Virus record (IMG/VR): IMGVR_UViG_3300046000_007648
Location: 1-43,549 of that record
Direction: 5' to 3' (one strand)
From: a virus
Length of the DNA stretch: 43,549 nt
Shown here in pieces: positions 1-43,549 of this stretch (positions within the stretch are counted from its first letter, which is position 1; each line of letters starts with the position of its first letter). The position numbers and the translations under genes are program-made. Below the pieces are notes generated by a model, which was not told where the DNA came from, ran no database searches, and worked only from the letters and a program-made list of their open reading frames with translations.

Positions 1-302
1 AATTTTATTATATGAGCGGCCATCAAACTCTTTCCAGAGCCTTCGAGGCCAGTCAATTCGGTTATTCTGCCGACTGGGATTCCCGCATTTGGTCGATTTG
101 CGATGGACAAATCCACTAAATCGTTTCCGGTTGTAATCCAATCCGTCACTTGCGAGGCGTCTTCATCCTCGTCCAAGAAAAATGCTACCTTTTCTCCTTG
201 GGCTTTGTTAATTGCCTCGGCTAAGACTTCACCAAGATTATCTTGTGAATCCATTTCCACCTCGACGCGTTTCTTCTTTTCAAGTTTTTCTAATTTTTCC
301 AT
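1..302 (-). CDS. uvsX: UvsX/RecA-like recombinase (3' end outside window)
   Basis: Only the first 100 codons are present; the gene runs off the left edge. The visible part has a charged Lys/Glu-rich N-terminus (residues 1-25), then TTGNDLVDLSIANRPNAGIP (about 58-77), the typical lead-in of phage RecA/UvsX cores, and a Walker A loop GLEGSGKS at 85-92. In T4 the homologue forms a filament on single-stranded DNA and drives recombination-dependent replication and repair together with gp32, whose gene lies just upstream on the same strand. The start is the ATG at 302-300; no good Shine-Dalgarno sequence precedes it, but an 11-bp hairpin lies 23 bases upstream. Family assignment is firm; exact orthology cannot be settled without the rest. 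Confidence 0.9.
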   Translation of the reverse strand, partial: MEKLEKLEKKKRVEVEMDSQDNLGEVLAEAINKAQGEKVAFFLDEDEDASQVTDWITTGNDLVDLSIANRPNAGIPVGRITELTGLEGSGKSLMAAHIIK

Positions 303-324
303 ATATGTAAAAGGGTCAATATAA

Positions 325-350
325 GATACGCCAGCATTGGCTGGCGCATC
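325..350 (-). other. RNA hairpin between gp32 and uvsX genes
   Basis: On the minus strand an 11-bp stem (one G-U pair) closes a CAAU tetraloop; the core CGCCAGC/GCTGGCG is perfect. It sits between the gp32 stop and the uvsX start, 23 bases before that start. It is not followed by a U-tract, so it is more likely a translation-control, processing or attenuation element than an intrinsic terminator. Function is inferred. Confidence 0.5.
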
Positions 351-383
351 ATTATATCATTTATTATCTATCAGTTAGACTAA

Positions 384-402
384 TTCAACTTTAAGAGTTG
401 AA
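384..402 (-). other. Small hairpin spanning the gp32 stop codon
   Basis: TTCAACT and AGTTGAA form a perfect 7-bp stem with a 5-base loop that contains the TAA stop of the gp32 gene. There is no U-run after it. It may slow decay of the gp32 message or simply reflect the acidic C-terminal codons. Confidence 0.3.
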
Positions 403-1206
403 CATGTCATCGAACTCTTGCTTTGCCGCAGTTGGCGATATCGGCGATTTCACCGATGCCTTTGTTGTGGAACTCACAATCACTGGTGCTTCACTATCGT
501 CAACGATTGTTGGAATGGGAGCTTCTTCTCCGTCCGGATTTCCTTCGACGGAATTCACCCACGTATCCATGACTGCGGTCAATTCATCATACGACAGTTC
601 TGGAAATAGTTCCACAATGTTTCGTTGATGCTTAACCTTCTCAAACAGAACCTTATCCGTCGATGCAAATGCCGGAGTTGTATTTCCCCTCGGACGAACA
701 GTTGTTTCCGGGAAGCTCTTACCAGTCTCGGCAGCAGTCTTAAATTCTACAAGAATATCGCGACCAGTATTCAAATCGGTAATATCTCCGAAGTCGGAGT
801 CATTCATGATATCAAGTACGGATTGATATACAGTCTTGCCCATTCCCCAGAATTTTACACCTTCATTTTCTTGTCCGCGCACTAGAATCGGCGCGTATGT
901 TCTTGGTTTTGGGTCCAGCGCCCTAGCTTTGGTCCACTCTTCTTTGCTTGAACTATTCTTCTTAAGTTTAGTTGCAAACTCCACAATCGGGTCCGGTCGA
1001 CCAAACGACGTAGGGCTCAAATATGTCTTACCGTTTAAGTTGTAGTGAAACAATAATTCAACGAATGGAAATTCCGGACTGTGCGTATAAGGAAGAAATC
1101 TCACCGTGGTTTTTCCCGGAGTTGGCTTCCAGATGCTTGTCGATTTGTTCGAATTTGCTTTCATGCTCTCCAAGCGAGCTTTAATTTTTGATATGTCTAA
1201 TGCCAT
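391..1206 (-). CDS. gp32: gp32-like single-stranded DNA-binding protein
   Basis: The 271-residue protein matches the T4 gp32 plan: a short basic N-terminal segment (about 1-30), an OB-fold core opening with IWKPTPGKTTVRFLP (about 26-40) and containing SFGRPDPIVEF and the aromatic-rich KFWGMGKTVYQSVLD, then a Pro/Ser-rich linker and an acidic tail ending EFDDMFNS. Such proteins coat single-stranded DNA in replication, recombination and repair and recruit partners through the acidic tail. Unlike T4 gp32 there is no cysteine at all, so the zinc-binding loop of the T4 core is missing. T4 gp32 is 301 residues, so the length is close. Two sigma-70-like promoters precede the gene and uvsX follows. 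Confidence 0.88.
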   Translation of the reverse strand: MALDISKIKARLESMKANSNKSTSIWKPTPGKTTVRFLPYTHSPEFPFVELLFHYNLNGKTYLSPTSFGRPDPIVEFATKLKKNSSSKEEWTKARALDPKPRTYAPILVRGQENEGVKFWGMGKTVYQSVLDIMNDSDFGDITDLNTGRDILVEFKTAAETGKSFPETTVRPRGNTTPAFASTDKVLFEKVKHQRNIVELFPELSYDELTAVMDTWVNSVEGNPDGEEAPIPTIVDDSEAPVIVSSTTKASVKSPISPTAAKQEFDDMFNS

Positions 1207-1394
1207 AGTATTTTTATTTATTAATGTTTAATGTTTAATTTAGCTAGTTAGTTTCAGTTACCAAATAGTTAATATCCGGTAATATGAACCAAGAATTGCA
1301 ATTCGTCAATCTATAATAAGATTAATCTTTTTATTAATCAACCGTACTGCATTTCTCGGTTATTAATAAGTATCTAGACGCCAAAAAATCGAAC
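1207..1394 (-). promoter_or_regulatory. gp32 upstream region with two tandem sigma-70-like promoters
   Basis: Two promoter-like signals read toward gp32. The upstream one has TTGATT (1341-1336), a 17-base spacer and TATTAT (1318-1313). The downstream one has TTGACG (1309-1304), a 17-base spacer and CATATT (1286-1281). The upstream spacer contains the palindrome GATTAATC and the downstream one AATTGCAATT. They lie 75-135 bases before the start codon and leave an AT-rich leader. This suggests early or middle expression independent of the genes upstream. Confidence 0.5.
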
Positions 1395-1418
1395 AAAAAA
1401 TCTCGTTTATAGTCGAGA
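1395..1418 (-). terminator. Intrinsic terminator candidate
   Basis: TCTCG and CGAGA form a 5-bp stem with an 8-base loop that holds the stop codon of the upstream gene, followed on the minus strand by six U residues. The stem is short, so efficiency is uncertain, but it separates this gene from the independent gp32 promoters. Confidence 0.45.
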
Positions 1419-1802
1419 TATTGTTAACAATTTTGTGGGGGTGACGCGGAATTTTCCTCCGCTTGTGGATATGAAAGAGTTTCTGTATTGTTCCCAGTCT
1501 ACTTGATATTCTCGACCAGACATTCCGCCGGTCTCTGATCTAATCAATTCGTTGAGTGCATTGATAGAATATATTACGTTATATTCTTTTTTACGGTGCA
1601 CTGACATCGTCCTTGGATAAAACTCAATTTTTCCACGTTTTGCATTGAACGTTAAAAATATGTCATTAAAATCTAATGTGCTCTGTAATACATACACGGC
1701 ATTTTCGGGTATATCGTAATATTGAACTAACGCACGAACCTCCTGCAAATATGTTTGATATGTAGCAAACGTACACAACAACTGTGTGTCATATTCACGC
1801 AT
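1407..1802 (-). CDS. Hypothetical protein (131 aa)
   Basis: I do not recognise this family. The protein is soluble-looking, without signal peptide or membrane segment; residues 20-70 read as alternating strands and helices and the C-terminus is basic. Its ATG overlaps the TAA of the upstream gene (TAATG), so translation is probably coupled to the 285-residue protein before it. A hairpin terminator covers its stop codon and an independently promoted gp32 gene follows. The position between tail/baseplate and replication genes gives no clear role. Confidence 0.7.
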   Translation of the reverse strand: MREYDTQLLCTFATYQTYLQEVRALVQYYDIPENAVYVLQSTLDFNDIFLTFNAKRGKIEFYPRTMSVHRKKEYNVIYSINALNELIRSETGGMSGREYQVDWEQYRNSFISTSGGKFRVTPTKLLTISRL

Positions 1803-2659
1803 TATGCACCATTCTTTTGAGCAAATATTTTAAATTCTTCCCGGTCCACGTTCTTTATTGGAACAATTTCACCGGTCATTCCGACGACCGCCGAAGCTTC
1901 TCCCATAGGATTTCTCCATTCTCCGTACGGAACAGAGGTCCAACCTTTTTGTTGGGCGAATTTGGCCGACAGTGCAACATAATCTGGGGCGGAAGGTGTT
2001 GGGATTGTCCCGGCACCAACGGCGGAAGTTGCGCCCGGAGTCGCGCCAGATGCCCCACCAGATGCCCCGCCGTTGCCTGTGGGAGCGTTTTTGGTTACAT
2101 CCGGTGGGATTGTATCAGAAACTCCCGAATTTGCCCCAGAACTCGCTGGTTTTTGTTCCGGTTTCACGACCGCTGGTTTATCAGATGGAGCGGACCCTAT
2201 ATTTGCCGGTTGTTTTTCTGCTGCCGGTTCTTTTACTGGGGTTGTTGGTGGGGTGGCTCCGCCTTGCGGGGCGGTTGGCTCTGTTGCGCTTGGTCCTTGT
2301 TGGTTGGTGCGCTTTTGTTTGCCTCGTTTCTTATAATAAAGATTCATTCCGCCCTGTCCGTGAGTTGGGTCCGACTCAAAATGAGTTCCTTTCTGAATTG
2401 CTGCCTTTTTATATTCAATCGACGGAAATGTTACCAACCAGCCTTCTTTGTTAAATGCTTGGCGTTCCGGAAACTTTCCCTCGTTTTTTAGCATCATCGC
2501 TTCAACGCCCTCCATGACAGTTAATTCATCCATTCCTCTGTCAATCATACATTCCATCAATACCACAATGTGGACTGGGTCGTATATGTCTAATATGCCG
2601 GAGTTAATTCTATCGTCTATTCCTGCCTCGGTTATAATATTGTCTATAAAAGTATTCAC
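1802..2659 (-). CDS. Hypothetical protein with long Pro/Ala/Gly-rich linker
   Basis: The 285-residue protein has three parts. An N-terminal helical domain (1-110, beginning NTFIDNIITEAGIDDRINSG) comes first. A low-complexity linker of about 100 residues rich in Pro, Ala, Gly, Thr and Ser follows (about 120-225). A short C-terminal domain (about 228-285, including QQKGWTSVPYGEWRNPMG) ends it. The start is a GTG at 2659-2657; no in-frame ATG lies near it. The stop overlaps the next start. Two domains on a flexible tether suggest a scaffolding or adaptor role, but I do not recognise the family and assign no function. Confidence 0.7.
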   Translation of the reverse strand: MNTFIDNIITEAGIDDRINSGILDIYDPVHIVVLMECMIDRGMDELTVMEGVEAMMLKNEGKFPERQAFNKEGWLVTFPSIEYKKAAIQKGTHFESDPTHGQGGMNLYYKKRGKQKRTNQQGPSATEPTAPQGGATPPTTPVKEPAAEKQPANIGSAPSDKPAVVKPEQKPASSGANSGVSDTIPPDVTKNAPTGNGGASGGASGATPGATSAVGAGTIPTPSAPDYVALSAKFAQQKGWTSVPYGEWRNPMGEASAVVGMTGEIVPIKNVDREEFKIFAQKNGA

Positions 2660-2673
2660 GGGTTTCTCTATAA

Positions 2674-3657
2674 TTATATAAACACTTTGAGTTTTATACC
2701 TTTTGACAGACGATTGAACACAAAATAATTAAAAAACTCCTCTTTTTTTACATAAAAAGCGTCTTTTCCGAGCTTGTTTACTACCACAATACCTTCGGTA
2801 TAATGAATCATGGGCAATAACTCGGCAGTAATCGTTGTACAAGATATCGCCTTGGTGAAATATGAAATCTGTTTCAGGGTTGGAATAGTTATATGTTCAA
2901 GTGTGTCCGTCACTCGACTTAAAGTCACTTTCCTCGGTTTATTGCTTTCCATTTCTCGTAGAACTTCCGGACCGTTTTCTATCTTAGCTATGATAACCTT
3001 ACCATCTATGTGCAGTTTTGCGTAATTTATTGGAGCATCAACCTCGACTTGATTTAGTCGTTTTCCTACAAGTTCTAGCCCAGAGAATACGGTTGTTCCC
3101 ATTTCTTCCTCGTTTAAATTATCTATAAAATCACAAACATAATCTTTTTCATCCTGACTTGCGGGTCTTCCCTCAAATTTGTGGTCGTCCGTTATAACAC
3201 TCTTTAGGTAATTTCTGGCATTTTCGTTTTTCTCTAAAATGTGAGTGAGAGCACGCAGCGCCTTTGTGAACATCAAATTTTTGTATCCGTGGATTGACGC
3301 GTTCTCTAATTTTATATTTGACCCATCATCCAGAGCCTTTACATCGACAGTTTTGTTTCCGGGTAAAATTAAATCTCCTATATTACTTCCCCCGGAAATG
3401 CAACCTCGGAGCAAAAATACAAACGGTATTTCACCGAAATGCAAATTCTTTTTCCTCGAAAGTGAATTTATATAATCAATAATCTCGGAATATTTTGCGT
3501 TGTTGTATTCCGCGACCGCCGCTTCCACCGATTCGCAACTATTATACAATTCAGCAAAGCTTGGATTTTTCTTCAATATTTCAATTAACCTCGGTATAAC
3601 TTCAATGTCAATTTTCTTAAAGTTGTTTCCGACCTCCGAGATTATGTCATTTACCAT
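2674..3657 (-). CDS. Possible PD-(D/E)XK nuclease-like protein
   Basis: The protein has about 327 residues from the ATG at 3657; a TTG at 3672 overlapping the upstream TGA would add five. The segment GGSNIGDLILPGNKTVDVKA (about 90-109) fits the D-x(n)-(D/E)-x-K signature of PD-(D/E)XK nucleases: GD on one strand, then VDVKA on the next. The rest is mixed helix and strand with no membrane segment. It lies directly after the family A polymerase-like gene and before gp32/uvsX, so a role in DNA processing is plausible. The short motif is the only support, and a non-catalytic structural protein remains possible. Confidence 0.5.
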   Translation of the reverse strand: MVNDIISEVGNNFKKIDIEVIPRLIEILKKNPSFAELYNSCESVEAAVAEYNNAKYSEIIDYINSLSRKKNLHFGEIPFVFLLRGCISGGSNIGDLILPGNKTVDVKALDDGSNIKLENASIHGYKNLMFTKALRALTHILEKNENARNYLKSVITDDHKFEGRPASQDEKDYVCDFIDNLNEEEMGTTVFSGLELVGKRLNQVEVDAPINYAKLHIDGKVIIAKIENGPEVLREMESNKPRKVTLSRVTDTLEHITIPTLKQISYFTKAISCTTITAELLPMIHYTEGIVVVNKLGKDAFYVKKEEFFNYFVFNRLSKGIKLKVFI

Positions 3658-3668
3658 ATTATTAAATA

Positions 3669-5036
3669 TCAAGAAATTTTGATATGCTGCATATCCTTGT
3701 AAGATTTTCCAACATAGACCTTAACCGGAAATTTTTCTTGTTCCATAATATTCTTAATTTTACGTATTGTGTCTATTTTATCTTCCTTGTGGACATCGAA
3801 CAAAATGCTGTCGTATGTATATAATATCGCCTTGGTCTTTTTTGATTCTAAATTATCCAATAATTCTCCCAGAACATCTACTGCCATTTCCGTCTCGAAT
3901 GCTTGTAATATATAGTTGAATAACTTATTGGGAGTTGCGTCTTCAATATGGCACGCCCTAATCTCGCGTCGGTACTTTGGGGTTTCTATATACCCATTCT
4001 CCTCGAAAAATTTCCAGCGGTGGTTTATATATTCTTGAATTTTTGCAAATAGCGGGATGTGCAGAAATTTTTCACTTAGTCCACCATATATCTGGGTGAA
4101 TGTAAATCCTTTGGCTACTGCAATATCTTCTTCGTTGATTTCCTCTTTGTTGAAATAATACCTCGCCAAGTATTCGTAGGGATTCACCGAAACATCCATC
4201 GGGAAATTGACAAGGTGCGCAATCAATCTTGGATGGAATGCGCTATAATCCATCATTATTAATGTGCCCTCATTTCCATATCTGGATACGAAACATTCTC
4301 GGCTGTTATCGGATTTATTTAGTGCCGCATAATTGATTCCACCAAACCGGTTGCTTGGTCTTCCGGTCGATGTCAACAAATTATATTGAGAATATATTAT
4401 TCCATTTTTTATATGTTTTTCTTGCTCGTTTCCAAATTCGTCCACGAAATCGTCGGTAACATACAATCCATTGGACTCCAACCTAGCAAAACAGTTGGTC
4501 ATTTTATTATTGACGAACATGAGTCCCGGTTCGTCTACCATAGAAATATTCAATGGAAGGGCTCGTTTAACTTTGTCAGAAAAAAGACGTGCGTGTTTGA
4601 ATAACGGAATACACTTATTTGTATCAGGTAAATTCCGAAATATTGAATTTATGAAACGGTGAGAATTAGTCGTAGCATCGTCATCATCTTCGGTCCCGGT
4701 GCTAAGATATCTCAATAGTCGTATATCTAGTAGACCGCAATCTTCTCCAAACAGTTGCGTTACGCTTTTTTTGTCGAACGTATATTTCCTTTGGATTGAT
4801 GTGGAAAGTGCTCGGCGAATGATATCGAATATCCCCGGCAAAGGAGAAGACTCGTTGTGCTCTATTGGAACACACCACTCCGTGTCCGATGACAGAAAAT
4901 AGAAAAACAACAAACTTGCACGATTATTCAGATAATGCTTCTGCCCATCTACACACACTACGTCCAATACCAATTGGTCGGTACTTATGTTGGCTGTTAG
5001 CAAGGATAAATCAAATGTACTTTCTACAATAGTCAC
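3669..5036 (-). CDS. Reduced family A DNA polymerase-like protein
   Basis: The 455-residue protein carries the palm/fingers landmarks of family A DNA polymerases in order: TSTGRPSNRFGGINYA (222-237); motif A MDYSAFHPRLIAHL (262-275, catalytic D263); motif B KGFTFTQIYGG (309-319, with the K, F and YG spacing of E. coli Pol I K758/F762/Y766); motif C YTYDSILFDV (406-415, catalytic D409). The usual VHDE of motif C is YDS here, and the arginine four residues before the motif B lysine is absent. The N-terminal 150 residues are short and only faintly like a 3'-5' exonuclease domain. T7 polymerase is 704 residues, so this is a reduced form. The start is GTG. It sits between baseplate and recombination genes. 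Confidence 0.75.
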   Translation of the reverse strand: MTIVESTFDLSLLTANISTDQLVLDVVCVDGQKHYLNNRASLLFFYFLSSDTEWCVPIEHNESSPLPGIFDIIRRALSTSIQRKYTFDKKSVTQLFGEDCGLLDIRLLRYLSTGTEDDDDATTNSHRFINSIFRNLPDTNKCIPLFKHARLFSDKVKRALPLNISMVDEPGLMFVNNKMTNCFARLESNGLYVTDDFVDEFGNEQEKHIKNGIIYSQYNLLTSTGRPSNRFGGINYAALNKSDNSRECFVSRYGNEGTLIMMDYSAFHPRLIAHLVNFPMDVSVNPYEYLARYYFNKEEINEEDIAVAKGFTFTQIYGGLSEKFLHIPLFAKIQEYINHRWKFFEENGYIETPKYRREIRACHIEDATPNKLFNYILQAFETEMAVDVLGELLDNLESKKTKAILYTYDSILFDVHKEDKIDTIRKIKNIMEQEKFPVKVYVGKSYKDMQHIKIS

Positions 5037-5076
5037 TTAACCAACACTAACCAATAGACTCGATCTGTCAACCAAA

Positions 5077-5466
5077 TTAGTATCCGCGCCAATATTCCAA
5101 CGGATTCTGCAATAACCTAGACAAGTCAAGTTCTTGTTCTTTTTTTATTCGGTCAATCTCGAATAAATTTTGTTGCGATACTCCTATAATATTAACCATG
5201 GAGCTAGACCTGATCGTATCTTTAATTCCCGTAATTCTCCAATTCAAATACACAATTTTGTACAATATTGTATTGATGCTTTTTGCGTCTTCGGGGCGAA
5301 TTTCCATCAATATATTCTCGTTAACTTTTTTTATAAAAACCCGCGTGAAATATCCATTATTATAATCACTATCCTTTGGATGTGGTTTATTTGTCGAGGG
5401 GGATATGCCAGTCAATTTCCCGGAGCTTCCTCCATATTCCGCAGCTATAGCATCATTGTATTTCAT
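5077..5466 (-). CDS. Putative small baseplate/virion protein (129 aa)
   Basis: The central part (NNGYFTRVFIKKVNENILMEI, then about 25 residues to LYKIVYLNWRITG) and the C-terminal NPLEYWRGY resemble small proteins encoded beside baseplate genes in T4-like phages, but I cannot name the family. It is soluble and basic, with no cysteine. Its ATG overlaps the stop of the large baseplate gene before it by one base, so the two are probably made together, and a structural or assembly role is inferred from this. A GTG-started polymerase-like gene follows after 40 bases. Confidence 0.65.
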   Translation of the reverse strand: MKYNDAIAAEYGGSSGKLTGISPSTNKPHPKDSDYNNGYFTRVFIKKVNENILMEIRPEDAKSINTILYKIVYLNWRITGIKDTIRSSSMVNIIGVSQQNLFEIDRIKKEQELDLSRLLQNPLEYWRGY

Positions 5467-7892
5467 TATTTAAAAATTGTCAACGGTCTGGCTTGTGCCG
5501 AAATTTCCGTAATCCATATCTTGTTTTCTATTCTTTGGGATACATTGGAAACTTGCCATACTGCCCGGTCATATCCATATGAACTTGGCACGTGGTCCAA
5601 CGTGAATTGGGCCAGATACCGCACTCCACCAATTCCCAGTAGTTCCATTTTAAACGTAGTCCCCGGCATAGGACTGTTGTTGGTATATATGGATTTTTTG
5701 TTTTTAATATCCAACAGTATGGATTTCATGAATGTTGAATCTAATTCGCACAGTATATATTGCTTAACAGCATCTCCCTTGCCCGTCGTGTAAGTATAAA
5801 AATTGCTATTATCTGCCAATAGTCTCTTATATTTTGATTGTGTTGAATTTGGGTTATTTTGTTCGCTGTTTGCCGGAGTGATTTTGGTGTATACTGCTCG
5901 GTCGAACATTCTATCGCCGCGTGATAATTTACTATACACTATATTCTTTGGGTCATAGTTGGCAGTACCATATCCGGTGGGTAGAGTTTTTTTGCCGCTG
6001 CTGCTCTGCATTATCATTTGATTTGACATTTCAGGAGCCATTTTTATTTCCAAATTTGCGGATTTCATATATGCTGAACTTACTGCGCCAACTGAAATTC
6101 TTTGTAAAGTCTCCGCCAATTCTTTCGTAGTTATAGAAGTAAAATTTACATCGATTACGGAGTACTTAGTATTATCTACGGTATGTGGGATTAATTTCAA
6201 TTGTGATATATCGCACACCGAATTTGAAATGTGCTGCAACAAATCTTCTATGAGAGTTCGAACATTGTCATTCTTCGAGACGAGCGATTTAAATAATTCG
6301 ACGGATACATAAATATCTTCCAAATACCCCCAATATCCAGCGTCAACTTTGCCCGGTCCGATATTTGGGACATAATCGGAATATACCGGAAATGACCTAC
6401 CCTCCGGATTAATTATCTCATGTAAATTATCATAAGTGTCATCGAATTTATTCTCCTCTATGAAAGCCTTTATTGTTGGAAACAGCGTATAGTAAGCGCC
6501 TTCTGGCTTCCCTCCTTGTGTGCCAGTTCCCCCGATAGACTGTATACTCCTCAGTGTTGCCGCGTCTCTCGGTCCCTGTACTTCTCGAATTGTCCCCACG
6601 CCACCAATTCCTCCCATATTAATCGGGGAAATCGCGATCTTTCTGGCGGATTCCTCGGTAACAAATCTTGGCGCAATTTGGTTTGGTATCAATATGTTTT
6701 TACTGGTGGATTTTAATGCCGGGTGTGCACACATTACCACTCCGGAAATATCGAGAGAGTTTCCCTTGACATTGGTATCCTTATCGTCTGGGTCAAGAAA
6801 TTGTATTTCAAAAAACCGATTTATTATATCAACGATTAAATCCATTCTAAACCACACTTTAGAATCGGCGTTGGCGGAATCAAACCATCCGGCGTCTCCG
6901 CTTTTAAATATTCTTCCACGGGTAGATACTTTGATATCATTGGAAACGTCGCGAATTTGTCTGGCCGTGGTTACTCCACCAATCCCGCCCATATTAACAA
7001 CAGAAAATTCGGGCACGGCGGTCTTCTTATTCTTTATGCCCAAATTATCTATGTCTTCATACACAAATTCCACAAAGTCTTTCAACTTTATGGAGCCGCT
7101 GCTATTGGTAGGGTTGGTCGCCGCCGAATTTTTTCCGTGGTATGATTGTCCACTGATGAATCGGTTTGCATTTGTTATGCTGGTGAAACAATTATATCCA
7201 CCGGCTGCGTCAAGAGTATATCCATAGTCATTTATAAGCCCCATAGCCAAATCGTAATTTCCCTTGGATTGTTTAATCCATTTATAAGTGTAGTCAGGGT
7301 CTCCACTATATATTTTATACAACCAATCAATATCTTGCAAATCTACCAAAGATTCATTACTATAATTATTCCATCCCCATTCGACCAATAAAGTTATGTT
7401 CGGGGTCAGAAAGTACGGAGTCAAATACTCCAATTGCTCTAACGAGTAACATTTCCATGTTATTTTAGTTGTTCTACACAGCGCATTGAAACTACTGTTT
7501 GTTCCGCCGGAAAACTCGGTCTCTACCGAAACTATACTTGGGGGTGGTCTATGCGGAAAATCATTGCCAGTATATTCTCCTACCCCGCCGACCGCCAAAA
7601 TTTCGTGTGGATTGCCAACCGCGTCCACGCCTATAGTTATGCGGCGGTTTTTAAATCCATAGCTAGCGTCGAATCCATTTGTTCCGCCCATTACAAATCC
7701 CTCTAGATTCGGTGCCGCGCCACTTATTCCATTGGAAAATACTCTAGTCCACGCAGTTCTTGGTCCACTGTATGGCTTACCGTCGGTTAAGTTTGGATTG
7801 AAATCATATTCACCCGCTCTGTTATTCAGTTCAGTTTTAATCCATTCGTCTAATGGGTGCAGCCCCCATGGAAATATTTTAGTGTCGGCCAT
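5466..7892 (-). CDS. Large baseplate/tail structural protein (808 aa)
   Basis: This long soluble protein begins MADTKIFPWGLHPLDEWIK and contains LTPNITLLVEWGWNNYSNES (about 177-196), a stretch I associate with virion structural proteins of T4-like phages. The motif NMGGIGGV occurs twice, with related Gly-Gly-Val segments elsewhere, suggesting internal repeats or loop elements. The C-terminal third (VDVNFTSITTKELAETLQ; MFDRAVYTKITP) is beta-rich. It follows the LysM-like gp53-type gene by 14 bases, within the baseplate gene run. A hub or wedge component is the best inference; the exact T4 counterpart is not clear. Confidence 0.65.
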   Translation of the reverse strand: MADTKIFPWGLHPLDEWIKTELNNRAGEYDFNPNLTDGKPYSGPRTAWTRVFSNGISGAAPNLEGFVMGGTNGFDASYGFKNRRITIGVDAVGNPHEILAVGGVGEYTGNDFPHRPPPSIVSVETEFSGGTNSSFNALCRTTKITWKCYSLEQLEYLTPYFLTPNITLLVEWGWNNYSNESLVDLQDIDWLYKIYSGDPDYTYKWIKQSKGNYDLAMGLINDYGYTLDAAGGYNCFTSITNANRFISGQSYHGKNSAATNPTNSSGSIKLKDFVEFVYEDIDNLGIKNKKTAVPEFSVVNMGGIGGVTTARQIRDVSNDIKVSTRGRIFKSGDAGWFDSANADSKVWFRMDLIVDIINRFFEIQFLDPDDKDTNVKGNSLDISGVVMCAHPALKSTSKNILIPNQIAPRFVTEESARKIAISPINMGGIGGVGTIREVQGPRDAATLRSIQSIGGTGTQGGKPEGAYYTLFPTIKAFIEENKFDDTYDNLHEIINPEGRSFPVYSDYVPNIGPGKVDAGYWGYLEDIYVSVELFKSLVSKNDNVRTLIEDLLQHISNSVCDISQLKLIPHTVDNTKYSVIDVNFTSITTKELAETLQRISVGAVSSAYMKSANLEIKMAPEMSNQMIMQSSSGKKTLPTGYGTANYDPKNIVYSKLSRGDRMFDRAVYTKITPANSEQNNPNSTQSKYKRLLADNSNFYTYTTGKGDAVKQYILCELDSTFMKSILLDIKNKKSIYTNNSPMPGTTFKMELLGIGGVRYLAQFTLDHVPSSYGYDRAVWQVSNVSQRIENKIWITEISAQARPLTIFK

Positions 7893-7906
7893 AATTTTTA
7901 TAACAA

Positions 7907-8209
7907 TTATATTCCATTTTCGCGCTTGAAATTGCTAACAATTAAGTCTATATTTTTTGGTATTCTTATTTGCTCTCCGGTTGGAGCCTTTAGTGTAGCT
8001 TTTATACCATTGGCCTGTGCAATTACCCACCAAAGTGTAACATCGTTGTAAAATTTAAACGCGAGGCTGTCCAAGAAATCTGTGTCGGTTGCGTAAATGT
8101 ATATGTCATTGGCTCCAATTGGAATTTTTGGATATCTCGTTGTACTATATACCCTCTTACCATCATAGCGAGCAAATACATTTCTACCATTTGGATTATA
8201 TCTATTCAT
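7907..8209 (-). CDS. gp53: LysM-like small baseplate protein, gp53 type
   Basis: The 100-residue protein has a clear LysM/tail-X pattern: DTDFLDSLAFKFYNDVTLWW (about 42-61) followed by VIAQANG and then PTGEQIRIPKN (about 75-85). This is the D-x-L-x-x-L-A-x-x-F-Y-G/N-D-x-x-L-W-x-I layout of phage baseplate proteins such as T4 gp53. In T4, gp53 joins wedges to each other during baseplate assembly. It lies two bases after the preceding baseplate gene and 14 bases before the next one, in the middle of the baseplate run. T4 gp53 is nearly twice as long, so only the LysM-like core is retained. Confidence 0.75.
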   Translation of the reverse strand: MNRYNPNGRNVFARYDGKRVYSTTRYPKIPIGANDIYIYATDTDFLDSLAFKFYNDVTLWWVIAQANGIKATLKAPTGEQIRIPKNIDLIVSNFKRENGI

Positions 8210-8211
8210 TT

Positions 8212-10305
8212 TTATAGTGGAGAATTAAACCCGAAATGTTCGTTGGTGACCAACGATTTTTGCTTTTCTAGAAGTTTCATGGAAACTGAGATGTCGACTT
8301 TCATTGGAAGTTGTCTCGATGCTTCGCCTTTTATAGTTATTCTTTTGGTTGGGCTTGCACTGTATGAATAATCTTCCCCGCGATATGTTTCCCAATTTGC
8401 GTCGTCGGGTATGTTTATGCTAACCGAAAATATCACACACGGTTGGTCGTAATACATATCACCAAGCCGCAATGTTACCATCGGAGGATAAATGAATCTA
8501 CCTTCATTGCCAGTTGTATTTTCACTCAAATCTCCCGTGTTTATTGCAGGTTCGGTATATTTGCTCGGCCTAGTCAGTCCGACCAAGTAATTAATTCTTT
8601 TCCACATAGGAACAAGTTCTTGTAAGCTGTTGGCGTATACCGTAAAAGAAAACGCCGTTTCGCGAGAGAACCCTTTATATAGGTACAATTTGTCAGCGCG
8701 ACCCATGTAATTAATGTCTTCCCATTCCGCAGAATTTTGTTCGTTTACACTCGACACAGTTGCTCTGAATGGAATATAAATTTGATTTATTAAATCATAA
8801 AAATAGAAGAATATAATATCCCTAGACTTGGCTTTATTGGTTCCAAACCTGCCCTGTGTTAGTTCTCGTGGTTCTTCTTCCCGAGAACCGCTCAATACTC
8901 CTAGCGCATTATACCTATCTTCACTATCCTCATAAGTATTGTATATGGAAAATTCTGGAGTATAACCGCCCGGTTCTTTTTTTAATCCTCTGGATTTTGC
9001 AAACCAGTTTGCCTCTTCAATTGTAGCACTCGCCCCGAACATATCCGTGTATGTACCTCGGGAACTTCCTTTGCCCGGAATTTGCATATAAGTTGGATAT
9101 GATACACCGTTGGCATCTTTCACTTCGGTATATCTTTCCGCCGATTTCCTAAATTGCGGGGCTTCATTTTTATACGAATCTATGGTCTTCTCCATATTCT
9201 CGTGCAACTTTTTTAAATTATTTATTTGTATAGTAACAACGTTGCCAGTTATCTCCGACGTTGTATCTCCAACTGCGTCGTTTGTTATTTTTGGAGTCGA
9301 TGCATATATCATCGATGTATCTTCCGGGTCTTTCCTTCCGGGATAATAACGATGGAAATTTTTTACGGTGTCGACTCCGGTGGTTTTTGCGGTACCAGCC
9401 CCCGAAATTTTATCATTGTAGAATATAGCACTGGCACGATGGGGAGTGGTCAAGAATCCCGACTTGTCGTCAAGAAATGCGTAGTATGCGCCGGCCTGAC
9501 CAGTTGGATATTCTGGTCTATACTCCCATTTTAATGTATCACTTCCAAATCGGTATGGATTTGTACTTGGAATCAATCGGGTCAATCTACCAATAAGTGC
9601 TTTGCCCATATTTTCCAAGAATCCCCCGCCGCCACCCTTGGATGCACCGGACACCCACAAACTAGAAAATTTACTGCTGGCATTGGCCCCAGTATCAAAT
9701 CTTATCATTCCATATTTCGCGCCTCCCAATTCTCCTGCGTATTTGGAATAAGGAAGCACGCCATTCTTTCCAGTTGCAGTTCCGTCAATCGTCGCCTGTT
9801 TTCCTCCGCTGGTCTCCATACCAATTGTACTCTTCAATGAGTCTAAGAAAAAATTCAATATTCCACCGCTCGTCTCAAGATGGCGTATTGGATAATCTAT
9901 CAACCCCAACGAGCCCGGTTTGGCTGTTGCTTTAATTAGGCTGATTGGATTATATATCCGAGTTTCATTGAATGCATTTGTATTTTGCAACAAATACTGA
10001 GTGCCAATATATAAAATTCCATTTCCACTCGCCGCAAACTTTCCAACTCGTTGCAAATCTCGAACGGTAGAACCAATTGGAAATGCTTGACTGTCATACT
10101 TTGTAAGATTCTTTATTGTATTTGAATCGGTAAGTTTTGTATATACAAACGGCTGACTGAATCCTATTCCGTTGCTGGACCCATCATACGGAGAGTACTT
10201 ATTATATATTTCGTTGGATTTTGCCGAAAACGCAGCAAGTCGTTTATCAGAAGTACTTCTGACAATCGGGCTCAAATTGTTTGGTGGCGTAAAATCTGTT
10301 AACAT
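8212..10305 (-). CDS. Baseplate/tail-tube cap or hub protein (697 aa)
   Basis: The gene comes directly after the tape measure gene, the place of gp48/gp54 in T4. Residues 1-430 are variable and Gly/Ser-rich. The C-terminal 200 residues hold a recognisable phage tail domain: FRATVSSVNEQNSAEWEDIN, then LYKGFSRETAFSFTVYANS, ELVPMWKRINYLVGLTRPS and PPMVTLRLGDMYYDQPCVIF. Proteins with this domain are tail-tube-like components that seat the tube on the baseplate. I infer a tail-tube cap or initiator function with an enlarged N-terminal part; T4 gp48 and gp54 are much shorter. Confidence 0.65.
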   Translation of the reverse strand: MLTDFTPPNNLSPIVRSTSDKRLAAFSAKSNEIYNKYSPYDGSSNGIGFSQPFVYTKLTDSNTIKNLTKYDSQAFPIGSTVRDLQRVGKFAASGNGILYIGTQYLLQNTNAFNETRIYNPISLIKATAKPGSLGLIDYPIRHLETSGGILNFFLDSLKSTIGMETSGGKQATIDGTATGKNGVLPYSKYAGELGGAKYGMIRFDTGANASSKFSSLWVSGASKGGGGGFLENMGKALIGRLTRLIPSTNPYRFGSDTLKWEYRPEYPTGQAGAYYAFLDDKSGFLTTPHRASAIFYNDKISGAGTAKTTGVDTVKNFHRYYPGRKDPEDTSMIYASTPKITNDAVGDTTSEITGNVVTIQINNLKKLHENMEKTIDSYKNEAPQFRKSAERYTEVKDANGVSYPTYMQIPGKGSSRGTYTDMFGASATIEEANWFAKSRGLKKEPGGYTPEFSIYNTYEDSEDRYNALGVLSGSREEEPRELTQGRFGTNKAKSRDIIFFYFYDLINQIYIPFRATVSSVNEQNSAEWEDINYMGRADKLYLYKGFSRETAFSFTVYANSLQELVPMWKRINYLVGLTRPSKYTEPAINTGDLSENTTGNEGRFIYPPMVTLRLGDMYYDQPCVIFSVSINIPDDANWETYRGEDYSYSASPTKRITIKGEASRQLPMKVDISVSMKLLEKQKSLVTNEHFGFNSPL

Positions 10306-10323
10306 ATACTATAAATATTACCG

Positions 10324-13300
10324 TTACGACCTTCTTGCACTTCTACTCGATAGCTTGTCTAGGTCTACCGATGCCACAATTTTACCATCCACCATCATGC
10401 CAATTAATGTATCAAATTTGGCCTCAAGTGCGGATGTGTCAAATGTAACTGCACCAGTCTGTTTTGTTTCCTTTGTTGTTGTTGCACCAGTCGCGCTCGA
10501 TATCGCAGAAAGTTTATTTAAATTTTCGGTATTTACGGATTTCAGTTGGTCATTCAATTTTCCAATAGAATCTGCCAGTTTTACAATTGCATCCGAGAAA
10601 GAATTCACGGACGAGAACGAACCGACGGCGATTCCTATATCTTTAATAGAATTTGCAACCGGTTGCAGTTTATCTCCGATTGATGCTAGGCGTTCCATCT
10701 TTGAAATTGGATCTCCGCCAAGAAAAGTGCCAACGAAAGACCCAAGCCCCGCTGCCGCGCTACCGTAACCGAACGCGGTAAATGCGACACCGAGTGCACC
10801 AATCCCAACCGCGGTGCTAATCAAATTTACATTTTTCAATTTTTCTATTGGTCCGATGGCGGACTTAATTCCCCGTGCAAAATATTGAACGCCCTTTCCC
10901 GCAGACATCGCCGCAACTCCGAATGGAATCAACGCAACTCCCAATGCCGCAATTGCGAGGGCTCCCAACAATATCGGCTTAACGAACACTCCCATTATAC
11001 CGGCTGATATAGCTAGCGCACCAAGTGCTGCTCCGCCCTTTGCTACGGAAGCCCAATCAATGTCAGTAAATTGTTTTAGCGCGTACACCAACGGCAGGAT
11101 AGAAACTCCGAGCGCGGCAATCGCCAATGCGCCCATGAATACTTTACGTGTAGCAAGTCTCTCAACACCTTGCGCGATACCTTTAAATATCAATGTAATA
11201 CTTTTTGATATTCCGCCGACTAGCCCAGATATAGCATTGCCAATTCCTTTACCAAGATTTGCTATGCCCTTTCCGATGTTGGTCAAAAATTGCATCGCCC
11301 GCGCTCCGCTCTGTGCAGCCTTTCCGACTTTGGCGTCTGGTTTCACGTCAGGTATAACGCCCGCCGCTTTTGGTTGCATCGGTTCGATAAAATCTCTCTT
11401 TTCGAACATGGATTTTATAGATTTGATTGGCGACGACATAAATTTAAATGCCGATCCAATTCCACCCTTCAATTTTCCCAACATTCCGGATATACCACTG
11501 CTTCCAAAGAATAATAATGCAATCAATCCGGCGCTTCCGGCTATGCCTTTAATCCAATTTTCAGCACCGCCAAATGTATCTTTAAATATTTTACTAACCG
11601 ACTCAATACCCTCACCAACCCATTGGAAATATTCACCAAACGATTTAATTGCATCGACTGCCAAATTAATCGGAAATACCAACACTTTAAATGCGAACGC
11701 AATTCCTTTAATAATCCACGCAACTCCACGCAACACAGGCAATAAAATACTAACTATTGGAGTTATAATAGGCTCTAATATGTCTCCAATAGACACCAAA
11801 ACGGCTTGAAGCATATCAGTCATCCGGGTTAACAACCCTTGCATCTGTTGTTGGCGTATTGCTCGCTCGCCTTCTATCAATAATCCAGCATTGGACAAAT
11901 CGTTCTGGGCTTCCAATGTTTTTAGTGCCTTTTCTTGGTCTGCCAATTTTTCTCGCTCTTCTTTTGTGCCACTAAATCTAATTTTTTCGCGCTGAGACTC
12001 GATTGCCATCATCTTACTCAAGTCTTTCAATTCCATTCCGGATGCTTTAGCTAGAGATTGTCTTTGATAAACATCGAGCGCATTAAAATCTCCGATGGAT
12101 TTTACGGTCTCCAAAATGGCTTCTGTGGATTTTGCTATATTTCCTTCATATGCATACTGTCTTGCTTTTTGGAAACTTATATCTCTTCCCAACAATGCAC
12201 CCGCTTCCATTTCGTCAGTTATACTAGAACTGTAGTCGAGTAGCCTTTTTTGAGTTGCCGCCAGCTTGTTCAAATCGGTACCAAACATTCTTGCTGATAT
12301 AGCCGACTTCATCAATACATTTGGATTTGCTCCCAGCAATGCCAGAGTTTCTTCCGACACATTTGCTATATCGTGCATCACCAATTGAAAAGGAACCCCG
12401 ATTTTGCCAGAGAAGCTTGCCCCAACCTTCATTATGTTCATTGCCACTGTCTGGCTTACTCCACCCAATCCCTGAAATGTTGCCAACACACTGGCTGAAT
12501 CTTCCTCAGAAACGTTTAGGTTGGCTTTCATCAATGCGATATTTTGCATTGCTTCCTTTGTCACGAGCGAGGTTCTACCAAAAACATCCGTTAACGCCTT
12601 GGCCGACTTGTATGCTGCCTCTATGGTGACTCCCATATCAGCGAATTCCACGTTCAAGCTCTCTACATTTTTTCTAACGTTTGCCATCTGGTCTGCCGTG
12701 TACCCAGTCTCACGTCTGAAACTTTCTGCTGTCTGGTCCAACAACACAAATCGACGCAATCCTTCTTCTATTAGCAAATTTATCAGCAAGAACCTTTTTG
12801 GTACAGTTTTCAGAGAGGATACAAAAGTTTGCATCTTACCAGATATTCCACCGAAAATCGCAAGAATGTCCTTTGATGAATCTTTTAAGTGTGCGATATA
12901 TCCGGAAGATAATTTAATTTGCTTGGACATATCTTTCTGATATTCCAGTTGCCTTCTGGCGATATTTTCTCCCTCGATGGCGAGTTTTATATTATCTTCG
13001 TTCAATTGCAGTAGCCCCGCAGTTAAGCTATTACTCTCTCTCGAATTCCGCGATATCCCCTCATTTATTTCGGCTATTTCACTATCAGTCTGTGCTATTT
13101 CTCGTAACATGGATACTTGTTGTACCATCAGTCTACCAGTTTGTCCCCAATAATCTTCACCGGCACTACTTGCCCGAGTTATTTTTTCTTGAACGTCTTT
13201 AAGTTTTTCAGCTAATGCAAGTTTTTTCTTTTCCGCGAAATAAGAATCTTCTGACAATGCAACTCTATCTTGTTGGTTTTTCGTTATTTCCGACATCTTG

Positions 13301-13686
13301 TTTTCTACCGCCAACTGATTCAGCTTATGTGTATAAATATCTTGTTCTAGCTGACTTAAAATTTTCTCACCACCAATCTCGTTACTTTGTAATTGAATTC
13401 TTTTCAATTTTGCCGCTATTAAGTTAGACTCGGCGGAGTCCGTTCTTTGCTCCATCTCATTCAAAAGCAAAGTCCTCGCTTTTGTATCTTTGAGTATTTC
13501 CTTGGAGAAATTCCTCATTTCTTTCATACTACCGATACCAGAATTTAAATTTTTGTTTATTCTTTCAAATTGTTTGGCAATGTTCTTGGCAATGCTCTCC
13601 ATCTCCAACATTTCCTTGTTTCCACGCAAAGAAAGCTTGGCGATTGCTGATTCTAAATCTTTTGGGTCTATTAGGTCTTTTGCCAT
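10324..13686 (-). CDS. Tape measure protein (1120 aa)
   Basis: It is among the longest genes in the window. The first 300 residues are charged and strongly coiled-coil-like. A helical central domain follows (about 330-620, for example RRETGYTADQMANVRKNVES and MFGTDLNKLAATQKRLLDYS). From about 620 to 1010 come repeated hydrophobic helices rich in Ala, Gly and Ile (QAVLVSIGDILEPIITPIVS; MGALAIAALGVSILPLVYAL), typical of the membrane-active part of tape measure proteins. Such proteins set tail length, fill the tube lumen and reach the host membrane on injection. T4 gp29 has 590 residues, so a much longer tail is predicted if length scales as usual. It follows the gp26-like genes and precedes the tube-cap candidate. 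Confidence 0.85.
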   Translation of the reverse strand: MAKDLIDPKDLESAIAKLSLRGNKEMLEMESIAKNIAKQFERINKNLNSGIGSMKEMRNFSKEILKDTKARTLLLNEMEQRTDSAESNLIAAKLKRIQLQSNEIGGEKILSQLEQDIYTHKLNQLAVENKMSEITKNQQDRVALSEDSYFAEKKKLALAEKLKDVQEKITRASSAGEDYWGQTGRLMVQQVSMLREIAQTDSEIAEINEGISRNSRESNSLTAGLLQLNEDNIKLAIEGENIARRQLEYQKDMSKQIKLSSGYIAHLKDSSKDILAIFGGISGKMQTFVSSLKTVPKRFLLINLLIEEGLRRFVLLDQTAESFRRETGYTADQMANVRKNVESLNVEFADMGVTIEAAYKSAKALTDVFGRTSLVTKEAMQNIALMKANLNVSEEDSASVLATFQGLGGVSQTVAMNIMKVGASFSGKIGVPFQLVMHDIANVSEETLALLGANPNVLMKSAISARMFGTDLNKLAATQKRLLDYSSSITDEMEAGALLGRDISFQKARQYAYEGNIAKSTEAILETVKSIGDFNALDVYQRQSLAKASGMELKDLSKMMAIESQREKIRFSGTKEEREKLADQEKALKTLEAQNDLSNAGLLIEGERAIRQQQMQGLLTRMTDMLQAVLVSIGDILEPIITPIVSILLPVLRGVAWIIKGIAFAFKVLVFPINLAVDAIKSFGEYFQWVGEGIESVSKIFKDTFGGAENWIKGIAGSAGLIALLFFGSSGISGMLGKLKGGIGSAFKFMSSPIKSIKSMFEKRDFIEPMQPKAAGVIPDVKPDAKVGKAAQSGARAMQFLTNIGKGIANLGKGIGNAISGLVGGISKSITLIFKGIAQGVERLATRKVFMGALAIAALGVSILPLVYALKQFTDIDWASVAKGGAALGALAISAGIMGVFVKPILLGALAIAALGVALIPFGVAAMSAGKGVQYFARGIKSAIGPIEKLKNVNLISTAVGIGALGVAFTAFGYGSAAAGLGSFVGTFLGGDPISKMERLASIGDKLQPVANSIKDIGIAVGSFSSVNSFSDAIVKLADSIGKLNDQLKSVNTENLNKLSAISSATGATTTKETKQTGAVTFDTSALEAKFDTLIGMMVDGKIVASVDLDKLSSRSARRS

Positions 13687-13720
13687 TGTCTATGTGTTAT
13701 ATTATAAATATTATAGCACA

Positions 13721-14635
13721 TTAACTTTTGATGGTGGGAGGTCGAGCAATCTTGTTGCTTGTGTCTCCGTCGTTTGTGGATTTTTGCGCATCCGATTCTG
13801 CTTTTTTGGCATCCACCAATTTTTTCATATAAAAACTTCGCAAACTGGTTGGCATTTTATATACTCCATCCTGAGTAAATGCCCCGTTACTATAATAACA
13901 CAAATCAAATATTTCAGAATGCATCGTCATCTTGGACTCTGGTCTGATTCCAAATATATTTGCATTTATATCCATCTTGGATATTCTTGGTATGCGACAT
14001 GTCGGGCAAGTGATTGTGATGTCATTCACATATCCCGGAGTGTTGTTTTTATAATAATTTCGAAATGATATACTATCTGACACAGACAACTCATAGTCAT
14101 AGAAATCCGATATGTTATCTACACCATCAATTTCCAGTGTAATATGCTTCGCAAACGCCAACCAACCTAACTTTTCGTATATATCATTATCAAGACACGT
14201 TCCCAACCTAAACTTTATTTTCTTTTCACATCTTTCAAATAGATATTCAATTTCGTTCACTCCTCTAGTATAGTTGGAAAAGTTGAAAGGAATAGACCTG
14301 AATCCGAATGATATGTCATGGTCAAATTCAGCATCGCACTTTTCACATCCGGTTTTTACACTCGTATGCATTCCGTAATTCGCGATTCGAACGTTCAATA
14401 GAATAGAATGCTTATCACATTCCAATAGACTGTCGTAGTCGATCCCACCGGCCACGATTTTATTCAAAAACTCTCGGTCTAGAAGTCCCCGCTTTATTAA
14501 ATTGGCATTTCCAAGCAATTCCTCATACTCCGCCGTGATTGGAAGAATATTGACTTTTCCGCTAGATAATGCCGACCCACTTGGATAAAAATATCCCTCT
14601 GATGCCAAATCTATGATTTCAGAATGTAGGTTCAC
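13721..14635 (-). CDS. gp26/gp51-type baseplate protein, zinc-ribbon paralogue 1
   Basis: The 304-residue protein shares its plan with the gene just before it: near the N-terminus EIIDLASEGYFYPSGSALSSG (about 5-25), a mid-region CxxC (GCEKCDAEF) and a second CxxC near the C-terminal third (ITCPTCRIPR), giving one four-cysteine zinc site. This is the pattern of the T4 baseplate hub protein family (gp26/gp51 type), which acts in central hub assembly. The start is a GTG at 14635-14633 preceded by GAGG, though very close. The C-terminal 40 residues are Lys/Ser/Thr-rich. The tape measure gene follows 34 bases later. Confidence 0.75.
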   Translation of the reverse strand: MNLHSEIIDLASEGYFYPSGSALSSGKVNILPITAEYEELLGNANLIKRGLLDREFLNKIVAGGIDYDSLLECDKHSILLNVRIANYGMHTSVKTGCEKCDAEFDHDISFGFRSIPFNFSNYTRGVNEIEYLFERCEKKIKFRLGTCLDNDIYEKLGWLAFAKHITLEIDGVDNISDFYDYELSVSDSISFRNYYKNNTPGYVNDITITCPTCRIPRISKMDINANIFGIRPESKMTMHSEIFDLCYYSNGAFTQDGVYKMPTSLRSFYMKKLVDAKKAESDAQKSTNDGDTSNKIARPPTIKS

Positions 14636-14646
14636 GCCTCATTCTA

Positions 14647-15480
14647 TTAGTTTTCTGCTGTGCTCGGCCAGAAGAAACTTGGTCCCAATGGAATATATAG
14701 TTTTTCCGAATGTTCACATTCGGGGCAAACGAAATTAAACGACATGTCTATATCCGGCGTGCTTTCGCGGATAAATCTGCGCAAGGCCAGACTGTCAATC
14801 GCTGTCAATTGGTCATCAACAAAGTTTTTAACTTTTACTCTGTTAGATTCGCCATCAATGGTCTTGATGGTGTATTTTAATTTCGTGGTAACTTCCGGTA
14901 TGGTTGCGGCGTTTCCAAATTTTACAATAGCTTTAATTTCCGCTGAAATATCAGCATCGTCCTTTACGGTAGTTAAACTAAATCCAATCACTCGTCCGGA
15001 TTTTGGTAGAGTAAATGTCAGACGATTTTCTCCCTTGGTTATTCCGTCAAGCTTGAATTCCTTTACTCCTATTGTATTCAAATCGAACCGCACCGTGGAT
15101 TCTACTTCGCACGCGGGACATTTAATCTTTGGGCTATAAATTTCTCCATATGCACTTTTTCTCGCCGCAATATACAGCGCATTTTGGTCGCCTATTAACA
15201 AATCGCCCACGGATACATTCGGGGTAGCAATCAAAGCTTTCAAGAATTCGTCAAGAACAGTGCCTTTCTTTAATAAGGTGGTGTTGCTCAAAATATCTTC
15301 ATGTCGAGCGGTAACTTGATAAATATCAACCGTACCCTTGGACAGTGGATGACTCTCCGGATAGAAATATCCTTTTGACGGTAGAGTTACCGTTTCAATT
15401 GGCTGATTAGACTTTTGTGCTACCGGAGTTGATTTCGAGATTGGAATAATTGTGTCTGCCATAATATGTTTGTTATCCAT
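14647..15480 (-). CDS. gp26/gp51-type baseplate protein, zinc-ribbon paralogue 2
   Basis: The 277-residue protein has the family opening VTLPSKGYFYPESHPLSKG (about 32-50), a first CxxC in IKCPACEVESTVRFDL and a second in FVCPECEHSEKLYIPLG, and ends GPSFFWPSTAEN, a typical ending for T4-type gp26/gp51 baseplate proteins. It is inferred to act in baseplate hub assembly. A second ATG at 15462 (MADTIIP) could be the true start. The paralogue follows after 11 bases, so the pair arose by duplication and probably works in the same complex. A strong terminator separates it from the gene upstream. Confidence 0.78.
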   Translation of the reverse strand: MDNKHIMADTIIPISKSTPVAQKSNQPIETVTLPSKGYFYPESHPLSKGTVDIYQVTARHEDILSNTTLLKKGTVLDEFLKALIATPNVSVGDLLIGDQNALYIAARKSAYGEIYSPKIKCPACEVESTVRFDLNTIGVKEFKLDGITKGENRLTFTLPKSGRVIGFSLTTVKDDADISAEIKAIVKFGNAATIPEVTTKLKYTIKTIDGESNRVKVKNFVDDQLTAIDSLALRRFIRESTPDIDMSFNFVCPECEHSEKLYIPLGPSFFWPSTAEN

Positions 15481-15520
15481 ATATATGGATTACAAAAAGT
15501 TTTCGTATATATTTGAGCAT

Positions 15521-15553
15521 AAAAAAAGAGATTGTTGTTGGCAATCTCTTTTT
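15521..15553 (-). terminator. Strong intrinsic terminator
   Basis: AAAAAGAGATTG and CAATCTCTTTTT make a 12-bp stem with a 7-base loop, followed on the minus strand by seven U residues. It lies between the 308-residue protein gene and the gp26-like pair. Because the stem is A-rich on one side and T-rich on the other, it could work in either direction, but only minus-strand genes are nearby. Confidence 0.85.
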
Positions 15554-15573
15554 CGTTTGTTATAAAAACTAAA

Positions 15574-16500
15574 TTATTTAGCCATAATGGTCTTACCAGT
15601 CGCATTCTTTGCGGTGAAAAGATTCAATGTAGCGTTAGCTGGCAGTTTGTCATCGAAGAACATATTTTCCATATTCTCGTACATTGAACCCACAGACTTA
15701 TCGAGCGGCAAATCCGGAAGTTCGGTGCGGTAAAGATTCGTTTCCATATTATCACTACTAATCTTACCAGAAGGCAAACGAAAATTAAATTGTCCGATAG
15801 ACTTTCCGTCCAATGTAACTTTGACCTTTGAGTTTGGTTTTCCTTCCGGTGGAACTCCCATATTTAGGTCTTCCTCCTCGCCGTCGTCCGACGAATCGGC
15901 CGAGGACTGAGCGGCAACGGTCTGTGGAGATAATATCGACGACCCGCTTCCCGCTACAGTTGATGGCGGAGTTTTTGGGGCGACTGTCCCCAATTTCTTT
16001 TGAGTCTGTGCAGAGGGTGCCATGATTGGCGTTCCATCCGGTACAACCTGAGTAACTTTCTTTGTTACTGGGTCTTTTAATTCGAATGCTCCCACTAGCC
16101 GATATCCTGTGGGAGATGTTGGGTCGGACTTACGACGGTCCGGACTTACGGAAGCGTCGAGGATTCCAGTTGCGGCATCAAATTTGGATGGACGCTTTGC
16201 CATTTCTTCAACTCGTCGTTGTTCGAGTGCTTCGCGAATCATGCCTAGAATATCTTCTTTTACAATCTTGGGAGTCGCCGGTTTCTTAACTACCGGGAGT
16301 TTTTTACCTTCTTCTTTTTCTTTTGGTTCTGTGACAATAGTCAATTTTTTATCATCAACCACCATCTCCGTATTTTCGGCCTTATCGGAAGTTTCTTCAA
16401 ACCCAGATAGAGCTTCCGACTCTTCTAAACTTTCGCGTTTAGAAGAATATATTTCTGTCACTATACTCTTAATCAACAATTTAAGATCTGATTTTTTCAT
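15574..16500 (-). CDS. Hypothetical virion-associated protein with helical leader (308 aa)
   Basis: The N-terminus KKSDLKLLIKSIVTEIYSSK (2-21) is an amphipathic helix like those opening several neighbouring small proteins. Residues 25-100 are acidic and Lys/Glu-rich, with a second similar helix at about 79-97 (IVKEDILGMIREALEQRRVE). A Ser/Thr/Pro-rich stretch follows (about 150-220). The C-terminal domain (about 222-308) is compact. I do not recognise the family. The gene lies 20 bases after the 213-residue protein gene and before a strong terminator, so it closes a transcription unit of small proteins. A packaged or structural protein is an inference from the leader only. Confidence 0.65.
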   Translation of the reverse strand: MKKSDLKLLIKSIVTEIYSSKRESLEESEALSGFEETSDKAENTEMVVDDKKLTIVTEPKEKEEGKKLPVVKKPATPKIVKEDILGMIREALEQRRVEEMAKRPSKFDAATGILDASVSPDRRKSDPTSPTGYRLVGAFELKDPVTKKVTQVVPDGTPIMAPSAQTQKKLGTVAPKTPPSTVAGSGSSILSPQTVAAQSSADSSDDGEEEDLNMGVPPEGKPNSKVKVTLDGKSIGQFNFRLPSGKISSDNMETNLYRTELPDLPLDKSVGSMYENMENMFFDDKLPANATLNLFTAKNATGKTIMAK

Positions 16501-16519
16501 ATGTTTCTATGTTATTAAA

Positions 16520-17161
16520 TTACCCGCCAGAGTCAACCAAATACCATAATTTGGCTTCTGGGCAATATATAGCCTCCTGAGTTCCATCTGTATTCAGTCT
16601 TGCGGTATACCACATTTTATTTTTATTTTGGTCGTACTTTTGTTTGTCTTCCGGGCTACTTGACCAACCGTTGGCATATCCCAAAGATTGCCATCCTTGT
16701 TCAATTGGTGCGCCTTGGGAATTAACTGGGATGGAGGTTCCATCTTTCCACTTATGAGTTTTGCTCGGTGTCTCAGTTTCTTGTAATGGTAATTGCGCGG
16801 CGGATATCTGCCCAGTTGCTTTTGCTTTCCTCGCTGCGGTCTCTGCGTCTCTGGCGACTTTATCTTGAGAGGTTCCGATACGTTCCTCGGCCTTATTGAC
16901 GTGAAGTTGAGCCCGGGTTTTTGCACTTAAAGTGCTGGCATCCAACTTTGCAATCTTTGCTAAATTTTTTTCTTTATCCTTTTGAGCTTTCACCAATTCA
17001 CTCTGGGATTTTTGCAGTTTTTTGTCCTCCGGGGACGGTGCCTGTGTTGGCGCTCCCATCTGTGTGAGCATGTTCTCCAACTCATTTAGCCCGATTTTGT
17101 GTTCCGCCAATTTACGTTTTACAATATTGGTTATAATTTCTGATAGTTGTGATTTATTCAT
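16520..17161 (-). CDS. Hypothetical protein with helical leader (213 aa)
   Basis: The protein opens NKSQLSEIITNIVKRKLAEH, matching the helical leader of its neighbours. A Lys/Ala/Gln-rich, coiled-coil-like segment follows (about 43-120). A C-terminal domain from about 133 contains HKWKDGTSIPVNSQG, several Trp and Tyr residues and YCPEAKLWYLVDSGG at the end; it looks like a small folded beta domain. I do not know the family. Its ATG overlaps the TGA of the upstream gene (ATGA), indicating coupled translation. Confidence 0.65.
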   Translation of the reverse strand: MNKSQLSEIITNIVKRKLAEHKIGLNELENMLTQMGAPTQAPSPEDKKLQKSQSELVKAQKDKEKNLAKIAKLDASTLSAKTRAQLHVNKAEERIGTSQDKVARDAETAARKAKATGQISAAQLPLQETETPSKTHKWKDGTSIPVNSQGAPIEQGWQSLGYANGWSSSPEDKQKYDQNKNKMWYTARLNTDGTQEAIYCPEAKLWYLVDSGG

Positions 17162-17481
17162 GGTCTGTATACTACTCTTACTCCCGAGTTTTGACCGGTG
17201 TGGTCAGCAGCGGTGTTCATTTCGACTTGAATTCTTGGGTTAAATGACGCATAAAATCCAAACATAGTTAAAAACCAATCTGATTGATTTACAATTTTAT
17301 TTGGTGGAAACACTGCAAAATAATCTAAACAATACCTCTTTTCTTCGGCTACGAATGTAACTGTGTCTCCGATATTAAAAGTAGGAACACTTGAATTTAT
17401 TTTTTCCGGTCCTAAATTATCCATCATAAATCCGCCGATTCTGATTGGAACAACGTCAATATTGTAATCTGTGAATGACAT
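17158..17481 (-). CDS. Hypothetical protein (107 aa)
   Basis: This is a small, beta-rich protein without the helical leader of its neighbours. It contains FNIGDTVTFVAEEKRYCLDY, which has the look of a barrel or SH3-like strand pattern, and ends in VRVVYRP. It lies three bases after the 87-residue gene, and its stop overlaps the next start, so it belongs to the same transcription unit. A minor virion or head-tail component is possible, but nothing here proves it. Confidence 0.6.
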   Translation of the reverse strand: MSFTDYNIDVVPIRIGGFMMDNLGPEKINSSVPTFNIGDTVTFVAEEKRYCLDYFAVFPPNKIVNQSDWFLTMFGFYASFNPRIQVEMNTAADHTGQNSGVRVVYRP

Positions 17482-17484
17482 TTT

Positions 17485-17748
17485 TTATTTATTTTCCCAA
17501 GCCATCCACATTTCATTCATCTTTTTATGACCCCGTTTCTTAGCATAAAAAATTTTCCACATTGTGGCATACGCTTTATCCTCATCTCCATCGTATTGAC
17601 TCAGTAATTTATCATGCAGTTTCTCTGGAAACCCCGGAGGAGATTTTTCCTGTAACATATCTTCTTCTGCAACACCGAGGGGTGCAAATTCATCAATTGC
17701 GTCTTTAATAGTTTCCCGTATAAATTTCTTTAATTCATCGTGTTTCAT
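17485..17748 (-). CDS. Small conserved-type protein with helical leader (87 aa)
   Basis: The N-terminus KHDELKKFIRETIKDAIDEF is the helical leader shared with neighbours. The rest (PPGFPEKLHDKLLSQYDGDE, then KAYATMWKIFYAKKRGHKKM) is a helical module of a type common in small proteins of aquatic T4-like phages, of unknown function. It is basic and highly helical. It follows the 82-residue gene by one base. The conserved module suggests a real, selected protein. Confidence 0.65.
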   Translation of the reverse strand: MKHDELKKFIRETIKDAIDEFAPLGVAEEDMLQEKSPPGFPEKLHDKLLSQYDGDEDKAYATMWKIFYAKKRGHKKMNEMWMAWENK

Positions 17749-17749
17749 A

Positions 17750-17998
17750 TTAAGTTTCCTTTTGGATTTTTATGTCGTGATTTTTTTCTAAATCTGATAA
17801 TATATCTTTTCTACATTTTTCTGCACAATCCATATCTTTTGCTTCAATCTGAATGTTAATATATAAGCAAGGATTTTTTTCTCCGGGAGAAGTAATATAT
17901 GAACTAACAACTCTATTCAATTTTTGTTTTGTTTCTGACTTATTCCTCACTTCTTTTATAACCTCTTTTATTAAAGATTTTAATTCAAATTTATTCAT
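17750..17998 (-). CDS. Small protein with helical leader (82 aa)
   Basis: The protein starts NKFELKSLIKEVIKEVRNKS, the clearest copy of the leader repeated in this cluster. The remainder (about 28-82) forms a small alpha/beta unit with NPCLYINIQIEAKDMDCAEK. The family is not recognised. It is the first gene of the four-gene small-protein unit and is preceded by a 153-base AT-rich gap with a TATATATA element. Confidence 0.6.
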   Translation of the reverse strand: MNKFELKSLIKEVIKEVRNKSETKQKLNRVVSSYITSPGEKNPCLYINIQIEAKDMDCAEKCRKDILSDLEKNHDIKIQKET

Positions 17999-18151
17999 TT
18001 TAAGTTGTTATTATTTTTAGTATATATAAATATAACTTATTTTATTTTTAATGCTAGTTAACTGAATTTATTTAGTTGCTGTCGTTATAACTCAAGTATT
18101 GTACACAGTGTTATATACTTCCGTCAAGTCCAAAATGAATATAAGAAAGAA
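17999..18151. promoter_or_regulatory. AT-rich intergenic region with TATA-type late promoter candidate
   Basis: This region separates the release factor gene from the small-protein unit. It holds TATATATAAATATA at 18021-18034, about 23 bases before the next start, and an imperfect inverted repeat AAGTAT...ATACTT at 18094-18120 with an inner ACACAGTGT. I see no tRNA and no further gene. Confidence 0.35.
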
Positions 18152-18893
18152 TTAGCGTAAAAGTTCAAATCTTCCTTCTTTCATAACACTGTCTATCATG
18201 TGACACTTAGCTCCATTTCTGTGGTCAGTAATTCGGTTATCAGCATAGTTGTATGTGCGGACCTTATCTCCGCGACCAGCGCCGCTATAATTAGTAGAAT
18301 TACCCGACTTGGACGAAAACTGCTTTATTTTACCCGCCAAACACAGTCTGGCAGTTCTTCGATTGGCTTGCTGACTTCGTCCGTTAATGAAAACTTCCAA
18401 CCCAGTTGGGATGTGTTTCAGTCGCACTGCACTTGACGTTTTGTTCTGGTGTTGTCCACCGTTTCCATGTCCTCGTTGGAATGATTCTTCCAAATCAGAT
18501 TCCTTCATTTCATTGTTCTGTTGCAGTAACCTCGTTACGGTCACGGCAACGTAAGATGTATGTTTCCTACCACCTCGGTCGTTCTTTGGAATGCGTTGTA
18601 CACAATGCGTCCCAGTCTCGGAATCAAACAAAGATTCAGCTTTCATATCCGAACACACAAAACTGAATTTGCTGGGTCCGGTTTCTTCCAACTCAGCTTC
18701 CAGTCCATTTTTTTCCATGAACGCCAGATAAGCTATGAACAGTTGCTCGGTGAATAATTTTGAATCATCCCCGCCCTCGCCAGAAATTACTTCAACCAAC
18801 ACACCTCTCGCGTCAAAGTGACCCCCAAGAGCTAGCAGAGCCTCCCGATGGGTTGCCCGAGTTATTCGAGTAATATGTTGTTTGTGTCTTCAT
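18152..18893 (-). CDS. Class I peptide chain release factor, RF2-type, expressed by +1 frameshift
   Basis: The main reading frame (18802-18152) has the release factor core: ISGEGGDDSKLFTEQLF, ETGTHCVQRIPKNDRGGRKH, GGQ within GHGNGGQHQNKTSSAVRLKH, and a tail with YNYADNRITDHRNGAKCH. It lacks a good start codon. An ATG at 18893 opens 26 codons in another frame ending CTT TGA C, after GGGGG; a +1 slip there joins the frames and gives a product of about 246 residues. This is the layout of the prfB autoregulatory frameshift. Domain 1 is absent. The stop-recognition tripeptide is PKN instead of PxT (RF1) or SPF (RF2). If no frameshift occurs, GTG at 18802 or TTG at 18799 are fallback starts. Confidence 0.85.
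18813..18826 (-). promoter_or_regulatory. Programmed +1 ribosomal frameshift site (prfB-like)
   Basis: Read on the minus strand: GGGGG (18826-18822), TCA, CTT (18818-18816), TGA (18815-18813), C. The three-base gap between the purine tract and CTT and the sequence CTTTGAC match the site in bacterial prfB, where low RF2 activity lets the ribosome slip +1 at UGA. The slip occurs after codon 26 here, nearly the same place as in E. coli (codon 25). In bacteria, slippage needs the tract to pair with the anti-Shine-Dalgarno sequence, so it should also work here. Activity is inferred. Confidence 0.82.
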
Positions 18894-18901
18894 AGCGAAT
18901 A

Positions 18902-18931
18902 TAAGTATGCGGATAATTTTGTATATGTCAA
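18902..18931 (-). promoter_or_regulatory. Sigma-70-like promoter for the release factor gene
   Basis: A consensus TTGACA (18931-18926) is followed by an 18-base spacer and TACTTA (18907-18902). It begins just after the terminator of the tail tube gene. Transcription would start within a few bases of the ATG at 18893, leaving almost no leader. The -35 is perfect, the -10 only fair. Confidence 0.5.
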
Positions 18932-18932
18932 T

Positions 18933-18958
18933 AAAAAATCCCCTATTTTCATAGGGGA
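18933..18958 (-). terminator. Intrinsic terminator after tail tube gene
   Basis: TCCCCTAT and ATAGGGGA form a perfect 8-bp stem around a 4-base loop, followed on the minus strand by six U residues. It ends the tail tube transcript 26 bases after its stop codon and separates it from the release factor promoter. Confidence 0.85.
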
Positions 18959-18983
18959 CTTGAAACTTATTCTTCTTATTATA

Positions 18984-19478
18984 TCAATATTGAAGTATCG
19001 CGTAGTCGTAAGTGAGCGTCATGTTGATGGTCAGAGCTTCTTGTGCGCTCCAATCAAGTCCCGTGCCATTGAAATTGACTGTTGATGGGAATGCGCCCTT
19101 CAATTGCCAATTTTCGATTTTATCGCCGACCGGACCCAATACAACGATATTGACATCCTTTTTATAGAATGCCGCATAGCCGTTACGACCGGTCACGGAT
19201 TCGTGAGCAAGACGCACCCATTCCATACAGGCTTGAGCGCCGGACGGAACAATAGCGTCATACAGTGTCACTTCAACGTCGGACCATTCACTTTTTCCCT
19301 TGAGCTTGCGCTTCAAGTTGATGTGGTCTAGGGTAATTGAGTTGTTTACAATAGTTGGACGCGCCGCCGCTTTGATAAGATATGCGGGAATTCCGTCTAT
19401 CTCGATAATAAAGCGGTTTTGAACTTTTGGTTCATACGCTGTAAAAAATATAGAATTTGCATCTAGTAGTTCTGCCAT
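18984..19478 (-). CDS. gp19: Tail tube protein, gp19 type
   Basis: The 164-residue length matches T4 gp19 (163). Motifs of the family are present: an N-terminal segment with FFTAYEPKVQNRFIIEIDGI (about 12-31), the strand region DHINLKRKLKGKSEWSDVEV and, near the end, SAQEALTINMTLTYDYAILQ. Subunits stack as hexameric rings to form the inner tube through which DNA passes. Its own terminator follows. The sheath gene, adjacent in T4, is 6.3 kb upstream on the same strand, separated by an accessory island. Confidence 0.92.
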   Translation of the reverse strand: MAELLDANSIFFTAYEPKVQNRFIIEIDGIPAYLIKAAARPTIVNNSITLDHINLKRKLKGKSEWSDVEVTLYDAIVPSGAQACMEWVRLAHESVTGRNGYAAFYKKDVNIVVLGPVGDKIENWQLKGAFPSTVNFNGTGLDWSAQEALTINMTLTYDYAILQY

Positions 19479-19612
19479 GGTGTTATATAGGGTTAATTGT
19501 TTGGTTATTCATTTCTGCCTGCGTAATCGCATCGTATTATAAATAATAATTAAACAAAAAATATGTTGACATTATCAAAAAAACATATACTGTTTTATTG
19601 CTTACGAACCTT
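19479..19612. promoter_or_regulatory. Divergent region between tail tube and homing endonuclease genes
   Basis: Toward the plus strand there is TATAAATA at about 19540-19547 (T4 late promoter consensus) and TTGACA at 19566-19571 with TACTGT 16 bases on (TATACT also overlaps). Toward the minus strand CCTATATAAC lies just before the tube start. Which signals work cannot be decided from sequence. Confidence 0.4.
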
Positions 19613-21169
19613 ATGGCCAGACCAAAGAACCCAAATAATACATTGCACAAGATTTGCCCGACCTGCAAATCGGAATTTACGTGCGAAAAACGGAAAGAGA
19701 AAATGTATTGTTCTCGCGTCTGCGCATGTAACTCTCCGGAGGTAAAAGAGAAAAATAAACTCGGAGTTGCTAAAACTTTCGACGCTAGATATGGTGGACA
19801 TGCTATGAAAACCGACGCGGTCAAGGAGAATTACAAAGCCGCGATGATGGCAACACACGGCGTGGAATGGGCCGGTGGGATGCCAGACCACGTAGAAAAA
19901 GTTAAAAAAACCCTTGCCGCTCGTTATGGTGACGAAAATTACAATAACCCGACACAAATGAAATCCACCATGATAGAAAAATATGGGGTTGATAATTACA
20001 GAAAATCCAAAGAGTACGAAGAAAAATACAAAAAGACATGTGCTATAAAATATGGAGTTGCACATGCGTCAAAATCGAGTGAATTTAAAGATGCACATAA
20101 AATAACGATGTTCAAAAAGTTTGTGTCGTCCGAGCGGTTCAAACATTTTGTTCCGTTATTTAACATAGAAGATTATTTTGGAGTAAAGACTGTTTCCTCC
20201 ACAATGACATATTCATTTAAATGTAATAGATGCAATAGAGAAGAAGCACACAGTCTTAATAATGGAGCAACTATAAAATGTTCTAAGTGCGACAAAACTA
20301 TGTCGGACTTTCAGTCGAGTATATTTGAATTTATCAAGACACTGGTCCCGGATGACCCCGTGATACCCAACGATAGAACCACATTATTTCCCAGAGAAAT
20401 AGATATATATTTACCAAATCAAAAGATTGGTATAGAATGTAATGGACTTTACTGGCATACTGAAATATCCGGTGGAAAAAATAGAAATTACCATCTCAAC
20501 AAGACCAACGGGGCAGCATTCAAAGGAATACGCTTAATACATATATTTGAAAACGAATGGAATCATTCACAGGAAGTGGTCAAGTCCGTGCTCAGAAATA
20601 TATTGATAAAGGGTAATATAAAAATTCACGCACGAAAATGTGAAATACGAGATATATCATCTCAAGAAAAAAAGGAATTTCTGGCAAGAAATCACATCCA
20701 AGGAAACGACCATGCCACAATAAAACTTGGAATGTATTTCAATAAAGAGTTGATGTCGGTCATGACATTTGTAAAATCCAGATTCGATACGGCAGTTGAG
20801 TGGGAAATGAGCAGATTTTGTTCTAAGTTGGGTCACACCGTCATAGGTGGAAGCTCTCGCCTGTTTTCTCATTTTGTAAAAAAACACAACCCTAATTCGA
20901 TTGTTACATACGGAGACCGGCGATACTTCTCGGGTGAAGTGTATTTAAAGTTGGGATTCAATTTCGTTTCTACGACTCCCCCCGGATATTATTACACAGT
21001 GGATGGATATTCTACCCTGTCCGGGAGACAGGGGTGGCAGAAACACAAACTTGCCAACAAACTCCTTTCGTTTGACCCCGCCTTGTCGGAATGGGAAAAT
21101 ATGAAAATGAACGGGTTCGACCGGATTTGGGATTGTGGGCATTCGAAGTGGGTGTGGAAAAAGTGTTGA
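19613..21169 (+). CDS. Homing endonuclease, EDxHD/Vsr-like with zinc fingers
   Basis: The 518-residue protein starts at ATG 19613. A zinc ribbon comes first (CPTC at 15-18, with two more cysteines in YCSRVC). Then come repeats built on KYGV/RYGD (about 58-165) that probably bind DNA, and a second CxxC pair (CNRC 204-207, CSKC 223-226). The nuclease core follows: FPREIDIYLPNQKIGIECNG (259-278), LYWHTE and IHIFENEW, the Vsr/EDxHD arrangement with E262, D264, E275 and H282. Such free-standing nucleases cut related phage genomes lacking the gene and spread with their flanks. It marks the left edge of the island between tube and sheath genes. The long C-terminal half (GNDHATIKLGMYFNKELMSV) may be further DNA-binding parts. 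Confidence 0.82.
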   Translation: MARPKNPNNTLHKICPTCKSEFTCEKRKEKMYCSRVCACNSPEVKEKNKLGVAKTFDARYGGHAMKTDAVKENYKAAMMATHGVEWAGGMPDHVEKVKKTLAARYGDENYNNPTQMKSTMIEKYGVDNYRKSKEYEEKYKKTCAIKYGVAHASKSSEFKDAHKITMFKKFVSSERFKHFVPLFNIEDYFGVKTVSSTMTYSFKCNRCNREEAHSLNNGATIKCSKCDKTMSDFQSSIFEFIKTLVPDDPVIPNDRTTLFPREIDIYLPNQKIGIECNGLYWHTEISGGKNRNYHLNKTNGAAFKGIRLIHIFENEWNHSQEVVKSVLRNILIKGNIKIHARKCEIRDISSQEKKEFLARNHIQGNDHATIKLGMYFNKELMSVMTFVKSRFDTAVEWEMSRFCSKLGHTVIGGSSRLFSHFVKKHNPNSIVTYGDRRYFSGEVYLKLGFNFVSTTPPGYYYTVDGYSTLSGRQGWQKHKLANKLLSFDPALSEWENMKMNGFDRIWDCGHSKWVWKKC

Positions 21170-21199
21170 CGCGGACAAGAAACCTATTACAACCATACC

Positions 21200-21505
21200 A
21201 TGAGCAATCAAATCACCGAACAGCAATTATCAGACGCAATTAAACAAAACGTTTTATCTATTGCGTTCAAGTGTGTGTTCACCGTGCCGGATTTAGAGTT
21301 ACCGGAAAAGATTGATGCTGGTATAAAGTTGTTCATGGGCGAGTTTATCAAAGCCGTACCATTCAAAAACTTCACCTCGACGGTGGAAGTAGATAATGTG
21401 AAAATTGTAGTGAAAATCGTGGTCAACCACATCGACGAAAAACATAACCCAACGCGAGTTGAATCTGTGCTTCCGATGGAAATTATACCAGTTAATTCGC
21501 GATAA
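21200..21505 (+). CDS. Hypothetical small protein (101 aa)
   Basis: This is a small, soluble protein with no recognised family. It is a mixed alpha/beta sequence (NQITEQQLSDAIKQNVLSIA, then KIVVKIVVNHIDEKH near the end). It starts 31 bases after the homing endonuclease stop and is followed by the RNA ligase gene. A TTGACG at 21166-21171 lies upstream with a poor -10, so a separate promoter is possible but weak. It may be an early host-interaction protein, by position only. Confidence 0.6.
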   Translation: MSNQITEQQLSDAIKQNVLSIAFKCVFTVPDLELPEKIDAGIKLFMGEFIKAVPFKNFTSTVEVDNVKIVVKIVVNHIDEKHNPTRVESVLPMEIIPVNSR

Positions 21506-21508
21506 CTA

Positions 21509-21536
21509 TTGACACGAGATAAAAAGTCTGTATAGT
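21509..21536 (+). promoter_or_regulatory. Sigma-70-like promoter before RNA ligase
   Basis: TTGACA (21509-21514), a 16-base spacer, and TATAGT (21531-21536) with TG directly in front of it. It is the best promoter match in the window. The start point would fall only a few bases before the ATG at 21547, so the message would be nearly leaderless. Confidence 0.65.
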
Positions 21537-21546
21537 TGTGCCTAAT

Positions 21547-22557
21547 ATGAAACATATTCCATATCCCTCTATCGAACAGTTTAGAAACGCGATTCACAAG
21601 GTCGGTTGCAAAGCCAGACATGCCGGTATTGATGTTAATGGTGACCCCGTGTACGATCACACTAAAGTCTTACCAGTACTGACTTATGAAGGCACGGTTA
21701 AGTTGCATGGTACTAACGCAGCCATCTGTACAAATGTTTTATCCGGAGAAGTTTGGTTCCAAAGCCGGGAAAATGTCATTGCCCTTGAAAAAGATAATGC
21801 AGGGTTTGTTCGCCACTTTGAGGGAAAATTTGTCAGAAAGTTGTTTTCTTTAATCGAACCCGCGAGCGAAGACTATGCCGTATTTGGTGAGTGGTGCGGA
21901 GGAAACATTCAACCCAACGTTGGGATTGCAAAGCTATCCAAACGATTTGTTGTTTTTGGAGTGTTGGCTGACGATAAGTGGCTTGGAAAAGAAGCCATCA
22001 GTAAGGTAAAAGACGAAACCATTGGTGTTTACAACATTTACGATTATCCGTGTGAAACCATTGAAATCGACTTCAACAAGCCAGAAATTTCTCAGAACAA
22101 ACTTTCCGAATTGACCATTAAGGTTGAGGAGTCCTGCCCTGTGGCAAAAGCTATGGGAGTTGACGGTATCGGCGAAGGCATTGTATGGAAGTGTGTCTCC
22201 GAAGGCTGGGAATCGCCAGAATTTTACTTCAAAGTGAAAGGCGAACTCCACTCGAAATCGAAGGTTATTACTCTAAAGCCGATTGATTTGGAGAAACTTG
22301 ATAAAGCCACCACTTTGGCAGTCAAGGTTACTCCCGAGTGGCGGCTAGCGCAAATGTTAGACAAGGCGTGTGATCTAATGAACGGAGGAAAAATCGACCG
22401 AAGCAAAGTTGGGGACTTCATCAAACTTGTCACCGACGATGTAACCAAAGAGGAAACCCACACTATCAAGGAAGCCGGGGTTGACGCGAAAGATATAAGC
22501 GGACATATCGCAAAGATTGCTCGCAACTACTTCTTTGAGAGAGAAAAGGTCCAGTAA
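21547..22557 (+). CDS. RNA ligase, Rnl2 type
   Basis: The 336-residue protein has the nucleotidyltransferase motifs in order: motif I EGTVKLHGTNAA with the lysine that takes AMP (K52), a following FQSRENV, motif III YAVFGEWCGG, motif IV GEGIVWK and motif V FYFKVKGELHSKS. This is the T4 Rnl2 pattern (length 334). Rnl2-type enzymes use ATP to seal 5'-phosphate to 3'-OH RNA nicks, in phages usually to mend RNAs cut by host defences. A C-terminal helical domain (about 255-336) is present. GTG at 21538 is an alternative start but lies right at the promoter. Its neighbours are a HAD-like and a SLOG-domain protein. Confidence 0.88.
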   Translation: MKHIPYPSIEQFRNAIHKVGCKARHAGIDVNGDPVYDHTKVLPVLTYEGTVKLHGTNAAICTNVLSGEVWFQSRENVIALEKDNAGFVRHFEGKFVRKLFSLIEPASEDYAVFGEWCGGNIQPNVGIAKLSKRFVVFGVLADDKWLGKEAISKVKDETIGVYNIYDYPCETIEIDFNKPEISQNKLSELTIKVEESCPVAKAMGVDGIGEGIVWKCVSEGWESPEFYFKVKGELHSKSKVITLKPIDLEKLDKATTLAVKVTPEWRLAQMLDKACDLMNGGKIDRSKVGDFIKLVTDDVTKEETHTIKEAGVDAKDISGHIAKIARNYFFEREKVQ

Positions 22558-22579
22558 TCAGTTTCATACGCTGTCTAAT

Positions 22580-23014
22580 ATGAACATATTTAACATAGAA
22601 AGAACTTTCACAGAAAAAGCAAAAAGACGTTGGCAGAAAATCTTCATAGCTGTTGATGTACATGATGTTATTTTAGAGGGTAAATATAATTTGAATAACG
22701 ATGGTGCTGGTTATATGCCCAACTGTATCAAGGTTTTACAACAGTGGAGCAAGCGTGAAGATATATCACTGATTCTATGGACAAGTAGTCATGTTGGTCC
22801 TGCCAGTAAAGTGTTGGATAATCTTGAAAAACATAATATAAATTTTAAACATGTAAATTGCAATCCAGAATGTGCAAATGATGCGTTGTGCGACTTTAGT
22901 AAAAAGTTTTATGCCAACGTAATTTTGGATGATAAGGCCGGATTTGATGGACCGAACGGAGATTGGTTTCTTATTGAGAAAGAATTGAAGCGAATTGGCG
23001 AGTGGAAAGAATAA
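22580..23014 (+). CDS. HAD-superfamily-like protein with altered motif I
   Basis: The 144-residue protein starts at ATG 22580. Residues 22-32 (FIAVDVHDVIL) occupy the HAD motif I position, where DxD is expected; here D26-V-H28 with D29 next. Motif II is LWTSSH (66-71) and motif IV is ILDDKAG (115-121, D117 D118). The protein is short, with almost no cap domain. HAD enzymes remove phosphate groups; whether a DVH version is active is open. It lies 22 bases after the RNA ligase and two bases before the SLOG-domain gene, so the three genes form a unit. A nucleotide or RNA-end phosphatase partner for the ligase is an inference. Confidence 0.65.
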   Translation: MNIFNIERTFTEKAKRRWQKIFIAVDVHDVILEGKYNLNNDGAGYMPNCIKVLQQWSKREDISLILWTSSHVGPASKVLDNLEKHNINFKHVNCNPECANDALCDFSKKFYANVILDDKAGFDGPNGDWFLIEKELKRIGEWKE

Positions 23015-23016
23015 AT

Positions 23017-23601
23017 ATGAGCTATACAAATCATAGCGGTGGATGTGCAGGTTCTGACATGGAATGGGAAAACCAAGGAATACCATATGGCGTAAAAACT
23101 ATTGCATATTCTTTTGGCAATCATGTACAGTACGGTAAAAATCAATGTAAATTGACGCAGGAACAGTTGAATGAGGGATACGAAAAATGTAAAATTGCGG
23201 CTGAAACATTGAAACGACCTTGGAAATATATCGAAAATAAACCATATGTAAAAAACTTGATGGCAAGAAATTGGTTTCAGGTCAAGGGTGCAGATTGTGT
23301 ATTTGCGGTTGGCAAGTTTGTAAAAAATTCAACCGCACTTGTAGATGGTGGAACTGGCTGGGCAGTGCAAATGGCAGTCGATAATTACGTTCCAATATAC
23401 TTATTTGAGCAAAATGTCAATAGCTGGTTTGGCTTTGACTATTGTACAGATATAGATGGAGCACAACGCGAAAGACAGTTTATTCCATGCTTGTATCCTC
23501 CCACACTAACGAAAAATTTTGCTGGGATTGGAACGCGAGAAATTAACGAAAACGGAAAGCGTGCAATTACGGAGATTTATAAGCACACTTTTTCCCAGTG
23601 A
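23017..23601 (+). CDS. SLOG-like (YpsA/DprA-related) nucleotide-binding protein
   Basis: The 194-residue protein opens SYTNHSGGCAGSDMEWENQG, a form of the GGARGAD-x-x-W motif of the SLOG superfamily (YpsA/DUF2493 type). It is followed by GVKTIAYSF, a central GADCVFAVGKF, GGTGWAVQMAV (about 111-121) and FAGIGTREI (168-176). SLOG domains bind nucleotides or related ligands; several occur in defence and counter-defence proteins. GGAAAG precedes the ATG, one of the few clear ribosome sites. Its last 35 bases overlap the end of the opposing nucleotidyltransferase gene. Confidence 0.7.
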   Translation: MSYTNHSGGCAGSDMEWENQGIPYGVKTIAYSFGNHVQYGKNQCKLTQEQLNEGYEKCKIAAETLKRPWKYIENKPYVKNLMARNWFQVKGADCVFAVGKFVKNSTALVDGGTGWAVQMAVDNYVPIYLFEQNVNSWFGFDYCTDIDGAQRERQFIPCLYPPTLTKNFAGIGTREINENGKRAITEIYKHTFSQ

Positions 23602-24304
23602 TTTCTTTTACAGATGCGCTTTTGTCGTATAGTCGAATTGCGCTATCTTTAATTTTATCCAAAAACCCCTTGGCTCTTAACATTTTAAACACGATGTTCT
23701 CTTCGGATAGTTCTCCGGAAGAATCCAACCCAGCTTGTCTGAATTTATAAAGTTTATCTAGTAGAGACTTAAGACCGGCTTCATCGTTAGAACTGATCAA
23801 CGAGTTGATTTTGTTTTTGTATTCTTTATACTTCTTTTTGATTAACCCCACATTAAAATTCGGTTTTTCTTTAACTGGTGGAATCAACCATTTATCAGAT
23901 AGCACAGAATATTCCGACGCAGACGTTGGTGTATATTCCACATCTTGCACATAAAGTTCAACGTCATGCCCCTTCATTGTTATGTTGTGAGTTTCATTCC
24001 ACGGACGTTTGATGGCGTCAAATAATGTTTGAGCGTCCTCTTTTGACATATTCAACGTAGAATAGTCTGCGACAATATGTAAATCTATGTCGGAATACTG
24101 CGTCCAGTTATAATTTGTTATTGAACCTATAATAACAACATCTGTCGCTTTGATTTCTATTTCGTTGTTTAGTTTTAACTCTTTGATGAAATCCTGTGCA
24201 ATTTTTAACAAGGATTTTCTTACTTCTCGGTTCAATTTTATTTGTCCGCTTTCGGCCACCCAAAGTTTTGGGCACAAGGTATCTCGATATAGTGGGTAAT
24301 TCAT
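23567..24304 (-). CDS. Nucleotidyltransferase-fold protein (245 aa)
   Basis: The segment DVVIIGSITNYNWTQYSDID (about 55-74) is the Pol beta/MNT-type nucleotidyltransferase signature, GS followed after about ten residues by DxD (D72, D74), with a possible third acid in HDVELYV (E116). The C-terminal half is helical and Lys-rich. Members transfer a nucleoside monophosphate to proteins, RNA or small molecules; the target is unknown. It is convergent with the SLOG gene, sharing 35 bases at their 3' ends, and starts 11 bases after the HAD-type gene on the same strand. An RNA or protein modification role is inferred from the neighbours. Confidence 0.75.
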   Translation of the reverse strand: MNYPLYRDTLCPKLWVAESGQIKLNREVRKSLLKIAQDFIKELKLNNEIEIKATDVVIIGSITNYNWTQYSDIDLHIVADYSTLNMSKEDAQTLFDAIKRPWNETHNITMKGHDVELYVQDVEYTPTSASEYSVLSDKWLIPPVKEKPNFNVGLIKKKYKEYKNKINSLISSNDEAGLKSLLDKLYKFRQAGLDSSGELSEENIVFKMLRAKGFLDKIKDSAIRLYDKSASVKEITGKKCAYKSP

Positions 24305-24315
24305 TAGTTGGAATC

Positions 24316-24879
24316 TTAGATAAATGTCTTTAATTTGACTATACTACTTGCCGCATCTTTATGTTTTATAGCTACGCGATGTATGGATGGATTGTCCCAC
24401 GCATCTATATTCTTTTGAGTATCATCTACGAGCAAGTGGGTCACACGTTTTCCAGTATGTGGTATGATATATTCGGGCTTCTTTATTCCCGCCGAAGCAA
24501 TAATCACTTTTACATTTGGGTCGATGTGTTTGTGCGCCCATTCCGTTTTTTGCTGTATAATTTTTGCACCTTGACCCGCGCTCAACAAAACTGGCTGTGG
24601 ATTTTTGAAATTTTGCTTGATGTAATCCCACAATATTTTTGCATCTGGCATTGGTTCCAACTCTATCCAAAATGTTGGTTTACTTGCAATTAGTTTCCAA
24701 AAGGAGCCCTTTCCATTTTTTGCTTCATATTCTTTTGGACTCAATCCACCCGAAAGTTCCTTGAATCCTTTTTCCATATCTGCAAGCACTCCATCCATAT
24801 CCACGTAGCATTGAACTTGAAGCGGATTTTCATTTCCTTCCATTTCTTCTTTTAATAAGTGCTTTAACAATATATGCAT
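24316..24879 (-). CDS. HAD hydrolase, 5'(3')-nucleotidase-like
   Basis: The 187-residue protein has a full HAD motif I, YVDMDGVLADME (25-36; D27 and D29), a long cap-like insertion (about 36-85), LLSAGQG in the motif II region and HLLVDDTQKNIDAW as motif IV. This resembles 5'(3')-deoxyribonucleotidases and phage phosphatases. The N-terminus HILLKHLLKEEMEG recalls the helical leader of the small proteins near 17 kb. A start at the internal ATG (residue 13) is possible. It precedes the nucleotidyltransferase gene by 11 bases. Confidence 0.75.
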   Translation of the reverse strand: MHILLKHLLKEEMEGNENPLQVQCYVDMDGVLADMEKGFKELSGGLSPKEYEAKNGKGSFWKLIASKPTFWIELEPMPDAKILWDYIKQNFKNPQPVLLSAGQGAKIIQQKTEWAHKHIDPNVKVIIASAGIKKPEYIIPHTGKRVTHLLVDDTQKNIDAWDNPSIHRVAIKHKDAASSIVKLKTFI

Positions 24880-24891
24880 ATCTTATAAATA

Positions 24892-25689
24892 TCATGATTT
24901 TGTTGAATGCACAAGTTTTTTCTTTGAGTTTTCCCAAACTATTTCAACACCATAACCGGCCAACATCAACTTATCTGTTTTAATGGCATCCTTGTCCCAT
25001 TTTTCTTTTGCTGTCATGCGCAAAGACTTATTATAATAATCCGGTTGACATTTTGATGGATTGCAATGCCAATAATCACCGTAACATTCTATTGCTTTTT
25101 TTAACGATGGTATGTATATATCCACCGAACATCTTGCATCTTTTAGATATTCTTCCAACCGCGCGTCTGGATATTCTAATAAAACAAGATCATAAGTTTG
25201 TTTTTGAAACTTAGATATGCGTTTTCCGTTTGATAATATAGCAGATGGGCTATCAAAATAGCACGCTGTTCCGTATTTTCTCATACAAGTATTTGCAGCT
25301 TTTTCCGGGTTGTTGTATTTATAATTTCCGTATTTTTCTAGCTTGGTTTTTGATATTTTCAATCGAGACTTTTTTGAATTCATTGGATTGTTTGTTAAAA
25401 ATATGTTTCTGCACATCTCTTTGTGCTCATTGGATTTCACATTACATTCATTTGAACAATATTGCTGCAATTTTCCAGACCTTGGGTGTAGTATTCTTTT
25501 ATATCTATCAAACGGTTTATTGCAATTTAGGCAATTTACAATTTCGTGATTTTGCGATTTTCTCCAAGCATACATGGCTTTTGTGTCTATGAATCTTTTA
25601 TTTCTGTGCTTCCAATCAACCGTGAAATATTTACCAGTCCATTCGCAAATTTTATTTATTGACTTCGGGTTTCCATAATTTGTTTTCAT
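24892..25689 (-). CDS. Homing endonuclease, EDxHD/Vsr-like (265 aa)
   Basis: From ATG 25689. The N-terminus has a small domain, then a zinc ribbon (CLNCNKPF 53-60, CSNEC 78-82) and YG-repeat DNA-binding segments (LEKYGNYKYNNPEKA; MRKYGTACYFDSPSA). The nuclease core is CSVDIYIPSLKKAIECYGDY (187-206), WHCNPSK, WDKDAIKTDK and GYGVEIVWE, with D190, E201, H208 and D233 as likely catalytic or structural residues. It shares this fold and repeat type with the larger endonuclease at the other edge of the island but is only distantly alike in sequence. It sits just after the sheath terminator. A TTG at 25719 could extend it. Confidence 0.8.
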   Translation of the reverse strand: MKTNYGNPKSINKICEWTGKYFTVDWKHRNKRFIDTKAMYAWRKSQNHEIVNCLNCNKPFDRYKRILHPRSGKLQQYCSNECNVKSNEHKEMCRNIFLTNNPMNSKKSRLKISKTKLEKYGNYKYNNPEKAANTCMRKYGTACYFDSPSAILSNGKRISKFQKQTYDLVLLEYPDARLEEYLKDARCSVDIYIPSLKKAIECYGDYWHCNPSKCQPDYYNKSLRMTAKEKWDKDAIKTDKLMLAGYGVEIVWENSKKKLVHSTKS

Positions 25690-25740
25690 ATAAACATAAA
25701 TATACGACCCTGTAGGCAAAATGATGAAATCCTGCTATAT

Positions 25741-25770
25741 AAAAAAGAAACCCACTTTTTAGTGGGTTTC
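25741..25770 (-). terminator. Intrinsic terminator after tail sheath gene
   Basis: GAAACCCACT and AGTGGGTTTC form a perfect 10-bp stem with a 4-base loop, then six U residues on the minus strand. It ends the sheath transcript 22 bases after the stop codon, before the homing endonuclease gene. Confidence 0.9.
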
Positions 25771-25791
25771 TTGTAATCAATTTTTTATGAT

Positions 25792-28782
25792 TTATGCGCC
25801 CGGAAAAACAGCACCGCTCGGGAGTACATTAAAATCAAGTACGATGAACTCTGCGGTGCGAGTTGGTTGGATATAAATCTGACCATACATGATACCACGA
25901 TCAATCATGTCCGGAGTGTTGTTGGTGTCATCCATTACCACCTTGAAGGTGTAAATGCCACTGCGTTGTTGCACGCTCTCCAAATATGGATTCACGATAT
26001 TCAAGAAACGTTGGCGTGTCGTAGACACGTTTTGCTCGAATACCAAGAACCGAGAAGAAGATGCGATGAATTTCTTCAATGCAATCAACAAACGGCGAAC
26101 ATTGATGCGGTCTAGTGCGGAAGGTAGGCGTTGTAGGGTCTTTTGTCCCCATGCTACTACACCTTGTCCCGGAAATGCCGCGATTGGATTTACACGGCCC
26201 TCGTAGAGAGAATCGCGTTCTGTGTGCGTTAGACGGTCCACAACTTGTACTGCGGTTGGGATTCCACCACGCCCCAGACCGGCTGGTGCAAACCATTCGG
26301 CGGAGACTTTATCGCTTGCAGCGAACACGCTCATCATTACAACGGACGGCGGCACTGGAATGATTTTGTTCGTGTTGGTTTCTATAATTTTAACCCATGG
26401 GTAATATGTAGCAGCATAGCTGGTATCAAACTCAGACGCCAAGTCAATCACGGTTTGGATTGATGTTTCTCCGGCCATTTGATTGTGTGTGATATCCATG
26501 ATATAGAATGCGTCACCGCGTCTTTCACATGCATCAACAACCAACGATGCGACGTAAGAGTGATCGTCATAGTTAATACCCGGAGTTGTGATTAGATTAA
26601 AATCCCATTCATCTGAGTTCGATAGAGCAGCCAAACATTGTTTGTATGCGTAAGAACCGTTGGTCTTGTTTGTCGAGCAATCCAATCCTTGTTGGTTGGT
26701 TGGCAAGATTTCATTTCCAACCAGTACTGGAACTGATGGACTTTGGCCATCGAATCCACCTTGGAATCCAAGAATGAAGCGGCGCTTTTTGACGTTGGTG
26801 TTTTCGTTGGAAGCAATATATAGTGGAGACAATCCGCAATTTGTTTCTAGGTCGAAGCCAACGTTCGCATTTGCTGTCGCTCCCAATGGAAGCGGGCAGA
26901 AATATTGTTTGTTATCCAACTCAGGTCCGATTGAAGAACCATTTGGATACAAGGCGACAAGTTCTGAATCGCCATTGGCCGGTGCTGGATTGAATACAAT
27001 ACCGGAAGCATAACGACCCGGTTGAGCGGAGTACACAGATGCGCTGGTATATTGCATTGCTGCAAGTTTACCTAAGCGAGCATATTCTCCACCAATCGGC
27101 GAAGCGTATGGACCGAACCCGAATGGAATTGCGTCAATTGGCCATGGGGATGTTGCCATTTCTACGCGAATGCGTTTGCTCTTGTTCGAATAGTCGCCAA
27201 ATTCAACAATCTTTCCGTTGAAGTCGATATACTTCCAAACATCACCAATCCGACGAGAAACATAATTGGAGCTATTAACATCCAAGTTTAGGTTGTCGTA
27301 ACGTTCCAGCACTATTGGACGAGCGTCCGTGTCGGTGTATTCTCTCAACGCCAAGCTGAAAGAACCATATTTCGTTCCGGGAATCGAACCAGCGGAGCGA
27401 ACATTGGAGATTTCAACCTTATATAGCGTGTTAGCATTTGTACCGTCGCTCAAAGTCTGTACTTTGAACAAATCGTATGCCGCCGGAGAAGACCCAAACG
27501 AGGCGCTAAAGGATGATACCAATTGCGAACGGATGAATGGAGTATAAGCATTAGTCAAATCGAATTGTGAGGTTCCAACATCTGGAGTCACGCCATCTGT
27601 GAATGCCATATTATCAACAGCGGTAACTTTAATCTGCCAGCTACCAGAAGCCAACATTTCGTCGATGACTTGTTTTGTCTTGTTCTTGAAGTTTGCGTAT
27701 GTGTATGCAACTTCTAATTTTTGTCCTGATGCTACTGGGTAATAACCAGCTTTCGCGTCGGTGCCAAATACCGAAGTGATATACGAACTTGCGCCTTGGT
27801 CCAATGAGAATTCATAGGTTCCGTAGGATGCGCTAGTATAAACATTCAATCCCGTGTCGAAATGCGACTCGTTCAATTGTAGCCGATAATCAGCACCAAC
27901 GACCGATGAATCTTTCGGTGTCAATACCGAGCCACTGAATCCGTATAGATTTTGGCCGCGGTCATAAGAAGTATTTGCTAAAACCGCCAGAACAACTTCG
28001 TCGCTGCCGGATGTGGCGTACGATGCGCTACCACATGCGTCTTCCGTCGATACGTCCCACGGAGTAAATACTGCTGTATTTAATGCACCATATGATCCGC
28101 TTAGATTACCAACAACTTCAAGTTGCGTGTTACAACCATCCACGAGATTCAGTACGAACGAAGAACTGATCAGCGCAGAAGGTGCGGCGAGATTTGTATT
28201 TACAATCGCCAATGAGTTGACCGACGAAGAAATAAATGTACTGCCGTTTGAATCTGTTAATCCAGCAGTTGTGATGAATTCCACGTCGCCTACGAGAACG
28301 GTAGAGCCGGAATATATACCACTTGAGAATTTCAACGACAGAGAACCGGAGATGATAAATTCACCCGGAGTGCTTGTGTATGTTGTGGTAGCTCCAAGAA
28401 CAGTGCCGGTAAAAGAACCAGATTCGGTGAATCTTGCATATTGTCCCGGAACTGCGCTGATGACCAATGCATTTTTTTGTTCATATCCGCCAAGACCACC
28501 AACGCGACAGATTGTCACTTGGTTTTGCTGGCGAAAATATTGCTGCGCCGTGATTGGTCCATACAATGTACCATCCGGGTCTCCGAAGATGCTTACTAAA
28601 TCGGCTTCGCTCGTTACTATCGTAGGAGAAAATCCCGGACCCTTATTGAAGGGTGCCACGATTACTCCGCCAATTGCGGCGACGCCTTGTGCAAGAAACG
28701 TTTGGTCTATTTCTCGGGTAAATACTCCCGGTGAGACGATACGTTCCGAAGGGCTGTAATTTCCATTTTGTTCAATTGCCAT
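25792..28782 (-). CDS. gp18: Tail sheath protein, gp18 type
   Basis: The 996-residue protein has the sheath N-terminus (SERIVSPGVFTREIDQTFLA; YFRQQNQVTICRVGG) and C-terminus (RVNPIAAFPGQGVVAWGQKT; DRINVRRLLIALKKFI; GIYTFKVVMDDTNNTPDMID; QPTRTAEFIVLDFNVLPSGA). Subunits form the contractile outer cylinder around the gp19 tube. T4 gp18 has 659 residues; the extra 330 lie mainly in the Ser/Thr/Gly-rich middle (about 110-600), likely surface domains. An AGGAG lies nine bases before the ATG, the clearest ribosome-binding site seen here, and TATATATA lies at 28818-28825. A terminator follows. Confidence 0.93.
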   Translation of the reverse strand: MAIEQNGNYSPSERIVSPGVFTREIDQTFLAQGVAAIGGVIVAPFNKGPGFSPTIVTSEADLVSIFGDPDGTLYGPITAQQYFRQQNQVTICRVGGLGGYEQKNALVISAVPGQYARFTESGSFTGTVLGATTTYTSTPGEFIISGSLSLKFSSGIYSGSTVLVGDVEFITTAGLTDSNGSTFISSSVNSLAIVNTNLAAPSALISSSFVLNLVDGCNTQLEVVGNLSGSYGALNTAVFTPWDVSTEDACGSASYATSGSDEVVLAVLANTSYDRGQNLYGFSGSVLTPKDSSVVGADYRLQLNESHFDTGLNVYTSASYGTYEFSLDQGASSYITSVFGTDAKAGYYPVASGQKLEVAYTYANFKNKTKQVIDEMLASGSWQIKVTAVDNMAFTDGVTPDVGTSQFDLTNAYTPFIRSQLVSSFSASFGSSPAAYDLFKVQTLSDGTNANTLYKVEISNVRSAGSIPGTKYGSFSLALREYTDTDARPIVLERYDNLNLDVNSSNYVSRRIGDVWKYIDFNGKIVEFGDYSNKSKRIRVEMATSPWPIDAIPFGFGPYASPIGGEYARLGKLAAMQYTSASVYSAQPGRYASGIVFNPAPANGDSELVALYPNGSSIGPELDNKQYFCPLPLGATANANVGFDLETNCGLSPLYIASNENTNVKKRRFILGFQGGFDGQSPSVPVLVGNEILPTNQQGLDCSTNKTNGSYAYKQCLAALSNSDEWDFNLITTPGINYDDHSYVASLVVDACERRGDAFYIMDITHNQMAGETSIQTVIDLASEFDTSYAATYYPWVKIIETNTNKIIPVPPSVVMMSVFAASDKVSAEWFAPAGLGRGGIPTAVQVVDRLTHTERDSLYEGRVNPIAAFPGQGVVAWGQKTLQRLPSALDRINVRRLLIALKKFIASSSRFLVFEQNVSTTRQRFLNIVNPYLESVQQRSGIYTFKVVMDDTNNTPDMIDRGIMYGQIYIQPTRTAEFIVLDFNVLPSGAVFPGA

Positions 28783-28817
28783 ATGTTTTTTCTCCTATTA
28801 AAGTTAGATAAAAAGTC

Positions 28818-28825
28818 TATATATA
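28818..28825 (-). promoter_or_regulatory. TATATATA late promoter candidate before sheath gene
   Basis: TATATATA lies 36 bases before the sheath start and is followed by an AGGAG. It is one of six such elements before structural genes and may replace TATAAATA of T4 late promoters. AT-richness makes chance occurrence likely for any one copy. Confidence 0.35.
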
Positions 28826-28892
28826 AGTATGTTAGAAAAACTCAAAACATAAAAAATATAAGAAAAAGTACTTTCTTGTTATATTTTAATTA

Positions 28893-29168
28893 TTAGACTT
28901 TTTTCGGGGTAAAAATCCCGGTTTCATTGTCGTAATTTCCTTCTCCGTACTTGGCCACTATCCTGTCAAGAAATGTTTTTTCGGATGTTTCGGTAAAAGA
29001 CAATCTGTCCAATATCATAGTTTCGGACTTTTTGATATCTCGCTTTTGTAACTCTATTCTTCCCAATTCGACCGTGATTTGGTCATATGTGTTCCGCAAG
29101 GCGACTAGTTCTTTTACTTCTTCGTCGGTAAACTTGATTTGATTTGGTTGTGTTGATTTTAATTCCAT
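28893..29168 (-). CDS. Small coiled-coil protein (91 aa)
   Basis: The first two thirds (QIKFTDEEVKELVALRNTYD, then RIELQKRDIKKSETMILDR) form a charged helix with coiled-coil spacing, and the C-terminus is FLDRIVAKYGEGNYDNETG. Proteins of this length and pattern occur beside structural genes in T4-like phages, function unknown. It lies 110 bases before the sheath gene and starts from the divergent region shared with the glycosyltransferase gene. Confidence 0.65.
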   Translation of the reverse strand: MELKSTQPNQIKFTDEEVKELVALRNTYDQITVELGRIELQKRDIKKSETMILDRLSFTETSEKTFLDRIVAKYGEGNYDNETGIFTPKKV

Positions 29169-29192
29169 ATATATGTAAATTTATTGTTCTTG

Positions 29193-29202
29193 TATATATA
29201 TA
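29193..29202. promoter_or_regulatory. TATATATATA element between divergent genes
   Basis: A GTATATATATAC palindrome lies between the small coiled-coil gene (minus) and the glycosyltransferase gene (plus), about 25 bases from each start. Being symmetric it could serve either direction. Promoter function is a guess. Confidence 0.3.
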
Positions 29203-29228
29203 CATATGAAAATCAAAACGCATAAATT

Positions 29229-30224
29229 ATGAACCAAGCAACAAGAAATTATAATTTATCTGCATTTAAAGGTAGCAAAAATGTAATGCGACAGAATAAA
29301 AATTCTCCATACAAAGGAATTCCGCCCGATAAAGCCCAAATATTGTATGAACTAGAAAAACGCCGAAAGCAAGCAAATGTTCTTTCGAGTGGATTTATAG
29401 GAGAAAAAAATTTAATATATTACTGTGCATTTGGTGCGGACTATATTTCTTTGCTAGAAATGTCTTTAAAGTCGATTTCTTCGGCCACACCATTTGACGT
29501 ATTAATTATAACAGATTCACCGACGAAGAAAATGATATGTTCGTTGGAGTGTATCTCACAGCGTAATATTTTATTTCATGAAGTGGAATCCCCGATTGAC
29601 GGAGTGGAAGCGAGTATGAAAAAATTGGAGATATTTGATTTTAAAAATATAAATGAGTACAAGAGAATATTATTTTTAGACGCCGATATAATTTGCGTGG
29701 GAGAAATCTCAAAATTGTTCTTAGAAGAACCGGATAACTTTTTTCACGCAAAGCGGTCCCCCATATTAAATGCAAACTCCCCCCAGCTGATTGATGTGTA
29801 TAAGTCTTGCACAATAACACACAGTTTAGCATTTTTTAGCGCCACAGATTTAAAATTGTTAAAAACTAATGACCTAGAAATATTTAACGCTGGTCAGTTT
29901 TTTTTCTACAATACTCTATCTATGCAAAATCATTTTGAAAATATACGATGGCTGGCGAACGTTTGGCCATCTATATATTTTTTTGAGCAATCTTTTATGA
30001 ATCATTATTTTGTATATGGGGAATTGGTTAAATACGACCTACTCGACGATATTGTTGCTATAACAACCGTAAAACCCGCCGTATCGTGTGCCAAAGACTT
30101 GTATGAAAAACAGCACATTGACGACACTGCATTGATTCATTTTGCGGGGACGCCCACGGACGGAAAAAATAAATATATTTTTATTTTAAATTACTGCAAA
30201 AAACACAATATAGTATGCCATTAA
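29229..30224 (+). CDS. Glycosyltransferase, GT8-like
   Basis: The 331-residue protein has a Lys/Asn-rich N-terminal extension (about 1-55), then NLIYYCAFGADYISLLEMSL as the nucleotide-sugar entry region, and KRILFLDADIICVGEIS with the metal-binding DxD (D151-A-D153) typical of family 8 transferases. FNAGQFFFYN and IHFAGTPTDGKNKY match acceptor-site and C-terminal histidine regions. It should transfer a sugar from a nucleotide donor; the acceptor is unknown. The stop overlaps the sulfotransferase start, so the two are made together. The pair is AT-rich and opposite to the tail genes around it, a sign of acquisition. Confidence 0.8.
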   Translation: MNQATRNYNLSAFKGSKNVMRQNKNSPYKGIPPDKAQILYELEKRRKQANVLSSGFIGEKNLIYYCAFGADYISLLEMSLKSISSATPFDVLIITDSPTKKMICSLECISQRNILFHEVESPIDGVEASMKKLEIFDFKNINEYKRILFLDADIICVGEISKLFLEEPDNFFHAKRSPILNANSPQLIDVYKSCTITHSLAFFSATDLKLLKTNDLEIFNAGQFFFYNTLSMQNHFENIRWLANVWPSIYFFEQSFMNHYFVYGELVKYDLLDDIVAITTVKPAVSCAKDLYEKQHIDDTALIHFAGTPTDGKNKYIFILNYCKKHNIVCH

Positions 30225-30874
30225 ATAAAATCTACAACATACTCCACGTTCATATACCAAAATGCGCCGGAACGTCGATTGAAAATATACTAGATATCAG
30301 TACGGCGGAGCATTTTTATACAACCGAAAAAAATAATTCGTTTTTACAAATAACTGGTATTGATGCGTTTAGTGACATAGAATATAGAATGTGCATGTCA
30401 AAAAGTATGCAACACTATAGTCTATTGGAATTAAAAAAAATTTTAGGTGCGGAAGAGTTTAGTAAATACAGAAAAATAACAGTCGTTAGAAATCCATATG
30501 ATAGACTGGTGTCTGCATATCACTTTTCTGTGTTTGGATACAAACATAATGTCCCATTCTCTGAATTTGTTTTTAATTCTCTGTCAATGAATCCAGCCAC
30601 GAGAAATTGGCTATATGACGGCCACCTAGAAACCCAATTTTCTTATTTGGCAAACGAGCGCGGAAATTTATTGGATATTGATAAAATCTACAAGTTTGAA
30701 AATATGGACGAATGTATTTCCGATTTACTAATACTCACGGGAAAAAATAAATTTCCGCACATTTTAAAATCGACAGACAAAATGGATTTTTTATCATATT
30801 ATACTCCAGAAATAAAAAAAAATGTCTATAATTTTTATAAAATAGATTTTGATTCTTTCGGTTATAACTATTAA
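30215..30874 (+). CDS. Sulfotransferase family protein
   Basis: The 219-residue protein has both PAPS-binding signatures: 5'-phosphosulfate loop VHIPKCAGTSI (12-22, K16) and 3'-phosphate motif VVRNPYDRLVSAYHF (90-104, R92 and S100). This is the Sulfotransfer_2-type arrangement, which moves sulfate from PAPS to a hydroxyl or amino group, usually of a carbohydrate. Coupled translation with the glycosyltransferase suggests that it sulfates the sugar placed by that enzyme or a related glycan. PAPS must come from the host. No signal peptide is present, so it acts in the cytoplasm. The last four bases overlap the end of the opposing glycine-rich gene. Confidence 0.85.
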   Translation: MPLNKIYNILHVHIPKCAGTSIENILDISTAEHFYTTEKNNSFLQITGIDAFSDIEYRMCMSKSMQHYSLLELKKILGAEEFSKYRKITVVRNPYDRLVSAYHFSVFGYKHNVPFSEFVFNSLSMNPATRNWLYDGHLETQFSYLANERGNLLDIDKIYKFENMDECISDLLILTGKNKFPHILKSTDKMDFLSYYTPEIKKNVYNFYKIDFDSFGYNY

Positions 30875-31689
30875 TAAAACGGATTTATATATTTTTCTAA
30901 AAATATAAGTGCAACTCCACTGCCTCCGAGGGGAACGTCATCGGGTAAACTATTTCCACCCGAACCACCTCCCGTATTTGTTTGTCCGTTTTGCGCAGAT
31001 ACTGTGTTGGCGATAGTTCCCACGTAATATGTGTATGAACCACTTCCTCCGCCTCCCAATCCGCCGGGATAAGATACCGACGAATCAACTTCCCACCACG
31101 TTCCGCCCCCGCCGCCTCCGCCAAGGTAACCAACTTCGTATCCGTTAGTAGCCTTATAGTTTATTCCAATTCCGCCGGAAGGATACGGTGAACCGAATGA
31201 ACCAGTTGCAAGTGCGCCGCCTCCGCCGCCCGCACTGTCCGTGCTTCCCGTTCCTCCCGGACTTCCATATCCGCCGAAAGTGCTGCCGGGTTGAGTTCCA
31301 GAACCGCCCGCGTAGGATGCTCCACTACCACCACCGCCACCAGAGCCACCGCTTGACCCAACAGAATTTCTCGCGCCACCAGAACCTCCTCCGGACGCCG
31401 TTACAAAAAACCCCACCGTCGCAGTTCCCGAGCCACCGGAACCAGCGCCGATAGTTATTAGGTAAGAGCTTCCGCTCAAAAATGAAAAATTTTTTATCAC
31501 TACTCCACCAGCGCCGCCTCCGCCATTGCCACCACCACCACCACCCCCGACCAGCACAAAAAATCCATTACACGTTGAAGGAGAAGTCCATGTGGCAGAA
31601 GAGTTTATTTCTATTCGTTGGTAACTAGATATATACGGAAATACAAACCGCTTTGATATTGTTTTATTTGTTATTAATGATACTGACAT
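30871..31689 (-). CDS. Glycine-rich tail fibre/adhesin-like protein 1
   Basis: The 272-residue protein has a short beta-rich N-terminus (TNKTISKRFVFPYISSYQRI), a TWTSPSTCNGFFVLVGGG segment, then long Gly-rich stretches (GGGGGGGNGGGGAGG and others, about 53-250) and a short hydrophobic end GVALIFLEKYINPFY. The Gly-rich pattern resembles adhesins built as polyglycine-II sandwiches at tail fibre tips. It is the last gene of the fibre run and a paralogue of the one before it. Host recognition is inferred. Confidence 0.7.
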   Translation of the reverse strand: MSVSLITNKTISKRFVFPYISSYQRIEINSSATWTSPSTCNGFFVLVGGGGGGGNGGGGAGGVVIKNFSFLSGSSYLITIGAGSGGSGTATVGFFVTASGGGSGGARNSVGSSGGSGGGGGSGASYAGGSGTQPGSTFGGYGSPGGTGSTDSAGGGGGALATGSFGSPYPSGGIGINYKATNGYEVGYLGGGGGGGTWWEVDSSVSYPGGLGGGGSGSYTYYVGTIANTVSAQNGQTNTGGGSGGNSLPDDVPLGGSGVALIFLEKYINPFY

Positions 31690-31691
31690 GA

Positions 31692-32528
31692 TTAATATCC
31701 TCCATATGTATAATAAAAAATATAAACTACTCCCGACCCACCATTACCAGCAGATTCGAAGGTATATCCTTTTCCACCACCACCACCGCCGGTGTTCGGA
31801 TTTCCCGATTGCGGTTTGCCCGCATATATACCAGTACCAGTTGCGTTTCCCCCACCTCCAACTCCCCCCACGCCACCGGCAGTGTTGGATAAATATGCCT
31901 GCCCACCTCCTCCGCCGCCGCCTACCGTGACCGAAAATGGTCCAAGCGCATACCCGAGACCAGCGCCACCGGCCCCCCCTTCACTTCCACCGCTCGCCCC
32001 TCGCCCGCCGCCGCCGCCGCCCGTAGTGCCTGTGCCATAGTCTGTGCCCGACCCACCTGTAAATCCATATCCTCCACCGGTTCCTCCGGGACGAGTTCCG
32101 TTTGCCAGAAAACTTCCCGCGCCGCCGCCACCCGAGCCTTGCAATACTCCCACCGGAGTAGCGGAACTTGCATTCCCGTTTCCGGTATTTATTCCATATG
32201 CGCCACCGGCTCCTCCCGCCGATGCAGTCATAGAAAATGCTTCAGTTCTACTTCCACCGGAGCCGATGACTATTGGATATTGCGCGCTTGAAGTAAATTG
32301 AACCGATGCGGTGTGTGCTGCACCGCCTCCCCCACCGCCACTCGCCCAAATATTGTTGTTACCCGCATTTCCGCCTCCGCCAACCACTAACACTAAAAAT
32401 GTTGAACCGGATATTGCTCTTGGAGCTGTCCATGTCATGGAACCTGTTATCATCACCAAAGTTGGTGTAATCAACCCAACGACCAAGCGTCTGGAAATTA
32501 ATCTGTTTGAATATAAACCAGATGACAT
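31692..32528 (-). CDS. Glycine-rich tail fibre/adhesin-like protein 2
   Basis: The 278-residue protein has the plan of its downstream neighbour: an opening SSGLYSNRLISRRLVVGLIT, a MTWTAPRAISGSTFLVLVVG segment, Gly-rich arrays (about 52-265) and an ending GVVYIFYYTYGGY. The two genes are two bases apart and clearly arose by duplication, then diverged in their loops. As for other Gly-rich fibre tips, the Gly runs likely pack as parallel helices with variable loops contacting the receptor. Confidence 0.7.
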   Translation of the reverse strand: MSSGLYSNRLISRRLVVGLITPTLVMITGSMTWTAPRAISGSTFLVLVVGGGGNAGNNNIWASGGGGGGAAHTASVQFTSSAQYPIVIGSGGSRTEAFSMTASAGGAGGAYGINTGNGNASSATPVGVLQGSGGGGAGSFLANGTRPGGTGGGYGFTGGSGTDYGTGTTGGGGGGRGASGGSEGGAGGAGLGYALGPFSVTVGGGGGGGQAYLSNTAGGVGGVGGGGNATGTGIYAGKPQSGNPNTGGGGGGKGYTFESAGNGGSGVVYIFYYTYGGY

Positions 32529-32531
32529 TTT

Positions 32532-32900
32532 TTAAGATTCTTCCCATTTCAATAAATCTTCGTTCCAATTATATACTTTTTTATAAAAATCCGGCGGATA
32601 TTTTACTGGGGCTATCCAATTAAGTTTTTTTGGTCCTAATACTATATTGTTATTTTCATCAAGATATTCTTGATACGAAGGTTGTAATAACCAAGATGGA
32701 TATGGTTGCGATGGATAAAAAACGTCTCTTTCTTTGTCGTACACAAAGCCGGGTTGAGCAAACATATTTCTTATTCTGCTATTATACGAGGTCTGTATCC
32801 AATTTGCTGGGTCGCCCACTGCACCACTATCTATGAAATCTTGTTCGGCAACAATTACTCGTTCCACTCTACCATTTATTACTTCTGCAAAGTGTGACAT
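32532..32900 (-). CDS. Fibre-associated protein, HFAEV/GAVGDP type (122 aa)
   Basis: The protein begins SHFAEVINGRVERVIVAEQD and continues FIDSGAVGDPANWIQTSYNS, with a C-terminal PSQPYPSWLLQPSYQEYL and APVKYPP. This pattern is common in proteins near tail fibre genes of aquatic T4-like phages. The function is unknown; a fibre tip, chaperone or structural part is inferred. It lies between a small fibre-region protein and the Gly-rich pair, all tightly spaced on the minus strand. Confidence 0.7.
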   Translation of the reverse strand: MSHFAEVINGRVERVIVAEQDFIDSGAVGDPANWIQTSYNSRIRNMFAQPGFVYDKERDVFYPSQPYPSWLLQPSYQEYLDENNNIVLGPKKLNWIAPVKYPPDFYKKVYNWNEDLLKWEES

Positions 32901-32907
32901 AATAAAA

Positions 32908-33237
32908 TTATGTTATTTCCGAACCAAAAACATTAAATGCTATGTCTGATGTACTACCCGACCCAATCAGCACATTGCTTCCCGACATTGTTATTCCAAG
33001 AGTGAGTACAATAGTGTCATTTGCGGGAACAATTGAATCATTTGCTAGATAATGATTATTAGCAAGAGTTGTTGCCGCGGTAGGTTTCAATATTAACTTA
33101 AAAGTTCTAGAACCAGTTGTTATATTTGCCACCGACACTGTAGATATCACAGCGTTTCCAGTAGTCGGTACTGTATATAATGTTGCACCGGCTGTACTAG
33201 GTGCTGCGCTTCCTAAAATTTTATATGTTGTTGGCAT
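32908..33237 (-). CDS. Small beta-rich virion-like protein (109 aa)
   Basis: It is a Thr/Ser/Ala-rich beta sequence (TTYKILGSAAPSTAGATLYT; FKLILKPTAATTL; NDTIVLTLGITMSGSNVLIG) without charged clusters, typical of small phage fibre or capsid-decoration proteins. I cannot name it. A TATATATATA element lies 14 bases before its start (33251-33260). It is separated from the tail spike gene by 46 bases, so it may begin a transcript with the HFAEV-type and Gly-rich genes. Confidence 0.6.
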   Translation of the reverse strand: MPTTYKILGSAAPSTAGATLYTVPTTGNAVISTVSVANITTGSRTFKLILKPTAATTLANNHYLANDSIVPANDTIVLTLGITMSGSNVLIGSGSTSDIAFNVFGSEIT

Positions 33238-33250
33238 AGATTTCTATGTC

Positions 33251-33260
33251 TATATATATA
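33251..33260 (-). promoter_or_regulatory. TATATATATA late promoter candidate
   Basis: The element lies 14 bases before the start of the 109-residue protein, in a 46-base gap downstream of the tail spike gene. It is part of the recurrent TATATATA set; short spacing to the start codon would give a very short leader. Confidence 0.3.
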
Positions 33261-33283
33261 ACCCAAAGATTGTATTTTTCGGA

Positions 33284-35260
33284 TTAAGTTCCAGAACTTC
33301 CGACCAAATTGCTCGTGCCTAAATCTACGACCGTTGGAGTCAAAAAGTTTGCTCCTGTGTTACCATAAACCTTATTATACATAGAACTGGATTCCAAATA
33401 AAAATGGGTGGAACCGCCGCGCAAAATATTGGCAGTCATGACGTTGGCCGACCCAGTGAACCCACCAACATAAACAGAGGGGCCGGACCCAGCATTGTAT
33501 AAAGTATTACCAATCAGATTTCCTTCATATGCGTTATTATAACTAATCAAGCTTCCGGACCCATCACAAATTAAGAAATTATTTGTGATATAATGTCCTT
33601 CAACATTGTTTAAAGATATTGGAGTTCCGGAATTTCTTGAGTCGATGTGGCTATTGGTTAAAGTTAATAGTGCAATTCTTCCTGCGACCGGGCGATTTGC
33701 CCAATCCAATCCAGCAATTGCAGTAAATCCTCCATTACCGGCTGCATAAATTCCTCGTCTTACTGGAACCATGAATAATTGGTTCATTAATAATCCTTCG
33801 GTATTCTGCCCAGCAGAAGAATAATCTGCGGTATTTACATAAATGCCCGTGTCCCAGAAATTAAATTGAGATTGATGAATAGTGCCATTGACGCACATTC
33901 TTTTAATTTCTAATGCGCTGCCTGTATAAGCTGCGGCGTTTCCTACCACCATTGCCTTATTAATTTGGAAATTCCATGCCGATTCTAATACAATTCCATT
34001 TGACCAATAATTTGAACCGTCCGAAAGAATATGAACATCATTGATAATAACGGATGTATTTTGATGTGCTGACACACTCGTTGTTCCATATGTTACTGTG
34101 ATGGCAGTTTGTGTTGTAGTATTTGCCCACAATCCAATTTTATCTATTAACACTTGATAAATTTGGTCGCCGGTTCCGCCGTTATCCATGTTGAAATATA
34201 TTCCGTTGGCCGAACCATTTTGTTTTATTATTGAGACGTTTGAGCCATTTCCAACCAATGCGATGTCGCATTGTGGATTGCTAGGAACAATGACGGATGA
34301 TGAAATAGAATATATTCCGTCTGGAAAATATACTGTTCCTCCGCCGGACATTACGGACGCGCTGACAGCCGCTAATATTGCAGAAGTATCGTCGGTTGTT
34401 CCATTTCCGATTGCACCATAATCTCTTACATTAAAAGTGTCTGCTTTTACCCAAGATGTTTGAGTAACTGGATTGGTTAAACTTGACGCGGTGTTCTTTA
34501 CTAATCTGGAATATAAAGAACCAGTTTTTGCTATAGATGTTAGTGCATAGCTTGAAGTGTTTGCTTGCCCAGAAAAACTTGCCGACGTAACCGTCAATGA
34601 AAAACTCGAAGTTACACTGTTGCTAGATGATATGCTCGTAGTAGAAAAACTTGCCGATATCGAATAACTGGCGGAAGTAGAAGTTGCAGAAAAGCTAGAA
34701 GATTTTGATGCATCAGAATAACTTGCACTTGTTGTAGTTAACGAATAACTCGATGTGCTAGAATAACTTGCACTTGTTGCGTTAGATGTAGTTAATGCAA
34801 AACTTGATGATATAGAATAACTTGCACTTGTTGTAGTCGATGTGTAACTGGCTGATATTGCGTAGCTTGCACTCGCCGCCGTCGTTGAATAGCTCGCACT
34901 TTTTGTGGAAGATGCATAACTCGAAGAAATTGAATAGCTCGACACCGATGCAGTTTCCGAGTAACTAGCACTGGTTGATGTTGTTGAATTTACAATCCAC
35001 GTGCTTCCGGATTTTATCCAATAATTTCCAACCGAGTCAAACGATTCTGCTCCATTGTCCCCACGAGGATCAGATGAACTTGTTACTGCCGGAAAAATCC
35101 ATCTATTTTTTCCTAGATGATATGAAGCAGAAGTCTCGGATATTTTTACATTGATTGTCTGTCCGCTTCCATTTAATCCCAACCCAACGAGAAAACTCCC
35201 CAAACCTAGAGAATTTGTATTTTCGAACTGCGACATTTTTGTTGGAAGTGTATTTGACAT
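33284..35260 (-). CDS. Tail spike with pectate-lyase-type beta-helix
   Basis: The 658-residue protein has an N-terminal domain (1-95), a Ser/Tyr-rich repeat zone built on (S/T)ASYSx(S/T)S (about 95-235), and then the signature VRDYGAIGNGTTDDTSAILA (about 273-292), followed by GGGTVYFPDGIYSISSSVIV and a right-handed beta-helix to about 640. The VRDYGA/GDG-type opening marks the pectate-lyase superfamily found in phage tail spikes that bind or cut polysaccharide. The repeats match those in two other fibre genes here and probably form a trimeric stalk. Catalytic residues cannot be picked with confidence. Confidence 0.82.
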   Translation of the reverse strand: MSNTLPTKMSQFENTNSLGLGSFLVGLGLNGSGQTINVKISETSASYHLGKNRWIFPAVTSSSDPRGDNGAESFDSVGNYWIKSGSTWIVNSTTSTSASYSETASVSSYSISSSYASSTKSASYSTTAASASYAISASYTSTTTSASYSISSSFALTTSNATSASYSSTSSYSLTTTSASYSDASKSSSFSATSTSASYSISASFSTTSISSSNSVTSSFSLTVTSASFSGQANTSSYALTSIAKTGSLYSRLVKNTASSLTNPVTQTSWVKADTFNVRDYGAIGNGTTDDTSAILAAVSASVMSGGGTVYFPDGIYSISSSVIVPSNPQCDIALVGNGSNVSIIKQNGSANGIYFNMDNGGTGDQIYQVLIDKIGLWANTTTQTAITVTYGTTSVSAHQNTSVIINDVHILSDGSNYWSNGIVLESAWNFQINKAMVVGNAAAYTGSALEIKRMCVNGTIHQSQFNFWDTGIYVNTADYSSAGQNTEGLLMNQLFMVPVRRGIYAAGNGGFTAIAGLDWANRPVAGRIALLTLTNSHIDSRNSGTPISLNNVEGHYITNNFLICDGSGSLISYNNAYEGNLIGNTLYNAGSGPSVYVGGFTGSANVMTANILRGGSTHFYLESSSMYNKVYGNTGANFLTPTVVDLGTSNLVGSSGT

Positions 35261-35316
35261 AAATTTATATGTATATAATTATTATAACTATCGACAAAGA
35301 ACGCGCATATTGTTTA

Positions 35317-35559
35317 TTATAATAGAGCCACGCCCAAATATCCAGCAGCAATATTTTCTATATAATTATTGTCTGGTCCGCTTGGCCAATTTTCCCATTG
35401 ATCTAATGACATTTGAATGTCCCCCGATTCAAGAACGTGTCCAATATCTGTCAAAATTTGCCATTTTATATTTATCGCCGGATTTCCATAAACAGAAATT
35501 ACTTCAAGATAATTTCCAATTCCCGCTCTGTATGTTAAAGATTGTATTTGTATTTTCAT
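35317..35559 (-). CDS. Small hypothetical protein of fibre region (80 aa)
   Basis: It is a beta-rich sequence (KIQIQSLTYRAGIGNYLEVI; INIKWQILTDIGHVLESGDI) ending DNNYIENIAAGYLGVALL. I associate this pattern with small proteins in phage tail fibre loci, without known function. It lies 27 bases after a Gly-rich gene and 56 bases before the tail spike gene. Confidence 0.55.
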   Translation of the reverse strand: MKIQIQSLTYRAGIGNYLEVISVYGNPAINIKWQILTDIGHVLESGDIQMSLDQWENWPSGPDNNYIENIAAGYLGVALL

Positions 35560-35586
35560 ATTCTTTTTATATTTTAGATGAATGCA

Positions 35587-36546
35587 TTACCATGACATGA
35601 TCATTACCATTCCCGGCCCACCGTTGCCTCCTCTGCCAGCAGTTACACCAGCGCCGCCGCCACCACCGCCAGAACCTATGCCTCCACTATTACCATCTCC
35701 GCCTGTAGTGTCGTTTGTACCGCCCCCAGCCCCACCAGAACTGCGAAACGGCTTCCATACATTCACACCGGCACTTCCGCGACCGCCTGTGGCCGCTCCA
35801 CCCGCAGCAACCGCACCTGCTGTTGTTGGCCAGTTCAAATATGTAAAACTCGTTGCTATACCGGCTGCGGTTAATGCTCCGCCCGCTGCCGTACCTCCGG
35901 TCGAAGATGCGCCGCCCGCACCGCCGGATATTGGCACAGATCCCCAAACACTCAATGAGTTACCGGTAGTATTGCCGGTGCCATTTGTTCCAAGTTGACC
36001 ATTTTGACCTGCACTTCCAGAGAAAATGCCAAAAGCAGCGCCAACGGTAATAGTGGATATGGTACCAGCTACACCAAACGCTGCCGTTCCTGTTGCAGCA
36101 GCACCGCCGCCACCACCGGCAGCGACAGCATTTGATCGAATCAATACATTTTGAGTTTCCAATATTGAAGAAAATGAAACATATGATATACCACCAGCTA
36201 TACCAGCGGTGCTCGCGGCACCGCCTTGACCTCCATCACCGGCCAATATATACAAAATATCTGGCAGAAAAAATGATGGTATTGTCAATCTGGCCAAGCC
36301 ACCGCTGCCACCGCTGCCTCCGCCGCCTCCGTCTCCGCCAGCTGTCCGCTGAAATCCACCACCGCCACCACTGCCACCACCTATAGCAAGTATGCTGACC
36401 ATACTAGAATATTTTGGCTTGTTCCAAATTTTCCAATTGTCATTACTGCCACCAGTTCCTATTCCACCAACAAATAATTGAACATCGCAATTACTTGGAT
36501 ACGGTAGATCATTGAGATCACTGGGAGTTGATGGATAATGTATCAT
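35587..36546 (-). CDS. Glycine-rich tail fibre/adhesin-like protein 3
   Basis: The 319-residue protein has an N-terminal domain with SDLNDLPYPSNCDVQLFVGG, then SMVSILAIGGGSGGGGG, long Gly/Ala-rich arrays, and a C-terminus NGGPGMVMIMSW. It is a close paralogue of the gene upstream, with the same layout (FLPDILYILAGDGGQGG against FLLPDTLYVQVGQGGLGG). Alternating Gly-rich arrays and variable loops suggest a receptor-binding fibre tip. Confidence 0.7.
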   Translation of the reverse strand: MIHYPSTPSDLNDLPYPSNCDVQLFVGGIGTGGSNDNWKIWNKPKYSSMVSILAIGGGSGGGGGFQRTAGGDGGGGGSGGSGGLARLTIPSFFLPDILYILAGDGGQGGAASTAGIAGGISYVSFSSILETQNVLIRSNAVAAGGGGGAAATGTAAFGVAGTISTITVGAAFGIFSGSAGQNGQLGTNGTGNTTGNSLSVWGSVPISGGAGGASSTGGTAAGGALTAAGIATSFTYLNWPTTAGAVAAGGAATGGRGSAGVNVWKPFRSSGGAGGGTNDTTGGDGNSGGIGSGGGGGGAGVTAGRGGNGGPGMVMIMSW

Positions 36547-36549
36547 ATT

Positions 36550-37512
36550 TTACCATGAGAATATAGCAACAAGTCCATTGCCACCATTTCCGCCACGTCC
36601 TCCAACGAGTCCTGCTCCACCACCACCGCCTCCACATCCTATACCTCCTCTACCACCGTCACCTCCTGTGGATGTTGTACCAGTTCCTCCACCGGCACCT
36701 CCAGTTTGATAAAATGGATTCAACAAAGAAACACCGGCACTTCCTATATTTGCCGACGTTGATCCGGCAGTACCACCAAGTGCAAGTGCTCCAGCCGTAA
36801 TCGGGAAATTCAAATTTGTAAAATTTATTGCAGATGTCGCGGTGATATTTCCACCGTTACTAGTACCAGAATCATTCGGTCCACCACCACCACCTGCACC
36901 GGGACTCATGGGCAGAGCGGCCCAAGCAGTAACCGAAGTTCCGTTTCCACCGGCAACCGCGCCTCCAGTAACTCCAATCAATCCAACCGTAGACGCAAAA
37001 ATTCCAATTGAACCTTCAACTGAAGTTCCTGCAATCGTTGGAATACTGCCAACAGTACCAACCAGCGTTAGTGTACCAGCACCACCGCCACCGGGCGCAT
37101 TGGTGTTGGAAGACAGTAAACTATTTTGAGCAAGAAACGCAAGAGGAGAAAACAATATATAAGAATTGGTGCCCGCAGAACCGGCGGCACCGGCGGCACC
37201 GCCCAACCCACCTTGCCCAACTTGTACATATAATGTATCTGGTAATAAAAAACTCGGAACCATCAATCTTGCTATCCCAGAACATGCACCACCGCCTCCT
37301 CCACCTCCGTTCGTACCAGATGCTTTGGTATGCCCGCCGCCACCTCCGCCACCACCGGAAATAGCAATCATATATGACATGGTTGTACCACGCGGTTTTA
37401 TCCACGGTTGATGATTTATGGTGGATTGATTGTTGGCATGAAATATCTGAACATCCCCTTTGAAATTTGAGGGAATGCCAAATACATCTAGTTGTGTAGC
37501 AGGAAAATTCAT
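36550..37512 (-). CDS. Glycine-rich tail fibre/adhesin-like protein 4
   Basis: The 320-residue protein opens NFPATQLDVFGIPSNFKGDV, followed by TTMSYMIAISGGGGGGGGH, RLMVPSFLLPDTLYVQVGQG and further Gly-rich arrays, ending NGGNGLVAIFSW. It is a paralogue of the next gene, three bases away. TATAAATA on the minus strand (37523-37516) lies just before its start. Having two pairs of Gly-rich adhesins (30.9-32.5 and 35.6-37.5 kb) suggests alternative or composite tips. Confidence 0.7.
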   Translation of the reverse strand: MNFPATQLDVFGIPSNFKGDVQIFHANNQSTINHQPWIKPRGTTMSYMIAISGGGGGGGGHTKASGTNGGGGGGGACSGIARLMVPSFLLPDTLYVQVGQGGLGGAAGAAGSAGTNSYILFSPLAFLAQNSLLSSNTNAPGGGGAGTLTLVGTVGSIPTIAGTSVEGSIGIFASTVGLIGVTGGAVAGGNGTSVTAWAALPMSPGAGGGGGPNDSGTSNGGNITATSAINFTNLNFPITAGALALGGTAGSTSANIGSAGVSLLNPFYQTGGAGGGTGTTSTGGDGGRGGIGCGGGGGGAGLVGGRGGNGGNGLVAIFSW

Positions 37513-37530
37513 AACTATTTATATATTTTT

Positions 37531-37980
37531 TTAGTAATCGCTGGCTATCACAAATGCTTTCCAATTTTGATTGGCTGTTTGCGCAGCATGTTGAGACACA
37601 AGAATGTATGTGTTTGCTGGCATTGCAAAATTTAGCGGAAGTTCATAAAAGTTTGTGGCGTTTGTAGCATTGGCAGCTGCGAGCGCACCCACGGAAATTT
37701 CTCCAAGAAGTGCGGCATCTGCGGCAACTAGAGTGCCAGTTCCAACTGTGCTATAAAATGTTCTCAACACTGTTGCAATGCCTGTTGTTGGTGCAGTGGC
37801 AACAGAAAAGAATCTTACTTTTTGAACAAAGCTGCCAGAAGGACCAGCAGTGAAACTAAGAAATAAATTTGTTCCAACTGTACCAACGCCATCACTTCTT
37901 GGGGAAGTGGCAGTTTGTGTTATATTTCCTGTGCCTATTCTTGGCGTCAGTCCGAATATTGGTGATGTATTTTGTGCCAT
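37531..37980 (-). CDS. Small beta-rich fibre-region protein (149 aa)
   Basis: It is a Thr/Ala/Gly-rich beta protein (TQTATSPRSDGVGTVGTNLF; GSFVQKVRFFSVATAPTTGI) ending QNWKAFVIASDY. The pattern suggests a jelly-roll or Ig-like virion protein, not identified further. A run of TATATATATAT lies 27 bases upstream, in the short gap after the collagen-like fibre gene. Confidence 0.6.
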   Translation of the reverse strand: MAQNTSPIFGLTPRIGTGNITQTATSPRSDGVGTVGTNLFLSFTAGPSGSFVQKVRFFSVATAPTTGIATVLRTFYSTVGTGTLVAADAALLGEISVGALAAANATNATNFYELPLNFAMPANTYILVSQHAAQTANQNWKAFVIASDY

Positions 37981-38006
37981 AATATTTTATAAGTTGTGTC
38001 GTTGTT

Positions 38007-38017
38007 TATATATATAT
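38007..38017 (-). promoter_or_regulatory. TATATATATAT late promoter candidate
   Basis: It lies 27 bases before the 149-residue protein gene and touches the stop codon of the collagen-like fibre gene. It is one of the recurrent TATATATA elements before structural genes. Support is positional only. Confidence 0.3.
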
Positions 38018-41000
38018 CAAATCATTCTGTTTGGATATGCTATAAATAGTGCTAAAACTTGTTGAGATGTTATACCAGTAGTTCCTCCACCGCCTCCACC
38101 ACCATTCAAAGCATATGAAGCAGTAATAGAATATGAAGATGTACCAAGAAGACCAAGAGAAGCAGTTACGCTTCCAAATGTGACATCGTTTGAACTGTCG
38201 AACGCTGTGCCACCACCATTACTTAATTGAGCACTGCTTGAAACTGTTCCGGCAGGAATTGTCCCGGATGTTCCACTTGACCCGTTTGTCCCGGAAGTTC
38301 CGGATGAACCGTTTGTGCCACTTGAACCAGAAGTTCCCGATGAGCCGTTCGTGCCGCTTGTGCCATTCGTTCCACTTGTTCCGTTTGTGCCGGACGTTCC
38401 CGACGACCCATTGGTGCCGCTCGTGCCATTGGTACCAGACGTTCCACTCGAACCGTTTGTCCCGGAAGTTCCGGATGAACCGTTTGTGCCACTTGAACCA
38501 GAAGTTCCACTCGAACCGTTGGTACCGCTTGTTCCGTTTGTGCCAGACGTTCCCGACGACCCATTGGTGCCGCTCGTGCCATTGGTACCGGACGTTCCAC
38601 TCGAACCGTTGGTACCGCTTGTACCACTTGACCCATTGGTACCAGATGTTCCACTTGACCCGTTTGTTCCAGATGTACCGGACGAACCATTCGTGCCGCT
38701 TGTTCCGTTGGTACCCGAGGTTCCGGACGACCCGTTTGTCCCAGACGTTCCACTCGAACCGTTGGTACCGCTTGTTCCATTTGTGCCAGACGTTCCCGAC
38801 GACCCATTGGTGCCGCTCGTGCCATTGGTACCAGACGTTCCACTCGAACCGTTGGTACCGCTTGTACCACTTGACCCATTGGTACCAGAAGTTCCATTCG
38901 TACCAGACGTTCCACTCGAACCGTTGGTACCGCTTGTTCCATTTGTGCCAGACGTTCCCGACGACCCATTGGTGCCGCTCGTGCCATTGGTACCAGACGT
39001 TCCACTCGAACCGTTGGTACCGCTTGTTCCATTTGTGCCAGACGTTCCCGACGACCCATTCGTACCAGACGTTCCACTCGAACCGTTGGTGCCATTCGTT
39101 CCGCTTGTGCCATTCGTTCCGCTTGTGCCATTGGTACCCGACGTTCCGCTTGTGCCATTGGTACCGCTACCACCACCACCATTCAAAGCATAACTTGCAG
39201 TTAGTGCATATGAAGATGATCCATGTGTATATGCTGCATCAACAACGTTTATATTTGGACCAAATTGATATGTGCTGGTTGTTCTGCCGCCCATCAATGT
39301 TACATTTTGTGATTGGGCCGCGTCGATTGAATATGTACTTCCTGTGGAATAGATATGGCAATCTTGAAGTGTAAGAGTTTTGTTGCTTGTTCCTGAACCG
39401 AAATATATTACAGGACTTGATCCAGTTGAAATAAGCCTCCCAATGTACGAATTTCTAAAAATGACATTGGACGCATTGCTTCCCGTTATTAACACGGGAC
39501 TTGAATCGTATTGAGAAACTGTATCGAAGTTAAACATACCTTCCAGCGCAACTGTTCCATTTATATCAAGCCACATTCCATATGGTTGATTGTTATTTGT
39601 CTGAACGATGCTATAATCTCTAGGAAGTTTTAAGTATATATTTCCACCACCATTTTTTGCAATAATTGGTGTAACAACGCTTGAATTTATTGCATTTTCT
39701 ATGGACAACGATATATTGGCACCAGCAGGATCAGCAACAATCATAGTAAACATGTCAGAATCTACAAGTTGGCTTATGTTTATTACCGTTCTTCCACCAC
39801 TTGACACAGTACTTTTAACTATACCATTTGAACTGAAAAACGCCTGTTCTATATTGACATTGCAATAATTTGCAAAACCAATTCCTTTCACGAGCGGAGC
39901 ACCTAGGTATGAAACTCCAGTCAAGCCTTTATTCAAAACAAAAGTATGGGCATTGATTGTTGCTCCTATGCTATAGTTTGATCCTTCAATATCTATTGCA
40001 CATGCACTACTGTTGTAATTAGTACTGTCCATACCGGCAATAATCTTATATACATCAATATTGATATAAGATCCGCCAGAAATAGTTGATCCGTTGACTC
40101 CGTTGGAATACATTCCTATCAAAGTTGCTCTTGAACTTGCCGGAGCGTAGTTAATTGTTGCGTCAATCGTACCGGGACCAGATACTTTTATTTGAATTAG
40201 TGTACTGGCACTTGAGCCAGTAAGATAAAACAATGGAACTGCACTAGAAGGATTTAGTTTTAATGTTGATCCTTCTGATAGATAATAGTTCAACGACTTA
40301 ATCAATCCCGAGGCTGTTGCTACACCATTTAAAAGATATATAGATTGACTCACTGCACCAGCACTTTCAGCGGCAGCAATAGATCTGTATGTATACTGTA
40401 AACTTCCCGATTTGGCCGTTGAGTCATTACCATTTACTGGATCAACAAATAGCGTGTCTGTTATTCTTATATTTGTATCAAATGCAAGTGATGCTGTTGT
40501 AGCATATGAAGAACTTAATGCTTGAATAGCATAACTGCTCGTACCAAACAAAGATGCTGTGACACCACCATTAGCCAAAATACTTCCCGTGATTGTAAAT
40601 ACATTATCTGAATAAATCAAATTTGCTGATGCGGTGGCAGCATTAACCGAGCCGTCAGACAATATTACTCGTCCTATGCTTGGGCTATTGATTGTTGTAA
40701 ATCCTGCACCAGATGTTCCACTTGAACCGTTTGTGCCAGATGTTCCACTTGAACCGTTTGTGCCAGAGGTTCCACTTGTTCCATTCGTACCCGACGTTCC
40801 ACTTGAACCATTGGTGCCGCTCGTTCCGTTGGTGCCGGACGTGCCACTTGAACCGTTTGTGCCGGACGTGCCACTTGAACCGTTTGTGCCGGACGTGCCA
40901 CTTGAACCGTTTGTGCCGGACGTGCCACTTGAACCGTTTGTGCCGGACGTGCCACTTGAACCGTTTGTGCCAGAGGTTCCGCTTGTTCCATTCGTACCCG

Positions 41001-41565
41001 ACGTTCCACTTGAACCATTGGTGCCGCTCGTTCCGTTGGTGCCGGACGTGCCGCTCGAACCGTTTGTACCCGACGTACCGTTGGTGCCGGACGTGCCGCT
41101 CGAACCGTTTGTACCCGACGTACCGTTGGTGCCGGACGTGCCACTTGAACCGTTTGTACCCGACGTACCGTTTGTGCCACTTGTGCCGCTCGAACCGTTT
41201 GTACCCGACGTACCGTTGGTGCCGGACGTGCCACTTGAACCATTGGTGCCGCTCGTTCCGTTGGTGCCGGAAGTTCCATTCGTACCAGATGTTCCACTCG
41301 AACCGTTGGTACCACTTGTCCCATTGGTACCCGAAGTTCCATTCGTACCAGATGTTCCACTCGACCCGTTTGTTCCGGAAGTACCGGACGACCCGTTGGT
41401 GCCGCTTGTTCCATTGGTACCCGAAGTTCCGCTTGTGCCACTATAACTCAACGCATAACTTGCAGTAATTGAATATGACGCAGTTCCACTCAATGAACCT
41501 GTGATCGAAGCTATCTCTGCCTCGCTTCCACTTATTATATTTGTAAATACTGTGTAATTAGACAT
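38017..41565 (-). CDS. Tail fibre with two collagen-like repeat tracts (1182 aa)
   Basis: The N-terminus (SNYTVFTNIISGSEAEIASI, then TASYSITASYALS) leads into a Gly-X-Y tract built from GTS, GTN and GSS (about 41-287). A beta-rich middle domain follows (about 288-795), containing FVDPVNGNDSTAKSGSLQYT and YRSIAAAESAGA, like the start of a beta-helix. A second Gly-X-Y tract (about 798-1101) comes next, then TASYALNGGGGGG and a short end VLALFIAYPNRMI. Gly at every third position implies a trimeric collagen-like shaft; proline is almost absent, so stability must come from elsewhere. The C-terminal 30 residues are short for a receptor-binding tip. The 149-residue gene follows. Confidence 0.85.
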   Translation of the reverse strand: MSNYTVFTNIISGSEAEIASITGSLSGTASYSITASYALSYSGTSGTSGTNGTSGTNGSSGTSGTNGSSGTSGTNGTSGTNGTSGTNGSSGTSGTNGTSGTNGTSGTNGSSGTSGTNGTSGTNGSSGTSGTNGTSGTNGSSGTSGTNGTSGTNGSSGTSGTNGTSGTNGSSGTSGTNGTSGTNGSSGTSGTNGTSGTSGTNGSSGTSGTNGSSGTSGTNGSSGTSGTNGSSGTSGTNGSSGTSGTNGTSGTNGSSGTSGTNGTSGTSGTNGSSGTSGTNGSSGTSGAGFTTINSPSIGRVILSDGSVNAATASANLIYSDNVFTITGSILANGGVTASLFGTSSYAIQALSSSYATTASLAFDTNIRITDTLFVDPVNGNDSTAKSGSLQYTYRSIAAAESAGAVSQSIYLLNGVATASGLIKSLNYYLSEGSTLKLNPSSAVPLFYLTGSSASTLIQIKVSGPGTIDATINYAPASSRATLIGMYSNGVNGSTISGGSYINIDVYKIIAGMDSTNYNSSACAIDIEGSNYSIGATINAHTFVLNKGLTGVSYLGAPLVKGIGFANYCNVNIEQAFFSSNGIVKSTVSSGGRTVINISQLVDSDMFTMIVADPAGANISLSIENAINSSVVTPIIAKNGGGNIYLKLPRDYSIVQTNNNQPYGMWLDINGTVALEGMFNFDTVSQYDSSPVLITGSNASNVIFRNSYIGRLISTGSSPVIYFGSGTSNKTLTLQDCHIYSTGSTYSIDAAQSQNVTLMGGRTTSTYQFGPNINVVDAAYTHGSSSYALTASYALNGGGGSGTNGTSGTSGTNGTSGTNGTSGTNGTNGSSGTSGTNGSSGTSGTNGTSGTNGSSGTSGTNGTSGTNGSSGTSGTNGTSGTNGSSGTSGTNGTSGTNGSSGTSGTNGSSGTSGTNGTSGTNGSSGTSGTNGTSGTNGSSGTSGTNGSSGTSGTNGTSGTNGSSGTSGTNGSSGTSGTNGSSGTSGTNGSSGTSGTNGTSGTNGSSGTSGTNGTSGTNGSSGTSGSSGTNGSSGTSGTNGSSGTSGTNGTSGTNGSSGTSGTNGTSGTNGTSGTNGSSGTSGSSGTNGSSGTSGTNGSSGTSGTIPAGTVSSSAQLSNGGGTAFDSSNDVTFGSVTASLGLLGTSSYSITASYALNGGGGGGGTTGITSQQVLALFIAYPNRMI
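38261..39169. repeat. Collagen-like tandem repeat tract, C-terminal copy
   Basis: About 900 bases of 9-base units coding Gly-X-Y triplets. Units are grouped into larger blocks: one stretch of 125 bases at 38741-38865 recurs exactly at 38903-39027. Shorter partial copies occur at about 38505 and 39000. This points to recent unequal crossing-over or slippage. Confidence 0.9.
40707..41442. repeat. Collagen-like tandem repeat tract, N-terminal copy
   Basis: About 735 bases of 9-base Gly-X-Y units. It includes five exact 27-base copies at 40832-40966 (coding GSSGTSGTN) and a 45-base unit present about three times near 41030-41170. Synonymous codon choices differ between blocks, showing repeated local amplification. 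Confidence 0.9.
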
Positions 41566-41573
41566 GTGTTATT

Positions 41574-43549
41574 TTACAATGTATATATAGTGCCAAGAGT
41601 TGCGTTTCCTACTCTCGCGGTGCTATTATTAGTAGCATCTCCGCCAACTGTAATAAGTCTCAGTGTTACAATACCTTTAGCACCCGACACGATGGCTTCT
41701 TTGCCTGTATATGCCGAACCTGCTGCGTTCAGAGCAACCGTCGGATAATTTGTAACATTGGAAGTCAAATAGTTCCATGTAACTTCATCTGTTGAATATT
41801 GCACTCTTATTTGCGGTCCGGTCAAAATAGATGCCCGTTCAACTCTCAGACTTAGACTGCATGAAGATACATATGTCAAATCTGTTTTTATACGAAGTTC
41901 TGTTCCAATTTCTGTTACGGCAGCGACCAATCTTGTCAATGTCACTGTTTGTCCAGCGGTTGATATAAATGGTATATAACTTGCAATCTCACGCCCGGTG
42001 TTTGCCGTACTTGATGCATATGATGCAGTTGTAGCAAAAGAACCGCTTACAACAAATGATGCGGTTGTTGCATAAGATGCACTAATTGATGTCTGCGCAG
42101 ATTCGGCATTTGTTGTATAAGAAGATGTTATTGCTTTTTCTGCCCAACTTGATGTTCCAAGCAACGAACCTGTAAATGTTGAAGTTATTGTACTTGCGTT
42201 GGTGATATTATAACCACCCATGTTCAAGTTTCCATCCATTGCTCTTACACCAGAGACCAATAGATATTGCTTATGATTATCGGCAGTCAGTCCAAGCAAA
42301 TTGCCATGAACAGATGCAGCATTTACACCACCCGCTTTGAATCCAATTACTGGGCGAATATCTTCCACTTGAATAATATTCGCCGATCCGGATTGTACAT
42401 ATACAGATGCAATAGGAACAATTGCATATTTAAAATAAGTGGGCGGTATTGGCAATCCCGCATTTTCTGCCAAAAGCAGTGATGTGTATTGATCTTGTCC
42501 AATTACCATCATATATTTTTCATCCACGCCTTGTCCAATTGCATATAATGTATGCTTTGTGTATGCAGATGATGACAACGGAACCAACACACTTGAACCA
42601 GAATCATATACATTACCAACTACCGTGGATGTTGTGCTTCTATCCCAAGCAGACGCACTTCTGAAGTATTGTGAAAATGTTATACCATTACCACCGGACG
42701 GATCAAAGCGATTTTCTGAGAAGTAATATGTACCAGCAGTTACATTCAACTTATAAGAACCGCTATCTGTTACAATAGATCCATTTGAATATACAGAACC
42801 AAGAGCAACTTTATTGAACTCCGACAACTTGTTTGCAGTATGTTCGCCATCATACCGAGATTGTGCAATTATCTCTATACCAGCACCGTTTGTGATTACT
42901 CTTCCAAGAACAATATTTGTTATATAATCAACTTCGGACAGTGAATATGCCAAAGTGCCCGTGTCGTCGATATGAATATAACATTCGGAATGTGATGGAA
43001 GTACAAGAATACTATCAATCCAATCATGTCTGTGATATGAACTTGAGTTTACAGAATCTTGTAGATATCCAAATCCTGCTTCTGTATTGATGGTCAAACT
43101 ACCAGATATTGTAATTGCACCGCCTTGCATCACTCCCATCGGACTGCTCTTGAAAATAAGTGTGGATGCATCTGTGTGTGTGCCGTCGGCAAATGTGACG
43201 GCAAGATTTCTAGTTATATCAAGTTCACCGTCTGCTTTATCCAAGAAATTCCAGAAAAAATTAGTACTTGCATTATTTATCGCACTATGTTCAGCGGTTC
43301 CTTGGAATCTACAAATTGCATTTGGATGTAACACATCAAAATCATACACACTTGAGTCGTGAACCATCGATCCAACAATATCAAAGCTTGAAGAGTTTCC
43401 AAAATTCAATACTTGAACTCCTCTTCCCCAATTTTGAATGTCAAGCGCAGTACCTTCTGTATTTGCGCCGTCTGACAATCTCAGTGCAATTGAATTTGCG
43501 TCATCTTCTCCTTGGAACACAGCGGCTCGAAGGTCCAATGTTGCTGTGC
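41574..43549 (-). CDS. Tail fibre protein (5' end outside window)
   Basis: The frame is open to the right edge, so at least 658 residues are visible and the N-terminus is missing; a TTG at 43538 is not a convincing start. The visible part has a beta-rich fibre domain (GFGYLQDSVNSSSYHRHDWI; DSILVLPSHSECYIHIDDTG) and a later repeat zone (TSISASYATTASFVVSGSFA, then TTASYASSTANTG) like that of the tail spike and the collagen-like fibre. The end (TGPQIRVQYSTDEVTWNYLT) looks like a small beta domain. Its stop is eight bases before the collagen-like fibre gene, so these large fibre genes form one block. Confidence 0.8.
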   Translation of the reverse strand, partial: TATLDLRAAVFQGEDDANSIALRLSDGANTEGTALDIQNWGRGVQVLNFGNSSSFDIVGSMVHDSSVYDFDVLHPNAICRFQGTAEHSAINNASTNFFWNFLDKADGELDITRNLAVTFADGTHTDASTLIFKSSPMGVMQGGAITISGSLTINTEAGFGYLQDSVNSSSYHRHDWIDSILVLPSHSECYIHIDDTGTLAYSLSEVDYITNIVLGRVITNGAGIEIIAQSRYDGEHTANKLSEFNKVALGSVYSNGSIVTDSGSYKLNVTAGTYYFSENRFDPSGGNGITFSQYFRSASAWDRSTTSTVVGNVYDSGSSVLVPLSSSAYTKHTLYAIGQGVDEKYMMVIGQDQYTSLLLAENAGLPIPPTYFKYAIVPIASVYVQSGSANIIQVEDIRPVIGFKAGGVNAASVHGNLLGLTADNHKQYLLVSGVRAMDGNLNMGGYNITNASTITSTFTGSLLGTSSWAEKAITSSYTTNAESAQTSISASYATTASFVVSGSFATTASYASSTANTGREIASYIPFISTAGQTVTLTRLVAAVTEIGTELRIKTDLTYVSSCSLSLRVERASILTGPQIRVQYSTDEVTWNYLTSNVTNYPTVALNAAGSAYTGKEAIVSGAKGIVTLRLITVGGDATNNSTARVGNATLGTIYTL
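41582..41589 (-). promoter_or_regulatory. TATATATA late promoter candidate before collagen-like fibre
   Basis: TATATATA lies 17 bases before the fibre start, inside the last codons of the upstream fibre gene. If active it would let the collagen-like fibre be transcribed on its own. Evidence is the recurrence of the element only. Confidence 0.3.

Follow-up and report, generated by a model that had tools for sequence, protein, structure and literature searches.

The window considered here is the whole stretch of 43,549 nucleotides of the IMG/VR virus record IMGVR_UViG_3300046000_007648. On its minus strand, positions 3669..5036 carry a divPolA1-type family A DNA polymerase gene that starts with GTG and encodes 455 aa, the length given by the initial annotation and found correct on reading the ORF; the frame is intact, with no internal stop. 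The identity of the product is supported by Pfam (DNA_pol_A, PF00476, E=6e-11, 42.3 bits for a gathering score of 34.3), by PHROG 17 DNA polymerase (E=4.5e-20), by the predicted fold and by homology to a protein of Flavobacterium phage immuto. At a cut-off of E<=0.1, PF00476 also matches 50 of 69 relatives of the protein. A profile scan of IMG/VR retrieved at least 571 confirmed homologous stretches, and two clusters of close relatives display dN/dS values of 0.02-0.08, i.e., strong purifying selection. These two results, together with the invariant motif residues detailed below, mean that the gene is not a chance reading frame: positions 3669-5036 are a real, selected family A polymerase gene.

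The gene had been described as lying next to baseplate genes. This upstream order is indeed fixed in relatives, and the polymerase also heads a replication/recombination module. Across about 90 loci, the shared order runs from the tape measure gene through baseplate-type genes, p129, the polymerase, optional genes, p131 and gp32 to uvsX, a 5'-3' exonuclease, DnaB and ribonucleotide reductase. The neighbour counts are limited to loci with enough flanking sequence. Immediately upstream, p129 (5077..5466, minus strand), the last gene of the tail/baseplate block, is found in 69/74 loci; it is preceded by the gene of an 808-aa putative baseplate protein (5466..7892, minus strand; 54/55 loci), whose role is deduced from its location following the tape measure gene. 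On the other side, between the polymerase and gp32, lies p131 (1407..1802, minus strand), encoding a 131-aa orphan protein and present in 46/47 loci, and then the gene of a gp32-type single-strand DNA binding protein (391..1206, minus strand; Pfam gp32 5.3e-12; PHROG 1192), present in 43/45. In the loci counted, p129, p131 and gp32 all share the strand of the polymerase. The uvsX/RecA recombinase gene (3..302, minus strand) is cut by the window end, and a complete copy (43463-44704; Pfam RecA 7e-48) is carried by contig G003, which is 76.5 kb long and, being 99.8% identical to the window over 43.5 kb, belongs to the same species.

Two optional neighbours separate the polymerase from p131 in the window. 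The first encodes a 332-aa protein (2674..3672, minus strand), PD-(D/E)XK-like by motif only (GE...GDLIL...VDVK), and the second a 285-aa putative protein (1802..2659, minus strand), with relatives in 24 and 16 loci, respectively. The former had been suggested as a supplier of nuclease activity. As it has no Pfam match and is not a constant partner, occurring in only 24 of about 90 loci, it is unlikely to provide a required nuclease, and it was rejected as an obligate nuclease partner. In many relatives (L111, L113, L123, L124, L130, L328, L330, L331), large genes of about 700 to 1591 aa occupy the slot between the polymerase and p131 and replace the 332/285-aa pair. Another insertion, limited to a single locus among those compared, is an R2K-type ATP-grasp ligase gene (Pfam R2K_2 2e-39; L146:5771-6610, corresponding to G003 45771-46610) between the 5'-3' exonuclease and DnaB. 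Elsewhere in the window, a putative tail fibre gene of 1182 aa (38017-41565, minus strand) contains internal repeats of ~400-715 bases with 75-82% identity, around 38258-39152 and 40718-41386, and an opposite-strand ORF of 219 aa (30215-30874, plus strand), begins with MPLNKIYNILHVHIPKCAGTS, which by eye resembles a sulfotransferase-type motif.

An AlphaFold2 model of the polymerase, computed from an alignment of 69 relatives, reached a pLDDT of 94.3 and a pTM of 0.92. Its best Foldseek match is Klenow (8.5e-20), and VIA-align superimposes it on 6vdd_A with a Z of 27.6 over 414 residues (rmsd 3.7); against Bst Pol I, model residues 1-450 align with residues 301-876 (414-417 residues, Z about 27). 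The Pol I large-fragment fold is thus predicted to span the whole protein. The initial annotation had made its reading depend on a palm holding both aspartates; by alignment, D263 and D409 fall in the palm motifs of the predicted Pol I fold, in favour of that reading.

The same alignment places an exonuclease-like domain at residues 1 to ~160. The assignment of this region (residues 1-160; 4557..5036, minus strand) as an inactivated 3'-5' exonuclease-like domain draws on VIA-align against Bst, sequence alignment and the published family description (PMC11348598). Its catalytic acids are gone, with at most D30 standing near the D355 column in a sequence alignment of uncertain register. Hence, the exonuclease region, previously described as nearly gone, retains its fold without the catalytic acids, and the deleted part is the thumb. 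Indeed, in the sequence alignment, the spacing from L-E-S-N-G to T-G-R at the deletion site (residues 187-226; 4359..4478, minus strand) is 39 residues, with a family median of 35, whereas the corresponding IERNG-to-TGR spacing is 127 in E. coli Pol I and 127-237 across canonical PolAs, so that the thumb subdomain typical of canonical Pol I-type enzymes is lacking. The fingers are also shortened after motif B, the Y766-to-N845 spacing being 57 in the window polymerase versus 79 in E. coli.

All the residue numbers proposed for the motifs agree with the alignment to Klenow. Motif A (D263-YSAF-H268-PRL; 4224..4250, minus strand) and motif C (Y408-D409-S410; 3807..3815, minus strand) keep both catalytic aspartates, D263 and D409 aligning with Klenow D705 and D882. 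Motif B (residues 305-318; 4083..4124, minus strand) has the K/F/YG spacing already recognized, K309, F313 and Y317-G318 corresponding to K758, F762 and Y766-G767. The replacement of HDE by YDS in motif C (Klenow H881-D882-E883) and the loss of the motif B arginine, Arg754 being replaced by I305, had likewise been correctly read. Counted in 88 aligned family proteins, D263 and H268 are each found in 87, the remaining one having a gap, whereas F313, Y317, G318, Y408 and D409 are present in 88/88. Position 410 is Ser in 72/88 and Ala in 16/88, and such replacements of E883 are common among the phage PolAs compared. The equivalents of K758, F762, Y766, Q849 and N845 show no or almost no variation, even among very divergent members.

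Three positions of the nucleotide pocket depart from the canonical PolAs. H268 stands in place of the steric-gate Glu710; Arg754 is lost in 82/88 members, usually in favour of Tyr or Ile, and kept in 6/88; His881 of Klenow is replaced by Tyr (Y408) in the family. By comparison, Glu, Arg and His occupy these positions in 13/13 canonical PolAs, whereas the window polymerase has H268, I305 and Y408. The invariant change of Glu710 to His and the losses of Arg754 and His881 are additions to the published description of the family. Read from the alignment, an invariant His at the steric gate implies that sugar selection would be altered.

The only annotated phages matching along most of the protein are four immuto records, the Microcystis phage Mel-JY01 and the 484-kb record LR756508. 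With the divPolA1 of immuto, the window protein shares 29.6% identity over 91% of its length (tblastn, E=3e-45). divPolA1 was described in 14 phages, including immuto, that additionally carry a regular DNA polymerase of family A, B or C; it keeps the catalytic palm, has a truncated thumb and an inactivated exonuclease, is followed by replication genes, and was judged most likely polymerase-active, with the exonuclease lost, and involved in replication (PMC11348598, Virol J 2024). The window gene shares the following features: homology to the immuto protein, catalytic palm, truncated thumb, inactivated exonuclease, replication genes downstream and a regular DNA polymerase encoded by G003, of the same species. 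It is a further member of the divPolA1 family published in 2024, from which it differs in nothing essential. Neither this family, nor the missing thumb, nor the change at the steric gate had been recognized in the initial annotation. In the literature searched, the name divPolA1 appeared only in the describing paper and its preprint, and no biochemistry was found for the family. Beyond that description, the present analysis adds hundreds of environmental members, the p131 companion and the finding that the same genomes encode a DnaG primase. T4-related phages from environmental, mostly aquatic sources commonly carry the family.

A tree was computed from 28 family members, 13 canonical or phage PolAs and one divPolA2. 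A long branch (2.09; support 100/98) separates all 28 members from the other sequences, and the 778-aa full-length PolA of immuto lies in another part of the tree than the divPolA1 clade, for which reason descent from this resident replicase was discarded. A kinship with divPolA2, whose branch is very long, was also dismissed as it has no support in the tree. divPolA2 (PMC11348598; AUR84708) resembles the window protein in being a thumbless accessory PolA of phages with PolB, but it keeps Glu710 and Arg754, carries a different N-terminal globular domain of its own and belongs to another clade, whereas the N-terminal domain of the window protein is exonuclease-like. TV-Pols (PMC2579912) are, like the window protein, minimal superfamily A polymerases that lack an active nuclease domain and are carried by mobile elements. 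However, they retain a two-helix thumb and an RxxxK motif, both lacking in the window polymerase, and are associated with D5 helicases or integrases. With the large fragment of Klenow/Bst Pol I, the protein has in common the overall fold and the palm and fingers motifs, as well as, for Bst Pol I, a dead exonuclease domain; it differs by the deleted thumb, the deletion of about 20-30 fingers residues and the three changed pocket residues.

The initial annotation had taken the protein for a second polymerase, additional to a family B replicase, and the gp43-type enzyme it recommended seeking is encoded by G003, as a family B polymerase of 900 aa in which the exonuclease and polymerase domains are both intact; an AAA clamp-loader-like gene follows two genes later. 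The window polymerase as sole replicase of its species is thereby rejected. Family B polymerases were also found in 12/18 relative virus contigs, most of which are fragments, and in Mel-JY01 and LR756508, whereas immuto has its full-length family A enzyme instead. In LR756508 (260623-266900; L036), the family B matches are split over two frames of 1022 and 625 aa, ~5 kb apart, as if an insertion, intein or intron lay between them. All five large records of relatives (>=129 kb) encode a DnaG primase assigned to the PHROG of T4 gp61, T4 serving as positive control; five fragments of 65-81 kb gave no primase match, an absence made uninformative by their incompleteness. The family B enzyme of G003 and the DnaG of the five large records indicate that the polymerase is accessory and not needed as the only primase.

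The constant companion p131 has, in the window and its relatives, the invariant core HRKK.TNTLYTINALN...W..Y, and its predicted model reaches a pLDDT of 91.6. No useful match was found in Pfam, PHROG or PDB sequences, and nothing significant among PDB folds (best Foldseek E 0.22; VIA Z at most 6.0). The six annotated phage records that p131 matches are precisely those matched by the polymerase over most of its length. In a set of loci centred on p131, the polymerase is present in 55; ten others lack it despite at least 1.3 kb upstream, but all of these have less than 3.5 kb of upstream sequence, and the distance between both genes reaches 4.3 kb in other loci. Among 28 loci centred on gp32, polymerase and p131 are both present in 23, p131 only in four and neither in one. 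No clean loss of either gene was found in these 28 loci, as upstream of all five exceptions there is either little sequence or a very large gene taking most of it. Within one phage group, this co-occurrence may reflect descent rather than interaction.

We consider it probable, with moderate confidence, that the gene encodes a divPolA1-type enzyme acting as an accessory, exonuclease-dead, thumbless family A polymerase alongside the main replicase. As both metal-binding aspartates and K309, F313 and Y317 are kept, it has most likely retained the ability to add nucleotides to a primer. Without thumb and proofreading, its synthesis would be distributive and error-prone, and partners such as gp32, UvsX or p131 would probably hold it on DNA; its substrates may be gp32-coated or made by UvsX. 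Its constant position ahead of p131, gp32, uvsX, the 5'-3' exonuclease and DnaB points to brief synthesis events, either during recombination-dependent replication or in the repair of gaps; gene order is an association, not a function, and the whole phage group may share it by descent. In a UvsX D-loop, the enzyme could extend the 3' end; alternatively, it could fill gaps after the 5'-3' exonuclease has removed primers, like a Pol I split into separate proteins. The exact step may be gap filling, D-loop extension or lesion bypass. Of the roles proposed initially, repair is plausible, as is one in recombination, whereas priming is weakened by the DnaG of the large records.

The losses of Glu710, Arg754 and His881 could mean weak or altered activity, and they feed two of the rival explanations. 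Added to the loss of thumb and proofreading, and to the presence of another full polymerase in most records of sufficient length to judge, they are compatible with a pseudo-polymerase whose catalysis is lost or vestigial and which is kept as a DNA-binding scaffold or gp32/UvsX loader. This is doubtful, since the aspartates and the equivalents of K758, F762, Y766, Q849 and N845, (nearly) invariant in the family, would be superfluous for a pure scaffold. The altered pocket may instead point to a changed substrate, ribonucleotides or another nucleotide, for a primer-making or RNA-extending enzyme comparable to family A-derived RNA polymerases. A missing thumb is also typical of archaeo-eukaryotic-type primases, and a primase role was considered because both thumb and steric gate are missing. 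Moreover, Glu710 is the steric gate of E. coli Pol I against ribonucleotides (PMC13228545), and the E658A variant of Bst Pol I, deprived of the equivalent Glu, admits them (PMC7200780), so that the His found in 87/88 members and the replacements of Arg754 and His881 speak for such a change. Nevertheless, a bulky His may still exclude the 2'-OH, F313 and Y317 of the normal dNTP pocket are kept, the E883 change is common in ordinary phage PolAs, and the DnaG primase of the five large records argues against the need for another primer-making enzyme; the changed substrate is therefore unlikely.

That divPolA1 is the main replicative polymerase and the family B gene an auxiliary is very improbable. 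Its location in a conserved replication block and the switch of the 'regular' polymerase from one family to another among relatives (PMC11348598) are in favour of this, but divPolA1 has neither proofreading nor thumb, whereas the family B enzyme of G003 has both domains intact and a clamp-loader-like gene nearby. A last proposal combines several claims: polymerase and p131 would form a two-part enzyme, with p131 replacing the thumb and the steric-gate His altering sugar preference (e.g., toward ribonucleotides), in synthesis dependent on gp32/UvsX. Taken as a whole, it is improbable.

With the accessory divPolA1-type polymerase, nature provides a way to test how far the Pol I framework can be reduced while still supporting template-directed synthesis, and what role the steric-gate glutamate plays when evolution replaces it. 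Its constant companion p131 is a concrete candidate partner of the polymerase.

Follow-up and report, generated by a model that had tools for sequence, protein, structure and literature searches.

A prfB-like candidate frameshift site in the short RF1-like release factor gene of a contractile-tailed phage, and predicted stop-codon recoding among its relatives

Results

The window, meaning the whole stretch of DNA analysed (IMG/VR virus record IMGVR_UViG_3300046000_007648; 43,549 bases), comes from a contractile-tailed phage whose products include a tail sheath, tail tube, baseplate hub, DNA polymerase, SSB, and RNA ligase. Its 42 greedy open reading frames end in TAA (35), TGA (7), or TAG (0), which corresponds to the standard code. 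The gene described here (Table 1) is a single minus-strand gene between a terminator-like hairpin, 3' of the tail-tube gene, and the next small gene; the upstream gene (18984-19478) encodes the tail tube protein. The promoter-like sequence 5' of the start matches no better than shuffled sequence from the region, and no Shine-Dalgarno (SD) sequence stands at the ATG. No Rfam elements were found in the window. A plus-strand island (19598-22557), with a homing-endonuclease-like open reading frame (start called at TTG) and the RNA ligase, adjoins structural genes encoded on the minus strand.

Table 1. Features of the release factor locus (window coordinates)
Feature	Position	Strand	Basis or remark
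Leader open reading frame, 26 sense codons and UGA stop	18813..18893	-	Direct reading
GGGGG, internal SD-like stimulator 3 nt 5' of CTT	18822..18826	-	Direct reading
Slip site CTT TGA C, putative peptidyl-tRNA-Leu shift CUU to UUU (+1)	18812..18818	-	Sequence and conservation
GTG taken as start by the open reading frame caller	18800..18802	-	Open reading frame listing; missing in L006 and L033
Short class I release factor, +1 frame, 220 amino acids and stop	18152..18814	-	Domain models, fold
PKN at the position of RF1 PxT/RF2 SPF (codon-reading loop)	18581..18589	-	Alignment
GGQ catalytic motif	18452..18460	-	Intact; in all family members
23-nt block CGGGCAACCCATCGGGAGGCTCT, identical in L006 including wobble bases	18837..18859	-	Leader comparison
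Promoter-like TTGACA-16-CATACT directly 5' of the start codon	18904..18931	-	10/12 matches
Intrinsic-terminator-like hairpin and T run, ending the tail-tube gene	18936..18961	-	11-pair stem, 4-base loop, T tail

In a direct reading of the minus strand, an ATG (18893-18891) opens 26 sense codons (MKTQTTYYSNNSGNPSGGSASSWGSL), the last of which, CTT (18818-18816), is followed by TGA (18815-18813) and C (18812), with TCA separating it from the GGGGG (18826-18822); the start, leader length, slip site, and G tract reported in the first-pass annotation were all confirmed. The +1 frame runs from GAC (18814) through 220 codons to a TAA (18154-18152); if TGAC is read as a single step, the fused product has 246 residues. 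Upstream of the GAC, the release factor frame stays open for just 25 codons. No ATG occurs in this frame ahead of the domain, where it has just a GTG (18802) and a TTG (18799). The gene caller begins at the GTG and misses the leader, as had been foreseen. Compared with prfB-type elements, the site has CUU-UGA C in frame with an upstream start, an SD-like element (the GGGGG) 3 nt before the CUU, and a downstream frame that encodes a class I release factor and itself lacks a conserved start, in keeping with the earlier claim that the product requires a prfB-type +1 shift. In E. coli prfB, the SD-like element lies six nucleotides before the stop, which is codon 26. The window gene resembles bacterial prfB in its CUU UGA C, its internal SD 3 nt upstream, a stop near codon 26, and the need for a +1 shift; the spacing is the same, and the stop is codon 27 rather than 26.

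The predicted protein matches the RF-1 domain in full (PF00472) and the PCRF domain in part (PF03462, positions 98-194 of 194), both above cut-off, and lacks domain 1. RF1 gave the best model score (162.3 bits), ahead of RF2 (120.7), PrfH (62.0), and ArfB (34.7). Since no model reached its curated cut-off (NCBIfam prfB, 370 bits; prfA, full length, 400/423 bits for scores of 162.3 and 151.3; PrfH and ArfB, 166.65 and 100 bits), the protein is, as judged by domain models, an RF1-like short factor outside curated prfA and prfB. Bacterial prfA is its nearest sequence family and differs in being full length (with domain 1) and free of frameshift regulation. The codon-reading tripeptide is PxT in RF1 and SPF in RF2. 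PKN stands at this loop in the window and L006, PHT in L033, and PPT in most family members; neither SPF nor SPY occurs in the family set, and RF1-type residues (VQR-P) flank the loop. We rejected RF2 membership, which the first-pass annotation had proposed, given the PKN, the missing domain 1, and the higher RF1 scores. AlphaFold modelled the fused 246-residue product at a mean pLDDT of 84 with a confident core and disordered leader residues 1 to 24 (mostly pLDDT <50), and the nearest PDB folds to the model are class I release factors, RF1 first.

The same gene occurs in six contigs including the window, with identical sequence in the five other IMG/VR contigs. Two further relatives (L006, whose protein is 77% identical and which has another upstream gene, and L033, 64-65% identical) form a supported clade with the window in a 105-row quick tree whose deep branches are unsure. 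The L006 site reads TTGGGGG AGT CTT TGA G after 27 codons; the L033 site reads GGAG TCG CTT TGA C in a leader of unrelated sequence; and in both, the release factor frame contains no ATG, GTG, or TTG before the core. Window and L006 cores share only 40% of the codons for identical amino acids, which, with 77% protein identity, indicates a core under strong purifying selection. The 23-nt block of Table 1 is identical despite this low core codon identity, which suggests, from two sequences only, an extra leader element. The block also contains a second SD-like word, GGGAGG, upstream of the GGGGG; such a word is normally avoided in prfB, where it would compete for the anti-SD. Within this clade, TTGAC[A/G] stands about 30 nt 5' of the SD-less ATG (window, 18893-18931; L006, 2884-2931; L033, 2901-2938), and most other leader-class relatives have a good SD, unlike the window's own clade. 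As the ATG lacks an SD and has the TTGAC[A/G] at this distance, the message of the window clade may be leaderless or near-leaderless.

Related loci (L numbers) were collected from viral-contig scans and phage-record searches and were chosen by GGQ-region and domain patterns, not by slip site. Each scan was limited to its best 80 hits (80 of 369 candidate stretches in one case), and the fractions given here describe the resulting sample: 130 distinct release factors, of which 20 are full length and 110 short. Doubtful cases (L031, L138, L160, and L162) were set aside. Automatic reconstruction recovered a chain from ATG through slip site to release factor in 81 of the 110 short genes. CTT directly precedes the needed stop in 82 of 106 short genes (the next codon, AAA, in 10), against 9 of 782 stops in that phase within gene bodies (1.2%), so the CTT site is not due to chance. 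The conservation of the slip site in homologues, which the first-pass annotation had put forward as a check, is thus borne out, with CTTTGAG in L006 and CTTTGAC in L033. The in-frame ATG lacking a slip site, named there as the contrary pattern, turned up rarely, plain starts being found only in L020 and L221 (of about 106). An SD-like word is absent from 24 of 88 sites; where present, it ends exactly 3 nt before the CTT in 57 of 64. The mean anti-SD energy is -7.5 kcal/mol, compared with -1.6 to -3.4 at slid positions, and the base after the stop (+4) is C at 62 of the 88 sites.

Two classes of site were distinguished. Leader-class sites, such as the window's, lie upstream of the domain, and internal-class sites within the PCRF domain, usually 22 or 34 to 38 codons past the ATG. 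Joining the frames of internal-class genes adds about 20 to 47 bits to the domain score in nearly all cases, because the other frame encodes the first half of the domain. The family is present in uncultured-phage records of 485 to 735 kb (LR756511.1, LR756504.1, LR756502.1, LR756501.1, LR745206.1, and LR745208.1, the last with the internal form). RF1 models led by about 25 to 90 bits in every member tested, and each of 28 records examined contained exactly one RF-1-domain gene. A scan of genome contigs returned nearly all bacterial prfA. Bixzunavirus (Mycobacterium phages Tonenili and ChaylaJr), Omegavirus WXIN, and Pseudomonas phages VCM and Pyxpy01 were considered as cultured models and rejected; their RF-1 proteins (L360-L364) match the GGQ domain alone, without the PCRF (codon-reading) half.

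The stop at the 88 sites is UGA in 59, UAG in 24, and UAA in 5. Seven genes carry tandem sites: L027 (AGGGGG TGT CTT TAG C, then AGGGGG TGC CTT TAG C), L023 (UAG and UAG), L021 and L060 (UGA and UGA), L053 (UAA and UAG), L010 (LR756511.1, 595 kb; UAA and UGA), and L018 (UAG and UGA). On the 105-row tree, recoding mode changed at least 12 times, and stop type changed 20 times among frameshift members. No association of stop type with loop motif was seen across the family set; the link between stop type and UAG usage in the phages themselves is weak (uncorrected P of about 0.02). In one pair, L056 and L057, the cores are 98% and the leaders 55% identical, upstream DNA is nearly identical (around 2910-3000), and the stop differs (UAA and UAG) while TGTCTTTA[A/G]C is kept. 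The two leaders give the appearance of exchange or of diversifying selection.

In place of a shift, about 23 other members carry one or two in-frame stops, in the contexts UGA before AGA, AAG, CTN, or ATN and UAG before CTG. A conserved in-frame stop within the domain, SI*LTG, occurs in L184, L190, L197, L012-L014, L122, L124, L126, and L158 (UAG in L184 and L190; UGA in most), and single in-frame UGA or UAG codons occur elsewhere in L209, L243, L244, L245, L253, L224, L061, L017, and L055. In 20-kb samples of the same records, TGA and TAG are normal stops, and almost no open reading frames have a TGA in mid-gene. A changed code (L011, L012, L122, L126, L156, L158, L190, and others) is therefore unlikely in the low-GC records and was rejected for the low-GC phages sampled; the test is weak in high-GC records (L209, L243, L244, and L253). 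ARAGORN called CUA-anticodon tRNAs (as tRNA-Pyl) in L339 (18021-18092) and L348 (17292-17365), the records of L197 and L245, whose release factor genes have in-frame UGA, and found no UGA-reading tRNA in the samples. Programmed readthrough is the reading that the sequences best suggest for these in-frame stops.

Discussion

We consider it highly probable that the window's short RF1-like factor is made only through a +1 shift at the leader UGA and that the family as a whole acts as a sensor of termination capacity. The parts of this mechanism that come from the sequence are a possible start at ATG 18893, CUU in the P site, GGGGG 3 nt upstream, and the +1 frame. As UGA C entered the A site with CUU in the P site, the GGGGG would pair with the anti-SD 3 nt upstream of the CUU. 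By analogy with prfB, slow termination at UGA would give the tRNA-Leu time to re-pair with UUU, and a lower capacity for UGA termination would raise output. The switch would turn on the phage's own factor when termination capacity is low.

What is sensed may depend on the stop. Because all tested members prefer RF1 models and none has SPF, direct negative feedback by the RF1-type factor is plausible at UAG and UAA sites. Since UGA should lie outside the range of an RF1-type factor, a UGA site would directly sense host RF2. At the window's UGA site, feedback would be indirect, with the phage factor taking over UAA and RF2 being freed, except if the PKN loop also accepts UGA or specificity is otherwise widened. 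Stop type does not track loop motif and weakly follows UAG usage, which counts against strict autoregulation, a model that does not predict this pattern.

Such autoregulation, which the first-pass annotation put forward, is the strongest rival, and we think it unlikely. The phage factor would itself read UGA, by way of the PKN loop or a relaxed specificity, and repress its own synthesis as RF2 does. UGA is the commonest site type in the family, and the replacement of PxT by PKN in the window and L006 changes the codon-reading tripeptide; against this stand the RF1-type VQR-P, the lead of RF1 models in every member tested, and the fact that PPT members, expected to read UAA and UAG, carry UGA sites equally often.

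Less probable again is a programmed shift with no sensing, which would keep a factor that is toxic in excess at a constant level, low or delayed. Excess release factor is harmful to bacteria (PMC12421855), tandem sites would multiply output down, and stop identity switches freely on the tree. However, the family keeps either stop-dependent recoding or in-frame stops, all of which are expected to be termination sensitive; that the sites sense capacity rather than hold a low constant level is argued by analogy with prfB.

Internal initiation or re-initiation at GTG 18802 or TTG 18799, with the leader as an attenuator, is very improbable. In the window, GAGAGG precedes these codons and translation from them would yield a product starting right at the domain, but no start codon stands there in L006, L033, or about 20 of 23 leader-type relatives, for which reason the GTG start was rejected, and the internal class would lose the first half of the domain. 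A pseudogene or a sequencing or assembly error would need no more than the broken frame and has a negligible probability, since several separately assembled contigs share an identical copy of the gene, the site recurs in L006, L033, and dozens of independent phages, and the core appears to be under strong purifying selection.

From the sequences and by analogy with prfB, we conclude that these genes represent a phage-wide, recoding-gated RF1 family that would sense termination capacity. In large phages, the factor appears readable only through a slip or readthrough in nearly every gene examined, and, with such an event needed at a stop, it should be made only when stops are processed poorly. 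We give about even chances to a more specific proposal, in which stop choice, doubling, and mode would be tuned like a logic gate, reporting the limiting host factor and installing the phage's own; the family would then include the first UAG-regulated RF1-type release factors and the first case of programmed readthrough in a bacterial-type release factor gene.

Of 8,164 bacterial prfB motifs, 98.6% use TGA, 1.4% TAA, and none TAG, and prfA is not so regulated (PMC12421855). The main review of the field calls an RF1/UAG counterpart unknown, states that in no known organism has readthrough taken the place of the shift, and names one amoeba giant virus release factor having both (PMC5009743). Compared with bacterial prfB, the window factor is RF1-like and without domain 1, and its phage relatives also have UAG or UAA stops, doubled sites, and sites inside the PCRF domain. 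Mimivirus R726 and Megavirus mg280, in which UGA readthrough is combined with CUU UAG C or CUU UAA C on experimental evidence (PMC3521657), are likewise virus-encoded class I release factors with stop-codon recoding; those proteins, however, are of eRF1 type, belong to amoeba viruses, and are unrelated to bacterial RF1, and phages are not mentioned in that paper. RF1/RF2 genes have been reported in huge phages with no mention of frameshifting (Al-Shayeb et al. 2020; PMC7162821), and the huge-phage papers name release factors but not recoding. We found no report of phage release factor frameshifting in the literature, preprints and most subscription papers being outside the search.

Programmed frameshifting of bacterial-type release factors had been known for RF2 alone, at UGA and rarely at UAA. 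The phage family offers many candidate natural examples of RF1/UAG control by shift and of control by readthrough, and it adds tandem sites and rapid stop-codon swapping. With stops so varied and so often swapped, the hypothesis that stop identity tracks the sensed factor becomes directly testable. The family would also imply that translation termination is contested during large-phage infection and that gene callers truncate or miss such genes, as with the unconserved GTG start in the window.

Arrays of tRNA genes enclose the release factor gene in L025, L029, L059, L076, and L078, together with a tmRNA in L029; this location and the single gene per record fit a translation-takeover module. 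A gene of this kind, with a CTT TAG C leader, was also found in a bin assigned to Candidatus Obscuribacterales (L258; JAKFUT010000206.1); its contig, of 50 kb, is possibly that of a phage or prophage.

What the first reader, a model, noticed from the sequence alone, without database searches (positions are those of the whole stretch)
18152..18815. Release factor has an atypical stop-recognition tripeptide and no domain 1
Seen: in the alignment around GGRxHTS, the tripeptide is PKN, where RF1 has PxT and RF2 has SPF. The flank after it (D-x-GGRKHTS) looks like RF2 and the residue before (RIP) like RF1. GGQ is intact. Domain 1 is replaced by a 26-residue Ser/Asn/Gly-rich leader with no likeness to it. 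Inference: a minimal factor with altered or relaxed stop reading, perhaps independent of RF3.
Basis: partly seen in the sequence, partly recalled or inferred. Interest (0 to 1): 0.72.

Follow-up and report, generated by a model that had tools for sequence, protein, structure and literature searches.

The report
Phage release factor gated by frameshifting
A phage carries a stripped-down translation release factor that can apparently only be made if the ribosome slips past a stop codon, the trick bacteria use to control their own release factor 2, and nearly all of its relatives in other phages carry some form of the same stop-codon gate.

Summary
The odd tripeptide (PKN) and missing domain 1 are real, but the main feature was not in the finding. 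The "26-residue leader" lies in a different reading frame. It ends TGG GGG TCA CTT TGA C, which has the parts and spacing of the E. coli prfB +1 frameshift site (AGG GGG TAT CTT TGA C). A +1 slip joins it to a 220-aa factor (domains 2-4).

About 100 relatives in viral contigs (85 lineages at 70% identity) form one clade beside bacterial RF1; all lack domain 1. A CTT-stop site in the right register occurs in 55 lineages (2.9 expected, 2 in a control register), with a Shine-Dalgarno peak at the prfB spacing. Stops are UGA 40, UAG 13, UAA 2. Six genes carry two tandem sites. Most others have an in-frame UGA although the genomes tested in depth mostly read as standard code. In all, 82 of 85 look stop-gated.

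RF1-type genes with such gates, and UAG sites, were reported absent or unknown in bacteria. PKN is a Thr-to-Asn variant; PxN recurs in 9 of 85 lineages. The two PKN phages use no TAG stops (0 of 99 genes), hinting at UAA/UGA reading. Specificity and RF3 independence remain untested.

The parts
18816..18893 (-). 0-frame leader ORF, 26 codons from ATG 18893 to the CTT slip codon (18818-18816): MKTQTTYYSNNSGNPSGGSASSWGSL
   Evidence: same architecture in L044 with 27 codons
18822..18826 (-). internal Shine-Dalgarno-like GGGGG, 3 nt before CTT, as in prfB
   Evidence: clade-wide SD peak at this spacing
18812..18818 (-). slip site CTT TGA C (slip codon, 0-frame stop, +4 base)
   Evidence: identical core in E. 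coli prfB; CTT-stop in 55 of 85 lineages against 2.9 expected
18152..18814 (-). +1-frame release factor, domains 2-4, 220 aa plus TAA stop
   Evidence: AF2 and Foldseek
18581..18589 (-). tripeptide P-K-N in place of RF1 PxT
   Evidence: PxN in 9 of 85 lineages
18452..18460 (-). GGQ catalytic motif

Best explanation
The gene encodes a phage class-I release factor of the RF1 clade that has lost domain 1, and its synthesis is gated by a prfB-type programmed +1 frameshift. Ribosomes start at ATG 18893, read 26 codons and meet UGA at 18815. If termination is fast, only the leader peptide is made. If UGA termination is slow, the internal Shine-Dalgarno helps the tRNA on CUU slip to UUU and the release factor is made. 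The phage thus adds termination capacity when the infected cell is short of it. Shown by sequence: frames, site, spacing, conservation, clade-wide gating, domain content. Inferred: that the shift happens in vivo, that the product releases peptides, and its role in infection. For the PKN branch I put about 40% on a factor that reads UAA and UGA, which would close the prfB loop directly; otherwise the UGA site senses host RF2.
For: Exact prfB-type site and spacing. Conserved in L044, where the leader has diverged and the window's in-frame GTG is not a start codon. CTT-stop in the right register in 55 of 85 lineages against 2.9 expected and 2 in a control register; SD tetramers peak at -8/-7. Six genes with two tandem sites. 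Core under purifying selection: dN 0.19 between window and L044, dS saturated. Intact GGQ, RF fold. One clade beside RF1. One RF-1-family gene per phage contig in most cases.
Against: No expression data. An RF1-type factor with a UGA gate would not sense itself unless it reads UGA. Leader and RF could in principle be translated separately from GTG 18802 in the window. Function in infection is inferred only.
Confidence: 0.78

Rival explanations
1. The factor reads only UAA and UAG like RF1. The UGA gate is then a sensor of host RF2: phage RF is made when RF2 is scarce or blocked, with no self-regulation at this site.
For: Clade sits beside RF1; 69 of 85 lineages have the RF1-type PPT and most of those with a shift site have UGA there. 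The RF1-type Gln before the tripeptide is kept in 81 of 85.
Against: 13 lineages use UAG and 2 UAA in the gate. PKN phages use no TAG stops, which is odd if their factor serves UAG.
Confidence: 0.4
2. The Thr-to-Asn change makes the window's factor read UAA and UGA (or all three stops), so the UGA site is a true autoregulatory loop like prfB.
For: Asn lies in the tripeptide that decides stop specificity; PKN phages have 0 TAG stops in 99 genes while most relatives use TAG for 2-44%. Factors with changed tripeptides can be functional (PMC3974865).
Against: PPN and PDN phages do use TAG. The two PKN phages are one lineage, so their stop usage may reflect host or base composition. L164 (PDN) has a UAG gate.
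Confidence: 0.4
3. No frameshift: the RF starts internally at GTG 18802, and the leader is an unrelated short ORF.
For: GTG 18802 is in frame and would give a nearly full domain 2.
Against: L044 has GTT at that place and no start codon near. In 38 lineages the site lies inside domain 2, where internal starts would truncate the fold. Sites far exceed chance.
Confidence: 0.05
4. It is a ribosome-rescue factor like PrfH or ArfB and not a stop-codon reader.
For: No domain 1, as in PrfH (PMC1586002). Weak PrfH and ArfB profile matches.
Against: RF1 profile scores far higher (162 against 62 bits). The codon-reading loop is complete. The tree places it beside RF1. No RtcB-like gene among the 19 window proteins scanned, though PHROGs gave several of them no match.
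Confidence: 0.07
5. The phage reassigns UGA to an amino acid, and RF1 plus the UGA obstacles belong to that code switch.
For: Recoded code-4 phages are known to carry RF1 (PMC10746230). Some relatives have tRNAs with CTA or TCA anticodons. L184 and L190 gain coding coverage when TGA is read as sense.
Against: Window: coverage 0.958 under code 11 and 0.966 with TGA as sense; 7 of 42 genes end in TGA; no tRNA genes in the window. Same picture for L044 and for several huge phages.
Confidence: 0.06

Closest known systems
Bacterial prfB (RF2) autoregulatory +1 frameshift
   Same: Short 0-frame leader, SD-like G run at the same spacing, CTT slip codon, TGA stop, +4 C, leader of 26 codons here and 25 in E. 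coli.
   Different: Here it sits on an RF1-clade gene without domain 1, in a phage. In relatives the stop can be UAG, the site can lie inside domain 2 or be doubled. Survey of 8,164 bacterial genomes found no TAG site and no convincing prfA frameshift (PMC12421855).
Bacterial RF1 (prfA)
   Same: Gap-free alignment of the codon loop, best profile score, sister position in the tree, GGQ.
   Different: No domain 1, PKN for PxT, frameshift-gated.
PrfH (RFH)
   Same: Lacks domain 1, keeps GGQ.
   Different: Different codon loop and lineage; PrfH pairs with an RtcB gene.
Release factors of huge and recoded phages (PMC7162821, PMC10746230)
   Same: Phage-encoded RF genes are known; the 595-735 kb huge-phage records hold members of this clade.
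   Different: No mention of frameshift or in-frame-UGA gating was found in those texts; several of the phages here read as standard code.
Giant-virus (amoeba) release factor needing readthrough and frameshifting (cited in PMC5009743)
   Same: A viral release-factor gene whose expression needs recoding.
   Different: A virus of a eukaryote; separate case, known here only through the review.

Membership tests
prfB-type programmed +1 frameshift element | CTT slip codon followed directly by a stop, with +1 entry into the RF frame | tested here: met
   CTT TGA C at 18818-18812
prfB-type programmed +1 frameshift element | SD-like sequence at fixed distance upstream | tested here: met
   GGGGG 3 nt before CTT; SD peak at -8/-7 across the clade
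prfB-type programmed +1 frameshift element | conservation in relatives | tested here: met
   L044 and 54 further lineages
prfB-type programmed +1 frameshift element | frameshifting measured and dependent on release-factor level | not testable with these tools
   needs a reporter
Bacterial RF1 (prfA) | clade membership | tested here: met
   beside RF1 with support 100; as a separate phage clade (97)
Bacterial RF1 (prfA) | PxT tripeptide | tested here: not met
   PKN
Bacterial RF1 (prfA) | domain 1 | tested here: not met
   PCRF matched from position 97 only
Bacterial RF1 (prfA) | NCBIfam equivalog cut-off | tested here: not met
   162 bits against 400
Bacterial RF2 (prfB protein) | SPF tripeptide and RF2 cut-off | tested here: not met
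   PKN; 121 bits against 370
PrfH | NCBIfam cut-off for prfH | tested here: not met
   62 bits against 166.65
PrfH | neighbouring RtcB gene | tested here: inconclusive
   19 window proteins scanned, none RtcB; several had no match and the contig is a fragment
Class-I release factor (general) | GGQ motif and release-factor fold | tested here: met
   GGQ at 18460-18452; Foldseek TMq 0.81-0.83 to 1rq0 and 2ihr
Class-I release factor (general) | stop-codon-dependent peptide release | not testable with these tools
   needs biochemistry

The most novel reading that the evidence does not exclude
Phages share a lineage of minimal RF1-derived release factors whose synthesis is almost always gated by a stop codon: by +1 slippage at UGA, UAG or UAA, by two tandem slips, or by in-frame UGA readthrough. 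The phage would thereby read the cell's termination capacity during infection. In the window's branch the PKN tripeptide has also re-tuned reading to UAA/UGA, giving an independently derived RF2-like autoregulated factor.
Probability: 0.35. Interest if true: 0.88.

Novelty: new variant of a known kind. Interest (0 to 1): 0.77.

Why it matters
Autoregulatory frameshifting of bacterial release factors is described only for RF2 (prfB). A 2025 survey of 8,164 genomes found no TAG site in prfB and no convincing frameshift in prfA (PMC12421855). A 2016 review states that an early in-frame UGA in RF2 genes, and its UAG counterpart in RF1 genes, are unknown (PMC5009743). This phage clade shows UAG sites and in-frame UGA on RF1-type genes, plus tandem double shifts. 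It offers a natural mutant series for asking what +1 slippage needs, how stop specificity drifts (PPT, PPN, PKN, SPT) and why phages carry release factors. Ordinary gene callers would split or truncate such genes, so they are probably under-annotated (inference).

Tried and rejected
Whole-genome TGA recoding as the reason for the UGA sites: rejected for the window, L044 and several huge phages, because coverage under code 11 roughly equals that with TGA read as sense and TGA ends normal genes. Not excluded for every member: L184 and L190 gain coverage and GC-rich contigs are uninformative.

Internal initiation at GTG 18802: no start codon at the same place in L044.

RNA structure at the site: weak z-scores, -1.8 and -1.0, and no shared fold.

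Planctomycete hits from the genome scan are ordinary full-length RF1 and RF2; used as outgroups.

A pattern search over fetched loci added nothing.

Literature searches for phage release-factor frameshifting returned nothing on the subject. The library lacks most subscription papers and bioRxiv, so this is not proof of novelty.

Full report
WHAT IS THERE. On the minus strand a release-factor frame runs to TAA at 18154-18152. In frame it has no ATG before domain 2, only GTG 18802. One frame away an ATG at 18893 opens a 26-codon leader, MKTQTTYYSNNSGNPSGGSASSWGSL, that ends at TGA 18815-18813. The junction reads TGG GGG TCA CTT TGA C. E. coli prfB, read here as a yardstick, has AGG GGG TAT CTT TGA C. 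A +1 slip at CTT gives a 246-aa protein.

THE PROTEIN. Pfam finds the RF-1 domain and only the second half of PCRF. The RF1 profile scores 162 bits, RF2 121 and PrfH 62, all below the curated cut-offs. The codon-reading loop aligns without gaps to RF1, with Thr to Asn as the key change. AF2 (pLDDT 83.5) gives domains 2-4 in the compact form, TMq 0.81 to 1rq0 (a peptide chain release factor 1) and 0.83 to T. thermophilus RF2 (2ihr).

RELATIVES. Scans of viral contigs with the protein and with alignments, the phage collection and bacterial genomes gave about 100 distinct genes, 85 lineages at 70% identity. None has domain 1. They form one clade (SH-aLRT 97) beside bacterial RF1 (RF1 plus phage 100). 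Full-length bacterial RF1 and RF2, and a few full-length phage RF genes, served for comparison. Most phage contigs tested hold a single RF-1-family gene.

THE GATE IS CLADE-WIDE. A CTT-stop site in the register that leads by +1 into the RF frame is present in 55 of 85 lineages. From the background rate of CTT before stop triplets (0.0184), 2.9 are expected, and a control register gives 2. SD tetramers peak sharply at -8/-7 from CTT, the prfB spacing. Stops are TGA 40, TAG 13, TAA 2. In 17 lineages the site precedes domain 2, in 38 it lies inside domain 2. Six genes carry two successive sites, reading 0 to +1 to +2: L006 UAA then UGA, L013 UAG then UGA, L078 UAG then UGA, L052 UAA then UAG, L163 UGA then UGA, L203 UAG then UAG. 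L163 and L203 have AGGGGG before both sites. L006 and L013 are 83% identical, so these are five lineages at the 70% cut.

THE OTHERS. Of the 30 lineages without a CTT site, 24 have one or two in-frame TGA codons inside the RF core. Their +4 base is A (18) or C (9), never G or T, against 34% A and 20% C after TGA in the same loci. Eleven such codons fall in the alignment column next to the domain-2 frameshift site. L046 and L170 have an in-frame TGA in the leader, and L281 has GTT TGA. Only L016, L175 and L255 look ungated. The two gate types interchange at least 11 times on the tree, at least 4 of them forced by strong branches. Fifty-kilobase stretches of huge phages with in-frame UGA in the RF gene read as standard code.

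STOP READING. Tripeptides in 85 lineages: PPT 69, PPN 7, SPT 3, PPS 2, and one each of PKN, PDN, PHL and PET. The window and its 77% relative L044 use no TAG stop in 99 genes of 130 aa or more. Most other phages of the clade use TAG for 2 to 44% of genes; two small samples (18 and 9 genes) also had none. This hints that the PKN factor serves UAA and UGA. But PPN and PDN phages do use TAG, and the two PKN phages count as one lineage. Specificity stays open.

MECHANISM. The best-supported reading is the prfB logic: competition at the 0-frame stop between termination and a +1 slip of peptidyl-tRNA from CUU to UUU. Whether the loop closes on the factor itself (if it reads UGA) or senses host RF2 (if it reads only UAA and UAG) is undecided. 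Double sites would multiply two probabilities; those with UAG plus UGA would demand weak RF1-type and RF2-type termination at once (inference).

LITERATURE. mBio 2025 (PMC12421855): prfB motif in 8,164 genomes, 98.6% TGA, 1.4% TAA, no TAG; no compelling prfA frameshift. NAR 2016 (PMC5009743): early in-frame UGA in RF2 genes and the UAG counterpart in RF1 genes unknown; a giant virus of amoeba has a release-factor gene that needs readthrough and frameshifting. PRFect (PMC10885494): all CUU-stop +1 entries in RECODE are prfB. [quoted passage not shown] PMC7162821 and PMC10746230: huge and recoded phages carry RF genes. No report of this gating was found in the library, which lacks most subscription papers and bioRxiv.

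LIMITS. All is sequence inference. Gene calls for stop usage are mechanical. Lineage counts depend on a 70% identity cut, and related lineages are not independent events. The in-frame-UGA class could include some recoded genomes.

Noticed in passing
L188; contig stretch L373 (4.5 kb): The RF gene is split by about 2.5 kb after FINGRD; the insert encodes a 575-aa reverse-transcriptase-like protein, suggesting a group II intron inside a phage release-factor gene.
   Followed up: partly
contigs of L184, L190, L195/L196, L240 (L328-L333, L340-L341) and L252 (L334-L335): ARAGORN calls tRNAs with stop-reading anticodons: CTA in four contigs, TCA twice in the L252 contig, in phages that carry a gated release factor.
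   Followed up: no
L061 at 854-1236 and flanks: A tmRNA gene and 20 tRNA genes surround a divergent gated release factor (tripeptide region PKG, shift site inside domain 2). L046, L055 and L080 also sit among tRNA genes.
   Followed up: no
L046 around 2974-2998; L170 upstream of 2992: Leader ORFs end at an in-frame TGA followed by AGA, in the same frame as the RF: possible UGA readthrough control instead of frameshifting.
   Followed up: partly
window 18815-18893 and L044: A 23-nt block (CGGGCAACCCATCGGGAGGCTCT) upstream of the shift site is identical between window and L044, more conserved than the surrounding leader; no shared RNA fold found.
   Followed up: partly
window 19598-21169 (+): A homing-endonuclease-like gene (phrog_3339) lies beside the tail tube gene, close to the release factor.
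   Followed up: no
window 391-1206, 14647-15480, 18984-19478, 25792-28782: Single-strand DNA binding protein, baseplate hub, tail tube and an unusually long (996 aa) tail sheath mark the window as a contractile-tailed phage.
   Followed up: no
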